DNA from: Geomonas sp. RF6
Lineage (GTDB): Bacteria; Desulfobacterota; Desulfuromonadia; Geobacterales; Geobacteraceae
DNA length: 64,000 bases
NCBI RefSeq assembly: GCF_021044625.1
Contig: NZ_CP087999.1
Location: 1,443,001-1,507,000 of the forward strand
Direction of reading: 5' to 3'
The stretch's first letter is position 1. Every line of letters starts with the position of its first letter. Both the position numbers and the translations under genes were made by a program. Below the pieces are notes generated by a model, which was not told where the DNA came from, ran no database searches, and saw nothing but the letters and a program-made list of their open reading frames with translations. Below are positions 1 through 64,000 of the stretch, piece by piece.

Positions 1-40
1 AGTCAACCTTTACGCGATCCCCCTGTTTTGCCTGTGCCAT
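1..40 (-). CDS. FKBP-type peptidyl-prolyl isomerase, N-terminal fragment
   Basis: Only the first 13 codons lie in the window (start ATG at 40, reading left and off the edge). They encode MAQAKQGDRVKVD, which matches the usual start of small SlyD/FKBP-type prolyl isomerases. A ribosome site AAGGTGG lies about 6 nt upstream on the minus strand. The identification rests on this short opening alone, so family membership is likely but not proven. It is divergent from the Nudix gene to the right. Confidence 0.55.
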   Translation of the reverse strand, partial: MAQAKQGDRVKVD

Positions 41-252
41 AGTGCACCACCTTTTGTTTTATGGTCCCTCGAAGTGGGTGAAAATAGCAGATCACTTCAT
101 CATTTTCCAATAAATTGTGCCACACGGTGGAAGGCAAAGGAAGCGGCGGTTGCACATTTGCCTTCCGTATTGGTGCGGCGCCCTCCCGGGGAGCGGAAAT
201 CGCCCCTTCACTTCGAGGGGCGGAAATGGTATGTATCGTCACTGGAGGAAGC

Positions 253-774
253 ATGCAAACCAAAGACAACACCATCATTTTCAACGGTCTCGTGGTGGAT
301 GTGGAGCAGATGGAAGTGCTGATCGGGGAGCGGGGATGGCATACCTACCAGATCGTGCGCCACCCCGGGGGCGCGGCGATCCTCCCGCTGCACGAGGACC
401 GCACCGTGACACTGATACGGCAGCTGCGCCCCGCGGTCGGGGAATTCCTCCTGGAGCTTCCGGCCGGGCGCCTGTCGCCGGAGGAGGATCCCGGGGAGTG
501 TGCCGCCAGGGAACTCGTGGAGGAAACGGGGCTGAAGTCCTCCACCATCAAACCCCTCGGCATACTTCATTCTTCCCCGGGAGTCTTCGATGAAATAATT
601 CATCTCTTTCTCGCCACGAACCTGGAGCAGGGGGAGGCGCTCCCGGAGGCGTACGAGGATATTTCCGCGGTGCGCATTCCTTTTGAAGAGGCGCTCCGGA
701 TGGCGGCAGAGGGGGAAATTACGGACGGCAAGACGATAGCGGCGCTTCTTCGTGCGGAGAGGCTCCTTAGATGA
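253..774 (+). CDS. Nudix hydrolase, ADP-ribose pyrophosphatase type
   Basis: 173 residues. A complete Nudix box runs from G72 to L94 (G-x5-E-x7-RE-L-x-EE-x-G-L), with the metal-binding glutamates in RELVEE. The N-terminal strands and the conserved stretch ELPAGRLSPEED are typical of ADP-ribose pyrophosphatases (NudF/YffH type), which split ADP-ribose to AMP and ribose 5-phosphate. The exact substrate is inferred from family resemblance. An open frame continues upstream to 115, but ATG 253 is chosen because GGAGGA ends 3-4 nt before it and the family length fits. The stop overlaps the next start as ATGA, so the two genes are probably co-translated. Confidence 0.9.
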   Translation: MQTKDNTIIFNGLVVDVEQMEVLIGERGWHTYQIVRHPGGAAILPLHEDRTVTLIRQLRPAVGEFLLELPAGRLSPEEDPGECAARELVEETGLKSSTIKPLGILHSSPGVFDEIIHLFLATNLEQGEALPEAYEDISAVRIPFEEALRMAAEGEITDGKTIAALLRAERLLR

Positions 775-1658
775 TATTGACGGCACGGGTAACCACAGAA
801 GAAGCGGGGATGCGCCTGGACGACGGCGCAAAGGCCCTCTTTCCAAACCTTTCGAAGACGGAGATAAGAAGGATCATCGACTGGGGGGGGTGCAACGTCT
901 CCCAGGCGCTGGTGCGGGTGGCATCGCGCACGCTGAAGGAAGGGGACGAAATTGCGCTCGGCATCATGGAGGCTTCCCGCTGCATCGACCTTGTCTACCG
1001 CAAAGAGGATCTCCTCTACGAGGATTCGGATTTCATCGCGGTGTACAAGGCCGCCGGCTTCAATACGCAACGCACACCGTACCAATTGAAGGGGACGGTC
1101 GAGTATGCGGTGGATTGCTACCTGAAAAAGCTCGGGCTGAAGGAGCCGGCGCGGGTCATCCACCGGCTGGACCGCGGCACCTCCGGGGTGATGTTCTTCC
1201 CCAAGAACAAGAGAAGTGCCACCCTGATCTCCGCTCTTCTGAAAGAGGGCAAGGTGGACAAGACATACTGGGCGCTCGTTTCCGGGACTCCCGACCGCAC
1301 CGGGTGGCGCGACGACTCGCCGATTGGTAAGCTTGGGAAGTTCAAGTATGGCGTCGCCTTCGGCGGGAAGCCGGCATCTACCATCTTTACCGTTCTAGGC
1401 GAGGCAAACGGGATGACCCTCGTGGAGGCGAAGCCGCTGACCGGGCGTACCCACCAGATTAGGGTGCACCTCAAGCACGCGGGCTTCCCGGTCGTTGGGG
1501 ACGAAGCCTACGGGGGCGCACCCGCAGCTCGCATGATGCTGCACTGCCGCAGCATGCGCTTCACCGGGCCGAGGGGGAGGATCATCGAGGCGGTGGCGCC
1601 GCTCGATGATGACTTTGCCGCCGCGGCCCCCGAAGTGATCGAGAACGCCCCCGCGTAG
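771..1658 (+). CDS. RluA-family pseudouridine synthase
   Basis: 295 residues. An S4-like RNA-binding segment (about residues 14-70) precedes the RluA catalytic domain. The signature HRLDRGTSG (131-139) carries the catalytic aspartate D134, and LTGRTHQIRVHL is the second conserved motif. The enzyme isomerises uridine in rRNA or tRNA. Which site it modifies (RluC/RluD-like or other) cannot be read from the sequence. The start overlaps the Nudix stop by four bases (ATGA). Confidence 0.93.
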   Translation: MILTARVTTEEAGMRLDDGAKALFPNLSKTEIRRIIDWGGCNVSQALVRVASRTLKEGDEIALGIMEASRCIDLVYRKEDLLYEDSDFIAVYKAAGFNTQRTPYQLKGTVEYAVDCYLKKLGLKEPARVIHRLDRGTSGVMFFPKNKRSATLISALLKEGKVDKTYWALVSGTPDRTGWRDDSPIGKLGKFKYGVAFGGKPASTIFTVLGEANGMTLVEAKPLTGRTHQIRVHLKHAGFPVVGDEAYGGAPAARMMLHCRSMRFTGPRGRIIEAVAPLDDDFAAAAPEVIENAPA

Positions 1659-1752
1659 CAGGTTTTGAAACTGGGTAGCTGGGTAATGCGCCGGAACCGG
1701 CGGAAGGTTCCGGCTTTTGAAGGAAGAGCATTCACACACACGGGAGGGGAAA

Positions 1753-2049
1753 ATGAAAAAAGCACTGGTAACCATCGCACTGTCGTGCAGCATCGCCCTC
1801 GCAGCCACCGCGGCCCTCTGGGCCGGAGACCAGCCCGGCTGCGGCAACTGCCAGAAAGTCGCCCAGAACACGGCGCAGGCGGCGGAGAAGAAGTGCATCT
1901 GCGAGTCGTGCTCCGAAGGGAAGAAAAACGCCGCCTGCACCTGTGGTTGCAACACGAGCAAAGGTTGCGACCTGAAAGGGTGCGACAGCTGCGCGAAAAA
2001 AGAAAAGTCACAGCAGAAACCGTGCTGTGACCAGAAGAAAGCGAAGTAA
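1753..2049 (+). CDS. Small exported cysteine-rich protein
   Basis: 98 residues. A Sec-type signal peptide (MKKALVTIALSCSIALAATA) is followed by a mature part of about 74 residues with 13 cysteines, no histidine and many lysines. The cysteines form CxxC, CxC, CTCGC and CC clusters, reminiscent of metallothionein-like or metal-cluster binding proteins. I do not recognise the family. It is probably periplasmic and may bind a soft metal or form disulfides. ATG 1753 is chosen over an upstream in-frame start because GGGAGGGG lies just before it and the signal peptide begins there. It stands alone and converges with the cyclase-family gene 12 nt downstream. Confidence 0.8.
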   Translation: MKKALVTIALSCSIALAATAALWAGDQPGCGNCQKVAQNTAQAAEKKCICESCSEGKKNAACTCGCNTSKGCDLKGCDSCAKKEKSQQKPCCDQKKAK

Positions 2050-2061
2050 AGAGGCTGTTTT

Positions 2062-2742
2062 TTACGACAGAGGCCACTTCGTGGTGTGCGGGTCGAAATG
2101 GGAATCCTCATTCGGCCCGGCACCCCCTCTGAGAATAGCCCTGACCGGGGCGCCGTCGCCGCCTGCGATTCTCAACGGGAGGCAGATCAGCTCGTACTCA
2201 CCGGCAGGCACATCGGAAAGATTGAGACCTTCCAGTATCAGCGCCCCCCCGTCCAGAAGGGCCCGGTGCACCGATCCGTCCCCCTCGTACCGCTCCATCG
2301 AAAGATAATCTATCCCCACCAGCTTCACCCCGCATTCCATCAGGTATTGCGCCCCGTCAACCGAAAGCGCAGCGAAGTCGGAGGTAAATGAGCTCCTCTT
2401 CCACAGCATGGAGTTGTCCGTCTTTAAAAGAAGCCGCCCGACTCCGCGCACCGGCAGCCGCTCGAGCTCTCTGCGCCCTATCACCTTCACCTCCGGGATC
2501 TCGACCACCAGCGCCGGCCCGATCAGGAGGGGGAGCGGGATCTGGTCCACCGTGGCCCCCTGGTCGTCGAAGTGGCGCGGGGCGTCGATGTGCGTGCCGC
2601 TGTGCGTGGAGATGATGACCCGGGAGACATTCGCTGCCTCCCCTTCGGAGATCTGGGACCAGGGATCGATACGGACGGAGGGGTCGCCGGGATAGACCGG
2701 CAGGGTGGGAGCAAGGGGAACGCTGATGTCGTGAATGCGCAT
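2062..2742 (-). CDS. Cyclase-family metal hydrolase (kynurenine formamidase-like)
   Basis: 226 residues. The motif HSGTHIDAPRHF (47-58) holds the metal-binding histidines and aspartate of the Cyclase/KynB superfamily. The opening (HDISVPLAPTLPVYPGDP) is also characteristic. Members hydrolyse N-formylkynurenine or act in polyketide-type cyclisation. No kyn genes are nearby, so the substrate is unknown. The start ATG 2742 has a weak GAGG site upstream. It is a single-gene unit bordered on its 5' side by a repeat-rich intergenic region. Confidence 0.85.
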   Translation of the reverse strand: MRIHDISVPLAPTLPVYPGDPSVRIDPWSQISEGEAANVSRVIISTHSGTHIDAPRHFDDQGATVDQIPLPLLIGPALVVEIPEVKVIGRRELERLPVRGVGRLLLKTDNSMLWKRSSFTSDFAALSVDGAQYLMECGVKLVGIDYLSMERYEGDGSVHRALLDGGALILEGLNLSDVPAGEYELICLPLRIAGGDGAPVRAILRGGAGPNEDSHFDPHTTKWPLS

Positions 2743-2857
2743 ATAGGCCTCGCACCTCGATCGTTAGACTACCGCTTCATTATACCGCTACTGCTCAAAA
2801 AAGGTTCACCCGGAAATTCCTGGGAACGAGGTGGCCGGAGTCGCCCTAAAGCAAGGC

Positions 2858-2885
2858 AAATCCCCCTGTCCCCCCTTCGCAAAGG
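2858..2885. repeat. GC-rich palindromic repeat, family C
   Basis: A copy of a short palindrome of the form AAATCCCCCCTGTCCCCCC-TTCGCAAAGG. Similar copies occur at 2938-2972, 3131-3162, 20689-20721, 20883-20916 and 29755-29787, in both orientations and always between genes. They can fold into a C-run/G-run hairpin around TTCGCAA and may act as weak terminators. Confidence 0.8.
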
Positions 2886-2937
2886 CTCATCCGAGAATTC
2901 CGGGGAAGTCGTAGTATGTTCCGCACGAGGCCTCGCG

Positions 2938-2972
2938 CCCCCCCCTTTGCGAAGGGGGGACAGGGGGGATTT
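2938..2972. repeat. GC-rich palindromic repeat, family C (inverted copy)
   Basis: An inverted family C copy: a run of eight C, TTTGCGAA, then G runs ending in AGGGGGGATTTT. It faces the copy at 2858-2885 and lies between the cyclase-family gene and hslO. Confidence 0.8.
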
Positions 2973-2999
2973 TGTCTTGGCGGGGACCGTCATGAAACC

Positions 3000-3130
3000 G
3001 CGCAACTGCTGTGGTCAGGGCAATTTACAAAAAAGTGGTGGGGCCTATGTCGTTGATCTTTAGGCTGCCGCAGCACTGCGGTTCGACGACCGAGATGTAC
3101 TGTTAAACGGGCTGAGGAGACTTGAAGATC
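3000..3130. repeat. Dispersed ~131-149 bp element, copy 1 (family D)
   Basis: A 131-bp segment from GCGCAACTGCTGTGGTC to GAGGAGACTTGAAGATC. It recurs in reverse complement at 20722-20870 with long identical blocks, including the palindrome CCGCAGCACTGCGG and the stretch TTCGACGACCGAGATGTACT. A family C palindrome abuts the GAAGATC end in both copies. No open frame supports a protein. The intergenic region 2743-3247 otherwise holds only repeats. Confidence 0.8.
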
Positions 3131-3162
3131 AAATCCCCCCTACCCCCCTTCGCAAAGGGGGG
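3131..3162. repeat. GC-rich palindromic repeat, family C
   Basis: A family C palindrome directly abutting the 131-bp dispersed element, in the same relative position as at its second copy near 20.7 kb. Confidence 0.8.
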
Positions 3163-3193
3163 AACGCGAGTTCACTTGCAGTGACGGCAGATC

Positions 3194-3224
3194 GCCGGAA
3201 ACGCTGCGCTTATTCCGGCCTACA
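3194..3224. repeat. REP-like palindrome (family A)
   Basis: GCCGGAAACGCTGCGC followed by TTATTCCGGCCTACA. This is one of many copies in the window of an imperfect palindrome resembling REP elements (TGTAGGCCGGAATAAGCG / GCGTTTCCGGCA). It lies just downstream of hslO. Confidence 0.8.
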
Positions 3225-3258
3225 TCTCCCTACCGTGCATCATCTCCCTACCGTGCAT
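3223..3258. repeat. 18-bp tandem duplication across the hslO stop codon
   Basis: The 18-bp unit CATCTCCCTACCGTGCAT is present twice in tandem (3223-3240 and 3241-3258). A third partial match begins at 3259. The duplication spans the last codons and stop of hslO, so the unit after the stop would again read GDDAR. Confidence 0.85.
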
Positions 3259-4156
3259 CATCTCCCTGCCCCTGCGCTCCCGCCTCCAGCTCTTTCAGCA
3301 GCGCATCGAGGTCTTCGTGGCTGAAGCTGTACTGCTGCCGGCAAAACTCGCAGGTCACCTCGGCTCCTCCCTGCTCTTCGATGAGTGAGAGGATCTCGTC
3401 GTGTCCCGTGGAGATGAGAACCCGCTCGATCCTCTCCCTGCTGCAACTGCAGGCAAAGGCGAGCGCCCTCTTTTCGAGGGTGTCGTGCGGAAGGTCCTGG
3501 AAAAGGAGCTCCAGGATCTCCTCCGGCGACTTTCCCTGGCGCAGCAGGTCACTCAGGGGGGGCATCTCGCCGATCCTGTTCATGAGCTGATCCACCACTT
3601 CGGTATCGACCGGGGGAAGCGCCTGGATAAGGAAGCCGCCCGAGACGGCAACGTTTCCGTCGCTGTCGATGAACTCCGAAAGCGCCACGGCGGATGGGAT
3701 CTGCTCGGACTCCACAAGATAAAGCGCCAGGTCCTGCGCGATCTCACCGGAGTACAGCATGACGCTGCCGCGGTACGGCTCCTTCAGCATAAGGTCCTTT
3801 GTGACGGTGAGAAAGCCGGCGCGCCCGAGCCCGGAGGCGACATTGAGCCTTCCGTCGGGGCGCATGAGCTGCACCAGCGGCTCCGCTACATAGCCGCGCA
3901 CGCTTCCGTTACTGTCGGCCTCCACTATGATCTTCTTCAACGGGCCGTTCCCTTCGTAGCGCAGCGCAACCCGCTGCCCCGTCTTGAGAAGGGCCCCCAT
4001 GAGGGTCCCGGCCGTCAGCGCCCTGCCAAGTGCGGCGGTTGCGGTGGGGAGCGTCCCATGACGCTTGCACCCTTCCGACACCAGCTCGGTGGTGACGCAT
4101 GCAAGGCCGCGTATCTTCCCGTTTTTCGCTATAACTCTTACCAAATAGTCGCCCAC
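3248..4156 (-). CDS. hslO: Hsp33 redox-regulated chaperone
   Basis: 302 residues, the usual length. The C-terminal zinc redox switch is intact: CSC (C236, C238) and CEFC (C269, C272). The N-terminal domain shows the family pattern [15 protein letters not shown] and [10 protein letters not shown]. Oxidation of the four cysteines releases zinc and turns on holdase activity in the cytoplasm. The start is GTG 4156 with GGAGGT five bases upstream. The stop lies inside a tandem 18-bp duplication, and REP-like palindromes lie on both sides of the gene. Confidence 0.96.
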
Positions 4157-4220
4157 TACCGACCTCCGATCGTTTTGCTATTTTTTTGGTGTAGACGAAT
4201 CCAGCCCTTTCTGCTTGCGG

Positions 4221-4252
4221 TGCCGGAAACGCTTCGCTTATTCCGGCCTACA
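4221..4252. repeat. REP-like palindrome (family A)
   Basis: TGCCGGAAACGCTTCGC followed by TTATTCCGGCCTACA. It lies between hslO and the U32-family gene. Confidence 0.8.
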
Positions 4253-4271
4253 ATGATCGGCCTGCGTACTC

Positions 4272-6650
4272 CTAAACCAGCTCTGCCGAATAGTTGAAGG
4301 ACGATGCGCCCTGCACCGCCACCCCCTTCCGGCACGCCTCCAGCACGCGGTCGCGATCGCCCTGCTGCAGCTGACTCACATCGACTATGAAAGAGCCGCA
4401 GCCGAGCTGGCGCAGCTCGTTTCTGTGCTGCGTGATGGCAAAGGGGGTCTGGGCTGTGACGATGCTGAGGTGGTCCTTTGTCTTCACCAGGTACCCTTCA
4501 CCCTTGTCCGAGGTGATCGGCGCGTCCCCCTTTATTTCCTTTATGGCAATCTTTGAGGTAATCACCGGCACCGGTGCATAGAGGAGCACAGAGCGCGGGA
4601 GGTCGATCTGCGCCGCCAGGAGCTGCGTCAGGTTCTCCCGGTCATCCTCTATGTACAGCGTCGCGCGCTTCGCTCCCAGTTCCTGCCAGGTGAGAAGAGC
4701 CTGGCTGTTCAGCGAGAAGAGGCGATAGTCGGTGGCGAGCTCCGCGTCCACCCCCTTGAAAAGCTGGAAGTGCGACAGGTTGGACAGCTCGAAACGCGTG
4801 AAGCCGGCCGCGACTATGGCGGCGACGGCATCGCGGAAGAAGGGGATGTCCGCCTCGAAGATGATGAAGGGGATGTGCCAGATGACTCGCCGCTCCGAGC
4901 CTTTCAGCTTTCTCGCGAGGAAGGAGAGCTGGTGCAGGTTCGCCCGCGACACCGGGAGCGTCACGGCGTCGATGCCGTCCCGGTGCAGTTCGAACCAGTC
5001 CTTCCCCTGCTCCACGCACACTGTCACCTCGTCCTTGCCGCGAGAAGGAGCGGGACGTCCTGGAACGAGGGCGGCGAGCGCCTCCTCGCGGCCGATGCGG
5101 CTTTTTTTCTTCAGGCTCCCGATCGTCTCGTTGGCGAGCCACGAGTAGAATGCCCGGCGGATCTCCTTGAGGCGCGGCCCTGGAATGAGGAGGGACGGGA
5201 AATCCGGCGCGGAGAGGGAGCTCAGGGAGAATGACGTCTCGCCCGTCTTGGCGAACTGCCCTCTCAAAACCCCTTCCATATCGCTCGTCCGGGAAGGCTC
5301 CAGCTCCCCGAGCGGGTAGTGCGCCACGAAGCGGCTCCCGAGGACTTCTGCTGCTATCTGCAGCGTGCCGTTGTCGTGGGAGAGGGTAAGTGCGCAGGGT
5401 ATGCTCCCCCCCTTCACGCTCTCAAGCTTCTTCAAGCAGGCGTTCTCGCTCATGGTGAACGCCGTCTCCGACGAGACCTTGAAGACGGAGTCGCCGAGCT
5501 TGAAGGGGAAAGGGGAAGTGGTGGAGACGAGGGTATTCTCCTTCACCGACTTCACCGGCTTGTCGAAGATGAAGAGCTCCTTGATGGTAAAGGCGCGCCC
5601 CGCCATGTCCGTCTTCGGCTGGACCCGGATCCGGTCCCCCACGTGGAGGCGGTCCTTCGTTTCAAAGGAGATGCGGCTGCCGCGAATCGACCTGATATCG
5701 CCGAGATACCGACCCGTCGCCCCTTTGATGGACGGCGTGGAAATGTCGGTGGGGGTGTGGGAGGCGAGGAACCCTTTTGTGGGGACGCGGCCGAAGGAGA
5801 GCTTCAGCAGCGCCTTCGCCTCCGCCAGCGCAGCCTCGCGCCGCTCCGGAGGGGCGTCGAGCACCAGGCGATAGGCCCCGGTGACGCTCGCGACGTACTC
5901 CGCGGACTTCATGCGCCCCTCGATCTTGAGGGAGGCGACGCCCGCATCGACCAGCTGAGGGATCATCTCGATGCTGGAGAAATCGTTTGTGGAGAGGTAA
6001 TACCCTTCCTTGCCGCGGTACTTGTACTGGCGTCGGCACGGCTGGGCGCAGCGCCCGCGGTTGCCGCTGTGGCCGCCGAGGAAGGAAGAGAAATAGCACT
6101 GCCCGGAAAAGGAGAAGCAGAGCGCGCCGTGGATGAAGCACTCAATCTCCGCTTGGCTCTTTTCCACGATGGTGCGGATCTCATCGATGTGGAGTTCCCG
6201 AGCGAGAACGACGCGCTCGAAGCCGAGTTCCTCGAGCTGGCGAACGCCCAGCGAGTTGTGGATCGTCATCTGCGTGGAAGCGTGCAACGGCAGACCGGGG
6301 AAGAAGTTGCGGGCCAGGCGCGCGACCGCCATATCCTGCAGGATGACGCCGTCAACCCGCATCGCCTCAAGGGCAGCGAGGACGTCGATGAGGAGAGGAA
6401 GCTCCGACTCCTTTACGAGGGTGTTGATGGTGACGTAGACCTTCCTGCCGAGGGAGTGGGCGTAGGCGGTCATGCGCTCCATGTGGGAGAGGGTAAAGTT
6501 CTTCGCCTTGGCGCGCGCGGAAAACTCCTTGAGGCCGGCATAGACTGCGTCGGCCCCCTTTTCCATGGCGGCGAAAAAAGCCTCCAGCGACCCTGCGGGA
6601 GCCAGAAGTTCCGGTTTTTTTAAGGATTTAATCGAATTATTGCTGGGCAT
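4272..6650 (-). CDS. U32 family protein, RlhA-like (23S rRNA hydroxylation)
   Basis: 792 residues. The N-terminal half has the U32 hallmarks: PELLAPAGSLE (13-23), GADAVYAGL (32-40), and IECFIHGALCFSFSGQC with cysteines C178, C185, C201 and C205. The long C-terminal extension (DUF3656-like) matches the architecture of RlhA, which makes 5-hydroxycytidine in 23S rRNA. The family was formerly annotated as collagenase-like peptidase. The assignment to RlhA rather than another U32 subgroup is by architecture and moderate in certainty. The gene is longer than E. coli RlhA (about 650 residues). Start ATG 6650 has only a weak ribosome site. Confidence 0.85.
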   Translation of the reverse strand: MPSNNSIKSLKKPELLAPAGSLEAFFAAMEKGADAVYAGLKEFSARAKAKNFTLSHMERMTAYAHSLGRKVYVTINTLVKESELPLLIDVLAALEAMRVDGVILQDMAVARLARNFFPGLPLHASTQMTIHNSLGVRQLEELGFERVVLARELHIDEIRTIVEKSQAEIECFIHGALCFSFSGQCYFSSFLGGHSGNRGRCAQPCRRQYKYRGKEGYYLSTNDFSSIEMIPQLVDAGVASLKIEGRMKSAEYVASVTGAYRLVLDAPPERREAALAEAKALLKLSFGRVPTKGFLASHTPTDISTPSIKGATGRYLGDIRSIRGSRISFETKDRLHVGDRIRVQPKTDMAGRAFTIKELFIFDKPVKSVKENTLVSTTSPFPFKLGDSVFKVSSETAFTMSENACLKKLESVKGGSIPCALTLSHDNGTLQIAAEVLGSRFVAHYPLGELEPSRTSDMEGVLRGQFAKTGETSFSLSSLSAPDFPSLLIPGPRLKEIRRAFYSWLANETIGSLKKKSRIGREEALAALVPGRPAPSRGKDEVTVCVEQGKDWFELHRDGIDAVTLPVSRANLHQLSFLARKLKGSERRVIWHIPFIIFEADIPFFRDAVAAIVAAGFTRFELSNLSHFQLFKGVDAELATDYRLFSLNSQALLTWQELGAKRATLYIEDDRENLTQLLAAQIDLPRSVLLYAPVPVITSKIAIKEIKGDAPITSDKGEGYLVKTKDHLSIVTAQTPFAITQHRNELRQLGCGSFIVDVSQLQQGDRDRVLEACRKGVAVQGASSFNYSAELV

Positions 6651-6744
6651 CCGCTTAGAGTACCGGAAGGGGGAAAAAGGGTCAAGCTTGAAGGCTGGCA
6701 GGTGAGTTAGAGATAATTATGGCAATCAGAAGAAGGGGGAACGG

Positions 6745-6846
6745 ATGAGAAGAGACATGAGTAGTTACATTGAAGGGTGCAAATGGGAAAGGTGGAAACC
6801 TTGGTGGGGTGATGGTCGCGGCTCATCCAACAGCTTGTGCCGCTGA
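6745..6846 (+). CDS. Possible 33-residue tryptophan-rich small ORF
   Basis: A 33-codon frame starts at ATG 6745 after AAGGGGGAACGG and ends TGA 6846. It reads MRRDMSSYIEGCKWERWKPW and continues to a C-terminal arginine, with four tryptophans and two cysteines. It is overlapped at its start by a nine-codon frame (ATGA overlap). I do not recognise it. The ribosome site is decent, but the frame is short enough to arise by chance in this otherwise gene-free stretch between 6651 and 7466. Confidence 0.2.
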   Translation: MRRDMSSYIEGCKWERWKPWWGDGRGSSNSLCR

Positions 6847-6854
6847 TACAGTGG

Positions 6855-7495
6855 TGCAGGGCGGAATAAGGGAAGCATTTCCGGCATAAGGTGGTCGCAG
6901 GCAGCGTAATGCCGGGAACGCCTGCGGCTTATCCCGGCCTACATTTACCTACAGTTTCGCCGATGCTATTTCTCCCGCGTCGGCTGAGACTTGTGCCGGG
7001 CCCGCTCTTCGTCATGTCGCTATGTAGGCCGGAATAAGCGAAGCGTTTCCGGCATAAGGTGGTCGCAGGCAGCGTAATGCCGGCAACGCCTGCGGCTTAT
7101 CCCTGCCTACATTTACCTACAGTTTCGCCGATGCTATTTCTCCCGCGTCGGCTGAGACTTGTACGGCGCCCGCTTTTCGTCATATCGCTATGTAGGCCGG
7201 AATAAGCGGAGCGTTTCCGGCATAAGGTGGTCGCAGGCAGCGTAATGCCGGGAACGCCTGCGGCTTATCCCGGCCTACATTTACCTACAGTTTCGCCGAT
7301 GCTATTTCTCCCGCGTCGGCTGAGACTTGTGCCGGGCCCGCTCTTCGTCATGTCGCTATGTAGGCCGGAATAAGCGGAGCGTTTCCGGCATAAGCTGGTC
7401 GCACGCAGTAATGCCGGGAACGCCTCCGGCTTATCCCGGCCTACATTTACCTACAGTTCGCCGAGGCTATTTCTCGCGCGCCGGGAGGTACTTGT
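6855..7495. repeat. 168-bp tandem array of REP pairs plus a gene 3' end
   Basis: Four units with an exact 168-bp period start at 6855, 7023, 7191 and 7359; the last is three bases short internally and partial. Each unit holds two opposed REP-like palindromes (TGTAGGCCGGAATAAGCG...GCATAAG and ATGCCGGGAACGCC...CGGCCTACA). A 30-bp block then follows that matches the reverse complement of the last codons and stop of the gene at 7467-7931. The fourth unit runs into that gene. Units 2-4 differ at only a few positions. Confidence 0.93.
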
Positions 7496-7931
7496 ATCGT
7501 GCTTTCTTCTTGGAGACGTTCGCCAGGGAGTAAAGCTCACTCTGCGAAATCACCCACGTCCCCTCTTCCTTCTTGAGCTTCACCGCCTTCGTCACGTATT
7601 CGACACCGGGGACTTCCCCTTCGAGTCCGAGGCGTACATGCACGACGGCTGCGCGGTCATTCTTCACCGAGACCCGCACGTCCTGCATCTTTTCCCAGCA
7701 GCAGGCCGGGCGCCGCGGCGCGGAGGCGAGTTTCTTCGCAAAGGTCTCTTTCCCCTGGCTACCCGCGTCCGTCCGCTCATAGAGTTCGGCGTATTTCCCG
7801 TCGCGCCAGAGATCGAGGATCTGCTCGAAGTCGTGCAGCACCTCCGTCTCCGCCACTCCCCGGACCTCTGCGGTGCCGGGTGCTGCCCACAGGAGAGAAA
7901 GGATAAAGAGCATGCAAATGACGATACGCAT
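7467..7931 (-). CDS. Exported protein of unknown function
   Basis: 154 residues. The signal peptide MRIVICMLFILSLLWAAPGTA is followed by a small alpha+beta domain (VLHDFEQILDLWRDGKYAEL... then alternating strands such as VRVSVKNDRAAVVHVRL). The pattern resembles NTF2-like/SnoaL-type secreted domains, but I do not recognise a family. ATG 7931 is chosen over a start at 8027 because GAGGAGG lies seven bases upstream and the signal peptide begins there. The final codons (KYLPAREK, stop) lie in the last unit of the tandem array. Confidence 0.75.
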   Translation of the reverse strand: MRIVICMLFILSLLWAAPGTAEVRGVAETEVLHDFEQILDLWRDGKYAELYERTDAGSQGKETFAKKLASAPRRPACCWEKMQDVRVSVKNDRAAVVHVRLGLEGEVPGVEYVTKAVKLKKEEGTWVISQSELYSLANVSKKKARYKYLPAREK

Positions 7932-8000
7932 GGCCGCCTCCTCAAATTGGGATTGGCCAATAGTACCATCACATCGCTCAGGTGTCTTGCCGTGTTCTTG

Positions 8001-8040
8001 TGGCGGCTGCGACGCCAACGCAGGCAAAATGCCTGCGCTC
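8001..8040. repeat. 40-bp hairpin repeat, family E, copy 1
   Basis: TGGCGGCTGCGACGCCAA followed by the palindrome CGCAGGCAAAATGCCTGCG. A near-identical 40-bp copy lies at 17053-17092 in front of cbiG. Confidence 0.8.
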
Positions 8041-8119
8041 GGGCGAGCGGGAGGGCTCGTTTTGCGAGCCTCCCGATCCGCTGATGCCGCTGCACTCCGA
8101 GGGCGCCGCTCCCCCCGCG

Positions 8120-8162
8120 TCCCCTCCCTTTCAAGGGGAGGGACAGGGAGGGGATGGGGTGC
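8120..8162. repeat. GC-rich palindromic repeat, family B
   Basis: CCCCTCCCTTTCAAGGGGAG followed by GGACAGGGAGGGGATGGGGT. The same palindrome recurs at about 16.1, 22.35, 27.97, 28.1, 34.7, 36.4 and 49.3-49.4 kb. Here it sits 3' of aroF on the minus strand and could serve as its terminator. Confidence 0.8.
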
Positions 8163-8176
8163 GGCGCCCGAATTAG

Positions 8177-9193
8177 TTACAGGGTGCGATCCGCCGCGTC
8201 GGCAAAGAGCCTCAGCTTTTCCATAAGCGTCTTGAAGTGCTTCGGCTTCAGGGACTGGGGCCCGTCGGAGGAGGCGCGCTCCGGATCGGGGTGCACTTCT
8301 ATCATGAGCCCGTCCGCTCCCCCTGCGACCGCGGCGAATGCCATGGGGGCGACGTAGTGGTAGTTCCCCGTGCCGTGCGAGGGGTCGATCACCACCGGGA
8401 GGTGAGTCTTCGTCTTCAGCACCGGGATGGCGGAAAGGTCGAGCGTATTCCTCGTCGCCGTCTCAAAGGTCCTGATGCCGCGCTCGCAGAGGATGACGGA
8501 CTGGTTCCCTTCGCTCATGATGTACTCGGCGCTCATCAGGAACTCCTGGATCGTCATGGACATGCCGCGCTTCAAAAGGATCGGCTTCTTGATCTGGCCA
8601 ACCTTCTTCAGCAGTGCGAAGTTCTGGGAGTTGCGGGCGCCGATCTGCAGCATGTCGGCGTAGGAGGCGACGAGGTCGACGGTCTCGGGGTTGATGACCT
8701 CCGTCACGAACGGAAGCCCGGTCACCTCGCGCGCCTTCGCGAGGAGTTTCAGACCTTCCTCTTCGAGCCCCTGGAAGGAGTAGGGAGAGGTGCGGGGCTT
8801 GAAGGCGCCGCCGCGCAGCATCTGGGCGCCGGCCTCCTTCACCGCCTTCGCCGATTCGATGATCTGCGCCTCGCTCTCGACCGAACATGGTCCGGCCATC
8901 ACGATGATCTCCTTCCCGCCGATGGCAAGGGTGTCGGTGATAGGCACCAGGCTCTCCTTCTTCACCTCCTTGGAGGCGAGCTTGTACGGCTGCAGGATCG
9001 GCACGACGCTTTCGACCCCCTGCATCGACTCGATCGACTGCAGGACGCTTTTGCCCCTCTCGTCGCCGACCGCGCCGATGACGTCGCGGGTGGTGCCGTG
9101 AATGATGTGGGGGCGATACCCGAGCTCCTTGATCCGCTTCGTTACCTCGTCCCTGTCCTTCTTCGATGCTCCCGACTTCATGACCACGATCAT
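8177..9193 (-). CDS. aroF: 3-deoxy-7-phosphoheptulonate synthase (DAHP synthase)
   Basis: 338 residues. An N-terminal ferredoxin-like regulatory domain (about 1-70) precedes a KDO8P/DAHP synthase barrel, as in the Thermotoga/Bacillus-type I-beta enzymes. Visible motifs are [29 protein letters not shown] and [12 protein letters not shown]. The enzyme condenses phosphoenolpyruvate and erythrose 4-phosphate, the first step of the shikimate pathway. The frame is open upstream to 9277, but ATG 9193 has GGGAGGGT upstream and matches the family N-terminus. A strong hairpin sits in the leader (9224-9254). Confidence 0.95.
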
Positions 9194-9223
9194 CTGAACC
9201 CTCCCGTTTGGTTCCGAAACGCG

Positions 9224-9254
9224 AAAGGGCCGGAAGATTCCCCCCCGGCCCTTT
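9224..9254 (-). promoter_or_regulatory. Hairpin in the aroF leader, possible attenuator
   Basis: A perfect 10-bp stem AAAGGGCCGG / CCGGCCCTTT with an 11-nt loop lies about 30 nt upstream of aroF ATG. Read toward aroF, the stem is followed by TTTCGCGTTT, a poor U-tract. Read the other way it is followed by TTTTT, a good terminator. It may attenuate aroF or stop antisense transcription; the sequence alone does not decide. Confidence 0.5.
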
Positions 9255-9258
9255 TTGA

Positions 9259-9514
9259 AACTATTGCTGTCAACCAAAGGGGGGGAGTCGCTCCGCCCCG
9301 GCTTCGGTTGGTAATTTTGGTCTGCTACCCTTAAATTACACCTCTACCGGGGAAACGGCTAAAGTAAAAGCCGCACCAAAAGTAGAAGTTAAAAAAGGAA
9401 AAGTAGCCAGTGTTGTTCATGGATTCAGTTTCTGCCACTTTGGTGACTGCTTGTCAAGGAAAAAGTGCCTGACACTGACTATCAAGTTGTTTGACAATCG
9501 GGGGCCTTTCCGTT
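9259..9514 (+). pseudogene. Possible decayed lysine-rich coding remnant
   Basis: An 85-codon open stretch without ATG, GTG or TTG start, ending TAA 9514. It contains TAKVKAAPKVEVKKGKVASV and then FCHFGDCLSRKKC. The AT-rich lysine codons differ from the neighbours. It may be a fragment of a gene or chance. No product is claimed. Confidence 0.2.
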
Positions 9515-9526
9515 AATTTGACGAAC

Positions 9527-9979
9527 ATGCGAGAAGTGCTATTAAGTCACGGGTTTTCGTCCCTGTTTCTCATGAGTTTTCTCGCCGCCACCCTTCTCCC
9601 GATCGGATCGGAATGGCTTCTGGTAGCCCTGCTCCTGGTGAAGAAGGACCCCGTCGTTGCCGTCGCCGTCGCCTGTGCCGGTAACTACCTCGGCGCACTA
9701 ACCACCTACTGGATCGGTATCTACGGAGGCCCGTTCCTGACGGAGCGGGTACTCGGGCTTAATGAGGAAAAGAGGGGGAAGGCGCATCGCTTCTACGAGC
9801 GCTTCGGTGCCTACTCTCTTCTCTTTTCCTGGCTCCCTGTTGTGGGCGACCCGCTCTGCCTCGTCGGCGGCGTGTTGCGCGTGAAATTTCTGCGTTTTTC
9901 CCTTCTCGTCTTTGCCGGAAAGCTGGGGCGGTACGCCGCGGTCGCCTGGCTGACCCTGCAGGGGAAGGCGCTCTTCTGA
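9527..9979 (+). CDS. YqaA/DedA-like inner-membrane protein
   Basis: 150 residues with three to four hydrophobic segments. It resembles E. coli YqaA (SNARE-associated/VTT superfamily) over the whole length: SFLAATLLPIGSEWLLVALL, GNYLGALTTYWIG, and LLFSWLPVVGDPLCLVGGVL. The biochemical role is not established; the family is linked to membrane lipid scrambling. ATG 9527 fits the family N-terminus, but no clear ribosome site precedes it and a TTG at 9491 is in frame. The M16 peptidase starts 10 nt downstream, suggesting one transcript. Confidence 0.85.
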   Translation: MREVLLSHGFSSLFLMSFLAATLLPIGSEWLLVALLLVKKDPVVAVAVACAGNYLGALTTYWIGIYGGPFLTERVLGLNEEKRGKAHRFYERFGAYSLLFSWLPVVGDPLCLVGGVLRVKFLRFSLLVFAGKLGRYAAVAWLTLQGKALF

Positions 9980-9989
9980 TGGAGGTTTG

Positions 9990-11282
9990 ATGCTGGCCTG
10001 CCGCAAAAAGGTTCTCTCCAACGGCCTGCGCCTGGTGGCGGTGGAAATGCCGCACCTGCACAGTGCGGAGATGGCCGTCTACCTGAAGGTCGGGGGGCGC
10101 AACGACCCGCCGGCAAAGGCCGGGATCTCCCACTTCCTCGAGCACATGCTCTTTCGCGGCACGAGCGAGTTTGCCACCAACCTCGAGTTGGAGGTCGCCT
10201 TTGAGGCGATCGGCGGGAGCGTGAACGCCGCCACCGACGAAGAGACCACCTGCTATTTCTCCCGGATCCACCCCTCTCGCATTCCCCGCGGTATCGAGCT
10301 CTTCTCCTCCATGCTTCTGCGTCCCGCCCTCACCGGGATCGAGATCGAAAAGAAGATCATCACGGAAGAGGCGCTGGAAGACATCAACGAGCGCGGCGAG
10401 GAGACAAATCCGCACAACCTCTCCAGCAGGCTCCTGTGGCCCGGGCACTCGCTCGGGATGCCCACCATCGGCTATCTCGACACCATTCAGGACATCCGGG
10501 AGTCGGACCTGAGGGAGCACCTGGCCCGCCACTACGTGCCGCAAAACGGCCTCATCGTCGTCGCAGGACAGGTGGAGCCCGAAAGCTTCTTCGACGCCTG
10601 CCAGAAGTCGTTCGGCGACTGGAAGGGGCCGGCTCCGGAAGTATCCGTGGCAGCCTCCGAGGCCCAGGACGCGCCGCGCTCCCTCTTCGTGAAGGACTCC
10701 GACAGCCAGGTGAACCTGCACATCGCCTTTCGCGGCTTTGCCCGTCCGGACAAGAGGATGATGCCGCTCCGGCTGATCCGCAGGATCCTCTGTGGCGGCG
10801 GCTGCTCGCGCCTGCACCTCGCGCTCAGGGAAAAGCTCGGCATCGTCTACTCCGTCGACGCCTCCATCTCCGCCTACCACGAGACCGGTGCATTTTCCAT
10901 CGAGCTCGCCACCGCGCCTGAGAACCTCCCCGTTGCCGTGGCAGAGGTACTGAGACAGGTAAGGGCCCTTTCCGTCGAGGAGGTAGGGGAAGAGGAGTTG
11001 CAGCGGGTCAGGGAAGGATACTTCTACGACCTCGAGTACAGCCGCGATTCGACCTACGAGATGCAGGTGCGCTACGGCTGGGGGGAGCTCATGGAAATGG
11101 TGCGCTCCCTGGAGGAGGACCACGCCGAGGTGGAAGGGATCGGGGCCGGTCAGATCAAGGCGACGGCACGGGAGCTCTTCGAGCCGGCGCGGCTAAACCT
11201 CGTTGCTGTGGGCCCTCAGAAAGCTCCCGCGCGTCGCGAGGTGGAGAAGCTTCTGGCGGAGTACCAGAGGCAGTGGGCTTAG
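9990..11282 (+). CDS. M16 family zinc peptidase (processing-protease type)
   Basis: 430 residues. The inverted zinc motif HFLEH (H48, E51, H52) is present and a third ligand glutamate is expected near E126 in ITEEALEDINE. Two M16 domains follow the mitochondrial-processing-peptidase pattern (e.g. RLVAVEMPHLHSAEMAVYLKVGGRND). Homologues degrade peptides; the specific substrate is unknown. GGAGG at 9981-9985 supports ATG 9990 over the TTG at 9987. It is probably co-transcribed with the YqaA-like gene. Confidence 0.92.
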   Translation: MLACRKKVLSNGLRLVAVEMPHLHSAEMAVYLKVGGRNDPPAKAGISHFLEHMLFRGTSEFATNLELEVAFEAIGGSVNAATDEETTCYFSRIHPSRIPRGIELFSSMLLRPALTGIEIEKKIITEEALEDINERGEETNPHNLSSRLLWPGHSLGMPTIGYLDTIQDIRESDLREHLARHYVPQNGLIVVAGQVEPESFFDACQKSFGDWKGPAPEVSVAASEAQDAPRSLFVKDSDSQVNLHIAFRGFARPDKRMMPLRLIRRILCGGGCSRLHLALREKLGIVYSVDASISAYHETGAFSIELATAPENLPVAVAEVLRQVRALSVEEVGEEELQRVREGYFYDLEYSRDSTYEMQVRYGWGELMEMVRSLEEDHAEVEGIGAGQIKATARELFEPARLNLVAVGPQKAPARREVEKLLAEYQRQWA

Positions 11283-11288
11283 AATATC

Positions 11289-11340
11289 GTCCGACCAGTC
11301 CGACCAGTCCGACCAGTCCGACTCGTCCGACTCGTCCGAC
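11289..11340. repeat. 9-bp tandem repeat upstream of cbiX
   Basis: 5.8 copies of a 9-bp unit: GTCCGACCA three times, GTCCGACTC twice, then GTCCGAC. It occupies most of the gap between the M16 peptidase and cbiX. Slippage here would change spacing in the cbiX leader. Confidence 0.95.
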
Positions 11341-11366
11341 AGCTTAGAACAACAAGAGGAGCACTG

Positions 11367-11750
11367 ATGAAAACTGCAATCTTACTGATGGCCCACGGCA
11401 GCAGGATTCCGGAGGCCAACGACTCGGCACGCGAGATCGCGGCGCGGGTGAAGACCCTTACCGGCTACGAGGTCGTGGAGGTCGCATTCCGCGAACAGCA
11501 CCAGCCAAACATCCAGATCGGCGTCGACCGCTGCGTCGAGCAGGGGGCAAAGCGCATCCTCCTCGTCCCCTATTTCCTCTCCATGGGAGCGCACGTGCTG
11601 GAGGACCTCCCGGAGGAGCTGGAGGTCGCCCGCACCCGCTACCCCGAGATCGAGATGGTGCTCGGCAAGCACCTGGGGACCCACCCGAAGCTTGCGGAGA
11701 TCGTGGTGGAGCGGATCGCCCAGACTCTCACCGAGGAGAAGTGGTACTGA
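11367..11750 (+). CDS. cbiX: Sirohydrochlorin cobaltochelatase, short CbiX
   Basis: 127 residues, the size of the short archaeal-type CbiX that works as a homodimer. The metal-site histidines are visible in LLMAHGSR (H10) and MGAHVLEDLPEEL (H75 region). The enzyme inserts cobalt into sirohydrochlorin, the first committed step of the anaerobic cobalamin route. It opens the cbi cluster; GAGGAG lies before ATG 11367. The stop overlaps the cbiC start by one base. Confidence 0.94.
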   Translation: MKTAILLMAHGSRIPEANDSAREIAARVKTLTGYEVVEVAFREQHQPNIQIGVDRCVEQGAKRILLVPYFLSMGAHVLEDLPEELEVARTRYPEIEMVLGKHLGTHPKLAEIVVERIAQTLTEEKWY

Positions 11751-12391
11751 TGTCGGTGCACCTCCCCCCGGAGGAGATCGAGGCGGAATCCTTCCGGATC
11801 ATCGAGGCTGAAGCAGGGGCGCACCGGTGGAACGCGAGTGAGTGGCCGATCGTGCGCCGCGCCATTCACACCAGCGCGGACTTCGACTACGCCCGGAGCA
11901 TGTGTATCTCCGCAAACGCCATCGACAGCGCCATCGCCGCCCTGAAGGACGGAAAGGGGATAGTGAGCGACACCACCATGATCCTCGCCGGCCTCAGCAA
12001 GGCGCGGCTGGCACCCTTTGGCAGCAGCACTTCATGCTTTGTGGCCGATCCCGAGGTGGCACGCGCGGCGAAGGAGCAGGGGATCACCCGCTCCATCATG
12101 GCCATGCGCAAGGGAGCCGCCGACCCGGCAAACGGGATCTTCCTCATCGGAAACGCCCCGACAGCCCTTTTCGAGCTGATCCGCCTGGTGCGGGAGGAAG
12201 GGGTGAGGCCATCCCTCGTGGTCGGGCTTCCGGTCGGTTTCGTGGGGGCGGCGGAGAGCAAGGAAGCGCTCCTGGAGCTCTCCCGCGACTTCCCCGAGCT
12301 CCCCTTCATCACCAACCGGGGGCGAAAAGGGGGTTCCAATGTCGCCGCGGCGGTCATGAACGCCCTTTTGATCCTCGCTCACGGGCGATAG
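11750..12391 (+). CDS. cbiC: Cobalt-precorrin-8 methylmutase
   Basis: 213 residues. Family motifs include RRAIHTSADFDYA with the catalytic histidine, GKGIVSDTTMILAG, and the C-terminal GRKGGSNVAAAVMNALL. It moves the C11 methyl to C12 to give cobyrinic acid. ATG 11750 overlaps the cbiX stop (TGATG). A GTG at 11741 is in frame, but only two bases follow the ribosome site GAGGAG for that choice. Confidence 0.94.
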   Translation: MSVHLPPEEIEAESFRIIEAEAGAHRWNASEWPIVRRAIHTSADFDYARSMCISANAIDSAIAALKDGKGIVSDTTMILAGLSKARLAPFGSSTSCFVADPEVARAAKEQGITRSIMAMRKGAADPANGIFLIGNAPTALFELIRLVREEGVRPSLVVGLPVGFVGAAESKEALLELSRDFPELPFITNRGRKGGSNVAAAVMNALLILAHGR

Positions 12392-12513
12392 AAGTTGCCA
12401 TTTATTGGCTGGCGTTGTATATCAGTGCGTGTCGCAGCTAACACCGTTTTGTTCCATTGAGAGTGCCCGGTTTTCCTGTAATTCATCCCTCGGCAGCACA
12501 GGATCTATGAGCT

Positions 12514-13593
12514 ATGACCCCCAGAAACCTTCGACACGGGTACACCACCGGTAGCTGCGCTGCGGCTGCGGTAAAGGGCGCGTGTCAGATGTTGCGGGAC
12601 CAGGGTCCCGTCGAAGAGGTACAGCTGACGCTTCCCTGCGGCGAAACGGCCCGTTTCCGCCTGCAGGGGGGGCGCATAGACGAAGACAGCGCCTCCTGCT
12701 ACGTGGTGAAGGACGCCGGGGACGACCCGGACGTCACCCACGGCGCGGAGATTCACGCGCACGTGAAGATAGCATTTTTCACCGAGCACCGCCTGGTCAT
12801 CCAGGGGGGGACCGGCATCGGGCGGATCACGAAGCCCGGGCTCGCGGTCCCCGTCGGTGAGTGGGCGATCAACCCGGTACCGCGCAAGATGATCCTGGAG
12901 GTCATCAAGGAAGTGTTTGCACTCCGCTGCGTCCCGGCGACCCTTACCATCACCGTCAGCATCCCCAATGGCGAGGAGCTGGCGAAGAAAACGCTGAACG
13001 AGCGACTCGGCATCGTCGGGGGGCTCTCCATCCTCGGCACCACCGGAATCGTGAAGCCGATCTCCACCAAGGCCTGGACCGACACGCTCGACGCCGCCGT
13101 TAGCGTCGCCGTTGCCTGCGGCGCGCGACAGGCCATCCTCTCCACCGGCAGGACCTCTGAAATGGCGGCCCAGCGCCACCTGGAGCAGACCCTTAAGCCG
13201 ATGGCCGAATCCTTCATCATGATGGGGGACCACTTCGGCTACGCAGTCCGGAGTTGCGCGCAGAAAGGGATGGAGGGAGTCGTCGTCGCAGGACAGTTCG
13301 CCAAGCTGGTGAAGATCGGCTGCGGGCACGAACAGACCCACGTCTCCGCCTCCACCATGGACCTTTCCACCGTCGCGGGGTGGCTTGCGGAAACAGCCGG
13401 GCTGGAGCACCTGGCAGAGGTTGCTGCCCGCGCCAACACCGCCCGGCACCTCCTGGAGGAGTCGGGGAATGACCAGAAGCTGGTGGCGCTCGTCTGCGAG
13501 AAGGCGGCGGCCCAGGTGAAGCGGCTCGCCCCCGAGCTCTCCGCCACCGTCCTCATGGTCGGCTACCATGGCGAGGCGCTCTTTTACGGATAA
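12514..13593 (+). CDS. cbiD: Cobalt-precorrin-5B C1-methyltransferase
   Basis: 359 residues. The opening LRHGYTTGSCAAAAVKGACQ is the CbiD signature, with later GGTGIGRITKPGL and ISTGRTSEMAAQ. It methylates C1 in the oxygen-independent pathway. A 122-nt gap after cbiC shows no gene and no B12-riboswitch features that I can recognise. The ribosome site before ATG 12514 is weak. Confidence 0.95.
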   Translation: MTPRNLRHGYTTGSCAAAAVKGACQMLRDQGPVEEVQLTLPCGETARFRLQGGRIDEDSASCYVVKDAGDDPDVTHGAEIHAHVKIAFFTEHRLVIQGGTGIGRITKPGLAVPVGEWAINPVPRKMILEVIKEVFALRCVPATLTITVSIPNGEELAKKTLNERLGIVGGLSILGTTGIVKPISTKAWTDTLDAAVSVAVACGARQAILSTGRTSEMAAQRHLEQTLKPMAESFIMMGDHFGYAVRSCAQKGMEGVVVAGQFAKLVKIGCGHEQTHVSASTMDLSTVAGWLAETAGLEHLAEVAARANTARHLLEESGNDQKLVALVCEKAAAQVKRLAPELSATVLMVGYHGEALFYG

Positions 13594-13696
13594 CATCCCG
13601 TCTTCCTTAACGGGAGCGGGTCGGAGAAAAGCCGCCAAAGGCACCGACTGTGCCCCCTCCCCCGCCCTGGGGGATGACATGCAATCGAGGGAAACA

Positions 13697-14914
13697 ATGG
13701 AACAGCAGAAAATCTTCTTGGTCGGCGCCGGCATCGAAGGGTGGGAAGGCTTCGGCAAACAGGCGCTCGACGTCATCAACAGCGCCGAGGTCCTGATCGG
13801 GCACAAGCGCCTGCTGGAAATATTTCCCGATTTCCCCGGCGAAAAACGCTCCATGGACGACCTCTCGGCGATGCTGGAGTACCTGAAAACGACCACCAGG
13901 CGCACCGTTGTCCTCGGCTCAGGGGACCCGAACTTTTTCGGCGTCGCGCGTTTTCTGCTCAGAAACCTCCCGAAGGAACGGATCGAGATCTACCCGAACG
14001 TTACCAGCGTGCAGTACGCCTTCGCCCGCATCAAGGAGCCGTGGGACGACGCGGCATTCGTCTCCGTGCACGGCAGGGGGATCAGCCGGGCGCTGGACAG
14101 GATCATCGCCTCCGAAAAGGTGGCGATCCTCACCGACCCGGTGAACACGCCGGCGCAGATCGCGAAGGCCCTCATCGCCCGCGGCGCGGAAGGGTACGAT
14201 GCATGGCTTTGCGAGGACCTGGGCCTTCTCTCCGAGCGCTTCACCAAGACGACGGTCCGGGGGCTCACCGAGATATCCGCATCGCCGCTCAATATCCTCA
14301 TTCTCATCAGGAGCTGGGAGGCGAACCTGCAGCACTTCCCGGTCATGGGGATCCGTGACGAGGAGTTCTCCACCGCCAAAAAGCTCATCACCAAGGAAGA
14401 GGTCCGCGCGGTAACGCTCGGCAAGCTCCAGATCCAGGACGACCTGGTCCTGTGGGACATCGGCGCCGGAAGCGGCTCCGTCTCCATCGAGGCGGGAAAC
14501 CTCATGCCCAACGGGCGCATCTTCGCGCTGGAGAAGAATCCGCAGTACCTCACCTTCCTGAAGGACAACCTCGCCAAGTTCGTTGCCCGCAACGTCATGG
14601 TGATCGAGGCGTACGCTCCGGACGGACTGGAGGACCTCCCCGACCCGGACCGTGTCTTTATCGGCGGATCGGGCGGGATGCTGGAAGAGATCATCGAGGC
14701 CGTCGACAAGCGGCTGAAGCCGGAAGGGGTCATCGTTCTCAACGCCGTTACCCTCGACACCCTCACCAAGTCCGTCGAGTTCCTTGAGGACCACGGCTAT
14801 ACCGTCGAGGTCACCTGCGTCAATATCTCCAAGACCCGCGGGCTCACAGAGTACAAGATGTTCGCGGCCCACAACCCGGTCTACGTCATCTCGGCCTGGA
14901 AAGGGGAAGAGTAG
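13697..14914 (+). CDS. cbiET: CbiET bifunctional cobalt-precorrin methyltransferase/decarboxylase
   Basis: 405 residues. The N-terminal half is a CbiE tetrapyrrole methylase (IFLVGAGIEGWEGFGKQAL; LGSGDPNFFGVARFLL) that acts at C5. The C-terminal half (from about residue 215) is a CbiT Rossmann methyltransferase (WDIGAGSGSVSIEAG; FIGGSGGMLEEII) that methylates C15 with decarboxylation of the C12 acetate. The fusion is common (CobL type). ATG 13697 has GAGGGA upstream; longer in-frame starts exist at 13568 and 13679. The stop overlaps the cbiL GTG by one base. Confidence 0.95.
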   Translation: MEQQKIFLVGAGIEGWEGFGKQALDVINSAEVLIGHKRLLEIFPDFPGEKRSMDDLSAMLEYLKTTTRRTVVLGSGDPNFFGVARFLLRNLPKERIEIYPNVTSVQYAFARIKEPWDDAAFVSVHGRGISRALDRIIASEKVAILTDPVNTPAQIAKALIARGAEGYDAWLCEDLGLLSERFTKTTVRGLTEISASPLNILILIRSWEANLQHFPVMGIRDEEFSTAKKLITKEEVRAVTLGKLQIQDDLVLWDIGAGSGSVSIEAGNLMPNGRIFALEKNPQYLTFLKDNLAKFVARNVMVIEAYAPDGLEDLPDPDRVFIGGSGGMLEEIIEAVDKRLKPEGVIVLNAVTLDTLTKSVEFLEDHGYTVEVTCVNISKTRGLTEYKMFAAHNPVYVISAWKGEE

Positions 14915-15648
14915 TGGCGCAGATTTTCGCAGTCGGGGTGGGACCGGGCGATCCGGAGCTGGTGACGAGAAAGGCTGAGCGGGTGATTCGGGAGGCAGAC
15001 GTCATCTGCGCCCCCACGGGAGCGGCAGAAGCGAGCAGCTACGCCCTTTCCATCGTGGAGGAATTCATCGACCGGGAGCGCCAGGAAGTACTGGTGCAGG
15101 TCTTTCCGATGAAGAAGAACCAGGAAGGTCTCGACCCCTTCTGGGAGGAAGCCGCCGACCAGGTCGCCGCACGGGTGCGACAGGGGAAGAAAGTTGCCTT
15201 TATCACCATAGGGGATCCATTCCTTTACTCCACCTACCTCTATATCCACCGCATCATCCTCGCGAAGTATCCCGAGATGCAGATAGACGTGGTGCCGGGA
15301 ATTTCCAGTATCAACGCCGCCTCCACGGCCGCCGGATTCCCCCTTGCCATGGCGGCGGAACGGATCGCCGTCCTCCCCGCCACCTATGAGGACGAGGAGC
15401 TGAAGAGGACCCTGCAGCAGTTCGACACGGTGGTTCTCATGAAGGTGAACCGGGTCTTTGACCGGGTGTACGCCGTGCTGAAGGAGCTGGGGCGCGAGAA
15501 GTGCGGAGTCTTCGTACGCCGCGTCGGCTCAAGCGATGAGGAGATCATCTTCGATCTGGAGAGCCTGGTAGGGAAAAAGCTCGATTACCTTTCCATGTTG
15601 ATCGTAAAGAAGCAGGAGGGGGGCCGCCTGGCGACGCCGGCGGCGTGA
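14914..15648 (+). CDS. cbiL: Precorrin-2/cobalt-factor II C20-methyltransferase
   Basis: 244 residues, SAM-dependent tetrapyrrole methylase fold: FAVGVGPGDPELVTRKAERVI, AFITIGDPFLYSTYLYI, and VVPGISSINAASTAAGFPLA. It methylates C20 of cobalt-factor II. The start is GTG 14914, overlapping the cbiET stop (TAGTG), which implies translational coupling. Confidence 0.95.
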   Translation: MAQIFAVGVGPGDPELVTRKAERVIREADVICAPTGAAEASSYALSIVEEFIDRERQEVLVQVFPMKKNQEGLDPFWEEAADQVAARVRQGKKVAFITIGDPFLYSTYLYIHRIILAKYPEMQIDVVPGISSINAASTAAGFPLAMAAERIAVLPATYEDEELKRTLQQFDTVVLMKVNRVFDRVYAVLKELGREKCGVFVRRVGSSDEEIIFDLESLVGKKLDYLSMLIVKKQEGGRLATPAA

Positions 15649-15672
15649 AGCGGTGAAGTACAAGGAGATCGT

Positions 15673-15951
15673 ATGCCGACAGCTGCAGAATACGTGAAGG
15701 ACCGTCCCGGAATCAGCGCCATGCTGCTTCAGGTCGTCGAGAACCAATTAAGCACGAACCAGCCCCCGGAAAGCAAAGAGACCTTGGAGCGGCTGACTGC
15801 TGAGGGATTTTCCGTTGAGGATGCCAAGCTCCTCCTGGCACAGGTGATACGCCTGGAAATGCTCAACGTGCTGAAGGAAAACAAGCCGTTCAACGAGGAA
15901 CGATTCCTCGGCCACCTGCAGGGCTTGCCTCAACTCCCCGAGGAGCCCTGA
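15673..15951 (+). CDS. Small conserved-looking protein inside the cobalamin cluster
   Basis: 92 residues, predicted all-helical, acidic, no membrane segment. It runs from MPTAAEYVKDRPGISAMLLQ to LPQLPEEP. A pattern like VENQL...PPE...TLERLTAEGFS..DAKLLLAQVI resembles the helical segment seen in DUF1841-type and SEC-C-adjacent regions, but the match is weak. GGAG lies before ATG 15673. It sits between cbiL and cbiF in the same direction, so a role in corrinoid metabolism is possible by context only. Confidence 0.75.
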   Translation: MPTAAEYVKDRPGISAMLLQVVENQLSTNQPPESKETLERLTAEGFSVEDAKLLLAQVIRLEMLNVLKENKPFNEERFLGHLQGLPQLPEEP

Positions 15952-16073
15952 GGCAGTTTCACCCGGAGCGCCGCCCGATGAGGATACCGGGCGGCGCTCC
16001 AAACGTTTGGAGACTCAGGGTTCTCCGGGCGAGCTTGAGGTGTGGTCACGCGACTTCTTCCTCCCGCAGTACG

Positions 16074-16150
16074 TCCCTCCCCTTTCAAGGGGGAGGACAC
16101 AACTTCTACCCCATCCCCACCCTGTCCCTCCCCTTGAAAGGGAGGGGACG
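16074..16150. repeat. Pair of family B palindromes
   Basis: Two opposed copies of the CCCTCCCCTTTCAAGGGGGAGG type palindrome separated by about 15 nt, in the 284-nt gap before cbiF. Together they could form a long hairpin inside the cobalamin transcript. Confidence 0.8.
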
Positions 16151-16235
16151 TATGAGCACCTGTTTCCTCCGAGGCCGGATGGGAAGAAGGTATGGCGTAA
16201 TCAACAACCGCAAAAAAGATGAAAGGCACTGCAGC

Positions 16236-17018
16236 ATGACCACACACAAAGTTCATTTCGTCGGCGCCGGGCCGGGCGATCCCGAGCTCATCACCGTGAA
16301 GGGGGCGCGTCTCCTCAAGGAGGCGGACGTGGTCGTGTACGCCGGGAGCCTCGTGGATCTCGAGCTGGTGAAGACCTACGCCCCCGATGCCCGGATCTAC
16401 GACTCCGCAGGTATGAACCTGGACGAGACGACGCGGGCGCTTGCCGAGGCGGTCTTTGCAGGCGAAAAGGCGGTGCGGCTCCATACCGGCGACCCCTCCA
16501 TCTATGGCGCGATCCAGGAGCAGATGGCGGAGCTGGAGATGCTGGGGATCGAATACGAGGTGGTCCCCGGCGTCACGAGCGCATTTGCCGGCGCCGCCGC
16601 GCTGAAGCAGGAGCTTACCCTTCCCGAGGTTTCGCAGACGGTTATCATCACCCGCCTGGCAGGACGCACACCGGTGCCGGAGCGCGAGAAGCTGCGGGAA
16701 ATCGCAAGGATCGGCGCGACCCTCGTCATCTACCTTTCCGTCTCCATGATAGAGCGCGTGGTCGAGGAACTCCTCGAGGGGGCGTACACCGAGGAAACAC
16801 CGGTGGCGGTCCTTGCGAAGGTTTCGTGGCCGGACGAGCAGATCGTGGAAGGGACGCTCGGGGATATAGCCGCGAAGGTGCAGGAGGCAGGCATTTACAA
16901 GCAGGCGCTCATCATGGTCGGCGACGTCCTTTCCGCCCGCACCGATGGACTCCGCGCAAAGTCGCTCCTGTACGACAAGGAATTCAGCCACGGGTGCCGG
17001 GAAGGGATTGTAGCCTAA
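16236..17018 (+). CDS. cbiF: Cobalt-precorrin-4 C11-methyltransferase
   Basis: 260 residues. Tetrapyrrole methylase motifs are VHFVGAGPGDPELITVKGARLL, VRLHTGDPSIYGAIQEQM, and VVPGVTSAFAGAAALKQELT, the last characteristic of CbiF/CobM. It methylates C11 after ring contraction by CbiH. The frame is open from 15978, but ATG 16236 with GAAAGG upstream matches the family start; the extension encodes repeat DNA. Confidence 0.95.
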   Translation: MTTHKVHFVGAGPGDPELITVKGARLLKEADVVVYAGSLVDLELVKTYAPDARIYDSAGMNLDETTRALAEAVFAGEKAVRLHTGDPSIYGAIQEQMAELEMLGIEYEVVPGVTSAFAGAAALKQELTLPEVSQTVIITRLAGRTPVPEREKLREIARIGATLVIYLSVSMIERVVEELLEGAYTEETPVAVLAKVSWPDEQIVEGTLGDIAAKVQEAGIYKQALIMVGDVLSARTDGLRAKSLLYDKEFSHGCREGIVA

Positions 17019-17052
17019 GGCATTCCGGGGTCGCCGCTACGGGGTGAGACGA

Positions 17053-17092
17053 TGGCGGCTGCCCCGCCAACGCAGGGAAGATGCCTGCGCTC
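17053..17092. repeat. 40-bp hairpin repeat, family E, copy 2
   Basis: The same 40-bp unit as 8001-8040, ending in the palindrome CGCAGGGAAGATGCCTGCG. It lies about 50 bp upstream of cbiG. Confidence 0.8.
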
Positions 17093-17142
17093 CAGCGCAA
17101 TGGCCACCTGTGGCGCCAAGTTGCTGCGGCCGCGGAGAGATG

Positions 17143-18183
17143 ATGATCGCCATAATTGCCATAACCGCCAACGGTGCACGCCTCGGCTCCCTCCTGCGCA
17201 ACGGGCTCCCCGAAAGCGCCCTTTTTGTGATAGACAAGCATGCCTGCCCGGGGGCAACTCCTTTTTGTGAAAGGGTACCGGCACTCGTCGAGCGGCTCTG
17301 GCATCAGTACGCAGGGCTCGTTTTCATCATGGCTACCGGCATCGTCGTGCGCTCAGTGGCGCCCCTTCTGAAGTCGAAGGAGTGCGACCCGGCGGTGGTG
17401 GTGCTGGACGATGCCGGGCGCTTCGCGGTATCGCTCCTCTCGGGGCACCTCGGCGGCGCCAATGCCCTGGCTGAAAGGTGCGCGGCGCTTGCCGGGAGCA
17501 TCCCGGTCGTCACTACCGCCACCGACGCCAACGGCCTCCCTTCCTTCGACATGCTGGCAAAGGAGAAGGGGTGGGTTATCGATGACCTCTCCAAGGTAAA
17601 GGTCCTGAATGCCCTTCTCCTCGAGGGGAAGGAGATCGCAGTCGCCGGCCGGGAGGAAGAGATCCGGAGCTATTTTGGCGGGAAAGGCGCACTGAGCTTC
17701 CACGCCACCGTTGAAGACGCCTGCGCCAGCGGCGCCAGCGGGTGCCTGTGGGTGACGAACCAGACGCCTCCTCCGGAGCTCCCCACCGAGCGGCTGCTGA
17801 TCCTGCGCCCGATGGATCTCACCCTCGGAATCGGCTGCAACAGGGGCACCTCCGCCGCCGAAATTGGAGCAGTGGTTCACCAGAAGCTCTCCGAGCTTTC
17901 TCTCTCCATGAAAAGCGTCGGGTGCATCGCCACCGCGAGTGCCAAGGGAGACGAGCCGGGGCTCCTCGCTTTCGCCTCGGCGGCAGCGATTCCGCTCGAG
18001 ACCTTCGAGCCCCATGAACTCAATGCGGTAGCGGTCCCCTCCCCTCCCTCCGAGCATGCCTTGGTGGCAATAGGCGCGCAGGGTGTCGCCGAACCGGCCG
18101 CGATACTGGCGGCAGGGGGAGGGAGGCTCCTCCTCAACAAGGTAAAGAGCGGGAACGTGACCCTCGCCATCGCGGTGAAGTAG
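17143..18183 (+). CDS. cbiG: Cobalt-precorrin-5A hydrolase
   Basis: 346 residues. An N-terminal CbiG domain (IAIIAITANGARLGSLL; VFIMATGIVVRSVAPLL; SLLSGHLGGANALAE) is followed by the C-terminal domain with LGIGCNRGTSAAEI and CIATASAKGDEPGL. It opens the delta-lactone and releases acetaldehyde. ATG codons at 17140 and 17143 follow GGAGAG; 17143 gives the better spacing. A longer frame from 17044 encodes the family E repeat and is unlikely to be translated. Confidence 0.94.
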   Translation: MIAIIAITANGARLGSLLRNGLPESALFVIDKHACPGATPFCERVPALVERLWHQYAGLVFIMATGIVVRSVAPLLKSKECDPAVVVLDDAGRFAVSLLSGHLGGANALAERCAALAGSIPVVTTATDANGLPSFDMLAKEKGWVIDDLSKVKVLNALLLEGKEIAVAGREEEIRSYFGGKGALSFHATVEDACASGASGCLWVTNQTPPPELPTERLLILRPMDLTLGIGCNRGTSAAEIGAVVHQKLSELSLSMKSVGCIATASAKGDEPGLLAFASAAAIPLETFEPHELNAVAVPSPPSEHALVAIGAQGVAEPAAILAAGGGRLLLNKVKSGNVTLAIAVK

Positions 18184-18205
18184 ATAGTAGCAAGATGAGA
18201 TGCAA

Positions 18206-18238
18206 TGTAGGCCGGAATAAGCGCGAGCGTTTCCGGCA
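18206..18238. repeat. REP-like palindrome (family A)
   Basis: TGTAGGCCGGAATAAGCG followed by CGAGCGTTTCCGGCA. It lies between cbiG and the cbiH-cobQ fusion gene, inside the operon. Confidence 0.8.
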
Positions 18239-18256
18239 ATGGTTCTCGAGGTTTCA

Positions 18257-20563
18257 ATGTCAAAACTGCACGTTGTAGGGATCGGCCCCGGCGGCCTCAA
18301 TCACATGACCCTCGAGGCGCGCCAGGCGATCGAGCACTCCCAGGTCATTGTCGGGTACCAGACCTACCTTCACTTCATCGCCCCCCTGCTCGCCGGGAAA
18401 GAAGTCGTCTCCTCCGGAATGATGCGGGAGGTCGAGCGTTGCCTCGAGTCGCTGCGGATCGCCGCCTCCGGGAGGGACGTTGCCCTCGTCTCCAGCGGTG
18501 ACGCCGGCATCTACGGCATGGCGGGGCTCGCGCTCGAGCTCGCCGAAGACGCTGCAGCGTTCGACAATGTGGAAGTTGTGGTAGTCCCGGGAGTTTCCGC
18601 GGTGCAGGCGGCCGCTTCCGTCCTCGGCGCGCCCCTCATGCACGATTTTGCCGTTATCTCCCTTTCCGACCTCCTCACCCCCATGGATACGATCAGGAAG
18701 AGGCTGCGCGCCGCGGCGGACGCCGACTTCGTGGTTGCGCTCTACAATCCGCGCAGCAAGGGGAGAACCACCCAGATCGAGGAGGCCGCGGGAATTCTCC
18801 GGTCAGCCCGCGGAGGGGACGTCCCCGTCGGTATCGTCCGCAACGCCTGCCGCGCCGGTGAGGAGAAGGTCGTCACCACCCTCGACGAGATGCTTGGCCA
18901 CCCCATCGACATGTTTTCCATCGTCATCATCGGCAACTCCGCCACCAGGATCTCCCAGGACGGCAGGATGATCACCCCGCGCGGCTACGACGTGGAGTCG
19001 AGCACGGTCCGCAGGGAGCCGCGCGCCCGCGCTGCCGCCATTCCGCCGCAGGCAGTGATGTTCTGCGGCACCGGCTCCGACGTGGGGAAGAGCGTTCTCG
19101 CCGCAGGATTCTGCCGGATCCTCAAGAGGCGCGGCATCTCCGTCGCTCCGTTCAAGTCGCAGAACATGGCGCTCAATTCCGCCGTCACCCCCGAGGGGGG
19201 AGAGATCGGCCGCGCCCAGGCGGTGCAGGCCGAGGCGTGCCGCATTGCGCCGCACACCGACATGAACCCCGTCCTTTTGAAGCCGAACTCGGAGACCGGC
19301 AGCCAGGTCATCGTGCAGGGGCGGGTCGTGGCGAACATGGGGGTGAAGGAGTACAACAGCTACAAGCCGCAGGCGTTCGAGAAAGTGCGGGAGAGCTACC
19401 AGCGACTGAAGTCGCGCTTTGCCTTCATCGTGATGGAGGGAGCCGGGAGCATCGCCGAGATCAACCTGCGCCGGCACGACATCGCCAACCTAAAGATCGC
19501 CGAGATGGCGGACGCTCCGGCCATCCTCATCGCCGACATCGACCGCGGCGGCGTCTTTGCGCAGATCGTTGGGACCGTAGAGCTCCTGGAGCCGAAGGAG
19601 CGGGCCCGGGTAAAAGGGGTAATCATCAACAAGTTCCGCGGCGACGCCAGCCTGCTGACGTCGGGGATAGAAGAGGTCGAGCGCCGCACGGGGCTCCCGA
19701 TCCTCGGCGTCCTCCCCTGGTTTACCGGGTTTTCTCTTCCGGAGGAGGACAGCGTCGCACTGCAGAAGAAAAATACCTCCTCGAAGGGTTCCGCGGACAA
19801 GCTGCGCATCGGCGTGCTGCGCCTCTCCAGGATCTCCAACTACACCGATTTCGATGCACTGGAGCGGGAACCGGATGTCGAGCTTTGCTACCTGGACAAC
19901 CCGAAGCTGCTGGACACCCTCGACCTTCTGATCCTGCCCGGAACGAAGTCGACCATCGCCGACCTCTTCTTCCTGACGGAGCGCGGCTTCTTCGACCCCA
20001 TCAAGCGCTTCAAGGGTGCCATCGCAGGAATATGCGGCGGATACCAGATGCTCGGGAGACGGGTCTTCGATCCGCACGGTGTCGAGTGCGGCATTAGGGA
20101 GGCAGCGGGTCTTGGGCTTCTCGATGCAGAGACGACGATGCTGGAGGAGAAGGAGACGCACCAGGTGGTGGCACGCCCGACCTCCGCAGCGCTGGCAGTC
20201 TCTCCCGCAGGGGGAGCGGAGCTTTCGGGGTACGAGATCCACATGGGGCACACCGTGCTCGGCCCGGAGGCGGAGCCGTTTGCGGCGATCACCGCCCGTT
20301 CGGGAGCAGCGGTAGAGGTCCTCGACGGCGCCGTCTCAGCAGATGGACGCGTCTTTGGCACCTATGTGCACGGCATCTTCGACAACGACGATTTCCGCAC
20401 CGCGTTTCTGAACCAGCTGCGGCGCAAGCGCGGGCTCTCCGAGCAGCGGCAGGCAGTTCCAGTCGTCGAGCCGTTCGACCTCCTGGCGGACCATATGGAG
20501 AAGCACCTCGACATGGAGCGGATCTTCGCGATCTGCGGGCTGCCGTTCGAAGGAAGCGCCTGA
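18257..20563 (+). CDS. cbiH-cobQ: CbiH-CobQ fusion: C17-methyltransferase plus cobyric acid synthase
   Basis: 768 residues in one uninterrupted frame. Residues 1-244 are a complete CbiH/CobJ methylase (HVVGIGPGGLNHMT; SSGDAGIYGMAG; VVPGVSAVQAAASVLGAPL), which contracts the ring and methylates C17. A linker of about 22 residues rich in R and A follows. Residues 267-768 are a full CobQ/CbiP: P-loop GTGSDVGKS (271-279), SQNMALNSAV, ADIDRGGVFAQIVGT, and a glutamine amidotransferase domain with C593 in GICGGYQML and YVHGIFDN. CobQ amidates four side chains of cobyrinate diamide, several steps after CbiH. ATG 18257 is preceded by GAGG. A sequencing error joining two genes is unlikely because no stop or overlap signal lies in the linker. 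Confidence 0.93.
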   Translation: MSKLHVVGIGPGGLNHMTLEARQAIEHSQVIVGYQTYLHFIAPLLAGKEVVSSGMMREVERCLESLRIAASGRDVALVSSGDAGIYGMAGLALELAEDAAAFDNVEVVVVPGVSAVQAAASVLGAPLMHDFAVISLSDLLTPMDTIRKRLRAAADADFVVALYNPRSKGRTTQIEEAAGILRSARGGDVPVGIVRNACRAGEEKVVTTLDEMLGHPIDMFSIVIIGNSATRISQDGRMITPRGYDVESSTVRREPRARAAAIPPQAVMFCGTGSDVGKSVLAAGFCRILKRRGISVAPFKSQNMALNSAVTPEGGEIGRAQAVQAEACRIAPHTDMNPVLLKPNSETGSQVIVQGRVVANMGVKEYNSYKPQAFEKVRESYQRLKSRFAFIVMEGAGSIAEINLRRHDIANLKIAEMADAPAILIADIDRGGVFAQIVGTVELLEPKERARVKGVIINKFRGDASLLTSGIEEVERRTGLPILGVLPWFTGFSLPEEDSVALQKKNTSSKGSADKLRIGVLRLSRISNYTDFDALEREPDVELCYLDNPKLLDTLDLLILPGTKSTIADLFFLTERGFFDPIKRFKGAIAGICGGYQMLGRRVFDPHGVECGIREAAGLGLLDAETTMLEEKETHQVVARPTSAALAVSPAGGAELSGYEIHMGHTVLGPEAEPFAAITARSGAAVEVLDGAVSADGRVFGTYVHGIFDNDDFRTAFLNQLRRKRGLSEQRQAVPVVEPFDLLADHMEKHLDMERIFAICGLPFEGSA

Positions 20564-20688
20564 AGGTACGAACGGAACAGCTGAAATAGGTATAGGGTCG
20601 GGACGGCCACCATTGCGGAAGGTTCATCCGGAGAATTCCCGGGGAGCGTGGGTACATTGCCACGAAGCGCTGCAGAAGGCCCAACGTT

Positions 20689-20721
20689 CCCCCCTTTGCG
20701 AAGGGGGGGCAGGGGGGATTT
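20689..20721. repeat. GC-rich palindromic repeat, family C
   Basis: CCCCCCTTTGCGAAGGGGGG followed by GCAGGGGGGATTT. It directly abuts dispersed element copy 2. The whole 490-nt gap 20564-21053 contains repeats only. Confidence 0.8.
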
Positions 20722-20870
20722 GATCTTCAAGTCTCCTCTAGAACCGCAGCCCGTTTAACAGTACATCTCGGTCGTCGAACCGCAGTGCTGCGGCACTCTG
20801 ACGACATAGGCACCACGAATTTTTTGCAAAGTGGAATCAAAGAAATTGCTTGAGACCACAGCAGTTGCGC
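20722..20870. repeat. Dispersed ~131-149 bp element, copy 2, inverted (family D)
   Basis: The reverse complement of this segment matches 3000-3130 block by block, with a short extra stretch near each end. It includes the palindrome CCGCAGCACTGCGG and ends in GCGCAACTGCTGTGG. The adjoining family C palindrome is conserved in position. No protein is supported. Confidence 0.8.
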
Positions 20871-20882
20871 ACTGGCCAAGTC

Positions 20883-20916
20883 AAATCCCCCCTGTCCCCC
20901 CTTCGCAAAGGGGGGG
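20883..20916. repeat. GC-rich palindromic repeat, family C
   Basis: AAATCCCCCCTGTCCCCCC then TTCGCAAAGGGGGGG. It lies upstream of cbiB, just outside dispersed element copy 2. Confidence 0.8.
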
Positions 20917-21053
20917 ACGCGAGGCCTCGTGCGATCCTTGTTCAAACATAGTACGGCTCCCCCGGACTACCCGGAAACCTCCCCTAAAGGGAGGCGGAAG
21001 GATGAGACGGCGGCTTTCCGGTTGCCTGAATCTGCCATGAAACGAGTACTGGC

Positions 21054-22016
21054 GTGAATAATCCTCTTCCACTTGACGCTACATTGCTTCTCTGTGCTGT
21101 AATCATCGATCTCCTGCTGGGGGACCCGCGCTCTCTGCCGCACCCGGTCGCCGGCATCGGCCGCTTCATCTCCGGCTTCGAGCGCTTCCTGCGACAGCGG
21201 GTGGCGAATCAGAAGACCGGCGGGATCATCCTGCTGGTGGCCACGGTTACTCTCACCTACCTCGCCGCCGACTGCATCATAAAAGGGGCCTATGCCGTAT
21301 CCCGCTACCTCGGCTATGTCGTGGAGATATACCTCGCCTGGACCTGTCTCGCGGCGCGCTCGCTGCACCAGGAATCGGCGAAGGTAACGCGGGCAATCGA
21401 GAGCGGAGACCTGGGGGCGGCGCGGCACTGGCTTTCCTACATCGTCGGGCGCGAGACGGCGCAGCTCGATGAGGGGGAGGTGCTGCGAGCCACCGTTGAG
21501 ACTGTGGCGGAAAATACCGGCGACGGCGTTATCGCGCCCCTCTTCTACCTCATGCTCGGCGGAGCTCCACTCGCCCTCGCCTACAAGGCCGTCAACACCC
21601 TCGACTCCATGGTCGGGTACAAAAATGAGCGTTATCTCCACTTCGGTTGGGCCTCCGCACGCTTCGACGACCTGGCGAACTACATTCCGGCGCGGCTCAC
21701 CGGTTTCCTCATGGTTGCCTCGGCACACCTTTGCAGCCTCGACGGCAGCGGTGCGAAGGAGATCCTCCTGAGGGACTGCCACAGCCATTCCTCGCCCAAC
21801 AGTGGCTTCCCGGAGGCCGCGGCGGCCGGCGCCCTGCGGGTGCAGCTCGGAGGGACAAACACCTATTTTGGGAAGGTTATGGAGAAGCCGACGATAGGGG
21901 AGGCTCTCGTCCCCCTCACCCCTGCTGCCTACCACGGGGCGGTAAAGCTCATGTACTGCAGCGAGGGGGTCATGGTGGGAAGCTACCTTATCTTCAAGGT
22001 CATGCTCGGATTCTGA
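21054..22016 (+). CDS. cbiB: Adenosylcobinamide-phosphate synthase
   Basis: 320 residues, a multi-spanning membrane protein of the CbiB/CobD(Pseudomonas) family. Visible motifs are VIIDLLLGDPRSLPHPVAGIG, VETVAENTGDGVIAPLFYLM, KAVNTLDSMVGYKNERY, and HSSPNSGFPEAAAAGAL. It attaches aminopropanol phosphate to adenosylcobyric acid. The start is GTG 21054. The CbiB substrate comes from cobD, which follows. Confidence 0.95.
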   Translation: MNNPLPLDATLLLCAVIIDLLLGDPRSLPHPVAGIGRFISGFERFLRQRVANQKTGGIILLVATVTLTYLAADCIIKGAYAVSRYLGYVVEIYLAWTCLAARSLHQESAKVTRAIESGDLGAARHWLSYIVGRETAQLDEGEVLRATVETVAENTGDGVIAPLFYLMLGGAPLALAYKAVNTLDSMVGYKNERYLHFGWASARFDDLANYIPARLTGFLMVASAHLCSLDGSGAKEILLRDCHSHSSPNSGFPEAAAAGALRVQLGGTNTYFGKVMEKPTIGEALVPLTPAAYHGAVKLMYCSEGVMVGSYLIFKVMLGF

Positions 22017-22036
22017 TCGTATCGGGCGCGCTCCAT

Positions 22037-22404
22037 TGTGGGCCGGAATAAGCGATAGCGTTTCCGGCATTTGCTGATTTCGGCTGCGTCTGTGGTGGAC
22101 TGCCGGGAACGCCTGCCGGCTTATCCCGGCCTACATGGACTCCCCATTTTCAAGGGCCAACTTCAACCCAGTCCCCACCCTGTCCGTTGAACTTAGGGGG
22201 AGGGCGCCGTGTCAGACGCGGTGACTTTGTAGGCCGGAATAAGCGATAGCGTTTCCGGCATTTGCTGCTTGCGGCTGCGTCTAAAGTGGACTGCCGGGAA
22301 CGCCTGACGGCTTATCCCGGCCTACATCGACTCCCCGGTTCAAGGGGCCAACCTTCAACCCCATCCCCACCCTGTCCCTCCGCTCGAAAAGGGAGGGGAC
22401 GTGA
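22037..22404. repeat. 191-bp tandem duplication of REP pair plus family B palindrome
   Basis: Two consecutive, diverged copies (22037-22227 and 22228-about 22404), each with a forward REP-like palindrome, a spacer GGCTGCGTCT, an opposed REP-like palindrome (CTGCCGGGAACGCCTG) and a family B-like stretch. They fill the 404-nt gap between cbiB and cobD, where I see no gene. Confidence 0.85.
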
Positions 22405-22420
22405 GGGTGCTAGAGGATCT

Positions 22421-23491
22421 ATGTCAGCATACGCTCACGGCGGCAACATCTTCGCAATCGCCCGCTCCCTCGGAGTGATTCCGGAAGAGGTGATCGATTT
22501 CTCCGCCAGCATCAATCCTCTCGGACCGGCGCCGGGGGTGCGGGAGGCGATCCTTTCCTCCTTCGACAGGCTCCTGCACTACCCCGACAACTCCGCCTGC
22601 GACCTCACCGCCAGCCTCTCCGCCTACCACGGCGTCCCCTGCGAAAGCATCGCCATCGGCAACGGATCAACGGAGCTCATTCACCTGATCCCCAGGCTCG
22701 TCAGCGGCCGCCGCGCCCTCGTCGTCGCCCCTGCCTTTTCGGAATACGCCTCCGCCCTCGCCCGCAACGGCTGGGAATGCGACTACTTCACCCTGACGAG
22801 CGATTCGGGCTTCTCGCTGTCTATCCCGGAGCTCGCGCAGACCCTATCGCGCGGCTACCAACTCCTCTTTCTGTGCAACCCGGGGAACCCGACGGGGACG
22901 CTCTTGCCCAAAGAGGCGATCGAGGAGGTGCTGAGGGTGTGCGAATCGACCGGCACCTTTGCCGTCATCGATGAGGCATTTATCGACTTCTGCGAGGAGG
23001 AATCTGCGAAAGGGGTCATGAAGGATTTTCCCGGGGGCTTGCTGCTTCGCTCGATGACGAAATTCTTCGCCATCCCCGGCCTGAGGCTTGGGTACGCCGT
23101 CGGCACCGCCGCCACGATCTCGCGCCTGGCAGCGCTGCAGCCGCCGTGGAGCGTGAACACGGCAGCGCAGCTTGCCGGAATCGCTTCGCTTGCGGACGCT
23201 CCATACCAGAAGGCAACAAGGGAGCTTGTGACAAGGGAGAGGGCTCTACTTGTGAGTGGACTGGACCAGCTGGGGTGGCTGACGGTTTTCCCGTCGGCGC
23301 CGAACTATCTCCTGGCGTGCATCGAGAACGGACTGGGCGCTGCAGAGCTACAGACGAGACTCGTCCGCAAGGGGATCATCATCAGGGACTGCTCAAATTT
23401 TGAGGGGCTGGACAGCAGGTTTTTCAGGGTGGCGGTGCGAAGCCGCTCCGAAAACGAGCGGCTCTTGCAGGAACTTGGGACAGTGATCTGA
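22421..23491 (+). CDS. cobD: L-threonine-O-3-phosphate decarboxylase
   Basis: 356 residues, PLP-dependent aminotransferase fold. The start MSAYAHGGNIFAIARSLG and DFSASINPLGP are typical of CobD. The PLP lysine is in LRSMTKFFAIPGLRLGY, and FLCNPGNPTGTLLP is the PLP-phosphate region. It makes aminopropanol phosphate for CbiB. It could be confused with histidinol-phosphate aminotransferase, but the N-terminus and the neighbouring cbiB favour CobD. AGAGGA lies before ATG 22421; an upstream in-frame extension covers repeats. Confidence 0.93.
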   Translation: MSAYAHGGNIFAIARSLGVIPEEVIDFSASINPLGPAPGVREAILSSFDRLLHYPDNSACDLTASLSAYHGVPCESIAIGNGSTELIHLIPRLVSGRRALVVAPAFSEYASALARNGWECDYFTLTSDSGFSLSIPELAQTLSRGYQLLFLCNPGNPTGTLLPKEAIEEVLRVCESTGTFAVIDEAFIDFCEEESAKGVMKDFPGGLLLRSMTKFFAIPGLRLGYAVGTAATISRLAALQPPWSVNTAAQLAGIASLADAPYQKATRELVTRERALLVSGLDQLGWLTVFPSAPNYLLACIENGLGAAELQTRLVRKGIIIRDCSNFEGLDSRFFRVAVRSRSENERLLQELGTVI

Positions 23492-23506
23492 CGGCGCAGG
23501 CGTCAA

Positions 23507-24241
23507 CTATTTGTCAGGAAAGGAGAGAAACTCCTTCCGGGTGAGGCGGATTCTCCTGATCTCCTCGTTGCAGACGTATCGCACGATGCTGTCGCGGTCC
23601 CGCTCATTTATGTGGACATAGCGCAGCCCCGTGCTGAAGACCTTTTCGTTGCCGTCCGCCCCGATTGTTTCGGTATGGACGACCTGCGCCACCAGCGGTA
23701 CAGCCTTCGGTTCCGGCAGCGGCAGATGGAAGGTGGCATACACGATGTCACCGTCGGCGGCCTCCAGCATCGTCTCCGTCCTGATGCCGCCGCCGCTTAT
23801 GTTGATTATGCGGGAAACAACCCCCTGAACCGATGGCGTTCCGCAGGCGAAGATATCGGCGCCGCCGGCGCTGAGATTGAACAGGGTGACCGGGATCTCC
23901 GCGTTCAGGCGGTAAAACTCCCGCAGTTCATCCGGCTTCACCTCTTCGGTCAATCTCACCTGCACCTCTCCTCCCTGGGCGGTGGAGACAACCATTGCCT
24001 CGCAGCTGAAGCCGAGCGCCTTCACATTCCCCTCATCCCCTCCCCTGACAAGGACCGGGAGCCCCTCTTCGAAGGAGAGCCCATCCGGGAGCATGTCGCG
24101 TGACAGCCGCAGAGTAATGAGGCTGTCGTCAACCGTGACGACGTCGGCCCACTCCACAAAACAGCCATTTCCTCCCGGACCTATTTCCACTCTTGCCCGC
24201 ATCCCCGGTCGGAAGTAATCCCTGCAGTTGCTCGATCCCAT
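23507..24241 (-). CDS. PilZ-domain protein (probable c-di-GMP receptor)
   Basis: 244 residues, soluble. An N-terminal YcgR-like beta domain (about 1-105) is followed by a PilZ domain starting EFYRLNAEIPVTL, with ISGGGIR (typical D/NxSxxG variant) and GLRYVHINERDRDSIVRYV. The usual RxxxR c-di-GMP motif is reduced: EFYRLNAE has only one arginine, so binding is uncertain. ATG 24241 has GGAGG six bases upstream; ATG 24247 is too close to it. It converges with cobD. Confidence 0.85.
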   Translation of the reverse strand: MGSSNCRDYFRPGMRARVEIGPGGNGCFVEWADVVTVDDSLITLRLSRDMLPDGLSFEEGLPVLVRGGDEGNVKALGFSCEAMVVSTAQGGEVQVRLTEEVKPDELREFYRLNAEIPVTLFNLSAGGADIFACGTPSVQGVVSRIINISGGGIRTETMLEAADGDIVYATFHLPLPEPKAVPLVAQVVHTETIGADGNEKVFSTGLRYVHINERDRDSIVRYVCNEEIRRIRLTRKEFLSFPDK

Positions 24242-24454
24242 CACCATCCTCCGTCTCTCCCTGTACAGTATATAAGAACATCGCGCCGGAGCACCAGCGA
24301 CGCAAGTAACTGGAACTCAAGCCGTCTCTATCACTGCAATTACGGGACCACCTAGCCCCTCTCCCACCACCCGATCTGTGAAGTCATCGGCGTCAACACC
24401 TCCGAGGTAAAGCGATTTCCTTGCAGGAGGTAGTCAACGGTCCGGCGATTAACC

Positions 24455-24482
24455 TTGACTTAGAGGATTCTCTTGATATCCT
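24455..24482 (+). promoter_or_regulatory. Promoter with dyad before the Fur-family gene
   Basis: TTGACT (24455-24460), 16-nt spacer, TATCCT (24477-24482). Within it, AGGAT (24463-24467) and ATCCT (24478-24482) form an inverted repeat, and AGAGGATTCTCT is a second short dyad. This could be an autoregulatory Zur/Fur operator; that reading is inference. Confidence 0.45.
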
Positions 24483-24513
24483 AAAAGGAAACCGTTTCTA
24501 TTTAGAGGCGAAT

Positions 24514-24993
24514 ATGGACGATGTACACGCGGCTACGCTGAAAGCGCTCCAGATGAAGGCGACGCCGAAGAGGGTGGCCATTCTGGAAGCCCTCCAGGAT
24601 GAGCAACGGTATGCAAGCCCGGAGGAGCTCTGGCAACGGCTGCGTCCACGCTTCATCCGCATCGGACTTCCCACCGTGTACAGAAACCTGGAGGATCTGG
24701 CAGCAAGCGGGGTCATCAGCAAGGTCATCCATCCAAACAGGCAGCTCTACTACTACTTCTGCCCGAATCGTGACCATCACCATCACTTCGTCTGCCTCTC
24801 CTGCAGGAAGGTGGAGGATCTGCCGTCCTGCACACTGGAGCCGATGGAGCGGGAGATCACCGCCCGGACCGGTGGAAAGGTCCTTTCCCACATCGTCCAG
24901 TTCAACGGACTGTGCGGCAAGTGCATGAGTGAAAAGGGGGATGCCGCTTTTGAAGAGCACCCCTCCGGGAACGCCGGCGGTCGGGCAGACTGA
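24514..24993 (+). CDS. Fur-family metalloregulator, probably Zur
   Basis: 159 residues. A winged-helix N-terminal domain (ATPKRVAILEAL; SPEELWQRLRPRFIRIGLPTVYRNLEDLAASG) is followed by a metal-binding domain with HHHH (88-91), CLSC (C94, C97) and CGKC (C134, C137). ATG 24514 has AGAGG upstream. The zinc importer genes znuC and znuB follow with only about 20 nt to the first, so zinc sensing is the best guess. Fur or PerR function cannot be excluded from sequence. Confidence 0.9.
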   Translation: MDDVHAATLKALQMKATPKRVAILEALQDEQRYASPEELWQRLRPRFIRIGLPTVYRNLEDLAASGVISKVIHPNRQLYYYFCPNRDHHHHFVCLSCRKVEDLPSCTLEPMEREITARTGGKVLSHIVQFNGLCGKCMSEKGDAAFEEHPSGNAGGRAD

Positions 24994-25014
24994 ATGCCTT
25001 CAGACAGGAATACC

Positions 25015-25767
25015 ATGACAACAGACGTACTCAGGGTGCAGGGGATCGCCGCCGGCTACCATGGCAGCACGGCGTTCAGCGATGTAAGCTTCAGCGTCGA
25101 GCCCGGAAGCTACATCGGGATCTGCGGCCCCAACGGCTCCGGAAAGAGCACCCTTATCAAGACGATTCTCGGCCTCTTGCCGGTGCAGCGGGGGGAGATC
25201 TCCCTCTTCGGCACGCCGCAGGTGAAGTTTCGCCGCTGGGAACGGATCGGCTACCTGCCGCAGGGTCTGCAGTTTTTCAACCCGCATTTCCCGGCGACGG
25301 TGAACGAGGTTGTGCGGCTGGGGAGGCTCTCGGTGAAAAGCTTTCCGAAGCGCTTCGGCCGCGAGGACGATCATGCGGTGAATCGCACCCTGGAGTGGAT
25401 GGGTATCGGCCACATCCGCGGGAAGATGATCGGCGAGCTCTCCGGGGGGTTGCGGCAGCGGGTCCTCCTGGCACGGGCGCTGGTGAACCAGCCGGAGCTC
25501 CTGGTGCTGGACGAGCCGACCACGGCGCTCGATCCTGAGACGAGGGAGAGCTTCTACAAGATCGTCTATGAGATGAACCGGGAACACCGCACCTCCGTGC
25601 TCCTTGTCACCCACGACACCGCCACGATAGGGAACTATGCCTCGCACATGCTCTATCTGGACAAGCGCGTCGTCTTCTACGGCGACTTCGACCAGTTCTG
25701 CAGATCCACGGAGATGACCGACTACTTCGGCTCCCACGTGCAGCACCTGGTATGTCACCGGCACTAA
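25015..25767 (+). CDS. znuC: Zinc/manganese ABC transporter ATP-binding protein
   Basis: 250 residues. Walker A GPNGSGKST, signature LSGGLRQRVLLARAL, Walker B LLVLDEPTTALD and switch H in LLVTHDT are all present. The C-terminus ends in a histidine-containing tail (HVQHLVCHRH), common in ZnuC. ATG 25015 follows AGGAA; an ATG at 24994 directly after the regulator stop is the alternative. It pairs with the ZnuB permease downstream. No ZnuA binding protein is in the window. Confidence 0.92.
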   Translation: MTTDVLRVQGIAAGYHGSTAFSDVSFSVEPGSYIGICGPNGSGKSTLIKTILGLLPVQRGEISLFGTPQVKFRRWERIGYLPQGLQFFNPHFPATVNEVVRLGRLSVKSFPKRFGREDDHAVNRTLEWMGIGHIRGKMIGELSGGLRQRVLLARALVNQPELLVLDEPTTALDPETRESFYKIVYEMNREHRTSVLLVTHDTATIGNYASHMLYLDKRVVFYGDFDQFCRSTEMTDYFGSHVQHLVCHRH

Positions 25768-25777
25768 AAAACATTCT

Positions 25778-25850
25778 CCGCAGCTGACGCAGATTGACGC
25801 AGATTCTGTTTTGAGTTTCTAATAATCTGCGAAATCTGCGTCATCTGCGG
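25778..25850. repeat. Inverted CGCAGAT repeat between znuC and znuB
   Basis: CCGCAGCTGACGCAGATT (25778-) and AATCTGCGTCATCTGCGG (-25850) form an imperfect 27-bp inverted repeat with internal CGCAGATT units. It could form a hairpin modulating znuB expression. Confidence 0.75.
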
Positions 25851-25865
25851 ACAAGGAAGTTGGTA

Positions 25866-26702
25866 ATGAACATATCGGAAATGCTCAGCTACGGCTTCAT
25901 GCAGCGGGCGCTGATCGGCGGATCCCTCATCGCGATCCTCTGCTCCGTCCTCGGCGTCTTTCTCGTGCTGCGCCGCCTCTCGCTGATAGGGGACGGGCTC
26001 GCCCACGTCACCTTCGGCAGTGTCGCGCTCGCCCTCTTCATGCGCCTGCGCTCCTTCCACGCCACCATCGCCATCATACCGGTCGTCCTCATCTGCGCCC
26101 TCGGCATACTGAAGCTCGCGGAAAAGGCGCGCATCTACGGAGACGCCGCCATCGGCATAGTCTCGGCAGTGGGGATTGCCAGCGGCGTCATGCTCGCCAG
26201 TGTCGCCGGCGGCTTCAACGTTGACCTCTTCAGCTACCTCTTCGGCAACATCCTCTCCATTAGCGAGAGCGAGCTCGTCATCTCCGCCGTCCTCTTCGCC
26301 ATCGTCATGACCGGCGTCGTCGTTTTCTACAACGACCTTTTCGCCAGCACCTTCGATGAGGAACTCGCCAAAAGCAGCGGCATCAACACGGAGCGGATCA
26401 ACGCGGTGCTGGTCCTTCTGACGGCACTTACCGTCGTGCTCGCCATGAAAGTCGTGGGGATCATGCTCATCTCCGCACTCCTCATCCTTCCGGCGGTGAC
26501 GGCCCTGCAGCTGGCCAAAGGGTTCAAGACCGCCATCGCCTTCGCCTGTCTTACCGGCGTCGCCACGGTGGTGGCGGGAATCAGCCTCTCCTTCGTCATG
26601 AACCTCCCGAGCGGCGCCACCATCGTCATGATGAACTTCTTCGCCCTCGTTTGCGCATTCCTGTGCCGCCTCCTGCTCGCAGTCAGAAGAGGAGCCCACT
26701 AG
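25866..26702 (+). CDS. znuB: Zinc/manganese ABC transporter permease
   Basis: 278 residues, about eight hydrophobic segments, ABC-3 family: RRLSLIGDGLAHVTFGSVAL, FGNILSISESELV, and KVVGIMLISALLILPAVTALQLA. It forms the membrane channel for the ZnuC ATPase. AAGGAAG precedes ATG 25866. A 98-nt gap with an inverted repeat separates it from znuC. Confidence 0.93.
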   Translation: MNISEMLSYGFMQRALIGGSLIAILCSVLGVFLVLRRLSLIGDGLAHVTFGSVALALFMRLRSFHATIAIIPVVLICALGILKLAEKARIYGDAAIGIVSAVGIASGVMLASVAGGFNVDLFSYLFGNILSISESELVISAVLFAIVMTGVVVFYNDLFASTFDEELAKSSGINTERINAVLVLLTALTVVLAMKVVGIMLISALLILPAVTALQLAKGFKTAIAFACLTGVATVVAGISLSFVMNLPSGATIVMMNFFALVCAFLCRLLLAVRRGAH

Positions 26703-26799
26703 CTCCGCTTCCGACGTTTCACCCTTTACCTTTCCCCTGCTGCTGCCGATATGGTCTAGAAGGCGGTTCTGCACCGCCACGTCGCAAAAGGGGCATCGA

Positions 26800-27945
26800 G
26801 TGATACCAGACCAGTCGTGGGCAAAAGATGAGGTACAGGCGCGCTACAGCGGCTACCACAAGACGTTCGGCACCGTCTCCTATCTCCTCGTCACCCTGGC
26901 ACTCCTCGATCTCGCCGTCTCCCCCCTCTCGGGGAGTGAGGCGGGTGTTCCCTGCGTCTGCTGTGCCATCCTCCTCGCCTATTACTGGGGGACCGGGCTC
27001 ATGCGGATCACCCCGGAGAACGGCCGCTCACGCACCCTCCTCGACCTCTTCGTCCTTCTTTTCTTTGTGACCGGCATCTGCTCCTTCACGGGAAAGACGG
27101 CGAGCCCATTTTACCCCTTGAACTACCTGATATTGATGGCGGGAGCGCTGACGCAGGGGGCGCGCAGCAGCTACCTCCTGGCCGCCTTTTCCATATCGTG
27201 CTGCGCCATTCTTGCCGCCACCGAAGGGGACGATGCGGCGCGGACGCTAGTGGGGCACCTGCCGGAATTTGTCTCCTTTGCCCTCATCACACATCTCGGG
27301 GCACTCCTGGCGGGAGAAGCAGGCAGGGCGCGACGGGAGGTGGAGCGCCTCTCCCTCACGGATGATCTCACCTCCCTGCACAACATGCGCAGCTTCCATG
27401 CGCTCGCCGAGCAGCAGGAAAAGATGGCGAAGCGTTACTCCAAAGCTTTCGCCATCTGCATGCTCGACAGCGACAACCTGAAAAGGATCAATGACAGATT
27501 CGGTCATATGGCGGGTACGGAACTCATCAAGTGGACCGCGCGCATCATCGAGAAGAACATCCGGGAATGCGACGTCGCCGCCCGCTTCGGCGGCGATGAA
27601 TTCATCATCCTCTACAGCGAGCACGACAAGCACCAGATCTTCCCCGCCGTAGAGAGGATAGTACATGCGATGGCGACAACACCTTTCTTCTTCGAAGGGC
27701 ACCGGCTCACCTGCACCGTCTCCGCCGGCCTCGCCTCCTTCCCCGAGGACGGCAGCTCCCTGAAGGAAGTGATGGCGAACGCCGACATCGCGGTGTACCA
27801 GAGCAAGGAACGCGGGAAGAATCAGGCGACGATGTACGGGTCTGCGCTGCCGCACGAGGTGGCCCGGCGCCGCGCCGGAGCAATCGTTTCCGCCGGAACC
27901 ACGACAGACGTGAGGTTCGAAGAAAGAAGCTCCGCCCTCGAGTAG
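26800..27945 (+). CDS. Membrane diguanylate cyclase (GGDEF)
   Basis: 381 residues. Five to six hydrophobic segments (about 25-170) form an N-terminal sensor region, followed by a GGDEF domain with RFGGDEF and an inhibitory I-site RECD at the usual distance. LTDDLTSLHNMRSF and DSDNLKRINDRFGHMAG are the other conserved motifs, so it should be active in c-di-GMP synthesis. The start is GTG 26800 with AAAAGGGG upstream. A hairpin GGCGGT/ACCGCC lies in the leader at 26762-26778. Confidence 0.93.
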   Translation: MIPDQSWAKDEVQARYSGYHKTFGTVSYLLVTLALLDLAVSPLSGSEAGVPCVCCAILLAYYWGTGLMRITPENGRSRTLLDLFVLLFFVTGICSFTGKTASPFYPLNYLILMAGALTQGARSSYLLAAFSISCCAILAATEGDDAARTLVGHLPEFVSFALITHLGALLAGEAGRARREVERLSLTDDLTSLHNMRSFHALAEQQEKMAKRYSKAFAICMLDSDNLKRINDRFGHMAGTELIKWTARIIEKNIRECDVAARFGGDEFIILYSEHDKHQIFPAVERIVHAMATTPFFFEGHRLTCTVSAGLASFPEDGSSLKEVMANADIAVYQSKERGKNQATMYGSALPHEVARRRAGAIVSAGTTTDVRFEERSSALE

Positions 27946-27960
27946 CTGCCGCATTCGCAG

Positions 27961-28137
27961 CACCCCATCCCCCACCTGTCCTCCCCCTTGAAAGGGGAGG
28001 GACGCCCCGCCGGCGGAGTCGCAGAATTCCTGTGTTTTTCGCGGCAAGCACCACCTCTACAGCCAGTCCCGCACCTCAGCCAGGATCCTCGCGTCCCCTC
28101 CCTTTCAAGGGGAGGGACAGGGTGGGGATGGGGTGGA
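27961..28137. repeat. Pair of family B palindromes
   Basis: One copy at about 27961-28004 (CACCCCATCCCCCACCTGTC...) and an opposed one at about 28097-28137 (CCCTCCCTTTCAAGGGGAGG...). They lie in the 337-nt gap between the diguanylate cyclase and cls, where I see no gene. Confidence 0.8.
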
Positions 28138-28163
28138 GACGCCGCCTTTTCCAGCACAGCCCT

Positions 28164-28263
28164 TAGGCCGGGATAAGCCGCCAGGCGTTCCCGGCAGTCC
28201 ACCTCCGACGCACCCGCGCGCGGCAGCGAATGCCGGAAACGCTACGCTTATTCCGGCCTACAT
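28164..28263. repeat. Pair of REP-like palindromes (family A)
   Basis: Two opposed copies, 28164-28198 (TAGGCCGGGATAAGCCG...) and 28231-28263 (TGCCGGAAACGCTACGC...), just 3' of cls on the minus strand. Confidence 0.8.
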
Positions 28264-28282
28264 CCTCCGAAAGAATGGATTT

Positions 28283-29695
28283 TCACAGGTAAGGGGAAAA
28301 GAGCTTCGCCGCGCCATCCCGCAGCTTCGTTGGCAGGGGCCTCGAATCGACCTCCTTGAGGGTCGTCTGGTGCGATCCGGCCATCGCCTGGATGCAGTGA
28401 TGCTCCAGGAGCTGCGCGAATCTCACGTCGTACACCTCGAGGTTCAGCTCGAAATTGAGGCGCAGGCTGCGCGGGTCGAGGTTGGCGCTGCCGATGAGAC
28501 TCCAGCTGCCGTCAACGGTCATGAACTTCGTGTGCACAAAGGGTGGGGGCTGCAGGTAGACCCTGATTCCGTGCTGCAAAAGTTCCCACAGGTAGGCGCG
28601 AGTCGCCCACTGGACGAAAGGGAGGTTGTTTTTGCCCGGAAGGACCAGCACGACCGCCACCCCTCGCAGCGCGGCGGTCACCAGCGCCGAGATCAGCGCC
28701 CGGTCCGGGATGAAGTACGGGGTGACGATCATCACCCTCTGCCTCGCGCAAGAGATGGCGCCGAGGATGATCCAGTTGAGCTTGCGGAACTCCTTGTCCG
28801 GCCCGTCGCTCACCGCCCGCACAAGGGCCCTTCCCGGGAGTTCCTGCGGGTAGAGGGGCGCCTGGAGCAACTCGCCGGTGGCAAAGCGCCAGTCATCGAG
28901 AAAGGTTGCTTCCAGATCCGTCACCACCGGGCCGACGACCCGGAAATGGAGGTCCCGGACGTAGCGCTCGCCGCTCCTTGAGAGGTGCCGGTCCCCGATG
29001 TTCATCCCGCCGGTGAAGCCGAGGGTCCCGTCCACCACCAGGATCTTCCTGTGGTTGCGCAGGTTGAGATACCCTCCTGGGCGCAGAGGGAGGAACCTCG
29101 CAAAGCGCACCCCCGTCCCCTTCAGGAGCTCCGCTGCCGTCGTGCGCGAATACTTTTCCCCCAGGCTGTCCACGATCACCCGCACCACCACGCCTCGCTG
29201 TACCGCCTCCTTCAATTCATGTACAAAGCGGCGGCCGGTCTCATCCCCGTCGAAGATATAGGTGCACAGGTGGACGCTGCGCTTTGCCGCCGCAATAGCC
29301 TCCAGCATCGCGGGATAGGCGTCCTCCCCGTTCTCCAGCGGCTCGATGGCGTTCCCCGGCGAGAGCGGTGAGCTCACGACCCGGTCGGAAAGGACCCGCA
29401 ACTCCCGCAGAAAGCGCAGCTCTTCGGGGAGCGGCGCCACCACCTGCGGAGCCTCCGGATGCTGGAGCCTGGGAGCCGGCTTCCCCCTGCGATGCCAGCG
29501 TCTCGCCCTGCTGTAGATCCTGTTCACCCCCATCCCCCAGTAGGCGAGCGGCCCCACGAGCGGGAAGACGAGGCAGGTAATGATCCACCCCACCGACGAC
29601 CGCGGGTCCCGCTTGTTTATGAGGGCGTGCCCGGCCGAGACGATGGAGAAGAAGGCCAGCGCCAGGGCGAGCAGTATGTAGAAGAGGTAGTACAA
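28283..29695 (-). CDS. cls: Cardiolipin synthase
   Basis: 470 residues. Two N-terminal membrane helices (MYYLFYILLALALAFFSIVS; VGWIITCLVFPLVGPLAYW) precede two phospholipase-D domains with HKD motifs HRKILVVD...GGMN and HTKFMTVD...GSANLD. It joins two phosphatidylglycerol molecules to make cardiolipin in the inner membrane. The start is TTG 29695 with GGAGG two to six bases upstream; no in-frame ATG gives the first helix. Confidence 0.93.
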   Translation of the reverse strand: MYYLFYILLALALAFFSIVSAGHALINKRDPRSSVGWIITCLVFPLVGPLAYWGMGVNRIYSRARRWHRRGKPAPRLQHPEAPQVVAPLPEELRFLRELRVLSDRVVSSPLSPGNAIEPLENGEDAYPAMLEAIAAAKRSVHLCTYIFDGDETGRRFVHELKEAVQRGVVVRVIVDSLGEKYSRTTAAELLKGTGVRFARFLPLRPGGYLNLRNHRKILVVDGTLGFTGGMNIGDRHLSRSGERYVRDLHFRVVGPVVTDLEATFLDDWRFATGELLQAPLYPQELPGRALVRAVSDGPDKEFRKLNWIILGAISCARQRVMIVTPYFIPDRALISALVTAALRGVAVVLVLPGKNNLPFVQWATRAYLWELLQHGIRVYLQPPPFVHTKFMTVDGSWSLIGSANLDPRSLRLNFELNLEVYDVRFAQLLEHHCIQAMAGSHQTTLKEVDSRPLPTKLRDGAAKLFSPYL

Positions 29696-29754
29696 GGATC
29701 CTCCGCAAAAGGTATCCCAGTTCCAATTAGGTGGTCTTGTGGCCTAGCAAAGGG

Positions 29755-29787
29755 AAATCCCCCCTGTCCCCCCTTCGCAAAGGGGGG
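29755..29787. repeat. GC-rich palindromic repeat, family C
   Basis: AAATCCCCCCTGTCCCCCC then TTCGCAAAGGGGGG, between cls and the selenoprotein gene. Confidence 0.8.
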
Positions 29788-29836
29788 AACGTGTGGTGGA
29801 TATTAACTGTAGGTTCCACGGTTTCCGGATGTTCCG

Positions 29837-29867
29837 AAAAAAAGGGGGACGGTTGTGCCGTCCCCCT
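29837..29867 (-). terminator. Intrinsic terminator of the selenoprotein gene
   Basis: On the minus strand AGGGGGACGG, loop CACAA, CCGTCCCCCT is followed directly by TTTTTT. It lies about 40 nt after the stop at 29910. Confidence 0.9.
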
Positions 29868-29909
29868 GGGTAAAGCAGATACGCTGCGGGTGCAGTTGCC
29901 AATGACGTG

Positions 29910-30470
29910 CTAGAGGAGACGGTACGGCAGCGCCCTGCGGGTCCACTCGCTGTCGGGGTACTGGCTGGAGAGCTGCTCATACGTCTGCTTCAGGAGCTGC
30001 GCATCGTGGGTGGCCTTGAACTTCGCCACTCCTTTGAGATAGAGAGCCTCCGGCGCCGCGCCGCTCTTCGGATAGAGCATGCCGAGGGTATTCAGCTGGA
30101 CTACCGCGTCGTCGTACTTGCCGTTGTCGAAGGCGACCTTGGAAATACCCAGGAGCAGCGAGGCAAGAAGTTCTTCAGGCGGCAGGTACCCCACCGTCCT
30201 GTTGTGCTCTTCGCCGTTCTCGTCGAGGATTACCAAGGTCGGCGTCCACTGTACCTTGAAGTCGGAGGAGAGGGGCTGGGCGTTTGCAGGCACCCTCAGG
30301 GGAATAACCTTTTCCGTGATGAACTGCGCTACAGCATTGTCGGGATACGAAACCGCATCCATCTGTTGGCAGCCAATTCAACCGGGGCTGTAGAAATCGA
30401 GGAGCACCGGTCTGTGCTCTTCCTTGGCCCGGGAGAGTGCCGTGGCCATGTCAGATTCCCATCTGATCAT
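29910..30470 (-). CDS. Thioredoxin-fold selenoprotein (UGA-encoded Sec, UxxC)
   Basis: 186 residues if the in-frame TGA at codon 31 (30378-30380) is read as selenocysteine. The context is LLDFYSPG-U-IGCQQMDAV, where U31 takes the place of the first catalytic cysteine of a thioredoxin CxxC and C34 is the second. WTPTLVILD supplies the cis-proline of the thioredoxin fold. Residues from about 105 form a TPR-like helical tail. ATG 30470 has a strong AAGGAGG seven bases upstream, which supports translation through the TGA. An 18-nt hairpin sits 18-35 nt after the TGA. A conventional call would begin at the internal ATG 30362 and lose the active site. It has its own terminator. Role: probably a cytoplasmic thiol/selenol oxidoreductase (no signal peptide). 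Confidence 0.88.
30343..30360 (-). promoter_or_regulatory. Candidate bacterial SECIS hairpin
   Basis: On the minus strand GGATGCG, loop GTTT, CGTATCC forms a 7-bp stem with one G-U pair and a small loop beginning with G. It starts 18 nt after the UGA. Size, position and loop match the general bacterial SECIS pattern bound by SelB. Confidence 0.75.
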
Positions 30471-30509
30471 CAGAAAGCCTCCTTATACTGAAGAGATAGC
30501 GGTTCTCTA

Positions 30510-30560
30510 CTGCAAGACTAACTGTCCCCCCAATGCTGTCAAGGCCGTTACGTCTTGCAG
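30510..30560. promoter_or_regulatory. Inverted repeat in the selenoprotein-rsmB divergent region
   Basis: CTGCAAGAC (30510-30518) and GTCTTGCAG (30552-30560) are perfect inverted arms, extended by one base outward and by TAAC/GTTA inward with one base offset. The right arm covers the -35 of the rsmB promoter. Confidence 0.5.
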
Positions 30561-30582
30561 TTTTGGGCGCAATGCTTATAAT
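30555..30582 (+). promoter_or_regulatory. Predicted rsmB promoter
   Basis: TTGCAG (30555-30560), 16-nt spacer, consensus TATAAT (30577-30582), 86 nt before the rsmB start. Confidence 0.6.
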
Positions 30583-30667
30583 GATCCCGCAAATCTGGGG
30601 GCGCGGAGCCGCATTCCATCCCCTTCAGAGAAGGAAGCAAAAGAAGTAACCGGAAAGAGGGAGCCAC

Positions 30668-32026
30668 TTGTCCACCAAAAATCCACGGCGCGCCGCCTTT
30701 GAAATCCTGCTGCGCATCGAAAAAGAAAAGTCCTTTGCCGATCTCCTCATTGATCTCGAACTCTCCAAGGGCGCCATTGTCGGAGCGGACCGCGGGCTGC
30801 TGACCGAGCTGGTCTACGGCGTGCTGCGCCGCCAGGGGACGCTCGACCACATCCTCGGGCAGTTTTCCAAGCAGCGCCCGGCAAAGCTGGAACTCACCGT
30901 CCTCCTTCTGCTGAGGCTGGGGGCCTACCAGGTCTTCTTCCTCGACCGCGTCCCGGTTTCCGCCGCGGTGAACGAGACGGTGAACCTCGCGAAGGAGATA
31001 GTGCCGCGCGCTGCAGGTTTCATCAATGCCGTACTGCGCAACGCCCTCAGGGGAAAGGACGGGATCACCTACCCCGATCCTGCGACGCAACCCGCGGAGT
31101 ACCTTGCCGCCCGCTACTCGCACCCCACCTGGCTCACCCGCCAGTGGTGCGACCAGCTTGGTTTCGCCGAGGCGGAGGAACTGGCGGCCGCCATGGCGGA
31201 GCCCGCCCCCCTGACACTCAGGGCGAACACGCTGAAGACGGACAGGGACGCCCTGGCGGAACGGCTGGAGAAGGAAGGAGTCTCATGCTCCCCCACTCGC
31301 TGGTCAAAGCAGGGGGTGCGTATCAGCAACTCCGGCCCCATCACCAGGCTCCCCTCCTTCGCCGAGGGGCTCTTTACGGTACAGGACGAGTCGAGCCAGC
31401 TCGCCCCCCTCTTCCTCGACCCTCAGCCGGGGGATCGCGTCCTCGATGCCTGCGCCGCGCCGGGGGGGAAAACCACCCAGATAGCGCAGCTCATGGGGGA
31501 CCGCGGCGAGATCTGCGCCTGCGACATGCACTCGAAGAAGCTGCGCCTGATAAAGGAGACCTGCGACAGGCTCGGGATCCAGAGCGTGCGGACCTTCACA
31601 ATGGATGCGGCGATTCCCAGTCCCGCTATTTCCGAGGTGCGCTTCCAGCGCGTCCTCGTCGACGCCCCCTGCTCCGGACTCGGCGTCCTGAGGCGCCACC
31701 CGGAAGGAAAATGGTGGCGCACCCGGGCGGAGCTTCTGAACCTTGCCACCGGGCAGCTTGCGATCCTGGAAAACCTCGCGCAATACCTGGAGCCCGGTGG
31801 CACCCTGCTTTATGCCACCTGCTCTACCAGTTTTGAGGAGAATGAAAACGTGGTGCAGCGCTTCCTCGCGGGGCATCCGGAATTCGAGGCGGAGAACCTC
31901 GCCGCCCTCTTCCCTGAGTACTCAGAGCTCATGACCAAAGAGGGCTATTTCAGGAGCTGGCCGCACCGCGGCGGCATGGACGGCTTCTTCGCTGCAAGAC
32001 TGAAAAAAAAGGGATCGGAAAATTAG
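30668..32026 (+). CDS. rsmB: 16S rRNA (cytosine-967-C5) methyltransferase
   Basis: 452 residues. An N-terminal NusB-like helical domain (about 1-130) precedes a Fmu/NOL1 methyltransferase domain with DACAAPGGKTTQIAQLM (SAM site), DAPCSGLGVLRRHPE (C335) and YATCSTSFEENE (catalytic C385). The start is TTG 30668 with AGAGGGAG five bases upstream. It is followed by rpe about 100 nt downstream. Confidence 0.94.
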   Translation: MSTKNPRRAAFEILLRIEKEKSFADLLIDLELSKGAIVGADRGLLTELVYGVLRRQGTLDHILGQFSKQRPAKLELTVLLLLRLGAYQVFFLDRVPVSAAVNETVNLAKEIVPRAAGFINAVLRNALRGKDGITYPDPATQPAEYLAARYSHPTWLTRQWCDQLGFAEAEELAAAMAEPAPLTLRANTLKTDRDALAERLEKEGVSCSPTRWSKQGVRISNSGPITRLPSFAEGLFTVQDESSQLAPLFLDPQPGDRVLDACAAPGGKTTQIAQLMGDRGEICACDMHSKKLRLIKETCDRLGIQSVRTFTMDAAIPSPAISEVRFQRVLVDAPCSGLGVLRRHPEGKWWRTRAELLNLATGQLAILENLAQYLEPGGTLLYATCSTSFEENENVVQRFLAGHPEFEAENLAALFPEYSELMTKEGYFRSWPHRGGMDGFFAARLKKKGSEN

Positions 32027-32046
32027 GGACACAGTCGGTAGCAACG

Positions 32047-32071
32047 TCCCCTCCCGTCACGGGAGGGGGAA
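32047..32071. repeat. Short GC hairpin after rsmB
   Basis: CCCCTCCCG-TCA-CGGGAGGGG. It resembles the core of the family B palindromes and may terminate or pause rsmB transcription, though no T-tract follows. Confidence 0.6.
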
Positions 32072-32128
32072 CCTCAATCACAACCACTACGACTTCCCAA
32101 AGAACCCGAAAAAGCACAGGGAGAACGC

Positions 32129-32794
32129 ATGAAAAAGATAGCTCCGTCGATACTTTCCGCCGATTTTTCCCGCCTCGGGGAAGAGGTTGCCGCCATCGAG
32201 GCGGCCGGCGCCGACTACGTGCACGTCGACGTGATGGATGGACGCTTCGTGCCGAACATCACCATCGGGCCACTCGTGGTGGAGGCGGTCCGCCGCGTCA
32301 CGAAGCTTCCTCTCGACGTGCACCTGATGATCGCAGAGCCGGACCGCTACGTGGAATCGTTCGCGAAGGCAGGAGCGGACATCATCGTCGTCCACGCGGA
32401 GGCAACCCTCCACCTGCACCGCACCGTGCAGCTCATCAAGTCCCTCGGAAAGAAGGCCGGGGTGTCGCTCAACCCCGCCACGCCCCTGAACCACCTCGAG
32501 TACGTCCTCGAGGACCTCGACCTGGTGCTCCTCATGACGGTAAACCCGGGCTTCGGTGGGCAGTCCTTCATCGAGGCGTGCATCCCCAAGATCCAGGCGC
32601 TGCGCGGCATGCTGGACAAGCGCGGGCTGGAGACTGAGCTGGAGGTGGATGGCGGGGTGAAGATCTCCAACATCGGCCGGATAGCCCACGCCGGGGCCGA
32701 CGTCTTCGTGGCGGGAAGCGCCGTCTTTGAAAGCCCCGACTACGCCGCCACCATCGCAGAGCTGAAGAAAAAGGCGAAGGAGCCGATCCTGTGA
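32129..32794 (+). CDS. rpe: Ribulose-phosphate 3-epimerase
   Basis: 221 residues, TIM barrel. Motifs: [57 protein letters not shown], and [12 protein letters not shown]. It interconverts ribulose and xylulose 5-phosphates in the pentose phosphate pathway. The stop overlaps the next gene's GTG start by four bases (GTGA). Confidence 0.97.
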
Positions 32795-33447
32795 CCTCGC
32801 CCGCGCCCCCGGCACACCCACGAAACGGTGCGACGGGGGCGCCCGGCTTACCTTCTGCGCTGCAAAAGGCGCTCGCCGCGCGCGAGCGCGTGCCGCTGGA
32901 GCCGGGATCGGTGCCGGCAGCAGTCCTTCTTCCCCTCTTCATTCGCCACGGCGAGTACCACATCCTCTTTACCAAGAGGACCTCGCACCTCACCCACCAC
33001 AGCGGCGAGATTTCCTTCCCCGGAGGCGTTGCTGAGCCTGAGGACCGCGATCCCGTTCAGACCGCGCTCCGGGAGACCCACGAGGAGTTGGGGATTCCCC
33101 CCGAAGACGTGGCGGTGCTCGGTATCCTCGACGACTTCCTCTCCATCCACGGCTATCTCGTTACGCCTGTTGTGGGAGTCATCCCGGCGGATCTCTCTCT
33201 CACCGTGAGCGAGCGGGAGATCGAGCGGGTCATCGAGGTCCCGCTGGGCCACCTTCTCGGGGAGGGGGCGATGCGGACGGAGCACTGGCCACCGTGGAAG
33301 GAGGGGGTGAAGCCGATGTACTTCTTTACCTGGCGCGGGGACGAGATCTGGGGACTGACGGCGAGGATTCTGAAGCAGTTTCTGGATGTCGTGGTGAAGT
33401 TGCCGGATGGGGTGGGAGTCTTCGGCGCCGGAAGCGCGCGGGCGTAA
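32791..33447 (+). CDS. Nudix hydrolase, CoA pyrophosphatase type (NudL-like)
   Basis: 218 residues. The NUDIX box [25 protein letters not shown] is complete (RE-T-HEE-LGI). The preceding [19 protein letters not shown] is the UPF0035 pattern of CoA pyrophosphatases, which cut CoA to phosphopantetheine and 3',5'-ADP. The start GTG 32791 overlaps the rpe stop; the first 30 residues are proline/alanine rich and may be a loose extension. It converges with the glycosylase gene four nt downstream. Confidence 0.9.
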
Positions 33448-33451
33448 TGAT

Positions 33452-34087
33452 CTATGCTACGAGCCGCGGGAGCGCCAACAGCGGGCACCCCTCGCAGAGA
33501 GGCTTCTTCCTGCAGTGCTGCTTGGAGTGCTCCACGATGAGCGCGTGGTACTCGTTGAAAAGCTCGGTCTCCTCCGGAAGCGCGTCCATGAAGAAGGAGC
33601 GCACCGTCTCGTAGTCGTCCTTCTCCGAGATGAGCCCCAGCCGGGAAAAGAGCCGCCGCGTGTAGGCGTCGACGACGAATGAAGGTTTCTCCCCCGCATA
33701 AAGGAGGATCGAGTCGCAGGTCTCCCTCCCGATGCCGCGCACGCCGAGGAGCTCATTCCTCAAGCTCCGCCAGTCACGGTCGAACATGAGGTCGAGGCTC
33801 CCGTGGTAGCCTTCCACCAGGTACCCCAGAAAATCCTTCAGCCTCTGGCTCTTTATCCGGAAAAATCCCGCCGGACGTATCAGCTCCGCGAGCCTCTCCA
33901 CCGGGAGTTCCCACAACCCCGCCACCGTCAGCACCCCCTCCCCTTTCAGATTCGCGAGCGCCTTCTCCACGTTGTTCCAGTTCGTGTTCTGGGTGAGGAT
34001 TGCCCCCACGCACACCTCGAACGGCGTCTCCGCCGGCCACCAGTGCAGCGCTCCATAGCGGGCGAGGAGGAGCTCGAAAATCTCCAT
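33452..34087 (-). CDS. Endonuclease III-like DNA glycosylase
   Basis: 211 residues, HhH-GPD superfamily. The helix-hairpin-helix is LLGVRGIGRETCDSILLYA (114-131), with catalytic D140 in FVVDAYTRRL. The lysine used for AP-lyase chemistry in EndoIII is glutamate here (E122), as in MagIII-like monofunctional enzymes. The iron-sulfur loop is incomplete: C192, C198 and C201 are present but no fourth cysteine follows before the end. The substrate is unknown; an alkylated base is possible. ATG 34087 is chosen to match family length; an in-frame ATG at 34162 overlaps the carbonic-anhydrase-like gene. Confidence 0.87.
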   Translation of the reverse strand: MEIFELLLARYGALHWWPAETPFEVCVGAILTQNTNWNNVEKALANLKGEGVLTVAGLWELPVERLAELIRPAGFFRIKSQRLKDFLGYLVEGYHGSLDLMFDRDWRSLRNELLGVRGIGRETCDSILLYAGEKPSFVVDAYTRRLFSRLGLISEKDDYETVRSFFMDALPEETELFNEYHALIVEHSKQHCRKKPLCEGCPLLALPRLVA

Positions 34088-34130
34088 GAGGCGCTCCCGC
34101 CGCTTTTGGAGCGGGAGGCTCAGGGCGGGG

Positions 34131-34664
34131 TTATGGCAGGTCGTCCCGGTACTCTGATGCATAGCTCACATAGTTTCCGGGGGAGCGGGCGATCCACTCC
34201 TTCTCCTCCGGGGTAAGATCCCGCACGTACTTCGCCGGCGCGCCGAGCCACAGCGTCCCGGGGGGAACGACCGTCCCCTCCGTGACGAGGGCGCGCGCCC
34301 CGACGAGCGCTCCCTTCCCGACGACCGCACGGTCCATGACGATCGCCTGCATGCCGATGAAGGCGCCGTCCTCTATCGTGCAGCCGTGCAGCGTCACGCT
34401 GTGCCCCACTGTGACGTCGCTCCCGATCACCAGTGGCGCACCTGGATCGTCTGCATCCTTCTTGTGCGTCACGTGGAGGACGGAAAGGTCCTGGATGTTG
34501 GTGCGCTCCCCGATGGAGATGAAGTTCACGTCGCCGCGCACGACGCAGTTGAACCAGATGCTGCTCTCCCTCCCGATGCGCACATCCCCTATCACCACGG
34601 CCCCCTCTGCAATGAAGGCTGTGAGATCGATCTGCGGCGAGACTCCTTTGAAGGCACGTATCAT
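34131..34664 (-). CDS. Gamma-carbonic-anhydrase-like hexapeptide protein
   Basis: 177 residues, left-handed beta-helix from hexapeptide repeats (VVIGDVRIGRESSIWFNCVV; VIGSDVTVGHSVTLHGCTI). Metal-site histidines are seen in LHVTHKK and VGHSVTLHG, as in YrdA/PaaY/CaiE proteins. True carbonic anhydrase activity in this subgroup is uncertain. It is followed by the glycosylase gene 43 nt downstream on the same strand. Confidence 0.92.
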   Translation of the reverse strand: MIRAFKGVSPQIDLTAFIAEGAVVIGDVRIGRESSIWFNCVVRGDVNFISIGERTNIQDLSVLHVTHKKDADDPGAPLVIGSDVTVGHSVTLHGCTIEDGAFIGMQAIVMDRAVVGKGALVGARALVTEGTVVPPGTLWLGAPAKYVRDLTPEEKEWIARSPGNYVSYASEYRDDLP

Positions 34665-34710
34665 CGATGCCCCTCCCGAAAAGTTCTAGATTCTTGGACA
34701 GCGAGAGCAG

Positions 34711-34827
34711 GCAGGAACGTTCCCTCCCCCCTTGCGGGGGAGGGACAGGGTGGGGGGAAGGTGCCACCATCCCAGCCTGTGGCAGCTTCACCCACCCCCT
34801 GTCCCCCTCCCGTTGAGGGAGGGGGTA
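34711..34827. repeat. 117-bp composite repeat, copy 1
   Basis: Two opposed GC palindromes (CCCCTTGCGGGGGAGGGACA... and ...CCCCTCCCGTTGAGGGAGGG) around a conserved middle (GTGGCAGCTTCACCCACCCC). A second copy, equal in length and orientation, lies at 36388-36504. The two flank nadA and tatA. Confidence 0.88.
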
Positions 34828-34860
34828 CCACGTCCCAGGAATCCCCGAAGAGCCAATGAG

Positions 34861-34893
34861 AAAGCCCCCCTCCCTTTAGCGGGAGGAGGGCTT
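34861..34893. terminator. Hairpin terminator after nadA
   Basis: AAGCCCCCCTCCC, loop, GCGGGAGGAGGGCTT followed by TTTTTT on the plus strand. On the minus strand it lies just 3' of nadA with a shorter T-run (CTTTCTC). Probably bidirectional, though no plus-strand gene ends close by. Confidence 0.7.
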
Positions 34894-34901
34894 TTTTTTC
34901 G

Positions 34902-35816
34902 TCAGTCCCTCGGTATGGCGAGCATCCGATCCAGCGCCCGCTTTGCCGGGATCCGAATCTCCTCGGGCACCTTCACGACCGGCTTCATCGTTTGCAGCGC
35001 CTCCAGGATATCCTCCAGCGAGGTGAGCTTCATATTCGGGCAGACCAGCGCCGGGGAGGCGAGGATGAACTCCTTCTCCGGATTCTCCCTCTTCATGCGC
35101 CAGAGGATCCCCGCCTCGGTGCCGATGATGAAGCGCTTCGCCGGGTTCTCCGTCACGTAGCTGTACATGCCTGTGGTGGAGCAGACGTGGTCGGCGAGCG
35201 CCGAGACCGCCGGGTTGCACTCCGGGTGGCACACAAACGGTGCATCGGGATACTGCTCCTTCAGCGCAAGCACCGCCTCCGGCTTCAGCCTCTCGTGGGT
35301 CGGGCAATACCCTTCCCAGAGGTGGAACTTCTTGTCGGTGAATTTCGATACAAAGCGCCCGAGATTGCGGTCGGGGGTGAAGATAAGCTCCTTTTCCGGG
35401 AGGGACTGCACGACCTTCACCGCATTAGCGGAGGTGCAGCAGATGTCCGTCTCGGCCTTCACCGCCGCAGAGGAGTTCACGTACGTCACCACCGGCACCC
35501 CCGGGTGCTCGGCCTTCATCTTGCGCAGCGACTCCGCGTCCACCATGTCCGCCATGGGGCAGCCGGCGTCGAGGCGCGGCAGAAGCACCGTCTTCTCCGG
35601 CGCGAGGATGGAAGCGGACTCCGCCATGAAATGGACACCGCAGAAAACGATGACATCGGCGTCGGTCGCCGCCGCCTCGATGGAGAGGGCGAGGGAATCA
35701 CCGGTGATGTCGGCGATCTCCTGAACTTCGTCCCTCATGTAGTTATGTGCCAGAAGCACCGCGTTGCGCTGCTTCAGTAACGCCCGTATCTCAGACTGTA
35801 TCGACTGCTGCTCCAT
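34902..35816 (-). CDS. nadA: Quinolinate synthase
   Basis: 304 residues. NadA hallmarks are [37 protein letters not shown], and [22 protein letters not shown]. The 4Fe-4S cysteines lie in CCTSANA, ECNPAV and the C-terminal [10 protein letters not shown] region. It condenses iminoaspartate with dihydroxyacetone phosphate in NAD synthesis. A strong minus-strand promoter with a palindrome lies upstream (35891-35919). nadB and nadC are not in the window. Confidence 0.96.
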
Positions 35817-35890
35817 GCGGTCACCACCAGATTGATAAAGTGAATTTCTTAATGCTCATTGTGTAAACACGGTTCCTAAACAGGGTTATG

Positions 35891-35919
35891 ATAGTAGACA
35901 ATCTTAACATGCATGTCAA
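35891..35919 (-). promoter_or_regulatory. nadA promoter overlapped by a 16-bp palindrome
   Basis: Minus strand TTGACA (35919-35914), 17-nt spacer, TACTAT (35896-35891). The near-perfect palindrome TTAACATGCATGTCAA (35904-35919) covers the -35 and part of the spacer. This arrangement fits a repressor operator; the regulator is unknown. Confidence 0.65.
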
Positions 35920-35947
35920 ACCCTTTAACGGCCGGGCCCCGCGCCTC

Positions 35948-35976
35948 TTGACACGCAGAAGCAAAACCACTATTCT
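35948..35976 (+). promoter_or_regulatory. tatA promoter
   Basis: TTGACA (35948-35953), 17-nt spacer, TATTCT (35971-35976), about 57 nt upstream of the tatA start. It diverges from the nadA promoter. Confidence 0.7.
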
Positions 35977-36033
35977 TTTCCCAGTTTTTACCGACGGTGC
36001 GTCTTTTCCACCATATTTGCGAGGTACCAGAGT

Positions 36034-36303
36034 ATGTTTGGCATTGGAATGCCGGAGCTCATCATCATCATGGTGATAGCTCTCATCGTGATCGGCCCGC
36101 AGAAGCTCCCGGAACTGGCGCGTTCGCTCGGCAAGGGGCTGGCGGAATTCAAGAGGGCGACCGAAGACTTCAAGCACACCATCGATGCGGAGACAACAGC
36201 CGCGGAGAGGGAGAAAATGGCGAAGGAAGCGGCCGCACAGACAAAGGATGAAGAGGTCAAAGAAGAGCAGAAGGCCGAGGAAAAGCCGCAGCACACGGCC
36301 TGA
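36034..36303 (+). CDS. tatA: Twin-arginine translocase subunit TatA/TatB
   Basis: 89 residues. The N-terminal membrane helix ([20 protein letters not shown]), glycine hinge, and amphipathic helix [20 protein letters not shown] are typical; a charged tail follows. The MFGIGMPEL opening resembles TatB as well as TatA, so which role it plays is uncertain. It is monocistronic with its own promoter and terminator; tatC is not in the window. Confidence 0.93.
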
Positions 36304-36328
36304 GAGAAAAGTTCGCAGCAGATATGAA

Positions 36329-36362
36329 AAAGGCGGGGGAAAGATTCCCTCGCCTTTTTTGT
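36329..36362 (+). terminator. Intrinsic terminator of tatA
   Basis: AAAGGCGGGGGAA, short loop, TTCCCTCGCC then TTTTTTG, 26 nt after the tatA stop. Confidence 0.85.
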
Positions 36363-36387
36363 TTTGAGGCCCCGTCCCGAAGAGCCG

Positions 36388-36504
36388 GCAGGAGCGTCCC
36401 CTCCCCCTTGCGGGGGAGGGACAGGGTGGGGGGGAAGGCGCTACCATCGCAGCAGGTGGCAGCTTCACCCACCCCCTGTCCCCCTCCCGTCAAGGGAGGG
36501 GGGA
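36388..36504. repeat. 117-bp composite repeat, copy 2
   Basis: A direct copy of 34711-34827, with the same two GC palindromes and middle segment. It lies between tatA and cpoB. Confidence 0.88.
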
Positions 36505-36534
36505 GCCGAAGCGGAGTTCCCCCCAACTTTCAGT

Positions 36535-37383
36535 TCACTTCTGGCGCAGCTTCTCCTTCGCCGTCTTTGCCTCTTCGCTCTTCGGGAATTCCTCCACGAG
36601 CTTTCTCCACACGTAAGCGGCGCTCTTCGCGTCTCCCAGCTCCTTGAAGGCGCCCCCCTGCTTCAGCATCGCATCGGGAGTCTTCTCCCCGTGGCTCTTG
36701 ATGGCTTCCTGGTACTCGAGGATCGCCTGCTCGTAGTTCTTTTCCGAGAGGTAGCTCTCGCCGGTCCAGTAGTGGGCGTTCCCGGTCAGCTGGTGCTTCG
36801 GGTAGCGCTCCACGAAGTTGCCGAGAAGCTCACGCGCCTTCGCCGCATCCCCCCCCTTCAGCGCCGCGACCCCCAGCTCGTACAGCCGCTCCGGAGTCTG
36901 CTGCGCCTCTTCACCCCTCTTTTGCACCTCGGCGAGCGATTTCTCAAGCTTCGCCAGGCGCTCGTCGATGGCGGCAAGGCGCTTCGACAGGTCGTCCCTC
37001 ATGAGCTGCAGGTCGTCCACAGGCTTCTGGGCGAGGATGCGCACGTCGTCCACCTTCCCGCTCAGGCTCTGCATGTCGACGTGTGTGCTGTCCAGCGAGG
37101 CCTGCACGTCCGCGCTGCTCTTCCGAATCGCACCGAGCTCCTTCTGGAACCCCTGCACGTCCTTCTCGAGCCCTTCCACCCTCTGGGTGTAGCCTACCAG
37201 CGACTTCTGGACCCCCTCCTGCACCTCCGTGTGCACCTGCGCCAGATCCTTGTTGACCGTGAAGAGGCGGCTCTTCATCTCGTCGAGGTCGCGCTGCACG
37301 ACGGACAGCTCGTCCCTGGTGGCAACGCAGCCGCACAGGGTGGCAAGGATCAGGCAGATTCCAAACTTTCTCCCGTAAAACAT
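36535..37383 (-). CDS. cpoB: CpoB/YbgF, Tol-Pal-associated TPR protein
   Basis: 282 residues. A lipoprotein-type signal (FGICLILATLCGC) is followed by a long coiled-coil (about 25-155) and C-terminal tetratricopeptide repeats (ELGVAALKGGDAAKARELLG; AHYWTGESYLSEKNYEQAIL). It coordinates outer-membrane constriction with peptidoglycan synthesis in the periplasm. The lipobox would make it a lipoprotein, unlike E. coli CpoB. ATG 37383 is preceded by GGAGGGGAG; a GTG at 37386 is adjacent. It is the last gene of the tol-pal group. Confidence 0.93.
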   Translation of the reverse strand: MFYGRKFGICLILATLCGCVATRDELSVVQRDLDEMKSRLFTVNKDLAQVHTEVQEGVQKSLVGYTQRVEGLEKDVQGFQKELGAIRKSSADVQASLDSTHVDMQSLSGKVDDVRILAQKPVDDLQLMRDDLSKRLAAIDERLAKLEKSLAEVQKRGEEAQQTPERLYELGVAALKGGDAAKARELLGNFVERYPKHQLTGNAHYWTGESYLSEKNYEQAILEYQEAIKSHGEKTPDAMLKQGGAFKELGDAKSAAYVWRKLVEEFPKSEEAKTAKEKLRQK

Positions 37384-37415
37384 CACATCTCCCCTCCGGC
37401 GCTTCTCATACCACG

Positions 37416-37441
37416 AAAAAGGGAGCCCTGAGGCTCCCTTT
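37416..37441 (-). terminator. Intrinsic terminator between pal and cpoB
   Basis: On the minus strand AAAGGGAGCC-TCA-GGGCTCCCTTT followed by TTCG. It is well formed, so transcription from tol-pal into cpoB may be reduced. Confidence 0.8.
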
Positions 37442-37458
37442 CATCGGTGCAGGGGCCG

Positions 37459-38061
37459 TTACTTTATGATCGTGAACTCGTCCCTTCTGTTCTTTGCCCA
37501 GGCAGCCTCGTCGTGCCCCGGATCCGCCGGCTTCTCGTGCCCATAGCTGATGGTGGAGAGACGGTCGGAGGAGATCCCCAGGTTCACCAGGTAATCCCTG
37601 GCAGCCTTCGCCCTTCTCTCGCCGAGAGCCATATTGTACTCGTCGGAGCCGCGCTCGTCGCAGTGACCTTCGACCCGCACCTTCACCTGGGAGTTGCGGG
37701 AGAGGTACTGCGCACTCTTCGAAAGGGTGTTGCGCGCTTCCTGGGAGAGGGAGGAGGAGTCGTAGTCGAAGTAGACCTTCTCAAGCTCCGCCTGCACGCT
37801 CCCCGCGCCCTGCTCGACGGGGCGCTGCTCCGGCCGGATCGTCGACTCGTCCGTCCGCGTCTCCGGCAGGGGAGCCTGCTGCGGGGCAGTCTCCCTCGGA
37901 GAGGCCTGTCTCGGCGCCTCCACAGGGGGCTGAGCCGCCGGCGGCTGCTGGGTCGTCGAAACCGGCTCGCTCGGCTTCACCTGCTCCTTGTGCGCACAAC
38001 CCGCCATGAGAAGAGCCCCACAGCACAGAACCACCAAGCTTCCAGATATCCCCTTGCGCAT
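37459..38061 (-). CDS. pal: Peptidoglycan-associated lipoprotein
   Basis: 200 residues. Signal peptide with lipobox LMAGC, a proline/glutamine-rich linker, and a C-terminal OmpA-like domain (VYFDYDSSSLSQEARNTL; VRVEGHCDERGSDEYNMALGERRA) that binds peptidoglycan. ATG 38061 has AGGAGA upstream; a start at 38082 would add seven residues. It anchors the outer membrane to the wall and interacts with TolB. Confidence 0.95.
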   Translation of the reverse strand: MRKGISGSLVVLCCGALLMAGCAHKEQVKPSEPVSTTQQPPAAQPPVEAPRQASPRETAPQQAPLPETRTDESTIRPEQRPVEQGAGSVQAELEKVYFDYDSSSLSQEARNTLSKSAQYLSRNSQVKVRVEGHCDERGSDEYNMALGERRAKAARDYLVNLGISSDRLSTISYGHEKPADPGHDEAAWAKNRRDEFTIIK

Positions 38062-38125
38062 TTCAGTCTCTCCTTTTGTCATAGTAATTTCGGCACTCCG
38101 GAGGGGGGCCGATCAAGCGAAACAA

Positions 38126-38153
38126 AGTATACCTTTGCACCCTGCAAATTCAA
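38126..38153 (-). promoter_or_regulatory. Predicted internal promoter for pal
   Basis: Minus strand TTGAAT (38153-38148), 16-nt spacer, TATACT (38131-38126), in the 102-nt tolB-pal gap. This would give pal expression independent of the upstream tol genes. Confidence 0.55.
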
Positions 38154-38163
38154 TGCAGGAGCG

Positions 38164-39393
38164 CTACCACGGGCGCGACCACACCGGCTGCGAGGCACCG
38201 GCTTCACGGGAAACCTTCGTCTCGCCGCTGCCGTCCTGACGCATGACGTAGACCCCCTCCCCGCCGTCGCGCCTGGAGTCGAAAACGATGAAGCGGCCGT
38301 CCGGGGACCAGTGCGGGTGCTGGTTGTTCCCCGACTCGGTGAGGCGCGCATCGCCGCTGCCGTCGGCATTGACGATGTGGATCTGGAAGCCGCCCCCTTC
38401 CTGCCGGGCGTACACGATCCGGTCCCCCTTCGGCGACCAGCGCGGCGTCACGTTGTAGGAGCCGCTCGTGGTGAGCCGGCGCACGTTGCTCCCGTCGGCG
38501 TTGACGACGAAGATCTGCGGCTTCCCCAGCCGGTCCGAGACGAAGGCAAGACGGGAGCCGTCGGGGGACCAGGCGGGAGAGACATCGATCGCGGGATCTC
38601 GCGTCAGGCGCGAGAGCTCTCTTCCGGAGCTGTCCAGGATGTAGATCTCCGAGTTCCCGTCTTTGGTGAGGGTCACGGCGACACGCCTGCCGTCCGGCGC
38701 ATAGGTGGCCGTCGCGTTCAGCCCGGGGCGGGAGGAGATGCGCGCCTCCCCGCCGGTGAAAAGCTCTCTCCGGTACAGGTCGGGATTCCCCTTCTTGTAC
38801 GAGGTGTAGATGATCTCGCGGCCGGAGGGGTCGAAATCGGGGCTCAGGTTGATGGCGCCATTGTTGGTGACCCGCTGCACGTTGTGGCCGTCGGAGTCCA
38901 TGAGCGCGATCTCCTTGTTGCCGGAGCGCCGCGACACGAAAGCGATCCTCCCGGTGAACGCCCCCCGCTCCCCGGTGACGGCCCGCAGCACCTCGTCGGA
39001 GAAGGCGTGGGCCATGTGCCGGACGTCCTTCTGGCTCCCGCTGTAGCGCTTTGCGGTCACCTCGCGGTTCAGCACCGCGTCCCACAGGCGGCATTCCACG
39101 GTCACCTTCTCCCCGGAGAGGGAGTAGGCGGTCTTCAGCACGAGCTCCGACGCCCCCTGCCCCGTCCCCCCGCTCGTCACGCTGAAGGGGCCGGCGAGGT
39201 TCAGATCGAAGGTGAAGACCTCCTCCGTCTCTTTCGGTATCGCCGGCGCAGGAGCGCCGGAGAGGGTGGTGGCGGGAGCGAGGTAGAGACCGAGCTTGCG
39301 GCTGCCGGGCGCCGTCACCTCCAGGTAGGAGTCCGCGGCACCGGAAATCTGTGCCGCCAGCAATAGAAAAACCACGAGCACCAGCGCTCTCAT
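38164..39393 (-). CDS. tolB: Tol-Pal system translocation protein TolB
   Basis: 409 residues. A signal peptide (MRALVLVVFLLLAAQISGAA), an N-terminal alpha/beta domain, then a six-bladed WD40-like PD repeat propeller (SPDFDPSGREIIYTSY; SPAWSPDGSRLAFVSD; TPRWSPKGDRIVYARQ; HPHWSPDGRFIVFDSR). Periplasmic partner of Pal and TolA. Start overlaps the tolA stop by four bases. Confidence 0.96.
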   Translation of the reverse strand: MRALVLVVFLLLAAQISGAADSYLEVTAPGSRKLGLYLAPATTLSGAPAPAIPKETEEVFTFDLNLAGPFSVTSGGTGQGASELVLKTAYSLSGEKVTVECRLWDAVLNREVTAKRYSGSQKDVRHMAHAFSDEVLRAVTGERGAFTGRIAFVSRRSGNKEIALMDSDGHNVQRVTNNGAINLSPDFDPSGREIIYTSYKKGNPDLYRRELFTGGEARISSRPGLNATATYAPDGRRVAVTLTKDGNSEIYILDSSGRELSRLTRDPAIDVSPAWSPDGSRLAFVSDRLGKPQIFVVNADGSNVRRLTTSGSYNVTPRWSPKGDRIVYARQEGGGFQIHIVNADGSGDARLTESGNNQHPHWSPDGRFIVFDSRRDGGEGVYVMRQDGSGETKVSREAGASQPVWSRPW

Positions 39394-40166
39394 CGGACAC
39401 CCACCCCTTGCGGCCTGAAGACAAATCCCTGTTCGAATTCCCCCCCGGACGGCGGGGGCCTGAAAGACTTCTCGGCGAGGTGCACCGCGCGTTCCACCGC
39501 CTCCTCAAAGACGCGGTCGCCGCTCGTCTGCTCGATGCGCAGTCGCACGATGCGGCCGTCGGGGCCGATGGTGAGGCGCACCGCCACCCGCGGTGCGGAG
39601 GTGTCGGAGGCTATGGTGGAGCGGAAGGCGTCTCTCAGGCGCGACTGGATGTAGGAGGAGTAGTCGCTTCCGGCCTCCGTTCCCTTTCCTCCCGGGACCC
39701 CGACCTTCCCGCCGCCACCCTTTTTCAGCTTAGCGAGCGTCTCGTTGTAGCGCCGCTCCTCGGCGGCCTGCGCGAGCTTCGCCATCCGCTCGTTGAAATC
39801 GTGGTTATCGTCGTGCGCCGCCTCCGGCTTCGGCTTGGCCGCCGGCTTTGCCGGCACCGTCGCGGGGAGAGGCTTCGACTTCGGCTGCGGCACCGGAAGC
39901 TTTGCCGGCATAACCGGGGCGCTTGCGGGCTCCTCCGGAGCGCTTGGCCCGGCAGGTGCCGCGGCCGGAGGCCCCGGGGTCCCCGCCTGGGGGGAGGCGA
40001 CCGGCAGGTTCACCAGGTCGACGTAGTAGGACGGCGTCTCCACCGTTGCTGCGTGCGGCAGGAGTTGCAGCTTCAGCACCAGCACGAGGACGAGTGCGTG
40101 ACAGAGGAAGGAGAGCGCGAGCATCCCCCCCGGCCCGGGATATTGCCCCTTGCGTGCCATGATCAT
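39390..40166 (-). CDS. tolA: TolA-type energy-transducing protein
   Basis: 258 residues. One N-terminal membrane helix (LALSFLCHALVLVLVLKLQL), a proline/lysine/alanine-rich middle (about 60-125), and a TonB/TolA C-terminal domain (SYIQSRLRDAFRSTI; RVAVRLTIGPDGRIVRLRIE). It spans the periplasm between TolQ-TolR and TolB/Pal. The C-terminal domain is of the TonB-C type, so TonB-like annotation is an alternative; position in the tol cluster decides. ATG 40166 overlaps the tolR stop (ATGA). Confidence 0.9.
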   Translation of the reverse strand: MIMARKGQYPGPGGMLALSFLCHALVLVLVLKLQLLPHAATVETPSYYVDLVNLPVASPQAGTPGPPAAAPAGPSAPEEPASAPVMPAKLPVPQPKSKPLPATVPAKPAAKPKPEAAHDDNHDFNERMAKLAQAAEERRYNETLAKLKKGGGGKVGVPGGKGTEAGSDYSSYIQSRLRDAFRSTIASDTSAPRVAVRLTIGPDGRIVRLRIEQTSGDRVFEEAVERAVHLAEKSFRPPPSGGEFEQGFVFRPQGVGVR

Positions 40167-40582
40167 TTCCGTGCGGCGGGCTCCGTAACCATGCCGAGAC
40201 GCTCGATGCCGGCACCCTTGATCTGCGCCATGACCTGCACCACCTCGCCGTAGGGGACCGCGCTGTCGGCCTTCAGGAAGACCTCCTTCTTCTGGCGGTT
40301 CGCAAACATGGTGCTCAGGCGCTCCTTCAGCTCACCCTTCGGCACTTCGTTGGCGTTGATGGTGGTCCTCCCGGTGTTCTCGATGGAGACCACCACCGTG
40401 TCCTCCTGCGGATTGAGCGACTTGGTATCCGCCTTCGGGAGGTTCACCTGCACCCCCTGCTGCATCATCGGGGCGGTCACCATGAAAATGACCAGTAGCA
40501 CCAGCATGACGTCGACCAGCGGGGTGACGTTGATCTGGCTCATGGTCGAGCGGCTGCCGTTATCCCTGTTGCCCAGTTCCAT
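40163..40582 (-). CDS. tolR: TolR, ExbD-family proton-channel subunit
   Basis: 139 residues. The single membrane helix starts INVTPLVDVMLVLLVIFMVT, with the conserved aspartate in LVDV. The periplasmic domain follows (VNLPKADTKSL; VFLKADSAVPYGEVVQVMA). It works with TolQ to energise TolA. GGGAG lies before ATG 40582; two nt separate it from tolQ. Confidence 0.95.
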   Translation of the reverse strand: MELGNRDNGSRSTMSQINVTPLVDVMLVLLVIFMVTAPMMQQGVQVNLPKADTKSLNPQEDTVVVSIENTGRTTINANEVPKGELKERLSTMFANRQKKEVFLKADSAVPYGEVVQVMAQIKGAGIERLGMVTEPAARK

Positions 40583-40584
40583 CG

Positions 40585-41256
40585 CTATCTCCCGAAGTTA
40601 CGCTGCACTATGTTCAGGAATTCCGTGGAGAAGCTGTCCATCTCGGAGATCAGCACCTTTATCTTCTGCTGGAAGTGGTTGTACCCCATGACGGCAGGGA
40701 TAGCTGCCACGAGGCCGATGGCGGTGGCGATGAGCGCCTCGGCGATACCGGGTGCCACGACGGCAAGGGAGGCGGAGCCGGACTGGCCGATCCCCTGGAA
40801 GGCGGTCATGATCCCCCACACAGTCCCGAAAAGCCCGATAAAGGGGGCGGTGGAGCCGGTGGTGGCGAGAAAGGTGAGGTATTTCTCCAGCCGTGTGATC
40901 TCGGAGGTCGTGGCGCGGCGCAGTGCCCTGGAGATGTTGTCGATCCCGCCGAGGTCGGTGCTGATGATATTCGGCTCAGCCTTCTGCTCCCCCGTCTCCT
41001 GGAGCCTCCTGAGCTCGGCATACCCTTCGGTGAAGAGGACCGTGAGGGGGGAATGGTTGAAGCGGTCGACCTGGCTGCCGATCGCGTCGAACCGCTTCGA
41101 TTTCCAGAAGAACTCGAGGAAGCGCTCCGAGGCGTTGTTGGCGCGGTACACCTGCAGCAACTTGTAGAAGATGATACCCCACGAGACGACCGAGAAGTAG
41201 ATGAGGACAATAAGGACCAGTTTCACGACCAGGCCGGTCGAAGCGAACATACCCAA
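40585..41256 (-). CDS. tolQ: TolQ, MotA/TolQ/ExbB proton channel
   Basis: 223 residues with three membrane segments. Conserved stretches are LTFLATTGSTAPFIGLFGTVWGIM and PGIAEALIATAIGLVAAIPAVMGYN. It is the first gene of the minus-strand tol-pal group. The start is probably TTG 41256, since GGAGGA lies eight bases upstream. ATG 41248-41250 two codons later has poorer spacing. A promoter with a palindrome lies upstream. Confidence 0.95.
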   Translation of the reverse strand: MGMFASTGLVVKLVLIVLIYFSVVSWGIIFYKLLQVYRANNASERFLEFFWKSKRFDAIGSQVDRFNHSPLTVLFTEGYAELRRLQETGEQKAEPNIISTDLGGIDNISRALRRATTSEITRLEKYLTFLATTGSTAPFIGLFGTVWGIMTAFQGIGQSGSASLAVVAPGIAEALIATAIGLVAAIPAVMGYNHFQQKIKVLISEMDSFSTEFLNIVQRNFGR

Positions 41257-41294
41257 GGTTTTGTTCCTCCAGTTATAGAGCTGTCAAAACGTGA

Positions 41295-41323
41295 AAAATA
41301 TGCTTAAGCATCTGTGAAGTCAA
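41295..41323 (-). promoter_or_regulatory. tol-pal promoter with palindromic spacer
   Basis: Minus strand TTGACT (41323-41318), 17-nt spacer, TATTTT (41300-41295). The perfect 12-bp palindrome ATGCTTAAGCAT (41300-41311) fills most of the spacer, a typical repressor position. Confidence 0.65.
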
Positions 41324-41352
41324 CAGGAAAGAGCGCTGGCGGGGTGGCGCCC

Positions 41353-42132
41353 TCAGTAGCAGTCGGGCCTGCGGTCGCCGAGACAGTCGATCTCCCCCCG
41401 AAACCCCGCTATTTCAGCCAGATCGAGCTCCGCCACGATCTCCCCTTCCTCCCCGTCCGCCGCGGCCAGAAGCTCTCCGCGAGGGGAGACGATGAGGCTC
41501 TCTCCTCCGAAGAAGAGCTTCCCGGTGGTGCCGCAACAGTTCGCCCCCAAAACGAAGAGCTGATTCTCGATGGCGCGGGCCTGCAGCAGGGTGCGCCAGT
41601 GGGCGCTCCTCGATTGCGGCCACTCCCCCGGGACTGCGATAATCCGCGCACCTTCCAGGGTGAGCCTGCGGGAAAGCTCGGGAAAACGGAGGTCGTAGCA
41701 GATGAGGACGCCGACCGGGCCAAGGGAGGTCTCGGCCACCAGGGAGAAGTCTCCCGCGTCGAGCATGCGGTCCTCCCCCATGAGGGAGAAGAGGTGCATC
41801 TTGCGGTAGCTCCCGGCGAGGGCGCCGCGGTCGACGACAAAGGCGGTGTTGTAGACCTTCTCCCCGTGCGGCTCCGGGAGGCTCCCCACCACGGTGAGCC
41901 CGAGTCGCTCCGTCAGCAGGAGGAGATCGTCGAGAATACGCGAGGTCTGGCCGGCATGTGCCCGGAGGCGGCGGTAGTCGAAGCCGCAGCTCCACATCTC
42001 CGGAAGGACCACGAGCTGCGCCCCCTCCCCGGCGACGCAGGAGAGCGCCTCCTTCACATGGCGAAGGTTCCCCTCCACATCCCCGAGCTTCACCGTGAAC
42101 TGCACGCAAGCCGCCCGTATCTTCTCTTCCAC
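41353..42132 (-). CDS. Carbon-nitrogen hydrolase (nitrilase superfamily amidase)
   Basis: 259 residues. The catalytic triad E45 (VVLPEMW), K111 (SYRKMHLFS) and C145 (LICYDLRFPEL) is complete. The size and motifs fit omega-amidase/Nit2-like enzymes that hydrolyse alpha-ketoglutaramate or deaminated glutathione, but the substrate is not certain. The start is GTG 42132 with GGAGGG upstream. It is divergent from hemW; the 241-nt gap 42133-42373 shows no gene. Confidence 0.9.
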   Translation of the reverse strand: MEEKIRAACVQFTVKLGDVEGNLRHVKEALSCVAGEGAQLVVLPEMWSCGFDYRRLRAHAGQTSRILDDLLLLTERLGLTVVGSLPEPHGEKVYNTAFVVDRGALAGSYRKMHLFSLMGEDRMLDAGDFSLVAETSLGPVGVLICYDLRFPELSRRLTLEGARIIAVPGEWPQSRSAHWRTLLQARAIENQLFVLGANCCGTTGKLFFGGESLIVSPRGELLAAADGEEGEIVAELDLAEIAGFRGEIDCLGDRRPDCY

Positions 42133-42373
42133 GATCCCTCCGTTTGCAGCACGCGCAGTGTAATATCAGATCGGAACTTTTTCAAGAGATCTCGTGAGCT
42201 TGCGGCGATGCCGGCGCTACCTGCGGACCGCTGGAGATGGCGCCTGCGCCGCCTTCCGCGGACCACCCCTTTTTGGTGACTTTGCCAGGGGCATTTGCTA
42301 GTAATGAATAGTGCTGCTCGGTGCACGAGCCGCGCTGGAGCGGTTCCCGGAAATAATAATACACAAGGACATC

Positions 42374-43519
42374 ATGCAAGCTTCCCTCTACATCCACTTC
42401 CCCTTCTGCGTCCGCAAATGCCTCTACTGCGACTTCAACTCGGTGGGGGGTGACGCGATGGCGCCGCGCGACTACGTCTCCCTCCTCCTGAAGGAGATGG
42501 AGCTGCGCCGGTCGCGGCTCCCCGCGGAGGTCACCGCCCCCACCCTCTACCTCGGCGGGGGAACACCATCTCTCATGGCGCCGGACCTGGTACGGGAAAT
42601 CGTGGACGCGGCGAGGCGCCTCTTTGGGGTCGAGGAAGACGCCGAGATAACCATGGAGGGAAACCCGGGGACCGTTTCACTGGAGACGCTGCGCGGCTAC
42701 CGGTCAGCTGGGGTGAACAGGCTCTCTCTCGGGGTGCAGAGCTTCGACGACCGCTTTCTTGCCGTCCTCGGCCGGGTGCACAGCGCCCGCGAGGCCGCCG
42801 ACGCCATCGAGGCGGCGCGGGAAGCGGGATTTCGCAACCTGAGCATCGACCTCATGCACTCCCTCCCCGGGCAGTCGCTAGAGGAGTGGCACGACACCCT
42901 GCGGCGCGCGCTCTCCTTTGCGCCGGAGCACATCTCCGCCTACGCCCTCATCGTCGAGCCCGGCACCCCTTTCGAGGGGATGGACGAGCGGGGAGAGCTC
43001 CCCCTCCCGGATGAAGAGGAAGGGGCGCGCATGTTCGAGAGCACCGGCGAGATCCTTGCCGCCGCCGGGTACCTGCAGTACGAGATCTCCAACTTCGCCC
43101 GCCCGGGTTACCAATCGAGACACAATACCGTCTACTGGCGCCGCGGCAGCTATCTCGGCTTCGGGGCCGGAGCCCACTCCTTCCTGAACCGGGGGGGGAC
43201 CGGAACCCGCTGGAGCAACGCGCGGGGGATCGCGGAATATGGGGACGCGGTCGCCTCTGGCCGCCTCCCCGAAGAGGAGATGCACGAGCTCACCGTGCGG
43301 GAGGCGATATCGGAGGGGTTCTTTCTCGGCTTGAGGCGCCTCGACGGCGTCGATCTCGCGGAGCTTTCGGCAATCTTCCGCGCGGAGGATCTGCAGCCGT
43401 TCCTGGCACAAGCCGAGAGTCTCGTCGCCTCAGGCGCGCTGCAAAGGGAGGGGAGCCGGGTGCGGCTCGCCCCCGCCGCCGTCGCCGTCGCCAACAGCGT
43501 CTTCTGCCGTTTCCTGTAG
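42374..43519 (+). CDS. hemW: HemW, radical SAM heme chaperone
   Basis: 381 residues. The radical SAM motif CVRKCLYC (C12, C16, C19) and LYLGGGTPSLM are present, followed by the HemN C-terminal domain (EGFFLGLRRLDGVDL). It lacks the extra N-terminal residues of true HemN, so it is better called HemW than coproporphyrinogen dehydrogenase. ATG 42374 is preceded by AAGGA; the upstream frame to 42311 is likely untranslated. Confidence 0.92.
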   Translation: MQASLYIHFPFCVRKCLYCDFNSVGGDAMAPRDYVSLLLKEMELRRSRLPAEVTAPTLYLGGGTPSLMAPDLVREIVDAARRLFGVEEDAEITMEGNPGTVSLETLRGYRSAGVNRLSLGVQSFDDRFLAVLGRVHSAREAADAIEAAREAGFRNLSIDLMHSLPGQSLEEWHDTLRRALSFAPEHISAYALIVEPGTPFEGMDERGELPLPDEEEGARMFESTGEILAAAGYLQYEISNFARPGYQSRHNTVYWRRGSYLGFGAGAHSFLNRGGTGTRWSNARGIAEYGDAVASGRLPEEEMHELTVREAISEGFFLGLRRLDGVDLAELSAIFRAEDLQPFLAQAESLVASGALQREGSRVRLAPAAVAVANSVFCRFL

Positions 43520-43532
43520 GAGTCCCACCCCT

Positions 43533-43560
43533 TGACAAAGAAGGGGGGCATTGTTACCTT
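43533..43560 (+). promoter_or_regulatory. Heat-shock operon promoter
   Basis: TTGACA (43533-43538), 16-nt spacer, TTACCT (43555-43560), directly upstream of the CIRCE operator. The -10 is imperfect and could be shifted by a few bases. Confidence 0.6.
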
Positions 43561-43568
43561 ATACCTCG

Positions 43569-43595
43569 TTAGCACTCCCCAACAGCGAGTGCTAA
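43569..43595 (+). promoter_or_regulatory. CIRCE operator (HrcA binding site)
   Basis: TTAGCACTC-N9-GAGTGCTAA, a perfect match to the CIRCE consensus, 21 nt upstream of the hrcA start. HrcA should bind here and repress hrcA-grpE-dnaK-dnaJ. Confidence 0.97.
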
Positions 43596-43616
43596 TTATG
43601 CTTTAGAGGGTGTGTC

Positions 43617-44663
43617 ATGGAAGAGCAGCTCTCAGACAGGGGAAAGCGGATTCTCGAGGCGATCGTCGAGGATTACATCGCGAGCGCGGAGCCGGTGGCG
43701 AGCCGCAGCATCACGCGCAGCCACCAGCTCGCCCTCTCCCCCGCGACGGTCAGAAACGTCATGGCCGATCTCGAAGAGATGGGCTTTCTCACCTCGCCGC
43801 ACACCTCGGCCGGCAGGATTCCCACCGAAAAGGCGTACCGCTTCTACGTGAACTCCATCCTCGAGGTGCAAAAGCTCACCAGGGGGAACAAGGAGTGGGT
43901 CCGGGAGATCCGCCGGCGCTGCCAGGTGGAGGGGAAGGACGTGGCGGAGGTCCTGAAGGAAACGAGCCGGCTGCTCTCGGCGACCTCCCACTACATGGGA
44001 GTCGTCCTCGCACCGCGCTTCGCAACGGATCACTTCCGCCAGATCGAGTTCGTGAAGCTCAGCGCCCGAAGGATCCTCGCCATACTCGTCTCCCAGAGCG
44101 GCACGGTCCAGAACAGGCTGATCCAGACCGATGCCGAGGTCTGCGCAGACGACCTGGTGCGCATGTCGAACTACCTGAACGAGCTCCTGAAGGGGCTCAC
44201 CATCGCCCAGGTGCGGGAAAAACTCCTGAGCGAGATGCAAAGCGAGAAGGTGCGCTACGACGCCCTGATGAAGCAGGCAATCACCTTCTCCCAGCAGGCG
44301 GTCGCGGCAGAGGACCCGGAGATATTCCTGGAGGGGCAGGCGAACATTCTCGATCAGCCGGAATTTTCCGACGCAGGAAAGATGCGGGAGATCTTCCGCG
44401 CCTTCGAGAAGAAGGGGCTCCTTCTGAACCTCCTCGACCGCGCCATGGAGGCGCAGGGGGTGCAGATCTTCATCGGCACCGAGTCGCCGATCCTGCGCAG
44501 CGAGGGGATGAGCCTGATCGCCTCCACCTACATGGCAGGGAACGACACTGTAGGTGTCCTCGGCGTCATCGGCCCGACCCGCATGGGATACGGCAAGGTT
44601 ATTCCGATCGTGGATTACACCGCGAAGTTAATAAGCAGACTGCTCGAGAGCGAGCAGGGATAA
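43617..44663 (+). CDS. hrcA: Heat-inducible transcription repressor HrcA
   Basis: 348 residues. A winged-helix N-terminus ([59 protein letters not shown]) precedes the GAF-like core. C-terminal [18 protein letters not shown] is characteristic. It senses GroE availability and represses through the upstream CIRCE. First gene of the operon. Confidence 0.96.
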
Positions 44664-44680
44664 AAGGAGAGAGTAAAGGG

Positions 44681-45259
44681 ATGGCAAACAAGACCCACGA
44701 CTCCCAGCAGCAGGAGCCAGGAACCGCCCCCGAGGCGCCGCAGGAAGCCGCCGAGATCACCCCGGAGAGCGCGGAGGAGCGTATCGCGACACTGGAGACG
44801 GAGCTGAAGGCGAAAGAGGCCGAGGCGGCAGCGAATTACGACAAGTTCCTCAGGGAGCGGGCGGATCTGGAGAATTACAGGAAGAGGGTGCAGCGGGAGA
44901 AGGAAGAGATCCTCAAGTACGGCAACGAGGGGTTCGTGCTGGAGATCCTCCCCGCCCTGGACAACCTGGAGCGGGCGATCGAGCACGCCTCTGACGAGTC
45001 CCTCTCCGCCATACTGGAGGGGGTGAAGATCACCCTCAGCATGCTCCTCTCAGCACTCAAAAAACACGGGGTGACCCCGCTCGAATCGGCCCCCGGGACC
45101 GCGTTCGACCCGGCGCTGCACCAGGCGATGGCGCAGGTGCCGAGCGCCGAGCAGCCGCCGAACACGGTGGTGCAGGAGTACCAGAAGGGGTATCTCATAA
45201 ACGAGCGGCTCTTGCGTCCGGCGATGGTGTCGGTGGCGATAGCCCCGAAGGAAGACTAG
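44681..45259 (+). CDS. grpE: GrpE nucleotide exchange factor
   Basis: 192 residues. A disordered acidic N-terminus and long helix are followed by [32 protein letters not shown] and the beta domain ending [22 protein letters not shown]. It releases ADP from DnaK. ATG 44681 lies 17 nt after hrcA with AAAGGAGAG and GTAAAGGG upstream. Confidence 0.95.
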
Positions 45260-45284
45260 AAAAAAGGTTCGGGGTCAGCGTTCG

Positions 45285-45325
45285 GGGGTCAGAAAGGGAT
45301 CATCCCTTCTGGCCCCGATCCTTTT
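45285..45325 (+). terminator. Hairpin between grpE and dnaK
   Basis: GGGGTCAGAAAGGGAT / ATCCCTTCTGGCCCC with a short loop, followed by GATCCTTTT. It could be a partial terminator or processing site within the heat-shock operon. The remainder of the 179-nt gap is C- and T-rich and shows no gene. Confidence 0.5.
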
Positions 45326-45438
45326 CACCCCCCTTTTTTCCGCCCCCGCCCCTGATCCCCTTTTTTTTACACGCCCCCTTGTTTTTTGGGGGAGGGATGA
45401 CTAGCTTTCCGGTACAGCTACCTTAAGAGGAGGAAGAA

Positions 45439-47352
<1,914 letters not shown>

Positions 47353-47371
47353 GAAATCTGCTATACAAATA

Positions 47372-47397
47372 GGCGCGCGTCTCCCGAGGCGCGCGCC
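47372..47397. terminator. GC hairpin between dnaK and dnaJ
   Basis: GGCGCGCG, 10-nt loop, CGCGCGCC. No strong T-tract follows, so it may be an mRNA-stabilising or attenuating hairpin rather than a full terminator. Confidence 0.5.
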
Positions 47398-47477
47398 GCT
47401 GTTTAATTTCATCACGCAGCCGGGCAGCGTCTCATTAATCTTTATGGACGCTGTCTTTGCGTTACAAAGGACGTATT

Positions 47478-48599
47478 TTGGCAAACGGAGAGAAGCAGGA
47501 TTATTACGAGGTTCTCGAGGTAAACCGCAACGCCTCGGAGACGGAGATCAAGAAGGCCTACCGGCGCATGGCGGTGAAGTACCACCCCGACAAGAACTCC
47601 GGTGAGAAGGCGGCCGAGGAGAAGTTCAAGGAGGTCACCGAGGCGTACGAGGTCCTCTCCGACCCGCAGAAGAGGGCGCTGTACGACCAGTACGGCCACG
47701 CGGGGATGGGTGGAGGCGGCTTCGGCGGTTTCTCCGCGGGGGGCTTCGGCGGCTCCCCCTTTGGCGACATCTTCGGGGACATCTTCGGCGAGGTATTCGG
47801 CGCGCGGCCGAAGCCGGGTCGCGGCCGGCGCGGGGATGATCTGCAGTACAACCTGGAGGTGACCTTCGAGGAGGCGGCCTTCGGGGTGGACAAGAAGATC
47901 GACATCCCCTACGCCAAGCGCTGCGACGCCTGCTCCGGTTCCGGAGCAAAGCCGGGCACCGAGGCTAAAACCTGCCCGACCTGCCACGGCGCCGGTCAGA
48001 TGCGTTTCCAGCAGGGCTTTTTCAGCGTCTCCAAGACCTGCTCCCACTGCAACGGCGAGGGGCGCATCGTGGAGTCCCCCTGCCCCACCTGCCGCGGCGT
48101 CGGCACGGTGCGCGACAAGAAGACGATCTCCGTGAAGGTCCCCGCCGGGGTCGAGACGGGGATCAGGCTGAAGCTCTCCGGAGAGGGTGGCCAGGGGGTG
48201 AAGGGGGGACCGAACGGCGACCTCTACGTCGCGCTCATGGTGAAGGAGCACCCGATCTTCCGGCGCGAGGACAACGACGTCATCTGCGAGATCCCGATAA
48301 GCTTTACCCAGGCGGCGCTCGGCTGCGAGCTCGAGGTTCCGACGCTCGACGGCAGGGTCAGCCTGAAGATTCCTGAAGGAACGCAGTCCGGCAGCGTCTT
48401 CCGCATGCGCGGCAAGGGTGTGCCGGCGCTGCAGGGGTACGGGCGCGGAGACCACATTGTGGTGGCGAAGGTGGAGACACCGACGAACCTCAACAAGCAG
48501 CAGCGGGAACTCCTCGAGGAGCTGGCGCGCACCGGCGGCGAGGACGCCAATCCGCTCCGGAAGAACTTCTTCTCGAAGGTGATGGACCTCTTCACGTGA
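47478..48599 (+). CDS. dnaJ: Chaperone DnaJ (Hsp40)
   Basis: 373 residues. J-domain with HPD ([10 protein letters not shown]), a G/F-rich region, and four CxxCxGxG-type zinc repeats ([32 protein letters not shown]). The start is TTG 47478 with AAAGG seven bases upstream, giving [13 protein letters not shown]. It stimulates DnaK and ends the heat-shock operon. Confidence 0.95.
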
Positions 48600-48612
48600 T
48601 GACCTCAGGGGA

Positions 48613-49173
48613 GTGGCGCGCGTTGCCCTGGCAGCGCTCCTTTTTTGCGCCCTCCCCGTCGTGGAAGCTGAGCCCCGGGAGAGCGCGCTGATAGCAGACG
48701 CCGCACTCCCGGGGCTTCTTATTTCCGGGATCAGGGGTGCGAGGAGCACCATCACCGGCGCCTACTACCTCTTCAAGATCGGGCGCGGCTCCCGCAACAT
48801 CCCGGCACAGGTCGCCGCCGAACTCGTTGCCGCCGCACGACGAGGCGTAGAGGTGACGATCCTCCTGGAGGGAAAGAACCCGGTCGGGCGAACGAACCGC
48901 GCGACCGCCCTCTTCCTCGCCAGAGGAGGGGTGAAGGTCCTCTTCCCCTCGGGGAGGGGTGCAGCCCACGTGAAAGCACTGGTCATCGACGACCGGCTCC
49001 TCTTTCTCGGCAGCCACAACCTCACCCAGAGCGCCCTTTCCAGAAACAGCGAGCTCTCGCTCCTCGTGCAGGACCCCGCCCTTGCCCGGGAGGTGCACGC
49101 CTACCTGAACCGGCTCGCGGCGCGCTCCTCGTACCTCGCCGTCCCGCGCGTACAGGGCCGGGAGCGGCGCTAG
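48613..49173 (+). CDS. Exported phospholipase-D-like protein (Nuc type)
   Basis: 186 residues. A signal peptide-like start (MARVALAALLFCALPVVEAE) and one HKD motif H119-x-K121-x4-D126 followed by GSHNLTQSAL. One motif per chain and small size fit the Nuc/PLD-like endonucleases that act as dimers. The biological role is unknown. GTG 48613 follows AGGGGA very closely, so the start is somewhat uncertain. It begins 14 nt after dnaJ and may be co-transcribed. Confidence 0.82.
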   Translation: MARVALAALLFCALPVVEAEPRESALIADAALPGLLISGIRGARSTITGAYYLFKIGRGSRNIPAQVAAELVAAARRGVEVTILLEGKNPVGRTNRATALFLARGGVKVLFPSGRGAAHVKALVIDDRLLFLGSHNLTQSALSRNSELSLLVQDPALAREVHAYLNRLAARSSYLAVPRVQGRERR

Positions 49174-49320
49174 AAGAGCCTGTCATCGGGGGAACAATAT
49201 TTCCCTCCCCCCCTTGCATCATCCGATTCTTCCCTTACCTTTTAGAGTTTGACCGGCCGCGAACGTATGGCTAGGGGCGGAGCCAGAGTGTTGATCTTCC
49301 TCCACGGTAGCACCTCGAAG

Positions 49321-49425
49321 GTACCCTCCCTTTCAAGGGGAGGGTCAGGGTGGGGATGGGGTAGAAGTTCGTGAACGCGGAACCCCATCCCCCTCCTGTC
49401 CTCCCCCTTGAAAGGGGAGGGACGA
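49321..49425. repeat. Pair of family B palindromes
   Basis: Two opposed copies, CCCTCCCTTTCAAGGGGAGG at about 49322 and CCCCCTTGAAAGGGGAGGGA at about 49404. The 407-nt gap 49174-49580 between the PLD-like gene and larB contains these and no gene that I can see. Confidence 0.8.
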
Positions 49426-49580
49426 ACTGCTGGCGGCTCAACTTTGGTCCAGCACTCGTTGGAGTTTCCCGCCCATATTTTTTTGTCCCGCGAGGAATGA
49501 AAGCGTGTTACTTTACGCCTTCGAAAAAGCGGGCCCTCCCCTTCGCGTGAGCGGCCGAAGACAAGCAGGAGACGAAGTAA

Positions 49581-50336
49581 TTGCACAGCGACAGGATTGA
49601 AAAAATACTTGCGGAAGTGGCCGCAGGGGGGAAGGACGTCGCCGCGGCGATGGAGGAACTGAAGCACCTCCCCTACGAGGATCTCGGGTGCGCGACCCTT
49701 GACCACCACCGGGCCCTGCGCCAGGGGTTCCCCGAGGTGGTCTTCGGGCAGGGAAAGAGCGTGGCGCAGATGGAAACGATCATCGCGGCGCTCCTCGCCA
49801 AGGGGGGGAACGTCCTCGCCACCCGGGTGAGCCCCGTGAAAGGAAAAAAGCTCCTCCAGCGCTTCCCGCAGGCCGTGTACCACGCCGACGCGCGCTGCCT
49901 CACCATCGAGCAGCACCCGATCGAGCTGCGCGGCAGGGGAAAGATTCTCGTGGTCTGCGCCGGCACCTCCGACATCCCGGTGGCGGCGGAGGCGCTCGTG
50001 ACGGCGCGCATGATGGGAAACGAAACGGAGAAGCTGTACGACGTCGGTGTGGCCGGGCTGCACCGGCTCCTCTCCCGGCATACCCTGCTCCGGCAGGCGG
50101 CGGTCGTCATCGTCGTCGCCGGGATGGAAGGGGCGCTGCCGTCCGTCGTCGGCGGGCTGGTGGAGAAGCCGGTGATCGCGGTCCCCACCTCGGTCGGATA
50201 CGGCGCGGCGTTCAACGGAGTCGCGGCACTTCTGGGGATGCTCAATTCGTGCGCGGCAGGGGTGACCGTGGTTAATATCGACAACGGCTTCGGCGCGGCG
50301 TACGCGGCGAGCCTCATGAACAGGACGCAGCCATGA
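49581..50336 (+). CDS. larB: LarB, nickel-pincer cofactor biosynthesis carboxylase
   Basis: 251 residues. The C-terminal half resembles AIR carboxylase PurE (VVCAGTSDIPVAAEALVTA; DVGVAGLHRLL; VVAGMEGALPSVVGGLV; GYGAAFNGVAALLGML). LarB carboxylates and hydrolyses nicotinic acid adenine dinucleotide in making the Ni-pincer nucleotide. Start TTG 49581, with GGAG nine bases upstream, is the only start near the family N-terminus. The stop overlaps larC by four bases. Confidence 0.92.
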   Translation: MHSDRIEKILAEVAAGGKDVAAAMEELKHLPYEDLGCATLDHHRALRQGFPEVVFGQGKSVAQMETIIAALLAKGGNVLATRVSPVKGKKLLQRFPQAVYHADARCLTIEQHPIELRGRGKILVVCAGTSDIPVAAEALVTARMMGNETEKLYDVGVAGLHRLLSRHTLLRQAAVVIVVAGMEGALPSVVGGLVEKPVIAVPTSVGYGAAFNGVAALLGMLNSCAAGVTVVNIDNGFGAAYAASLMNRTQP

Positions 50337-51487
50337 AGACCCTCTATTTTGATGCCTTCGCAGGGATCTCGGGAGACATGACGGTCGGGGCGCTCCTCGA
50401 CCTGGGGGTGCCCCTCGAAGTCGTGCAGGAAGGTCTCTCCCTCCTCCCCTTCACAGGATACCGCCTGGCGACGGTCGAGGTGAAGAAGCACGGTGTCTCC
50501 GGTACCCACTTCCAGGTGCATCTGGAGGAGGCGGATCAGCCGCACCGCCACTACGGCGACATCGTCTCCCTCATCGAGAATTCTTCGCTGAACGCACAGG
50601 TAAAGGAGCTCTCGCTTCGGATCTTCCGGCGCCTCGGAGAGGCGGAGGGGAAGGTGCACGGGGTGCCGCTGGAGCGGGTGCACTTCCACGAGGTCGGGGC
50701 GGTCGATTCGATCGTCGACATCGTAGGGACCGCCATCGCCCTCGACTGGCTCCGCTTCGAAAAGATCGTCTGCTCCCCCCTCCCCTACGGGAGCGGCTTT
50801 GTGGAGACGGCGCACGGCAGGCTTCCGGTCCCTCCGCCGGCGGTCGCGGAGCTCCTGCGGGAGATCCCGGTGCACGGCAACATCGGCCCCGGCGAGCGTG
50901 TCACCCCGACCGGCGCGGCGATCGTGGCGGCGCTTGCCGACTCCTTCGGCCCCGCTCCGGAGATGCGGATCGAAAAAATAGGGTACGGAGCCGGGACGAA
51001 GGAGTTCCCCGACCTCCCGAACCTGCTGCGCGTTGTCGCCGGCGAAAGCGCCGCCGGCACCGGCGAGGAGATCCTCGTATTGGAGTGCCACATCGACGAC
51101 ATGACCCCTGAGGCGTTCGGATTCCTCATGGAGAGGCTCCTCGCCGCGGGCGCGCTCGACGTGGGGCTTGTCCCGATGCAGATGAAGAAAAACCGCCCCG
51201 GCACCCGGGTGACGGTCATCGCGAGACCGACCGATCTGGACACCCTTTCCGGCGTCATCCTGAGCGAGTCCACCTCCATCGGCTTCCGCTACTACCCCGC
51301 GCGCCGCATGACGCTGCCACGCCACAGCGAGACGCGGGAGACCTCACTCGGGCCGGTGCGGGTGAAGATCATCGGGGCTGGGCGCCTCTCCCCCGAGTAC
51401 GAGGACTGCCGCAAGATCGCGCTGGAGCGGAAGATGCCGCTCATCGAGGTGTTCCGCATCGTCGAGCGGGAGACATGGCGCCCATGA
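50333..51487 (+). CDS. larC: LarC, nickel insertase for the pincer cofactor
   Basis: 384 residues in one frame: LarC1 region (TLYFDAFAGISGDMTVGALLDLG; VHFHEVGAVDSIVDIVG) and LarC2 region (ECHIDDMTPEAFGFLMERLL; PVRVKII-type strand GPVRVKIIGAG). In Lactobacillus the two parts are joined by frameshifting; here no shift is needed. It inserts nickel using CTP. larE and larA are absent from the window. The start overlaps larB and the stop overlaps pgpA (ATGA). Confidence 0.94.
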   Translation: MKTLYFDAFAGISGDMTVGALLDLGVPLEVVQEGLSLLPFTGYRLATVEVKKHGVSGTHFQVHLEEADQPHRHYGDIVSLIENSSLNAQVKELSLRIFRRLGEAEGKVHGVPLERVHFHEVGAVDSIVDIVGTAIALDWLRFEKIVCSPLPYGSGFVETAHGRLPVPPPAVAELLREIPVHGNIGPGERVTPTGAAIVAALADSFGPAPEMRIEKIGYGAGTKEFPDLPNLLRVVAGESAAGTGEEILVLECHIDDMTPEAFGFLMERLLAAGALDVGLVPMQMKKNRPGTRVTVIARPTDLDTLSGVILSESTSIGFRYYPARRMTLPRHSETRETSLGPVRVKIIGAGRLSPEYEDCRKIALERKMPLIEVFRIVERETWRP

Positions 51488-51954
51488 GACTGTTTTTGAC
51501 CATCGCCGCCACCTGGGGGGGACTCGGCTACTTTCCGGTCGCCTCCGGGACGGTAGGGACGCTGGGGGCGATCCCCCTGTACCTTGCGCTTTCCCGCCTG
51601 TCGCTCCCTCTGTACCTCGTCACGGTCGTCGCCTTCACCCTCCTTGCCTGCCGCGTCTCGGGGGACGCGGAGACGATCTTCGGAGAGAAGGACTCCGGGA
51701 AGATCGTCATTGACGAGGTCGCAGGCTTCCTCGTTACCATGACAGGGGTGGCGCAAGCCTTCCCGGAGCCGCGGCAGGCCGTGCCGGCGCTGATAGCCGG
51801 CTTCCTCTTTTTCCGCCTCTTCGACATCGTGAAGCCCCCGCCGGCCCGCTTTTTCGACCAGAAGCTCAAGAACGGCTACGGCGTCGTCCTCGACGACATC
51901 GCCGCAGGTGTCTACGCCTGCGCCGCGACCCACCTCGTGTTGAGGCTCCTATGA
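51484..51954 (+). CDS. pgpA: Phosphatidylglycerophosphatase A
   Basis: 156 residues, membrane protein. Motifs: WGGLGYFPVASGTVGTLGAIPL, KIVIDEVAGFLVTM, RLFDIVKPPPARFFD and GYGVVLDDIAAGVYA. It dephosphorylates phosphatidylglycerol phosphate. ATG 51484 overlaps the larC stop; ATG 51475 is in frame but close to its ribosome site. The stop overlaps the following gene by four bases. Confidence 0.95.
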   Translation: MRLFLTIAATWGGLGYFPVASGTVGTLGAIPLYLALSRLSLPLYLVTVVAFTLLACRVSGDAETIFGEKDSGKIVIDEVAGFLVTMTGVAQAFPEPRQAVPALIAGFLFFRLFDIVKPPPARFFDQKLKNGYGVVLDDIAAGVYACAATHLVLRLL

Positions 51955-52679
51955 CCGAAGCGCTCCTGCAGGAGGTACTGAAGCTGTACGGGGTGAGCCC
52001 CGAGGAGGCGGCGGCACGCCTTGCGCTGGCGCTCCCCTGGGATCTCGGGGTGAAGGTGGAGTTTCGCGAAATGGAGCCGGAACTGCACCTGGCCCTTTCC
52101 ACCGGAGAGGAAAACGGGAAGCGCCTGCAGGAGGCGGTCGCCGCCGCAAAGGAAGCGCTCGCTCCGCACATCTTCGCCTCCGGAAGCGGGACGATGGAGG
52201 AGACAGTGGCAAATCTCTTCCGCTGCACCGGCGCCACCCTTTCGCTCGCCGAATCGTGCACCGGGGGGATGATCGCCGCGCGCATCACCGAGGTCGCCGG
52301 CAGCTCCGCCTGGTTCCTGGAAGGGATCGTGAGCTACAGCAATGCCGCGAAATCCCGCCTCCTGAGCGTCCCCGCGACTCTCATCGAGAAGCACGGGGCG
52401 GTAAGCGAAGAGGTCGCCGTCGCCATGGCGCAGGGAGCGCGCGACGGGGCCGGGAGCGACCTTGCGCTGGCGGTCACCGGGATCGCGGGGCCCGAGGGGG
52501 GCTCGCCGCAGAAGCCGGTGGGGACCGTGTACATCGCCGTTGCAAACCGGGAGGGGTGCCATGCGCAGCGCCACCTCTTCCGGGGAGACCGCCAGAGGGT
52601 GAGGGAACTCACCGTCTTTGCGGCCTTCGACTGGCTGCGCAGAGATCTCCTCACGATGGCAGACACCTGCCGCGGCTGA
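51951..52679 (+). CDS. CinA-like protein lacking the N-terminal domain
   Basis: 242 residues. The C-terminal CinA/PncC domain (about 85-240: LSLAESCTGGMIAARITEVAG; GIVSYSNAAKSRLLSV; AVTGIAGPEGGSP) should be a nicotinamide-nucleotide amidase. About 80 preceding residues match the middle domain of full CinA. The usual N-terminal molybdopterin-binding-like domain (about 170 residues, pyrophosphatase) is absent. The clean ATGA overlap with pgpA shows the short form is not an annotation cut. Confidence 0.9.
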   Translation: MTEALLQEVLKLYGVSPEEAAARLALALPWDLGVKVEFREMEPELHLALSTGEENGKRLQEAVAAAKEALAPHIFASGSGTMEETVANLFRCTGATLSLAESCTGGMIAARITEVAGSSAWFLEGIVSYSNAAKSRLLSVPATLIEKHGAVSEEVAVAMAQGARDGAGSDLALAVTGIAGPEGGSPQKPVGTVYIAVANREGCHAQRHLFRGDRQRVRELTVFAAFDWLRRDLLTMADTCRG

Positions 52680-52714
52680 ATCCGGAAACTCCTTCTGGCT
52701 TTAAGGGGATACCC

Positions 52715-54685
52715 GTGCACCTTGCTCCGCTATCCATCCTGATACCCTTAACGCTCCTCATTCTCTTCGCCGAGCCCTTCCTTTCGCTGCCGGTGCCGCT
52801 GCACCTCTGCGCCGGCGGCATCCTCGTCGTCTCCCTGTGCGCCTGGCGCCGCAGGGAGAGCTCCGAGCGCACCCGCCGCAGCGCCCTTCTGACCGAGATA
52901 GAGCAGGAAGCTGCCCGCTGCACCCGGCGCTACCACGGCATCCTCGAGGGGGCAGGAAACGCCCTTTTCATCTTCAATGCGGAGAACGGCCTCCTGGAGG
53001 AGAGTAACGGCGCGGCGCAGGAGCTTCTCGGCTTCACCAGGGAAGAGATGTCCGCGCTGCAGGGGAAGGAATTCTTTCCCGCCGGGGAGCAGGAAAAATT
53101 CCGTTCCCTCGTGTACCGGCTGAAGCGCCGCGGCAGCGCCGACCCTGTCGACCTCGTCTTCCAGCGAAAAGACGGCTCCCGCTTCCTGGGAGAAGTCGAG
53201 GCGCGCCTCCTGGAGCTCGGGAGCGAGCGGCTGGTGGCGGGGATCGTGCGCGACATCTCGGAGAAGCGGCGGGCCGAGGGGGAACTGCAGCAGAGAAATC
53301 GTGAGCTCAGCATCCTGAACGCTCTTCTGGCCACCATAAACGAAGGGAAGCCGCTGCCGGAGGTCATGGAGGAAACCCTCACCAAGCTCATGGAGCATGT
53401 GGGGGCCGAAGGGGGTGCTGTGCACCTTATCGAAGAGGACGGGGCCCCCGCCCCGACCGTATCGCGCCAGGTCTCCCCCCACCTCACCGTCGATCTCGCC
53501 GGGTGCATAGGGCGCGGCATGGAGCGGTGCGGCAGCATCAACAGCTGCGGTGCGGCGGAGACGGAGTCGTGCCGGCTCGCCCCGGCTGCCGCCTCGGAAG
53601 GGTGGGGACGGCTCTTCGCGGTACCTCTCGCGACCCGCAGCCGCCTCATCGGGGTCATGCACCTGCTGCACCGCCAGTGGCACCCCTACAGCGAGGAGGA
53701 GATCCGCTTCCTCACCACGGTGGGGCAGCAGATGGGGAATGCCCTGGAGCAGGCCCGCCTCTTTGCCGAGCTCGACTGGAAGAGCGCGCAGCTCATGCGC
53801 TCGCACCGCCTCCTGGAGACGAGCAGCCGCTCCCTTGCCGCCTCCGAGATAAAGCTGAAGCAAAACCTCGCCCTGGTGGAACAGGCAAACGCCGATCTCA
53901 AGCGCGTCTCCGCCATGAAGAACCAGTTTCTCGGCCTCGTCTCCCACGAGTTCAACACCCCCCTCACGAGCATCATCGCCGGCACCGATCACCTCCTGCA
54001 GCAGGGGTGCGCGGAGGAGGACGAGGCGGTCCTCCGGATGGTGCGCGACGGCGGGCTGCGCCTGAAGGACCTGGTGGGGGACCTCCTGAACCTGATAAAG
54101 CTGGAGGCGAAGGAAGGGGTCATGGTCGCGGAGCCGGTGCACCTGAAAGGGGAGCTGGAGCTGGTAAGGGAGCAGCTCGCCCCCGCGCTCGCCGCGCGAA
54201 ACCAGAGCCTCATCCTCTGCGGGCTGGAGAATCTCCCCTCGTTCGTGGGGGACTGGAAGAACCTGGAGCGGGTCTTTGGCGAGCTCCTGGAGAACGCCAT
54301 GAAGTTTACCCCCGACGGCGGGGAGATCCGGGTCAGCGGCCGGGTGGTGGACGGGAAGTCCCTCGCTGAGCGGCGCGAGACGCTGGAGCGCTTCAACGAG
54401 GGGTTCCTCGCGCGCTGCGGCAACAGGTGCTACCTAGAGGTGGAGGTGCGCGACAACGGAATCGGGATTCCGCCGCAGGAGCAGCAGCGCGTCTTCCAGA
54501 TCTTCTACGAGATCGGCGACGTCAGGCACCATTCGAGCGGCAAGGGGGCGGGGCTCGGCCTTGCGATCGTGAAAGGGATGGTGGAGGCGCACGGCGGCAT
54601 GGTGTGGGTGGAGAGCGACAAGGGGAGCTCCTTCTTCCTCCTTCTGCCGCTGGAGCAGGAGCTCAGCCAGCCGGAACTCTTCTAG
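52715..54685 (+). CDS. Sensor histidine kinase with PAS and GAF domains
   Basis: 656 residues. A hydrophobic N-terminus (about 5-40), a PAS domain (about 70-185, ending [13 protein letters not shown]), a GAF domain (about 205-350), a coiled linker, HisKA with H411 in [14 protein letters not shown], and an HATPase domain ([40 protein letters not shown]). No receiver follows, so its response regulator is elsewhere. The signal is unknown. GTG 52715 has AAGGGG upstream. Confidence 0.92.
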
Positions 54686-54816
54686 CGCGGAGCTTCCCCC
54701 CGTGCGTCAGGAGGAGCGGGAGCCGCACGCTCCGATGTTACTTGAAAACTCGCTGGAATTTGTGCTATTTGTCATGGGATCGCCGGAACAGGCGAAAACA
54801 GCAAGGAGATACGCGT

Positions 54817-55815
54817 ATGCTCGACAGGGAGAAGGCGATTGACCTGGCACTCGGCCAGATAGAGAAACAGTTCGGCAAAGGTGCCATCATGAGGCTCGGC
54901 AACGAGGAGGCGCTCCCGGACGTGGCAGCCATCCCCACCGGCTCCCTCTCGCTGGACCTGGCGCTCGGCGTAGGCGGCGTACCCCGCGGTCGCGTCATCG
55001 AGGTATACGGTCCCGAGTCCTCCGGCAAGACGACCCTCGCGCTGCACATCATCGCGGAGGCGATGAAGGAAGGTGGCATCGCCGCCTTCATCGACGCCGA
55101 GCACGCGCTCGACATCGGCTACGCGAGGAAGCTCGGGGTGAAGACCGACGACCTCCTCGTCTCCCAGCCGGACACCGGCGAGCAGGCGCTGGAGATCGCC
55201 GAGACCCTCGTCAGATCGGGCGCCATCGACGTCCTCGTCGTCGACTCCGTCGCGGCCCTCGTGCCGAAAGCGGAGATCGAGGGCGACATGGGCGATTCCC
55301 ACATGGGTCTGCAGGCCCGCCTCATGTCGCAGGCGTTGCGCAAGCTCACCGGCATCATCTCCAAGAGCAACTGCTGCGTCATCTTCATCAACCAGATCAG
55401 GATGAAGATCGGCGTCATGTTCGGCAACCCCGAGACGACGACCGGCGGTAACGCCCTGAAGTTCTACGCCTCCGTGCGCATGGACATCAGGAAGATCGCC
55501 GCACTGAAGCAGGGGAACGACGTCATCGGCTCCCGCACCAGGGTGAAGGTGGTGAAGAACAAGGTCGCCCCCCCCTTCAAGGAAGTGGAATTCGACATCC
55601 TCTACGGCGAAGGGATCTCCAAGGAAGGGGACGTCCTCGACCTCGCCGTGGAGAAGGGGATCGTGGACAAGAGCGGAGCCTGGTTCTCCTACGGCAAGGA
55701 CCGCATCGGCCAGGGTCGCGAGAACTCCCGCATCTATCTGAAGGAGCACCCGGAGATCACCGCAGAGATCCGGGAGAGGCTGCTCGCCCCCGAGGCAGCC
55801 GCCCAGGCGGTATAA
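54817..55815 (+). CDS. recA: RecA recombinase
   Basis: 332 residues. Walker [53 protein letters not shown], and [21 protein letters not shown] are all present. It drives strand exchange and LexA cleavage. AAGGAG lies before ATG 54817. Upstream, TTGAAA (54742-54747) could be a -35 with a weak -10 near 54765; I do not see a clear LexA box. Confidence 0.98.
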
Positions 55816-55818
55816 GAC

Positions 55819-56970
55819 ATGGAACTGAACGAGATCCTTTCCGTCGCCATGAAGGCCCGGGGGTCCGACGTCCACCTGAAGACGGGGATCCCCCCGATCG
55901 TGCGGATCGACGGGCAGCTGCGCGCCATCCCGAACGCGGAGCGCCTCTCCGCGGACGCGGTGCGCACCATGGCCAAGGGGATCATGAACGAGCGGCAAAG
56001 GAAGCAGTTCGAGGAGAACTACGAGGTAGACCTCTCCTACGGCGTCCCCGGACTCGGGAGGTTCCGCGTCAACGCCTACTCCCAGCGCGGCACCGTGGCC
56101 ATGGTGCTGCGCGCCATCCCGATCGCCATCCCCTCGCTGGAGGCGCTGAACCTCCCGCCGGTCCTTAAAAAGCTCGCCCTCGAGCAGCGCGGCCTGATCC
56201 TTGTCACCGGCACGACCGGCAGCGGCAAGTCCACCACGCTCGCCTCGATGATCGACTACATAAATGAGAACCGCACCTGCAACATCATCACCATCGAGGA
56301 CCCGGTCGAGTACCTGCACAAGGACAAGAAGAGCCTGATCAACCAGCGCGAGGTCGGCTTCGACACCCTGACCTTCGGCAGGGCGCTCACCAGCGCCTTG
56401 CGCCAGGACCCGGACGTCATCCTCGTCGGCGAGATGCGCGACCACGAGACGATCGAGACCGCGCTCACCGCCGCCGAGACCGGGCACCTGGTCCTCTCCA
56501 CGCTGCACACCCTCGATGCCGCCGAGACCATCAACCGCATCATCTCCGTCTTCCCCCCGTACCATCAGAGACAGGTCCGGATGCAGCTCTCCGGGATCAT
56601 CAGAGGGGTCATCTCCCAGCGCCTGGTGCCGCGCATCGACGGCAAGGGAAGGGTGCCGGCGGTGGAGATCATGATCGGCACGGCCCGCGTCAGGGACTGC
56701 ATCGACGACAAGGAAAAGACGAAGCAGATCGCGGACGCCATTTCCCAGGGGTACACCACCTACGGCATGCAGACCTTCGACCAGTCGCTCATGCAGCTCT
56801 TCACGAGCAAGCTCATCAGCTATGAGGAGGCGCTGCGCCAGTCCAGCAACCCGGACGACTTCGCCCTGAAGGTCTCCGGCATCTCTTCCACCTCCAACGC
56901 CAGCTGGGACCAGTTCACCCTGGAAGAACCTGAAGCCGGGGATGGAGAACTGGTGATCGAGAAGTACTAA
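55819..56970 (+). CDS. pilT: PilT twitching-motility retraction ATPase
   Basis: 383 residues. MKARGSDVHLKTGIPPIVRIDGQL starts the N-terminal domain; Walker A GTTGSGKSTTLASM, Walker B VILVGEMRDHETIETAL, and the His box STLHTLDA follow. It depolymerises type IV pili. It starts three nt after recA and ends three nt before recX, so it is probably co-transcribed with the recombination genes. Confidence 0.96.
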   Translation: MELNEILSVAMKARGSDVHLKTGIPPIVRIDGQLRAIPNAERLSADAVRTMAKGIMNERQRKQFEENYEVDLSYGVPGLGRFRVNAYSQRGTVAMVLRAIPIAIPSLEALNLPPVLKKLALEQRGLILVTGTTGSGKSTTLASMIDYINENRTCNIITIEDPVEYLHKDKKSLINQREVGFDTLTFGRALTSALRQDPDVILVGEMRDHETIETALTAAETGHLVLSTLHTLDAAETINRIISVFPPYHQRQVRMQLSGIIRGVISQRLVPRIDGKGRVPAVEIMIGTARVRDCIDDKEKTKQIADAISQGYTTYGMQTFDQSLMQLFTSKLISYEEALRQSSNPDDFALKVSGISSTSNASWDQFTLEEPEAGDGELVIEKY

Positions 56971-56973
56971 GGG

Positions 56974-57435
56974 GTGTCCAACGCGCTTTTCGACTGTGCG
57001 CTGAGAGCCCTCGCGCTGCGCGACCACAGCGAGACGGAGCTGCGCCGCAAGCTCTCCGCCAAGCGCTTCGGCGCCGAAGAGATAGAGGCGGCCCTCTCCC
57101 GGCTGCGGGAGCTCTCCTACCTCGACGACCGCCGCTTTGCCCGCACATTCGCCGAGAGCGCCATGCGAAATGGCAGGGGGTTCGGCGCGAAGCTCTCGCA
57201 GGACCTCTCCCGGCGCGGCATCACCCCGGCGACGATTGCCGAGGTGCTGGAGGAGCTCTCCGGGGAATTCGATGAGAGGGAGAGCCTCGCGGAGCTCCTG
57301 GAGCGGAAGTTCCCGCGCTTCGAGGCGGCGACGGCGACGGAGAAGGAGAAACGGCGGGTCGTGGGATACCTGCAGCGCCGGGGATTCACCCTCTCGGCCA
57401 TATTTTCCGCGCTGAAGGGCGCCGCATCGGACTGA
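56974..57435 (+). CDS. recX: RecX regulatory protein
   Basis: 153 residues, three-helix repeats: [35 protein letters not shown], and a C-terminal [17 protein letters not shown]. It modulates RecA filament activity. The start is GTG 56974, three nt after pilT. The gene is separated from its partner recA by pilT. Confidence 0.93.
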
Positions 57436-57476
57436 AAGTTTTTCCTTCCCTTCGGGGTTTTGCTCGAGATTTACAT

Positions 57477-57490
57477 GGACCGGACGGTCC
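57477..57490. promoter_or_regulatory. Dyad upstream of alaS
   Basis: GGACCG-GA-CGGTCC, a perfect 6-bp inverted repeat, 22 nt upstream of the alaS start. It may be an operator or a hairpin in the leader. Confidence 0.4.
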
Positions 57491-57512
57491 TATCAACGAT
57501 AAAGAGGTCAGA

Positions 57513-60143
57513 ATGACAGGCAAAGAGATACGGGCGCAGTTCTTCGACTACTTCCAGAGGAAGGGGCACACCCTGGTGGAGAGCTCCAACCTGATCCCCA
57601 AGAACGACCCGACCCTGCTTTTCGCCAACGCGGGGATGAACCAGTTCAAGGACGTCTTCCTCGGCGTGGAGAAAAGGGACTACGTCCGCGCCGTCTCCTC
57701 GCAGAAGTGCGTACGCGCCGGCGGGAAGCACAACGACCTGGAGAACGTCGGCCACACCGCCCGGCACCACACCTTCTTCGAGATGCTCGGCAACTTCTCC
57801 TTCGGTGACTACTTCAAGAAAGAAGCGATCGCCTTTGCCTGGGAATTCCTGACCGGAGAGCTGAAGCTCGACAAGAACCGGCTCTACGTCACGGTGTACA
57901 CCGATGACGACGAGGCGGCCGCCATCTGGAACGAGCAGGAAGGGGTGCCCCTGGAGCGCATCTACCGCTTCGGGGAGAAGGACAACTTCTGGTCCATGGG
58001 GGACACCGGCCCCTGCGGCCCCTGCTCCGAGATTTTCTGGGACAACGGCCCCGGCACCGGCTGCGGCTCCCCGACCTGCGCGGTCGGCTGCGACTGCGAC
58101 CGCTACATGGAGATCTGGAACAACGTCTTCATGCAGTTCAATCGCGACAAGGACGGCACCATGACGCCGCTGCCGAAGCCGTCGGTCGACACCGGGATGG
58201 GGCTCGAGCGGATCAGCGCCGTCATGCAGGGGGTGACCTCCAACTACGACACCGACCTCCTGCAGGGGATCATCCGCCACATCGAGAAGCTCTCCGGGAA
58301 GAAGTACGGCGAGGACGCAAAGGACGACGCATCGATGCGCGTCATGGCGGACCACGCCCGTGCCGTCACCTTCCTCATCTGCGACGGCGTGCTTCCCTCC
58401 AACGAGGGGCGCGGCTACGTGCTGCGCCGCATCATGCGCCGCGCGGCGCGGCACGCGAAGATGCTCGGCGTCTCCGAGCCGATCCTGTACCGCACCGTCG
58501 ACGCGGTAAACCTCATGATGGGGGAGGCGTACCCGGAGCTCCTGGAGCGCGAGCAGTACGTGAAAAAGGTCATCCTCGCCGAAGAGGAGCGCTTTGCCGA
58601 GACCCTCGACCGCGGCCTTGCCATCCTCAATGAGGAGACGGCGCAGCTGAAGGCGAAGGGGGAGACGGTCATCTCCGGCGAAGTCATCTTCAAGCTGTAC
58701 GACACCTTCGGCTTCCCGGTCGACCTCACCGCCGACATCGTGGCGAGTGAAGGGTTCACCCTCGACGAGGACGGCTTTGCGCTGTGCATGGAAAAGCAGC
58801 GCATGAAGGCGCGCGAGCACTGGAAAGGCTCCGGCGAGGCCGGCGTCTCCACCATCTACAAGGAACTCGTGGGGGAAGGTATCAAGTCGACCTTCGTGGG
58901 GTACAACGAGCACACCGCCTACGCCCCGATCACCGCCATCATCAAGAAGGGGGAGCGGGTCTCCGAGGCGCGCGAAGGTGAAGAAGTCGAAGTCATCGTC
59001 CCCACCACCCCCTTCTACGGGGAGTCCGGCGGGCAGGTAGGGGATGTCGGCGAGATCTCCACCGGAGTCGGCCACTTCCACGTCACCGACTCGGTCCGCC
59101 CGGTGCCGGACCTCATCGTGCACAAGGGAAAGGTGACCTCCGGCGCGCTGCAGGTCGGGGACGCCGCAGATCTGAAGGTCGGCATGGCGGTGCGCAAGGC
59201 TGCCGAGAGAAACCACACGGCGACCCACCTCCTGCAGGCGGCGCTGCGCGCGGTGCTCGGCGATCACGTGAAGCAGGCAGGCTCGCTGGTTACCCCGGAG
59301 CGGCTGCGCTTTGACTTCACCCACTTCTCCGCGATGACCGCAGAGGAGATCCGCCGCGTCGAGGCGCTGGTGAACGGCTTCATCATGGATAACTCCGAAG
59401 TGAGCGCGCTGGAAATGGGGCAGAAAGAAGCGATGGCCGCAGGCGCCACCGCACTCTTCGGCGAGAAGTACGGCGACGTGGTACGCGTGGTGAAGGTCGG
59501 CGAGATAAGCTCCGAGCTTTGCGGCGGCACCCATGTCGGCGGCGCCGGCGAGATCGGCTTTTTCAAGATCCTCTCCGAAGTCGGCATCGCCGCCGGCGTG
59601 CGCAGGATAGAGGCGCTCACCGGGAGCGGGGCGCTCGCCTACGTGAACACCCTTGAGGACGAGCAGCGCGCAGTCTCCGCCCTCCTGAAAGCCGACGCAG
59701 GGTCGGCGCTGGAGAAGCTGGAGAGGGTACTCGCCCAGCAAAGAGAGCTCGCGCGTGAGATCGAGTCGCTGCAGGGGCGGATCAACGCCTCCAAGTCGGT
59801 GGACCTCGTGCAGAAGGCGCGCGAGCTGAACGGCATCCGCGTTCTCTCCACCCGGGTCGACGGTGTCGACGCGAAGGGGCTGAGGGAGCTTTCGGACACC
59901 CTGAAGGAGCGGATCGGCTCCGGCGTCATCGTCCTCGGCACCGCCGCGGCGGACAAGGTGAACCTCCTCGTGGCGGTCACCGCCGACCTCACCGAGCGCT
60001 GCAAGGCCGGAGACGTCATCAAGGCGATCGCACCGATCGTCGGCGGCAACGGCGGCGGCAAGCCGGAACTCGCCCAGGCAGGGGGCACCCGCCCGGAAAA
60101 CCTGGACGAGGCGCTGGAAGCGGTGTACAACATCATCGGCTAA
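57513..60143 (+). CDS. alaS: Alanyl-tRNA synthetase
   Basis: 876 residues. Class II catalytic domain ([39 protein letters not shown]), editing domain zinc motifs HTATHLL and CGGTHVGG, and a C-Ala DHHA1 domain at the end ([35 protein letters not shown]). AAAGAGG precedes ATG 57513. Confidence 0.98.
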
Positions 60144-60157
60144 AACCTTTCCACCTT

Positions 60158-60184
60158 CCCCCTCCCCTCCAACGGGGAGGGGGA
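60158..60184. terminator. GC hairpin after alaS
   Basis: CCCCCTCCCCT, loop CCAA, CGGGGAGGGGG. It resembles a family B half-element. No T-tract follows, so termination is uncertain. Confidence 0.45.
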
Positions 60185-60217
60185 TAATGCAACCGGTCAT
60201 GTACCCAGGGAGACCGC

Positions 60218-61357
60218 ATGCTCCAACAGACCCAACAAGCCGGCGTGGCACAGATGCAGCAGAAAGCGCAGAAGACGGTCCTCGTGGTGGACGACGAGGC
60301 GATCATCCGCGACCTGTGCATGCGGGCGCTGCGCGACTACCACACGGTGGAGGCAGCCAACGGCGAGGAGGCACTCAGGGTCTACGAGCAGGGGGGGATC
60401 GACGTCGTCCTCACCGACGTCATGATGCCGAGGGTCGACGGCATCGAGCTTCTGAAGGCATTGAAGGAGCGGGAGCCGACCATCGTGGTCATCATTATGA
60501 CCGGCTACGCCGACAAGGATCTCATCCTGAAGGCGCTGAAAGAGGACGCCGACGACTTCATCACGAAGCCCCTGAACCTCATGCAGCTGCGCACCGCGGT
60601 CGACAAGGCGCTGGACAAGAAAGCGCTGAAAGAGGAGATCGCGAACCTCAAGAACCTGGACCGCTTCAAGACGAACTTTCTGTCCCTCATTTCCCACAAA
60701 TTCCGCACCCCCATCACCTCCATATCACTCTTCCTGCAAAACCTCGCCGCCGGCGTGTACGACCCATCGCAGGAGACGAACCGCGAGTACGCGGGTCTCA
60801 TCTACGACGAGGCGTGCTACCTCGGAACGCTGGTCACCGACCTCCTCACCTTCTCCCACATGATGGACACCGGCGAGGCGCTGAAGCTCGAGCCGTGCGA
60901 CCTGCCGACGATCATCGCGCTGGCGCTGGCGAAGGCAAAGGAGCGCACCGACAGGCTCCACATAAACGTGGAGTGCGAGCTGCAGCCGATGGAGGAGATC
61001 CTCCTCGACCGCGAGAAGTTCTCCTTTGCGCTGCAACAGGTCATCGACAACGCCTTCAAGTTTTCCAAGCAGTCCGGGCAGGTCCGGGTGGCGATGGAGC
61101 AGACGACACAGAACTGCCGCATCGAGATCGAAGACACCGGGATCGGCATCCCCCAGGGTGAGCTCCCGAAGGTGTTCGAGAAGTTCTACCAGGTCGACGC
61201 CGACCGCACCGGCCAGATCCGCGGCTTTGGGCTCGGGCTCTTCTACGCGCGGGAGTTCGTGCGCATGCACGGCGGCAGCATCACCCTCGACAGCGCCGTC
61301 GACTCCGGCACGAAGGTCGTCATCACCGTTCCCCGCAGGCCCGGCGCATCCTCGTAA
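60218..61357 (+). CDS. Receiver-histidine kinase hybrid protein
   Basis: 379 residues. An N-terminal receiver domain (DD 25-26, phosphoacceptor D67 in VVLTDVMMP, K117) is joined to a HisKA (H160 in SLISHKFRTPITSI) and an HATPase domain (VIDNAFKFSKQSG; EDTGIGIP; GFGLGLFYAREFVRMHGG). The residue after the phospho-histidine is lysine (K161) where glutamate or aspartate is usual. The order receiver-kinase suggests a kinase tuned by phosphorylation from another protein. ATG 60218 has GGGAG upstream. Confidence 0.9.
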   Translation: MLQQTQQAGVAQMQQKAQKTVLVVDDEAIIRDLCMRALRDYHTVEAANGEEALRVYEQGGIDVVLTDVMMPRVDGIELLKALKEREPTIVVIIMTGYADKDLILKALKEDADDFITKPLNLMQLRTAVDKALDKKALKEEIANLKNLDRFKTNFLSLISHKFRTPITSISLFLQNLAAGVYDPSQETNREYAGLIYDEACYLGTLVTDLLTFSHMMDTGEALKLEPCDLPTIIALALAKAKERTDRLHINVECELQPMEEILLDREKFSFALQQVIDNAFKFSKQSGQVRVAMEQTTQNCRIEIEDTGIGIPQGELPKVFEKFYQVDADRTGQIRGFGLGLFYAREFVRMHGGSITLDSAVDSGTKVVITVPRRPGASS

Positions 61358-61382
61358 AGCTGCGGCCAGCCCCTCTTTAGCG

Positions 61383-61410
61383 TTGATTATTTCATCTCAT
61401 CTGCTATATT
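61383..61410 (+). promoter_or_regulatory. Predicted argB promoter
   Basis: TTGATT (61383-61388), 16-nt spacer, TATATT (61405-61410), about 48 nt before argB. Confidence 0.5.
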
Positions 61411-61458
61411 AGCCCCTTTCCGCGCAGCACCTAATCTTCGATACAGCCAGAGGCAGCC

Positions 61459-62337
61459 ATGCAACGACTCATCGAAAAGGCGAGCACCCTCCTGGAGGCG
61501 CTCCCCTACATGCGGCGTTTTGCCGGCAAGACCGTGGTCATCAAGTACGGCGGCCATGCCATGGCGGACGAGAACCTGAAGAAGTCCTTCGCCCTCGACG
61601 TCATCCTCCTGAAATACATCGGCATCAACGTGGTGGTGGTGCACGGCGGCGGCCCTCAGATCAACGAGACGCTGAAGCGCTACGGCATCGTCTCGCAGTT
61701 CGTGCAGGGGATGCGCGTTACCGACAGCCAGACGATGGGGGTCGTGGAGATGGTCCTCACCGGCCAGGTGAACAGGGAAGTCGTCGGCTACCTGAACCAG
61801 CACGGCGGGCGCGCTGCCGGCATTTCCGGGAAGGACGCGAACCTCCTCCTGTGCGAGAAGCTCCTGCAGGAAGTGCGCAAGGAAGACGGCACGGTCGAGA
61901 AGGTGGACATAGGATTCGTCGGCGACGTGGTGCAGGTCGACCCCGCCATCCTGGAGGCGCTGGAAAAGGGTGGCTTCATCCCCGTCATCGCGCCGGTGGG
62001 TGTCGGAAAGGACGGCCAGAGCTACAACGTGAACGCCGACCTCGTGGCAGGGCGCGTCGCCGCGGCCTTGAAGGCTGAGAAACTGATCCTTCTGACCGAC
62101 GTCGCCGGTGTAAAGTCGAAGAACGGAGAGCTCCTCTCCAGCATCGCGCTCCAGGACGTCCCCCCCCTCATCGCGGACGGCACCGTCACCGGCGGGATGA
62201 TCCCGAAGGTCACCTGCTGCACCGACGCGCTCGCCGCCGGGGTGAAGAAGGCGCACATCGTGGACGGCCGGATGGAGCACGCCATCCTCTTGGAGATCTT
62301 CACCAACGTGGGGATCGGCACTGAAATCCTGGGATAG
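61459..62337 (+). CDS. argB: Acetylglutamate kinase
   Basis: 292 residues. Motifs: [54 protein letters not shown], and [10 protein letters not shown]. It phosphorylates N-acetylglutamate in arginine synthesis. Residues typical of arginine-sensitive enzymes could not be judged. First of argB-argD-argF. Confidence 0.97.
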
Positions 62338-62418
62338 GACCGGACGAATCCTCCGTTCGCCGAGCCGTTGCTCCGAACGTGTTTCAAGATCCCCCAGTAT
62401 GTTATAGGAGGGAACGGA

Positions 62419-63609
62419 ATGAATTCAGCAGAATGGATTGAAAAGGCGGATCGGTACATCATGCGGACCTACGGCCGCTACCCGCTCGTCCCGGTAAAAG
62501 GGGAAGGGTGCAACGTGTGGGACGCGGACGGGAAAAAGTACCTCGACTTCCTCGCCGGCGTCGCCGTCAACAACCTCGGACACTGCCACCCCGCGGTCAC
62601 CGCGGCCCTCGCCCGCCAGGCGGGTGAGCTGATCCACTGCTCCAACTACTATCACATCCCCCAGCAGATCGAGCTCGCGGAGCTTCTGTGCCAGAACAGC
62701 TTCGCGGAGAAGGCCTTCTTCTGCAACTCCGGCGCCGAGGCTAACGAGGCAGCGATCAAGCTCGCCCGCAAGTACAGCCGCGAGAAGTTCGGCCCCGAGC
62801 GCTTCGAGATCATCACCGCCCTCGCCTCCTTCCACGGCCGCACCATGGCCACCGTCTCCGCGACGGGACAGGAGAAGGTCCAGAAGTTCTTCGACCCCCT
62901 CCTGCACGGCTTCCGCTACGTCCCCTTCAACGACGCACAGGCGCTCAAAGACGCCATCACCCCCTGCACCTGCGCGGTCATGCTGGAGCCGATCCAGGGC
63001 GAAGGTGGGGTCGTGGTTCCCGACGCCGGGTATTTCGCCGAGGTACGCAGGATCTGCGACGAGAACAACCTGATCCTCATCTTCGACGAGGTCCAGGTGG
63101 GGATGGGGCGCACCGGGAAGCTCTTCGCACACGAGCACTTCGGGATCACCCCCGACATCATGACGCTCGCGAAGGCGCTGGCAGGGGGCGCGCCGATCGG
63201 CACCATGCTCGCCACGGAAGAGCTTGCCGCGGCTTTCACCCCCGGGACCCACGGCTCTACCTTCGGCGGGAACCCGCTCGTCACAGCGGCAGGGATTGCC
63301 ACCGTGCGCACCATCCTCGAGGAGGGGATCCTGGAGCACACGCAGGAAGTGGGCGGCTACCTCATGGCGAAGCTCGAGTCGCTGAAGGAGCGCTTCCCCT
63401 TCGTGGCGCAGGTGCGCGGCATCGGCCTCATGATCGGGGTCGAGCTCACCGTTCCCGGCGGAGACATCGTGAAGAAGGCGCTGCAGCGCGGGCTCCTGCT
63501 GAACTGCGCGCAGGACAGGGTGCTGCGCTTCGTGCCGCCCCTCATCGTGAAGAAGGGAGAGATCGACGAGATGATCGCCACCCTCACGGAGATCATGGCG
63601 GAGATCTAG
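62419..63609 (+). CDS. argD: Acetylornithine aminotransferase
   Basis: 396 residues, class III PLP aminotransferase. Motifs: [61 protein letters not shown], and the PLP lysine in [23 protein letters not shown] precedes ATG 62419. It may also serve as succinyldiaminopimelate aminotransferase in lysine synthesis, as in E. coli. Confidence 0.96.
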
Positions 63610-63680
63610 GACCGGAATACCCCCTTTCGCGAGGGAGGGGAGACGCAGTACCATCAACCTTAACGGGGAGTGACCCTGCC

Positions 63681-64000
63681 ATGAAAAAAGACTTTCTCGC
63701 CCTGAGCCACTTCACAAAGGCGGAGCTCGACGACATCTTCGCCCTGACGAAGGACCTGAAGCAGAAGCAGAAAAACGGCATGAAGCACCACCTGCTGAAG
63801 GGGAAGACCCTCGCCATGATCTTCGAGAAGAACTCGACGAGGACGAGGATCTCCTTCGAGGTGGGGATGTACCAGCTCGGCGGCCACCCCCTCTTCATTT
63901 CCGGGAAGGACTCGCAGATCGGGCGCGGCGAGCCGATCAAGGACACTGCACGCGTCATCTCCCGCTACTGCGACGGCGTCATGATCCGCACCTTCGGGCA
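63681..64000 (+). CDS. argF: Ornithine carbamoyltransferase, N-terminal part
   Basis: 106 codons before the window ends. The carbamoyl-phosphate motif STRTR (in [21 protein letters not shown]) and [13 protein letters not shown] are intact. It makes citrulline from ornithine. GGGGAG lies about 12 nt before ATG 63681. It follows argD by 71 nt in the same direction. Confidence 0.96.

Follow-up and report, generated by a model that had tools for sequence, protein, structure and literature searches.

The window analysed here, a stretch of 64,000 nucleotides from contig NZ_CP087999.1 of Geomonas sp. RF6, carries on its minus strand a reading frame that very probably encodes a 186-residue selenoprotein (29910..30470). 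The frame runs from ATG 30470-30468 to TAG 29912-29910, has full-length homologues, and is interrupted only by a TGA at codon 31 (30380-30378), in the context FYSPG-U-IGC. An AAGGAGG ribosome-binding site (30478..30484, minus strand) lies 7 nt 5' of the ATG. Read with the ordinary code, the locus yields a 150-residue open reading frame from the internal ATG 30362. A first-pass annotation had traced the longer frame from ATG 30470 through the single TGA and had noted the AAGGAGG site, and all of its coordinates proved right. Downstream, 42 nt past the stop codon, an intrinsic-terminator-like hairpin with a T run (29843..29867, minus strand) contains 10 pairs, 8 of them GC; chance alone would produce roughly one such site in the region, and the position of the hairpin is the main support for it. 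Conservation of the neighbouring genes, cls and rsmB, stops at the order, and they give no functional hint.

Homologous loci show how codon 31 is used across the family. Among 177 loci it is TGA in 146, TGC in 22, TGT in 7, and GTG or GAG in two distant degenerate copies, so that 175 of the 177 have TGA or a Cys codon there. This count combines two overlapping collections, in which some organisms are possibly counted twice, and its 29 TGC/TGT loci include distant relatives. The proposal that the TGA replaces the first cysteine of a CxxC motif is borne out by this pattern. In the redox motif U31-I-G-C34 (30369..30380, minus strand), I32 and C34 are invariant and residue 31 is Sec or Cys in the alignment. 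W75, T76 and P77, the tryptophan, threonine and cis-proline of the WTP motif (30240..30248, minus strand), are each invariant in 40 aligned homologues, as is C34. The family proper comprises 155 distinct proteins; Sec occurs in 133 of them and Cys in 22.

Relatives of the gene occur in its order and beyond its phylum. An order-level search matches 103 of 141 genomes at E 0.001, many of these being generic thioredoxin-fold or TPR matches, and the full-length relatives within the order correspond to about 50 matches with E < 1e-40. A phylum sample gives matches in 84 of 395 genomes at 1e-25. Homologues appear in Desulfobacterota, Nitrospirota, Brocadiales (Candidatus Brocadia, Jettenia), Nitrospinota and one acidobacterial assembly; the genomes outside the phylum are nearly all metagenome-assembled, and single placements among them may be binning errors. 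Because the peptide patterns used in that wider search omitted codon 31 itself, they carry no bias toward TGA. No plasmid relatives of the gene were found.

Across these phyla the 30 residues upstream of the TGA are conserved as protein, the N-terminal 36 residues are present in homologues, and the Cys homologues read straight through position 31. Sequence comparison confirms that conservation of the frame across the TGA far exceeds chance, since both sides are conserved as one protein and codon 31 follows its characteristic pattern in the 177 loci.

The mRNA downstream of the TGA contains a candidate SECIS hairpin, GGAUGC-GGUUUC-GUAUCC (30343..30360, minus strand), with a stem of 6-7 bp and an apical loop at 30354-30349. 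The bacterial SECIS model calls for an upper stem of 4-16 bp, a loop of 3-9 nt, a spacing of 16-37 nt and a G within the first two loop positions (PMC13188914). The hairpin conforms to it, with a 6 bp stem, the 6-nt loop GGUUUC, G at loop position 2 and 23 nt between UGA and loop. Its consensus among homologues is GGAUGC-NGUNNC-GUAUCC at positions 20 to 37, counting the T of TGA as 0. In the first set of close relatives, all six standard pairs form in 94 of 94 distinct TGA sequences versus 0 of 13 Cys sequences, and a synonymous-codon resampling null gives a mean of 6 and a maximum of 14 of 94. Codon 41 is likewise ACG or TCG in 97/97 TGA loci of that set and mostly ACC in Cys homologues. Diverged TGA relatives have the stems GAAUAC/GUAUUC and GGGUGC/GUACCC, with compensatory GC-AU changes at two stem pairs; pairing holds in 97% of cells, compared with 21-63% after sliding the partner.

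Of the 146 TGA loci in the wider set, 136 retain all six pairs. Among the ten incomplete loci, eight carry a displaced stem that encloses a GGUC loop, with the distance unchanged (folding was run on one, L171); for L195 and L198 no clear hairpin is seen in this register. On its own (25 nt), the hairpin folds at -9.4 kcal/mol with a z of -2.46. Within 45 nt its z is only -0.77, not unusually stable, and the case for a SECIS element therefore rests on conservation rather than on stability. An Rfam search returned no SECIS match.

These comparisons bear directly on whether the TGA is a sequencing error or a recent pseudogene mutation for TGC or TGT, an explanation that fits the Cys found at residue 31 in a minority of homologues. 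Its probability is practically negligible, because well over 100 other loci in separately sequenced genomes share both the TGA and the conserved SECIS hairpin, and nearly all of them lack a second in-frame stop. The homologues refute it, and the first-pass annotation's concern about such an error is settled.

Several homologues lie apart from this main pattern. A diverged subfamily (L176, L178, L179, L196, L200) mostly reads WFDG-U-LGC and has a different SECIS stem sequence, and one genome (G054) has such a member as a second copy in addition to the main gene. More distant relatives (L181-L189, family f63), at 27-34% identity, are mostly CxxS or without the active-site Cys, and three of their genomes lack selA and selB; this family is possibly a non-catalytic thioredoxin-TPR branch.

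The host genome (5.26 Mb, single contig) encodes the machinery for selenocysteine insertion. The first-pass annotation had proposed looking for it, and selA, selB, tRNA-Sec and selD are all found. The tRNA-Sec gene (77.4 bits, over cut-off) occupies genome positions 1783473-1783566, with SelA (612 bits; 1782018-1783379) directly upstream, and SelB is recognised by its C-terminal winged-helix domain. SelD itself carries an in-frame TGA (MVQAAGUAAKLGP), so the host encodes at least one textbook selenoprotein beyond the thioredoxin-TPR protein.

Across the family, a selA match occurs in 63 of 65 tested genomes carrying the TGA gene, one match being a fragment (G289). The exceptions are G063, where selB is present, and G132, whose assembly is 53% complete. 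Since selA is present in 121 of 141 genomes of the order anyway, this linkage is a necessary condition rather than strong positive evidence. The G063 locus (L164, contig C146) has the TGA gene with an intact SECIS; selB was found and selA was not found in the assembly, probably an assembly gap. The distance between the selenoprotein gene and selA is 4-9 kb in several relatives (L125, L126, L127, L130). The corresponding distance in the host genome is about 300 kb, and for this reason no functional link to selA is claimed.

Taken together with the hairpin, this machinery suggests how the UGA would be decoded. When the ribosome reaches UGA 30380-30378, the hairpin at 30360-30343 would bind SelB carrying Sec-tRNA-Sec, and SelB-delivered selenocysteine would replace termination, as the comparative sequence evidence indicates. 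Readthrough by a near-cognate tRNA such as that for Trp could also produce a full-length protein. Such readthrough is extremely unlikely in view of SelB, tRNA-Sec and the conserved SECIS, and in view of codon swaps that occur only with Cys in the family. Selenocysteine insertion at residue 31 of a UxxC thioredoxin-fold protein thus remains the reading in which we place very high confidence.

Structural prediction gives a compact two-part protein. AlphaFold2, run with 40 homologues, returns a model with pLDDT 97.8 and pTM 0.91, from which a thioredoxin domain followed by a TPR-like tail is predicted with high confidence. The thioredoxin-fold domain covers residues 1-105 (30156..30470, minus strand). 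Its best Pfam match is PF13098 (1.6e-15; 57.8 bits against a curated cut-off of 27), with U31-C34 and the cis-proline present, and PF13899 also matches (1.9e-9). The tail covers residues 98-185 (29916..30179, minus strand), about 88 residues with five predicted helices (98-115, 119-132, 139-154, 158-170 and 175-185) and one short terminal turn. Its TPR_6 profile score, 22.9 bits, falls below the 26.3 cut-off, and an NCBIfam search found no family above its own cut-off. In VIA-align comparisons, the thioredoxin-fold domain reaches Z 12-13 to DsbD-gamma and thioredoxins, and tail residues 97-180 reach Z 13.3 to BamD.

The model also shows what the ordinary reading would remove. The 150-residue form lacks the first helix and strand as well as the catalytic residue, in agreement with the first-pass argument that both halves are needed for a thioredoxin fold, with the WTPT cis-proline motif after the TGA. 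A rival view takes this short protein as the true product and the sequence 5' of the TGA as a remnant; it is the open reading frame that the standard code yields, and M37, its initiator, is conserved in all aligned homologues. We consider this very unlikely: protein-level conservation of the upstream residues extends over several phyla, the Cys homologues are continuous through position 31, and the SECIS is whole only alongside TGA.

By analogy with UxxC thioredoxin-fold chemistry, the protein is likely a thiol-disulfide reductase using Sec31 and Cys34. Sec31 would act as the nucleophile on a substrate disulfide or another oxidised thiol, Cys34 would resolve the mixed selenenyl-sulfide, after which the enzyme would be reset by a thiol reductant. 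The TPR-like tail probably binds partner or client proteins, a role toward which we lean with somewhat less assurance. In both sequence and structure, the nearest thioredoxin-fold proteins are the C-terminal domain of DsbD, DsbH and Thioredoxin_7 proteins. DsbD-gamma belongs to a membrane protein, of which it forms the periplasmic end, whereas the 186-residue sequence contains no visible signal peptide or membrane stretch; because no signal peptide is visible, we infer a cytosolic location.

The order of the domains recalls CnoX/YbbN, in which a thioredoxin domain precedes two subdomains of five helices each that make up a TPR domain (PMC8129009). Holdase activity and the passing of clients to GroEL also mark that group. 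YbbN/CnoX proteins are the first and fourth whole-chain Foldseek matches (3qdn, 3qou), and CnoX proteins join holdase and redox functions (PMC8129009). The protein might accordingly work mainly as a CnoX-type chaperone or scaffold, its Sec linking to clients through mixed bonds instead of supporting reductase turnover. This role appears unlikely, as the invariant resolving Cys34 and cis-proline favour turnover, CnoX has a much longer tail, and a whole-chain rmsd above 10 A (10.8-12.4) indicates a different domain arrangement. CnoX/YbbN also has Ser or Cys where this protein has Sec, and identity is 18%. Membership in CnoX/YbbN was rejected on architecture, given the five helices and roughly 88 residues of the tail together with that rmsd. 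A Sec31/Cys34 reductase remains the favoured role.

Selenoproteins of this kind already figure in published lists of predictions. For G. metallireducens and G. uraniireducens, a 2006 survey counted both a 'thioredoxin' and a 'thiol:disulfide interchange protein' among the selenoproteins (PMC1794560). The latter family is PF13098 with UxxC, exemplified in a 2026 list by WP_011366075.1 (PMC13188914 Table 1), and its listed carriers are Geobacter metallireducens, G. uraniireducens and Syntrophus (PMC1794560, PMC13188914). The thioredoxin-TPR gene probably belongs to this family, as judged by Pfam, motif and listed organisms: PF13098 is its best Pfam match, it shares the UxxC motif, and in one genome (G051) it is the only PF13098 match with an internal TGA. 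The lists differ from the present picture in that the TPR tail is unmentioned there and G. sulfurreducens is omitted, while related genomes here carry the gene. The literature search found no paper on the TPR tail or the SECIS conservation of this selenoprotein. The first-pass suggestion that the combination of UxxC thioredoxin and TPR-like tail may be poorly described thus holds for the tail, of which no description was found, and fails for the UxxC PF13098 kind, which is already on published predicted lists (PMC1794560, PMC13188914).

The genomes compared here hold two TGA-bearing thioredoxin-fold genes, one in PF00085 (WAPWUPHC) and one in PF13098, the thioredoxin-TPR gene. The host copy of the former (L208, G000:C1:4367607-4367900) is a second thioredoxin with an in-frame TGA, the motif WAPWUPHC and an N-terminal CxxC-CxxC part, and likely corresponds to the published Geobacter selenoprotein 'Trx'. 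It resembles the thioredoxin-TPR protein in its UxxC thioredoxin fold and its occurrence in the same genomes, and differs in being a separate gene, in its N-terminal CxxC-CxxC part and in lacking a TPR tail. Identity of the thioredoxin-TPR protein with the classical PF00085 UPHC Sec thioredoxin is ruled out by this distinct gene in the host and four relatives. Identity with the 'thioredoxin' GSU3446 (PMC1914089) was likewise set aside, as the genomes hold a separate UPHC thioredoxin with TGA.

The distribution of Sec and Cys indicates how the family evolved. A quick tree of the 155 proteins was built with the Sec/Cys residue excluded and the f63 relatives left out; placement of its long-branched rows is unsure. 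On it, Cys arises in three changes, all nested among Sec rows: a clade of 20 (genus g7 plus G023), G421 and G155. From this nesting, Sec is the prevailing and probably the older state, Cys a rare and probably derived one. G421 has the Cys version, with neither selA nor selB found in its genome; G315, which sits closest to it on the tree, has TGA and selA. Genus g7 has replaced Sec by Cys and no longer has the SECIS, while its genomes retain selA, making it a natural pair for probing what selenium contributes to a thioredoxin-fold enzyme. A broader view, tentative and rather doubtful, would make the protein a compact 'seleno-chaperedoxin': a widespread anaerobe family, undescribed as its own, of Sec-based disulfide reductases with their own TPR client-binding arm, ancestrally Sec and rarely Cys. 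In practical terms, well over a hundred genomes are affected by the standard reading, which cuts the gene short at the catalytic residue.

The window also contains a palindromic element, CCCCCTTCGCAAAGGGGG, in five copies at 2941-2958, 3144-3161, 20690-20707, 20897-20914 and 29769-29786. These form two pairs, with about 205 bases between the members of each, and a single copy just downstream of the selenoprotein gene; 0.06 matches would be expected by chance.
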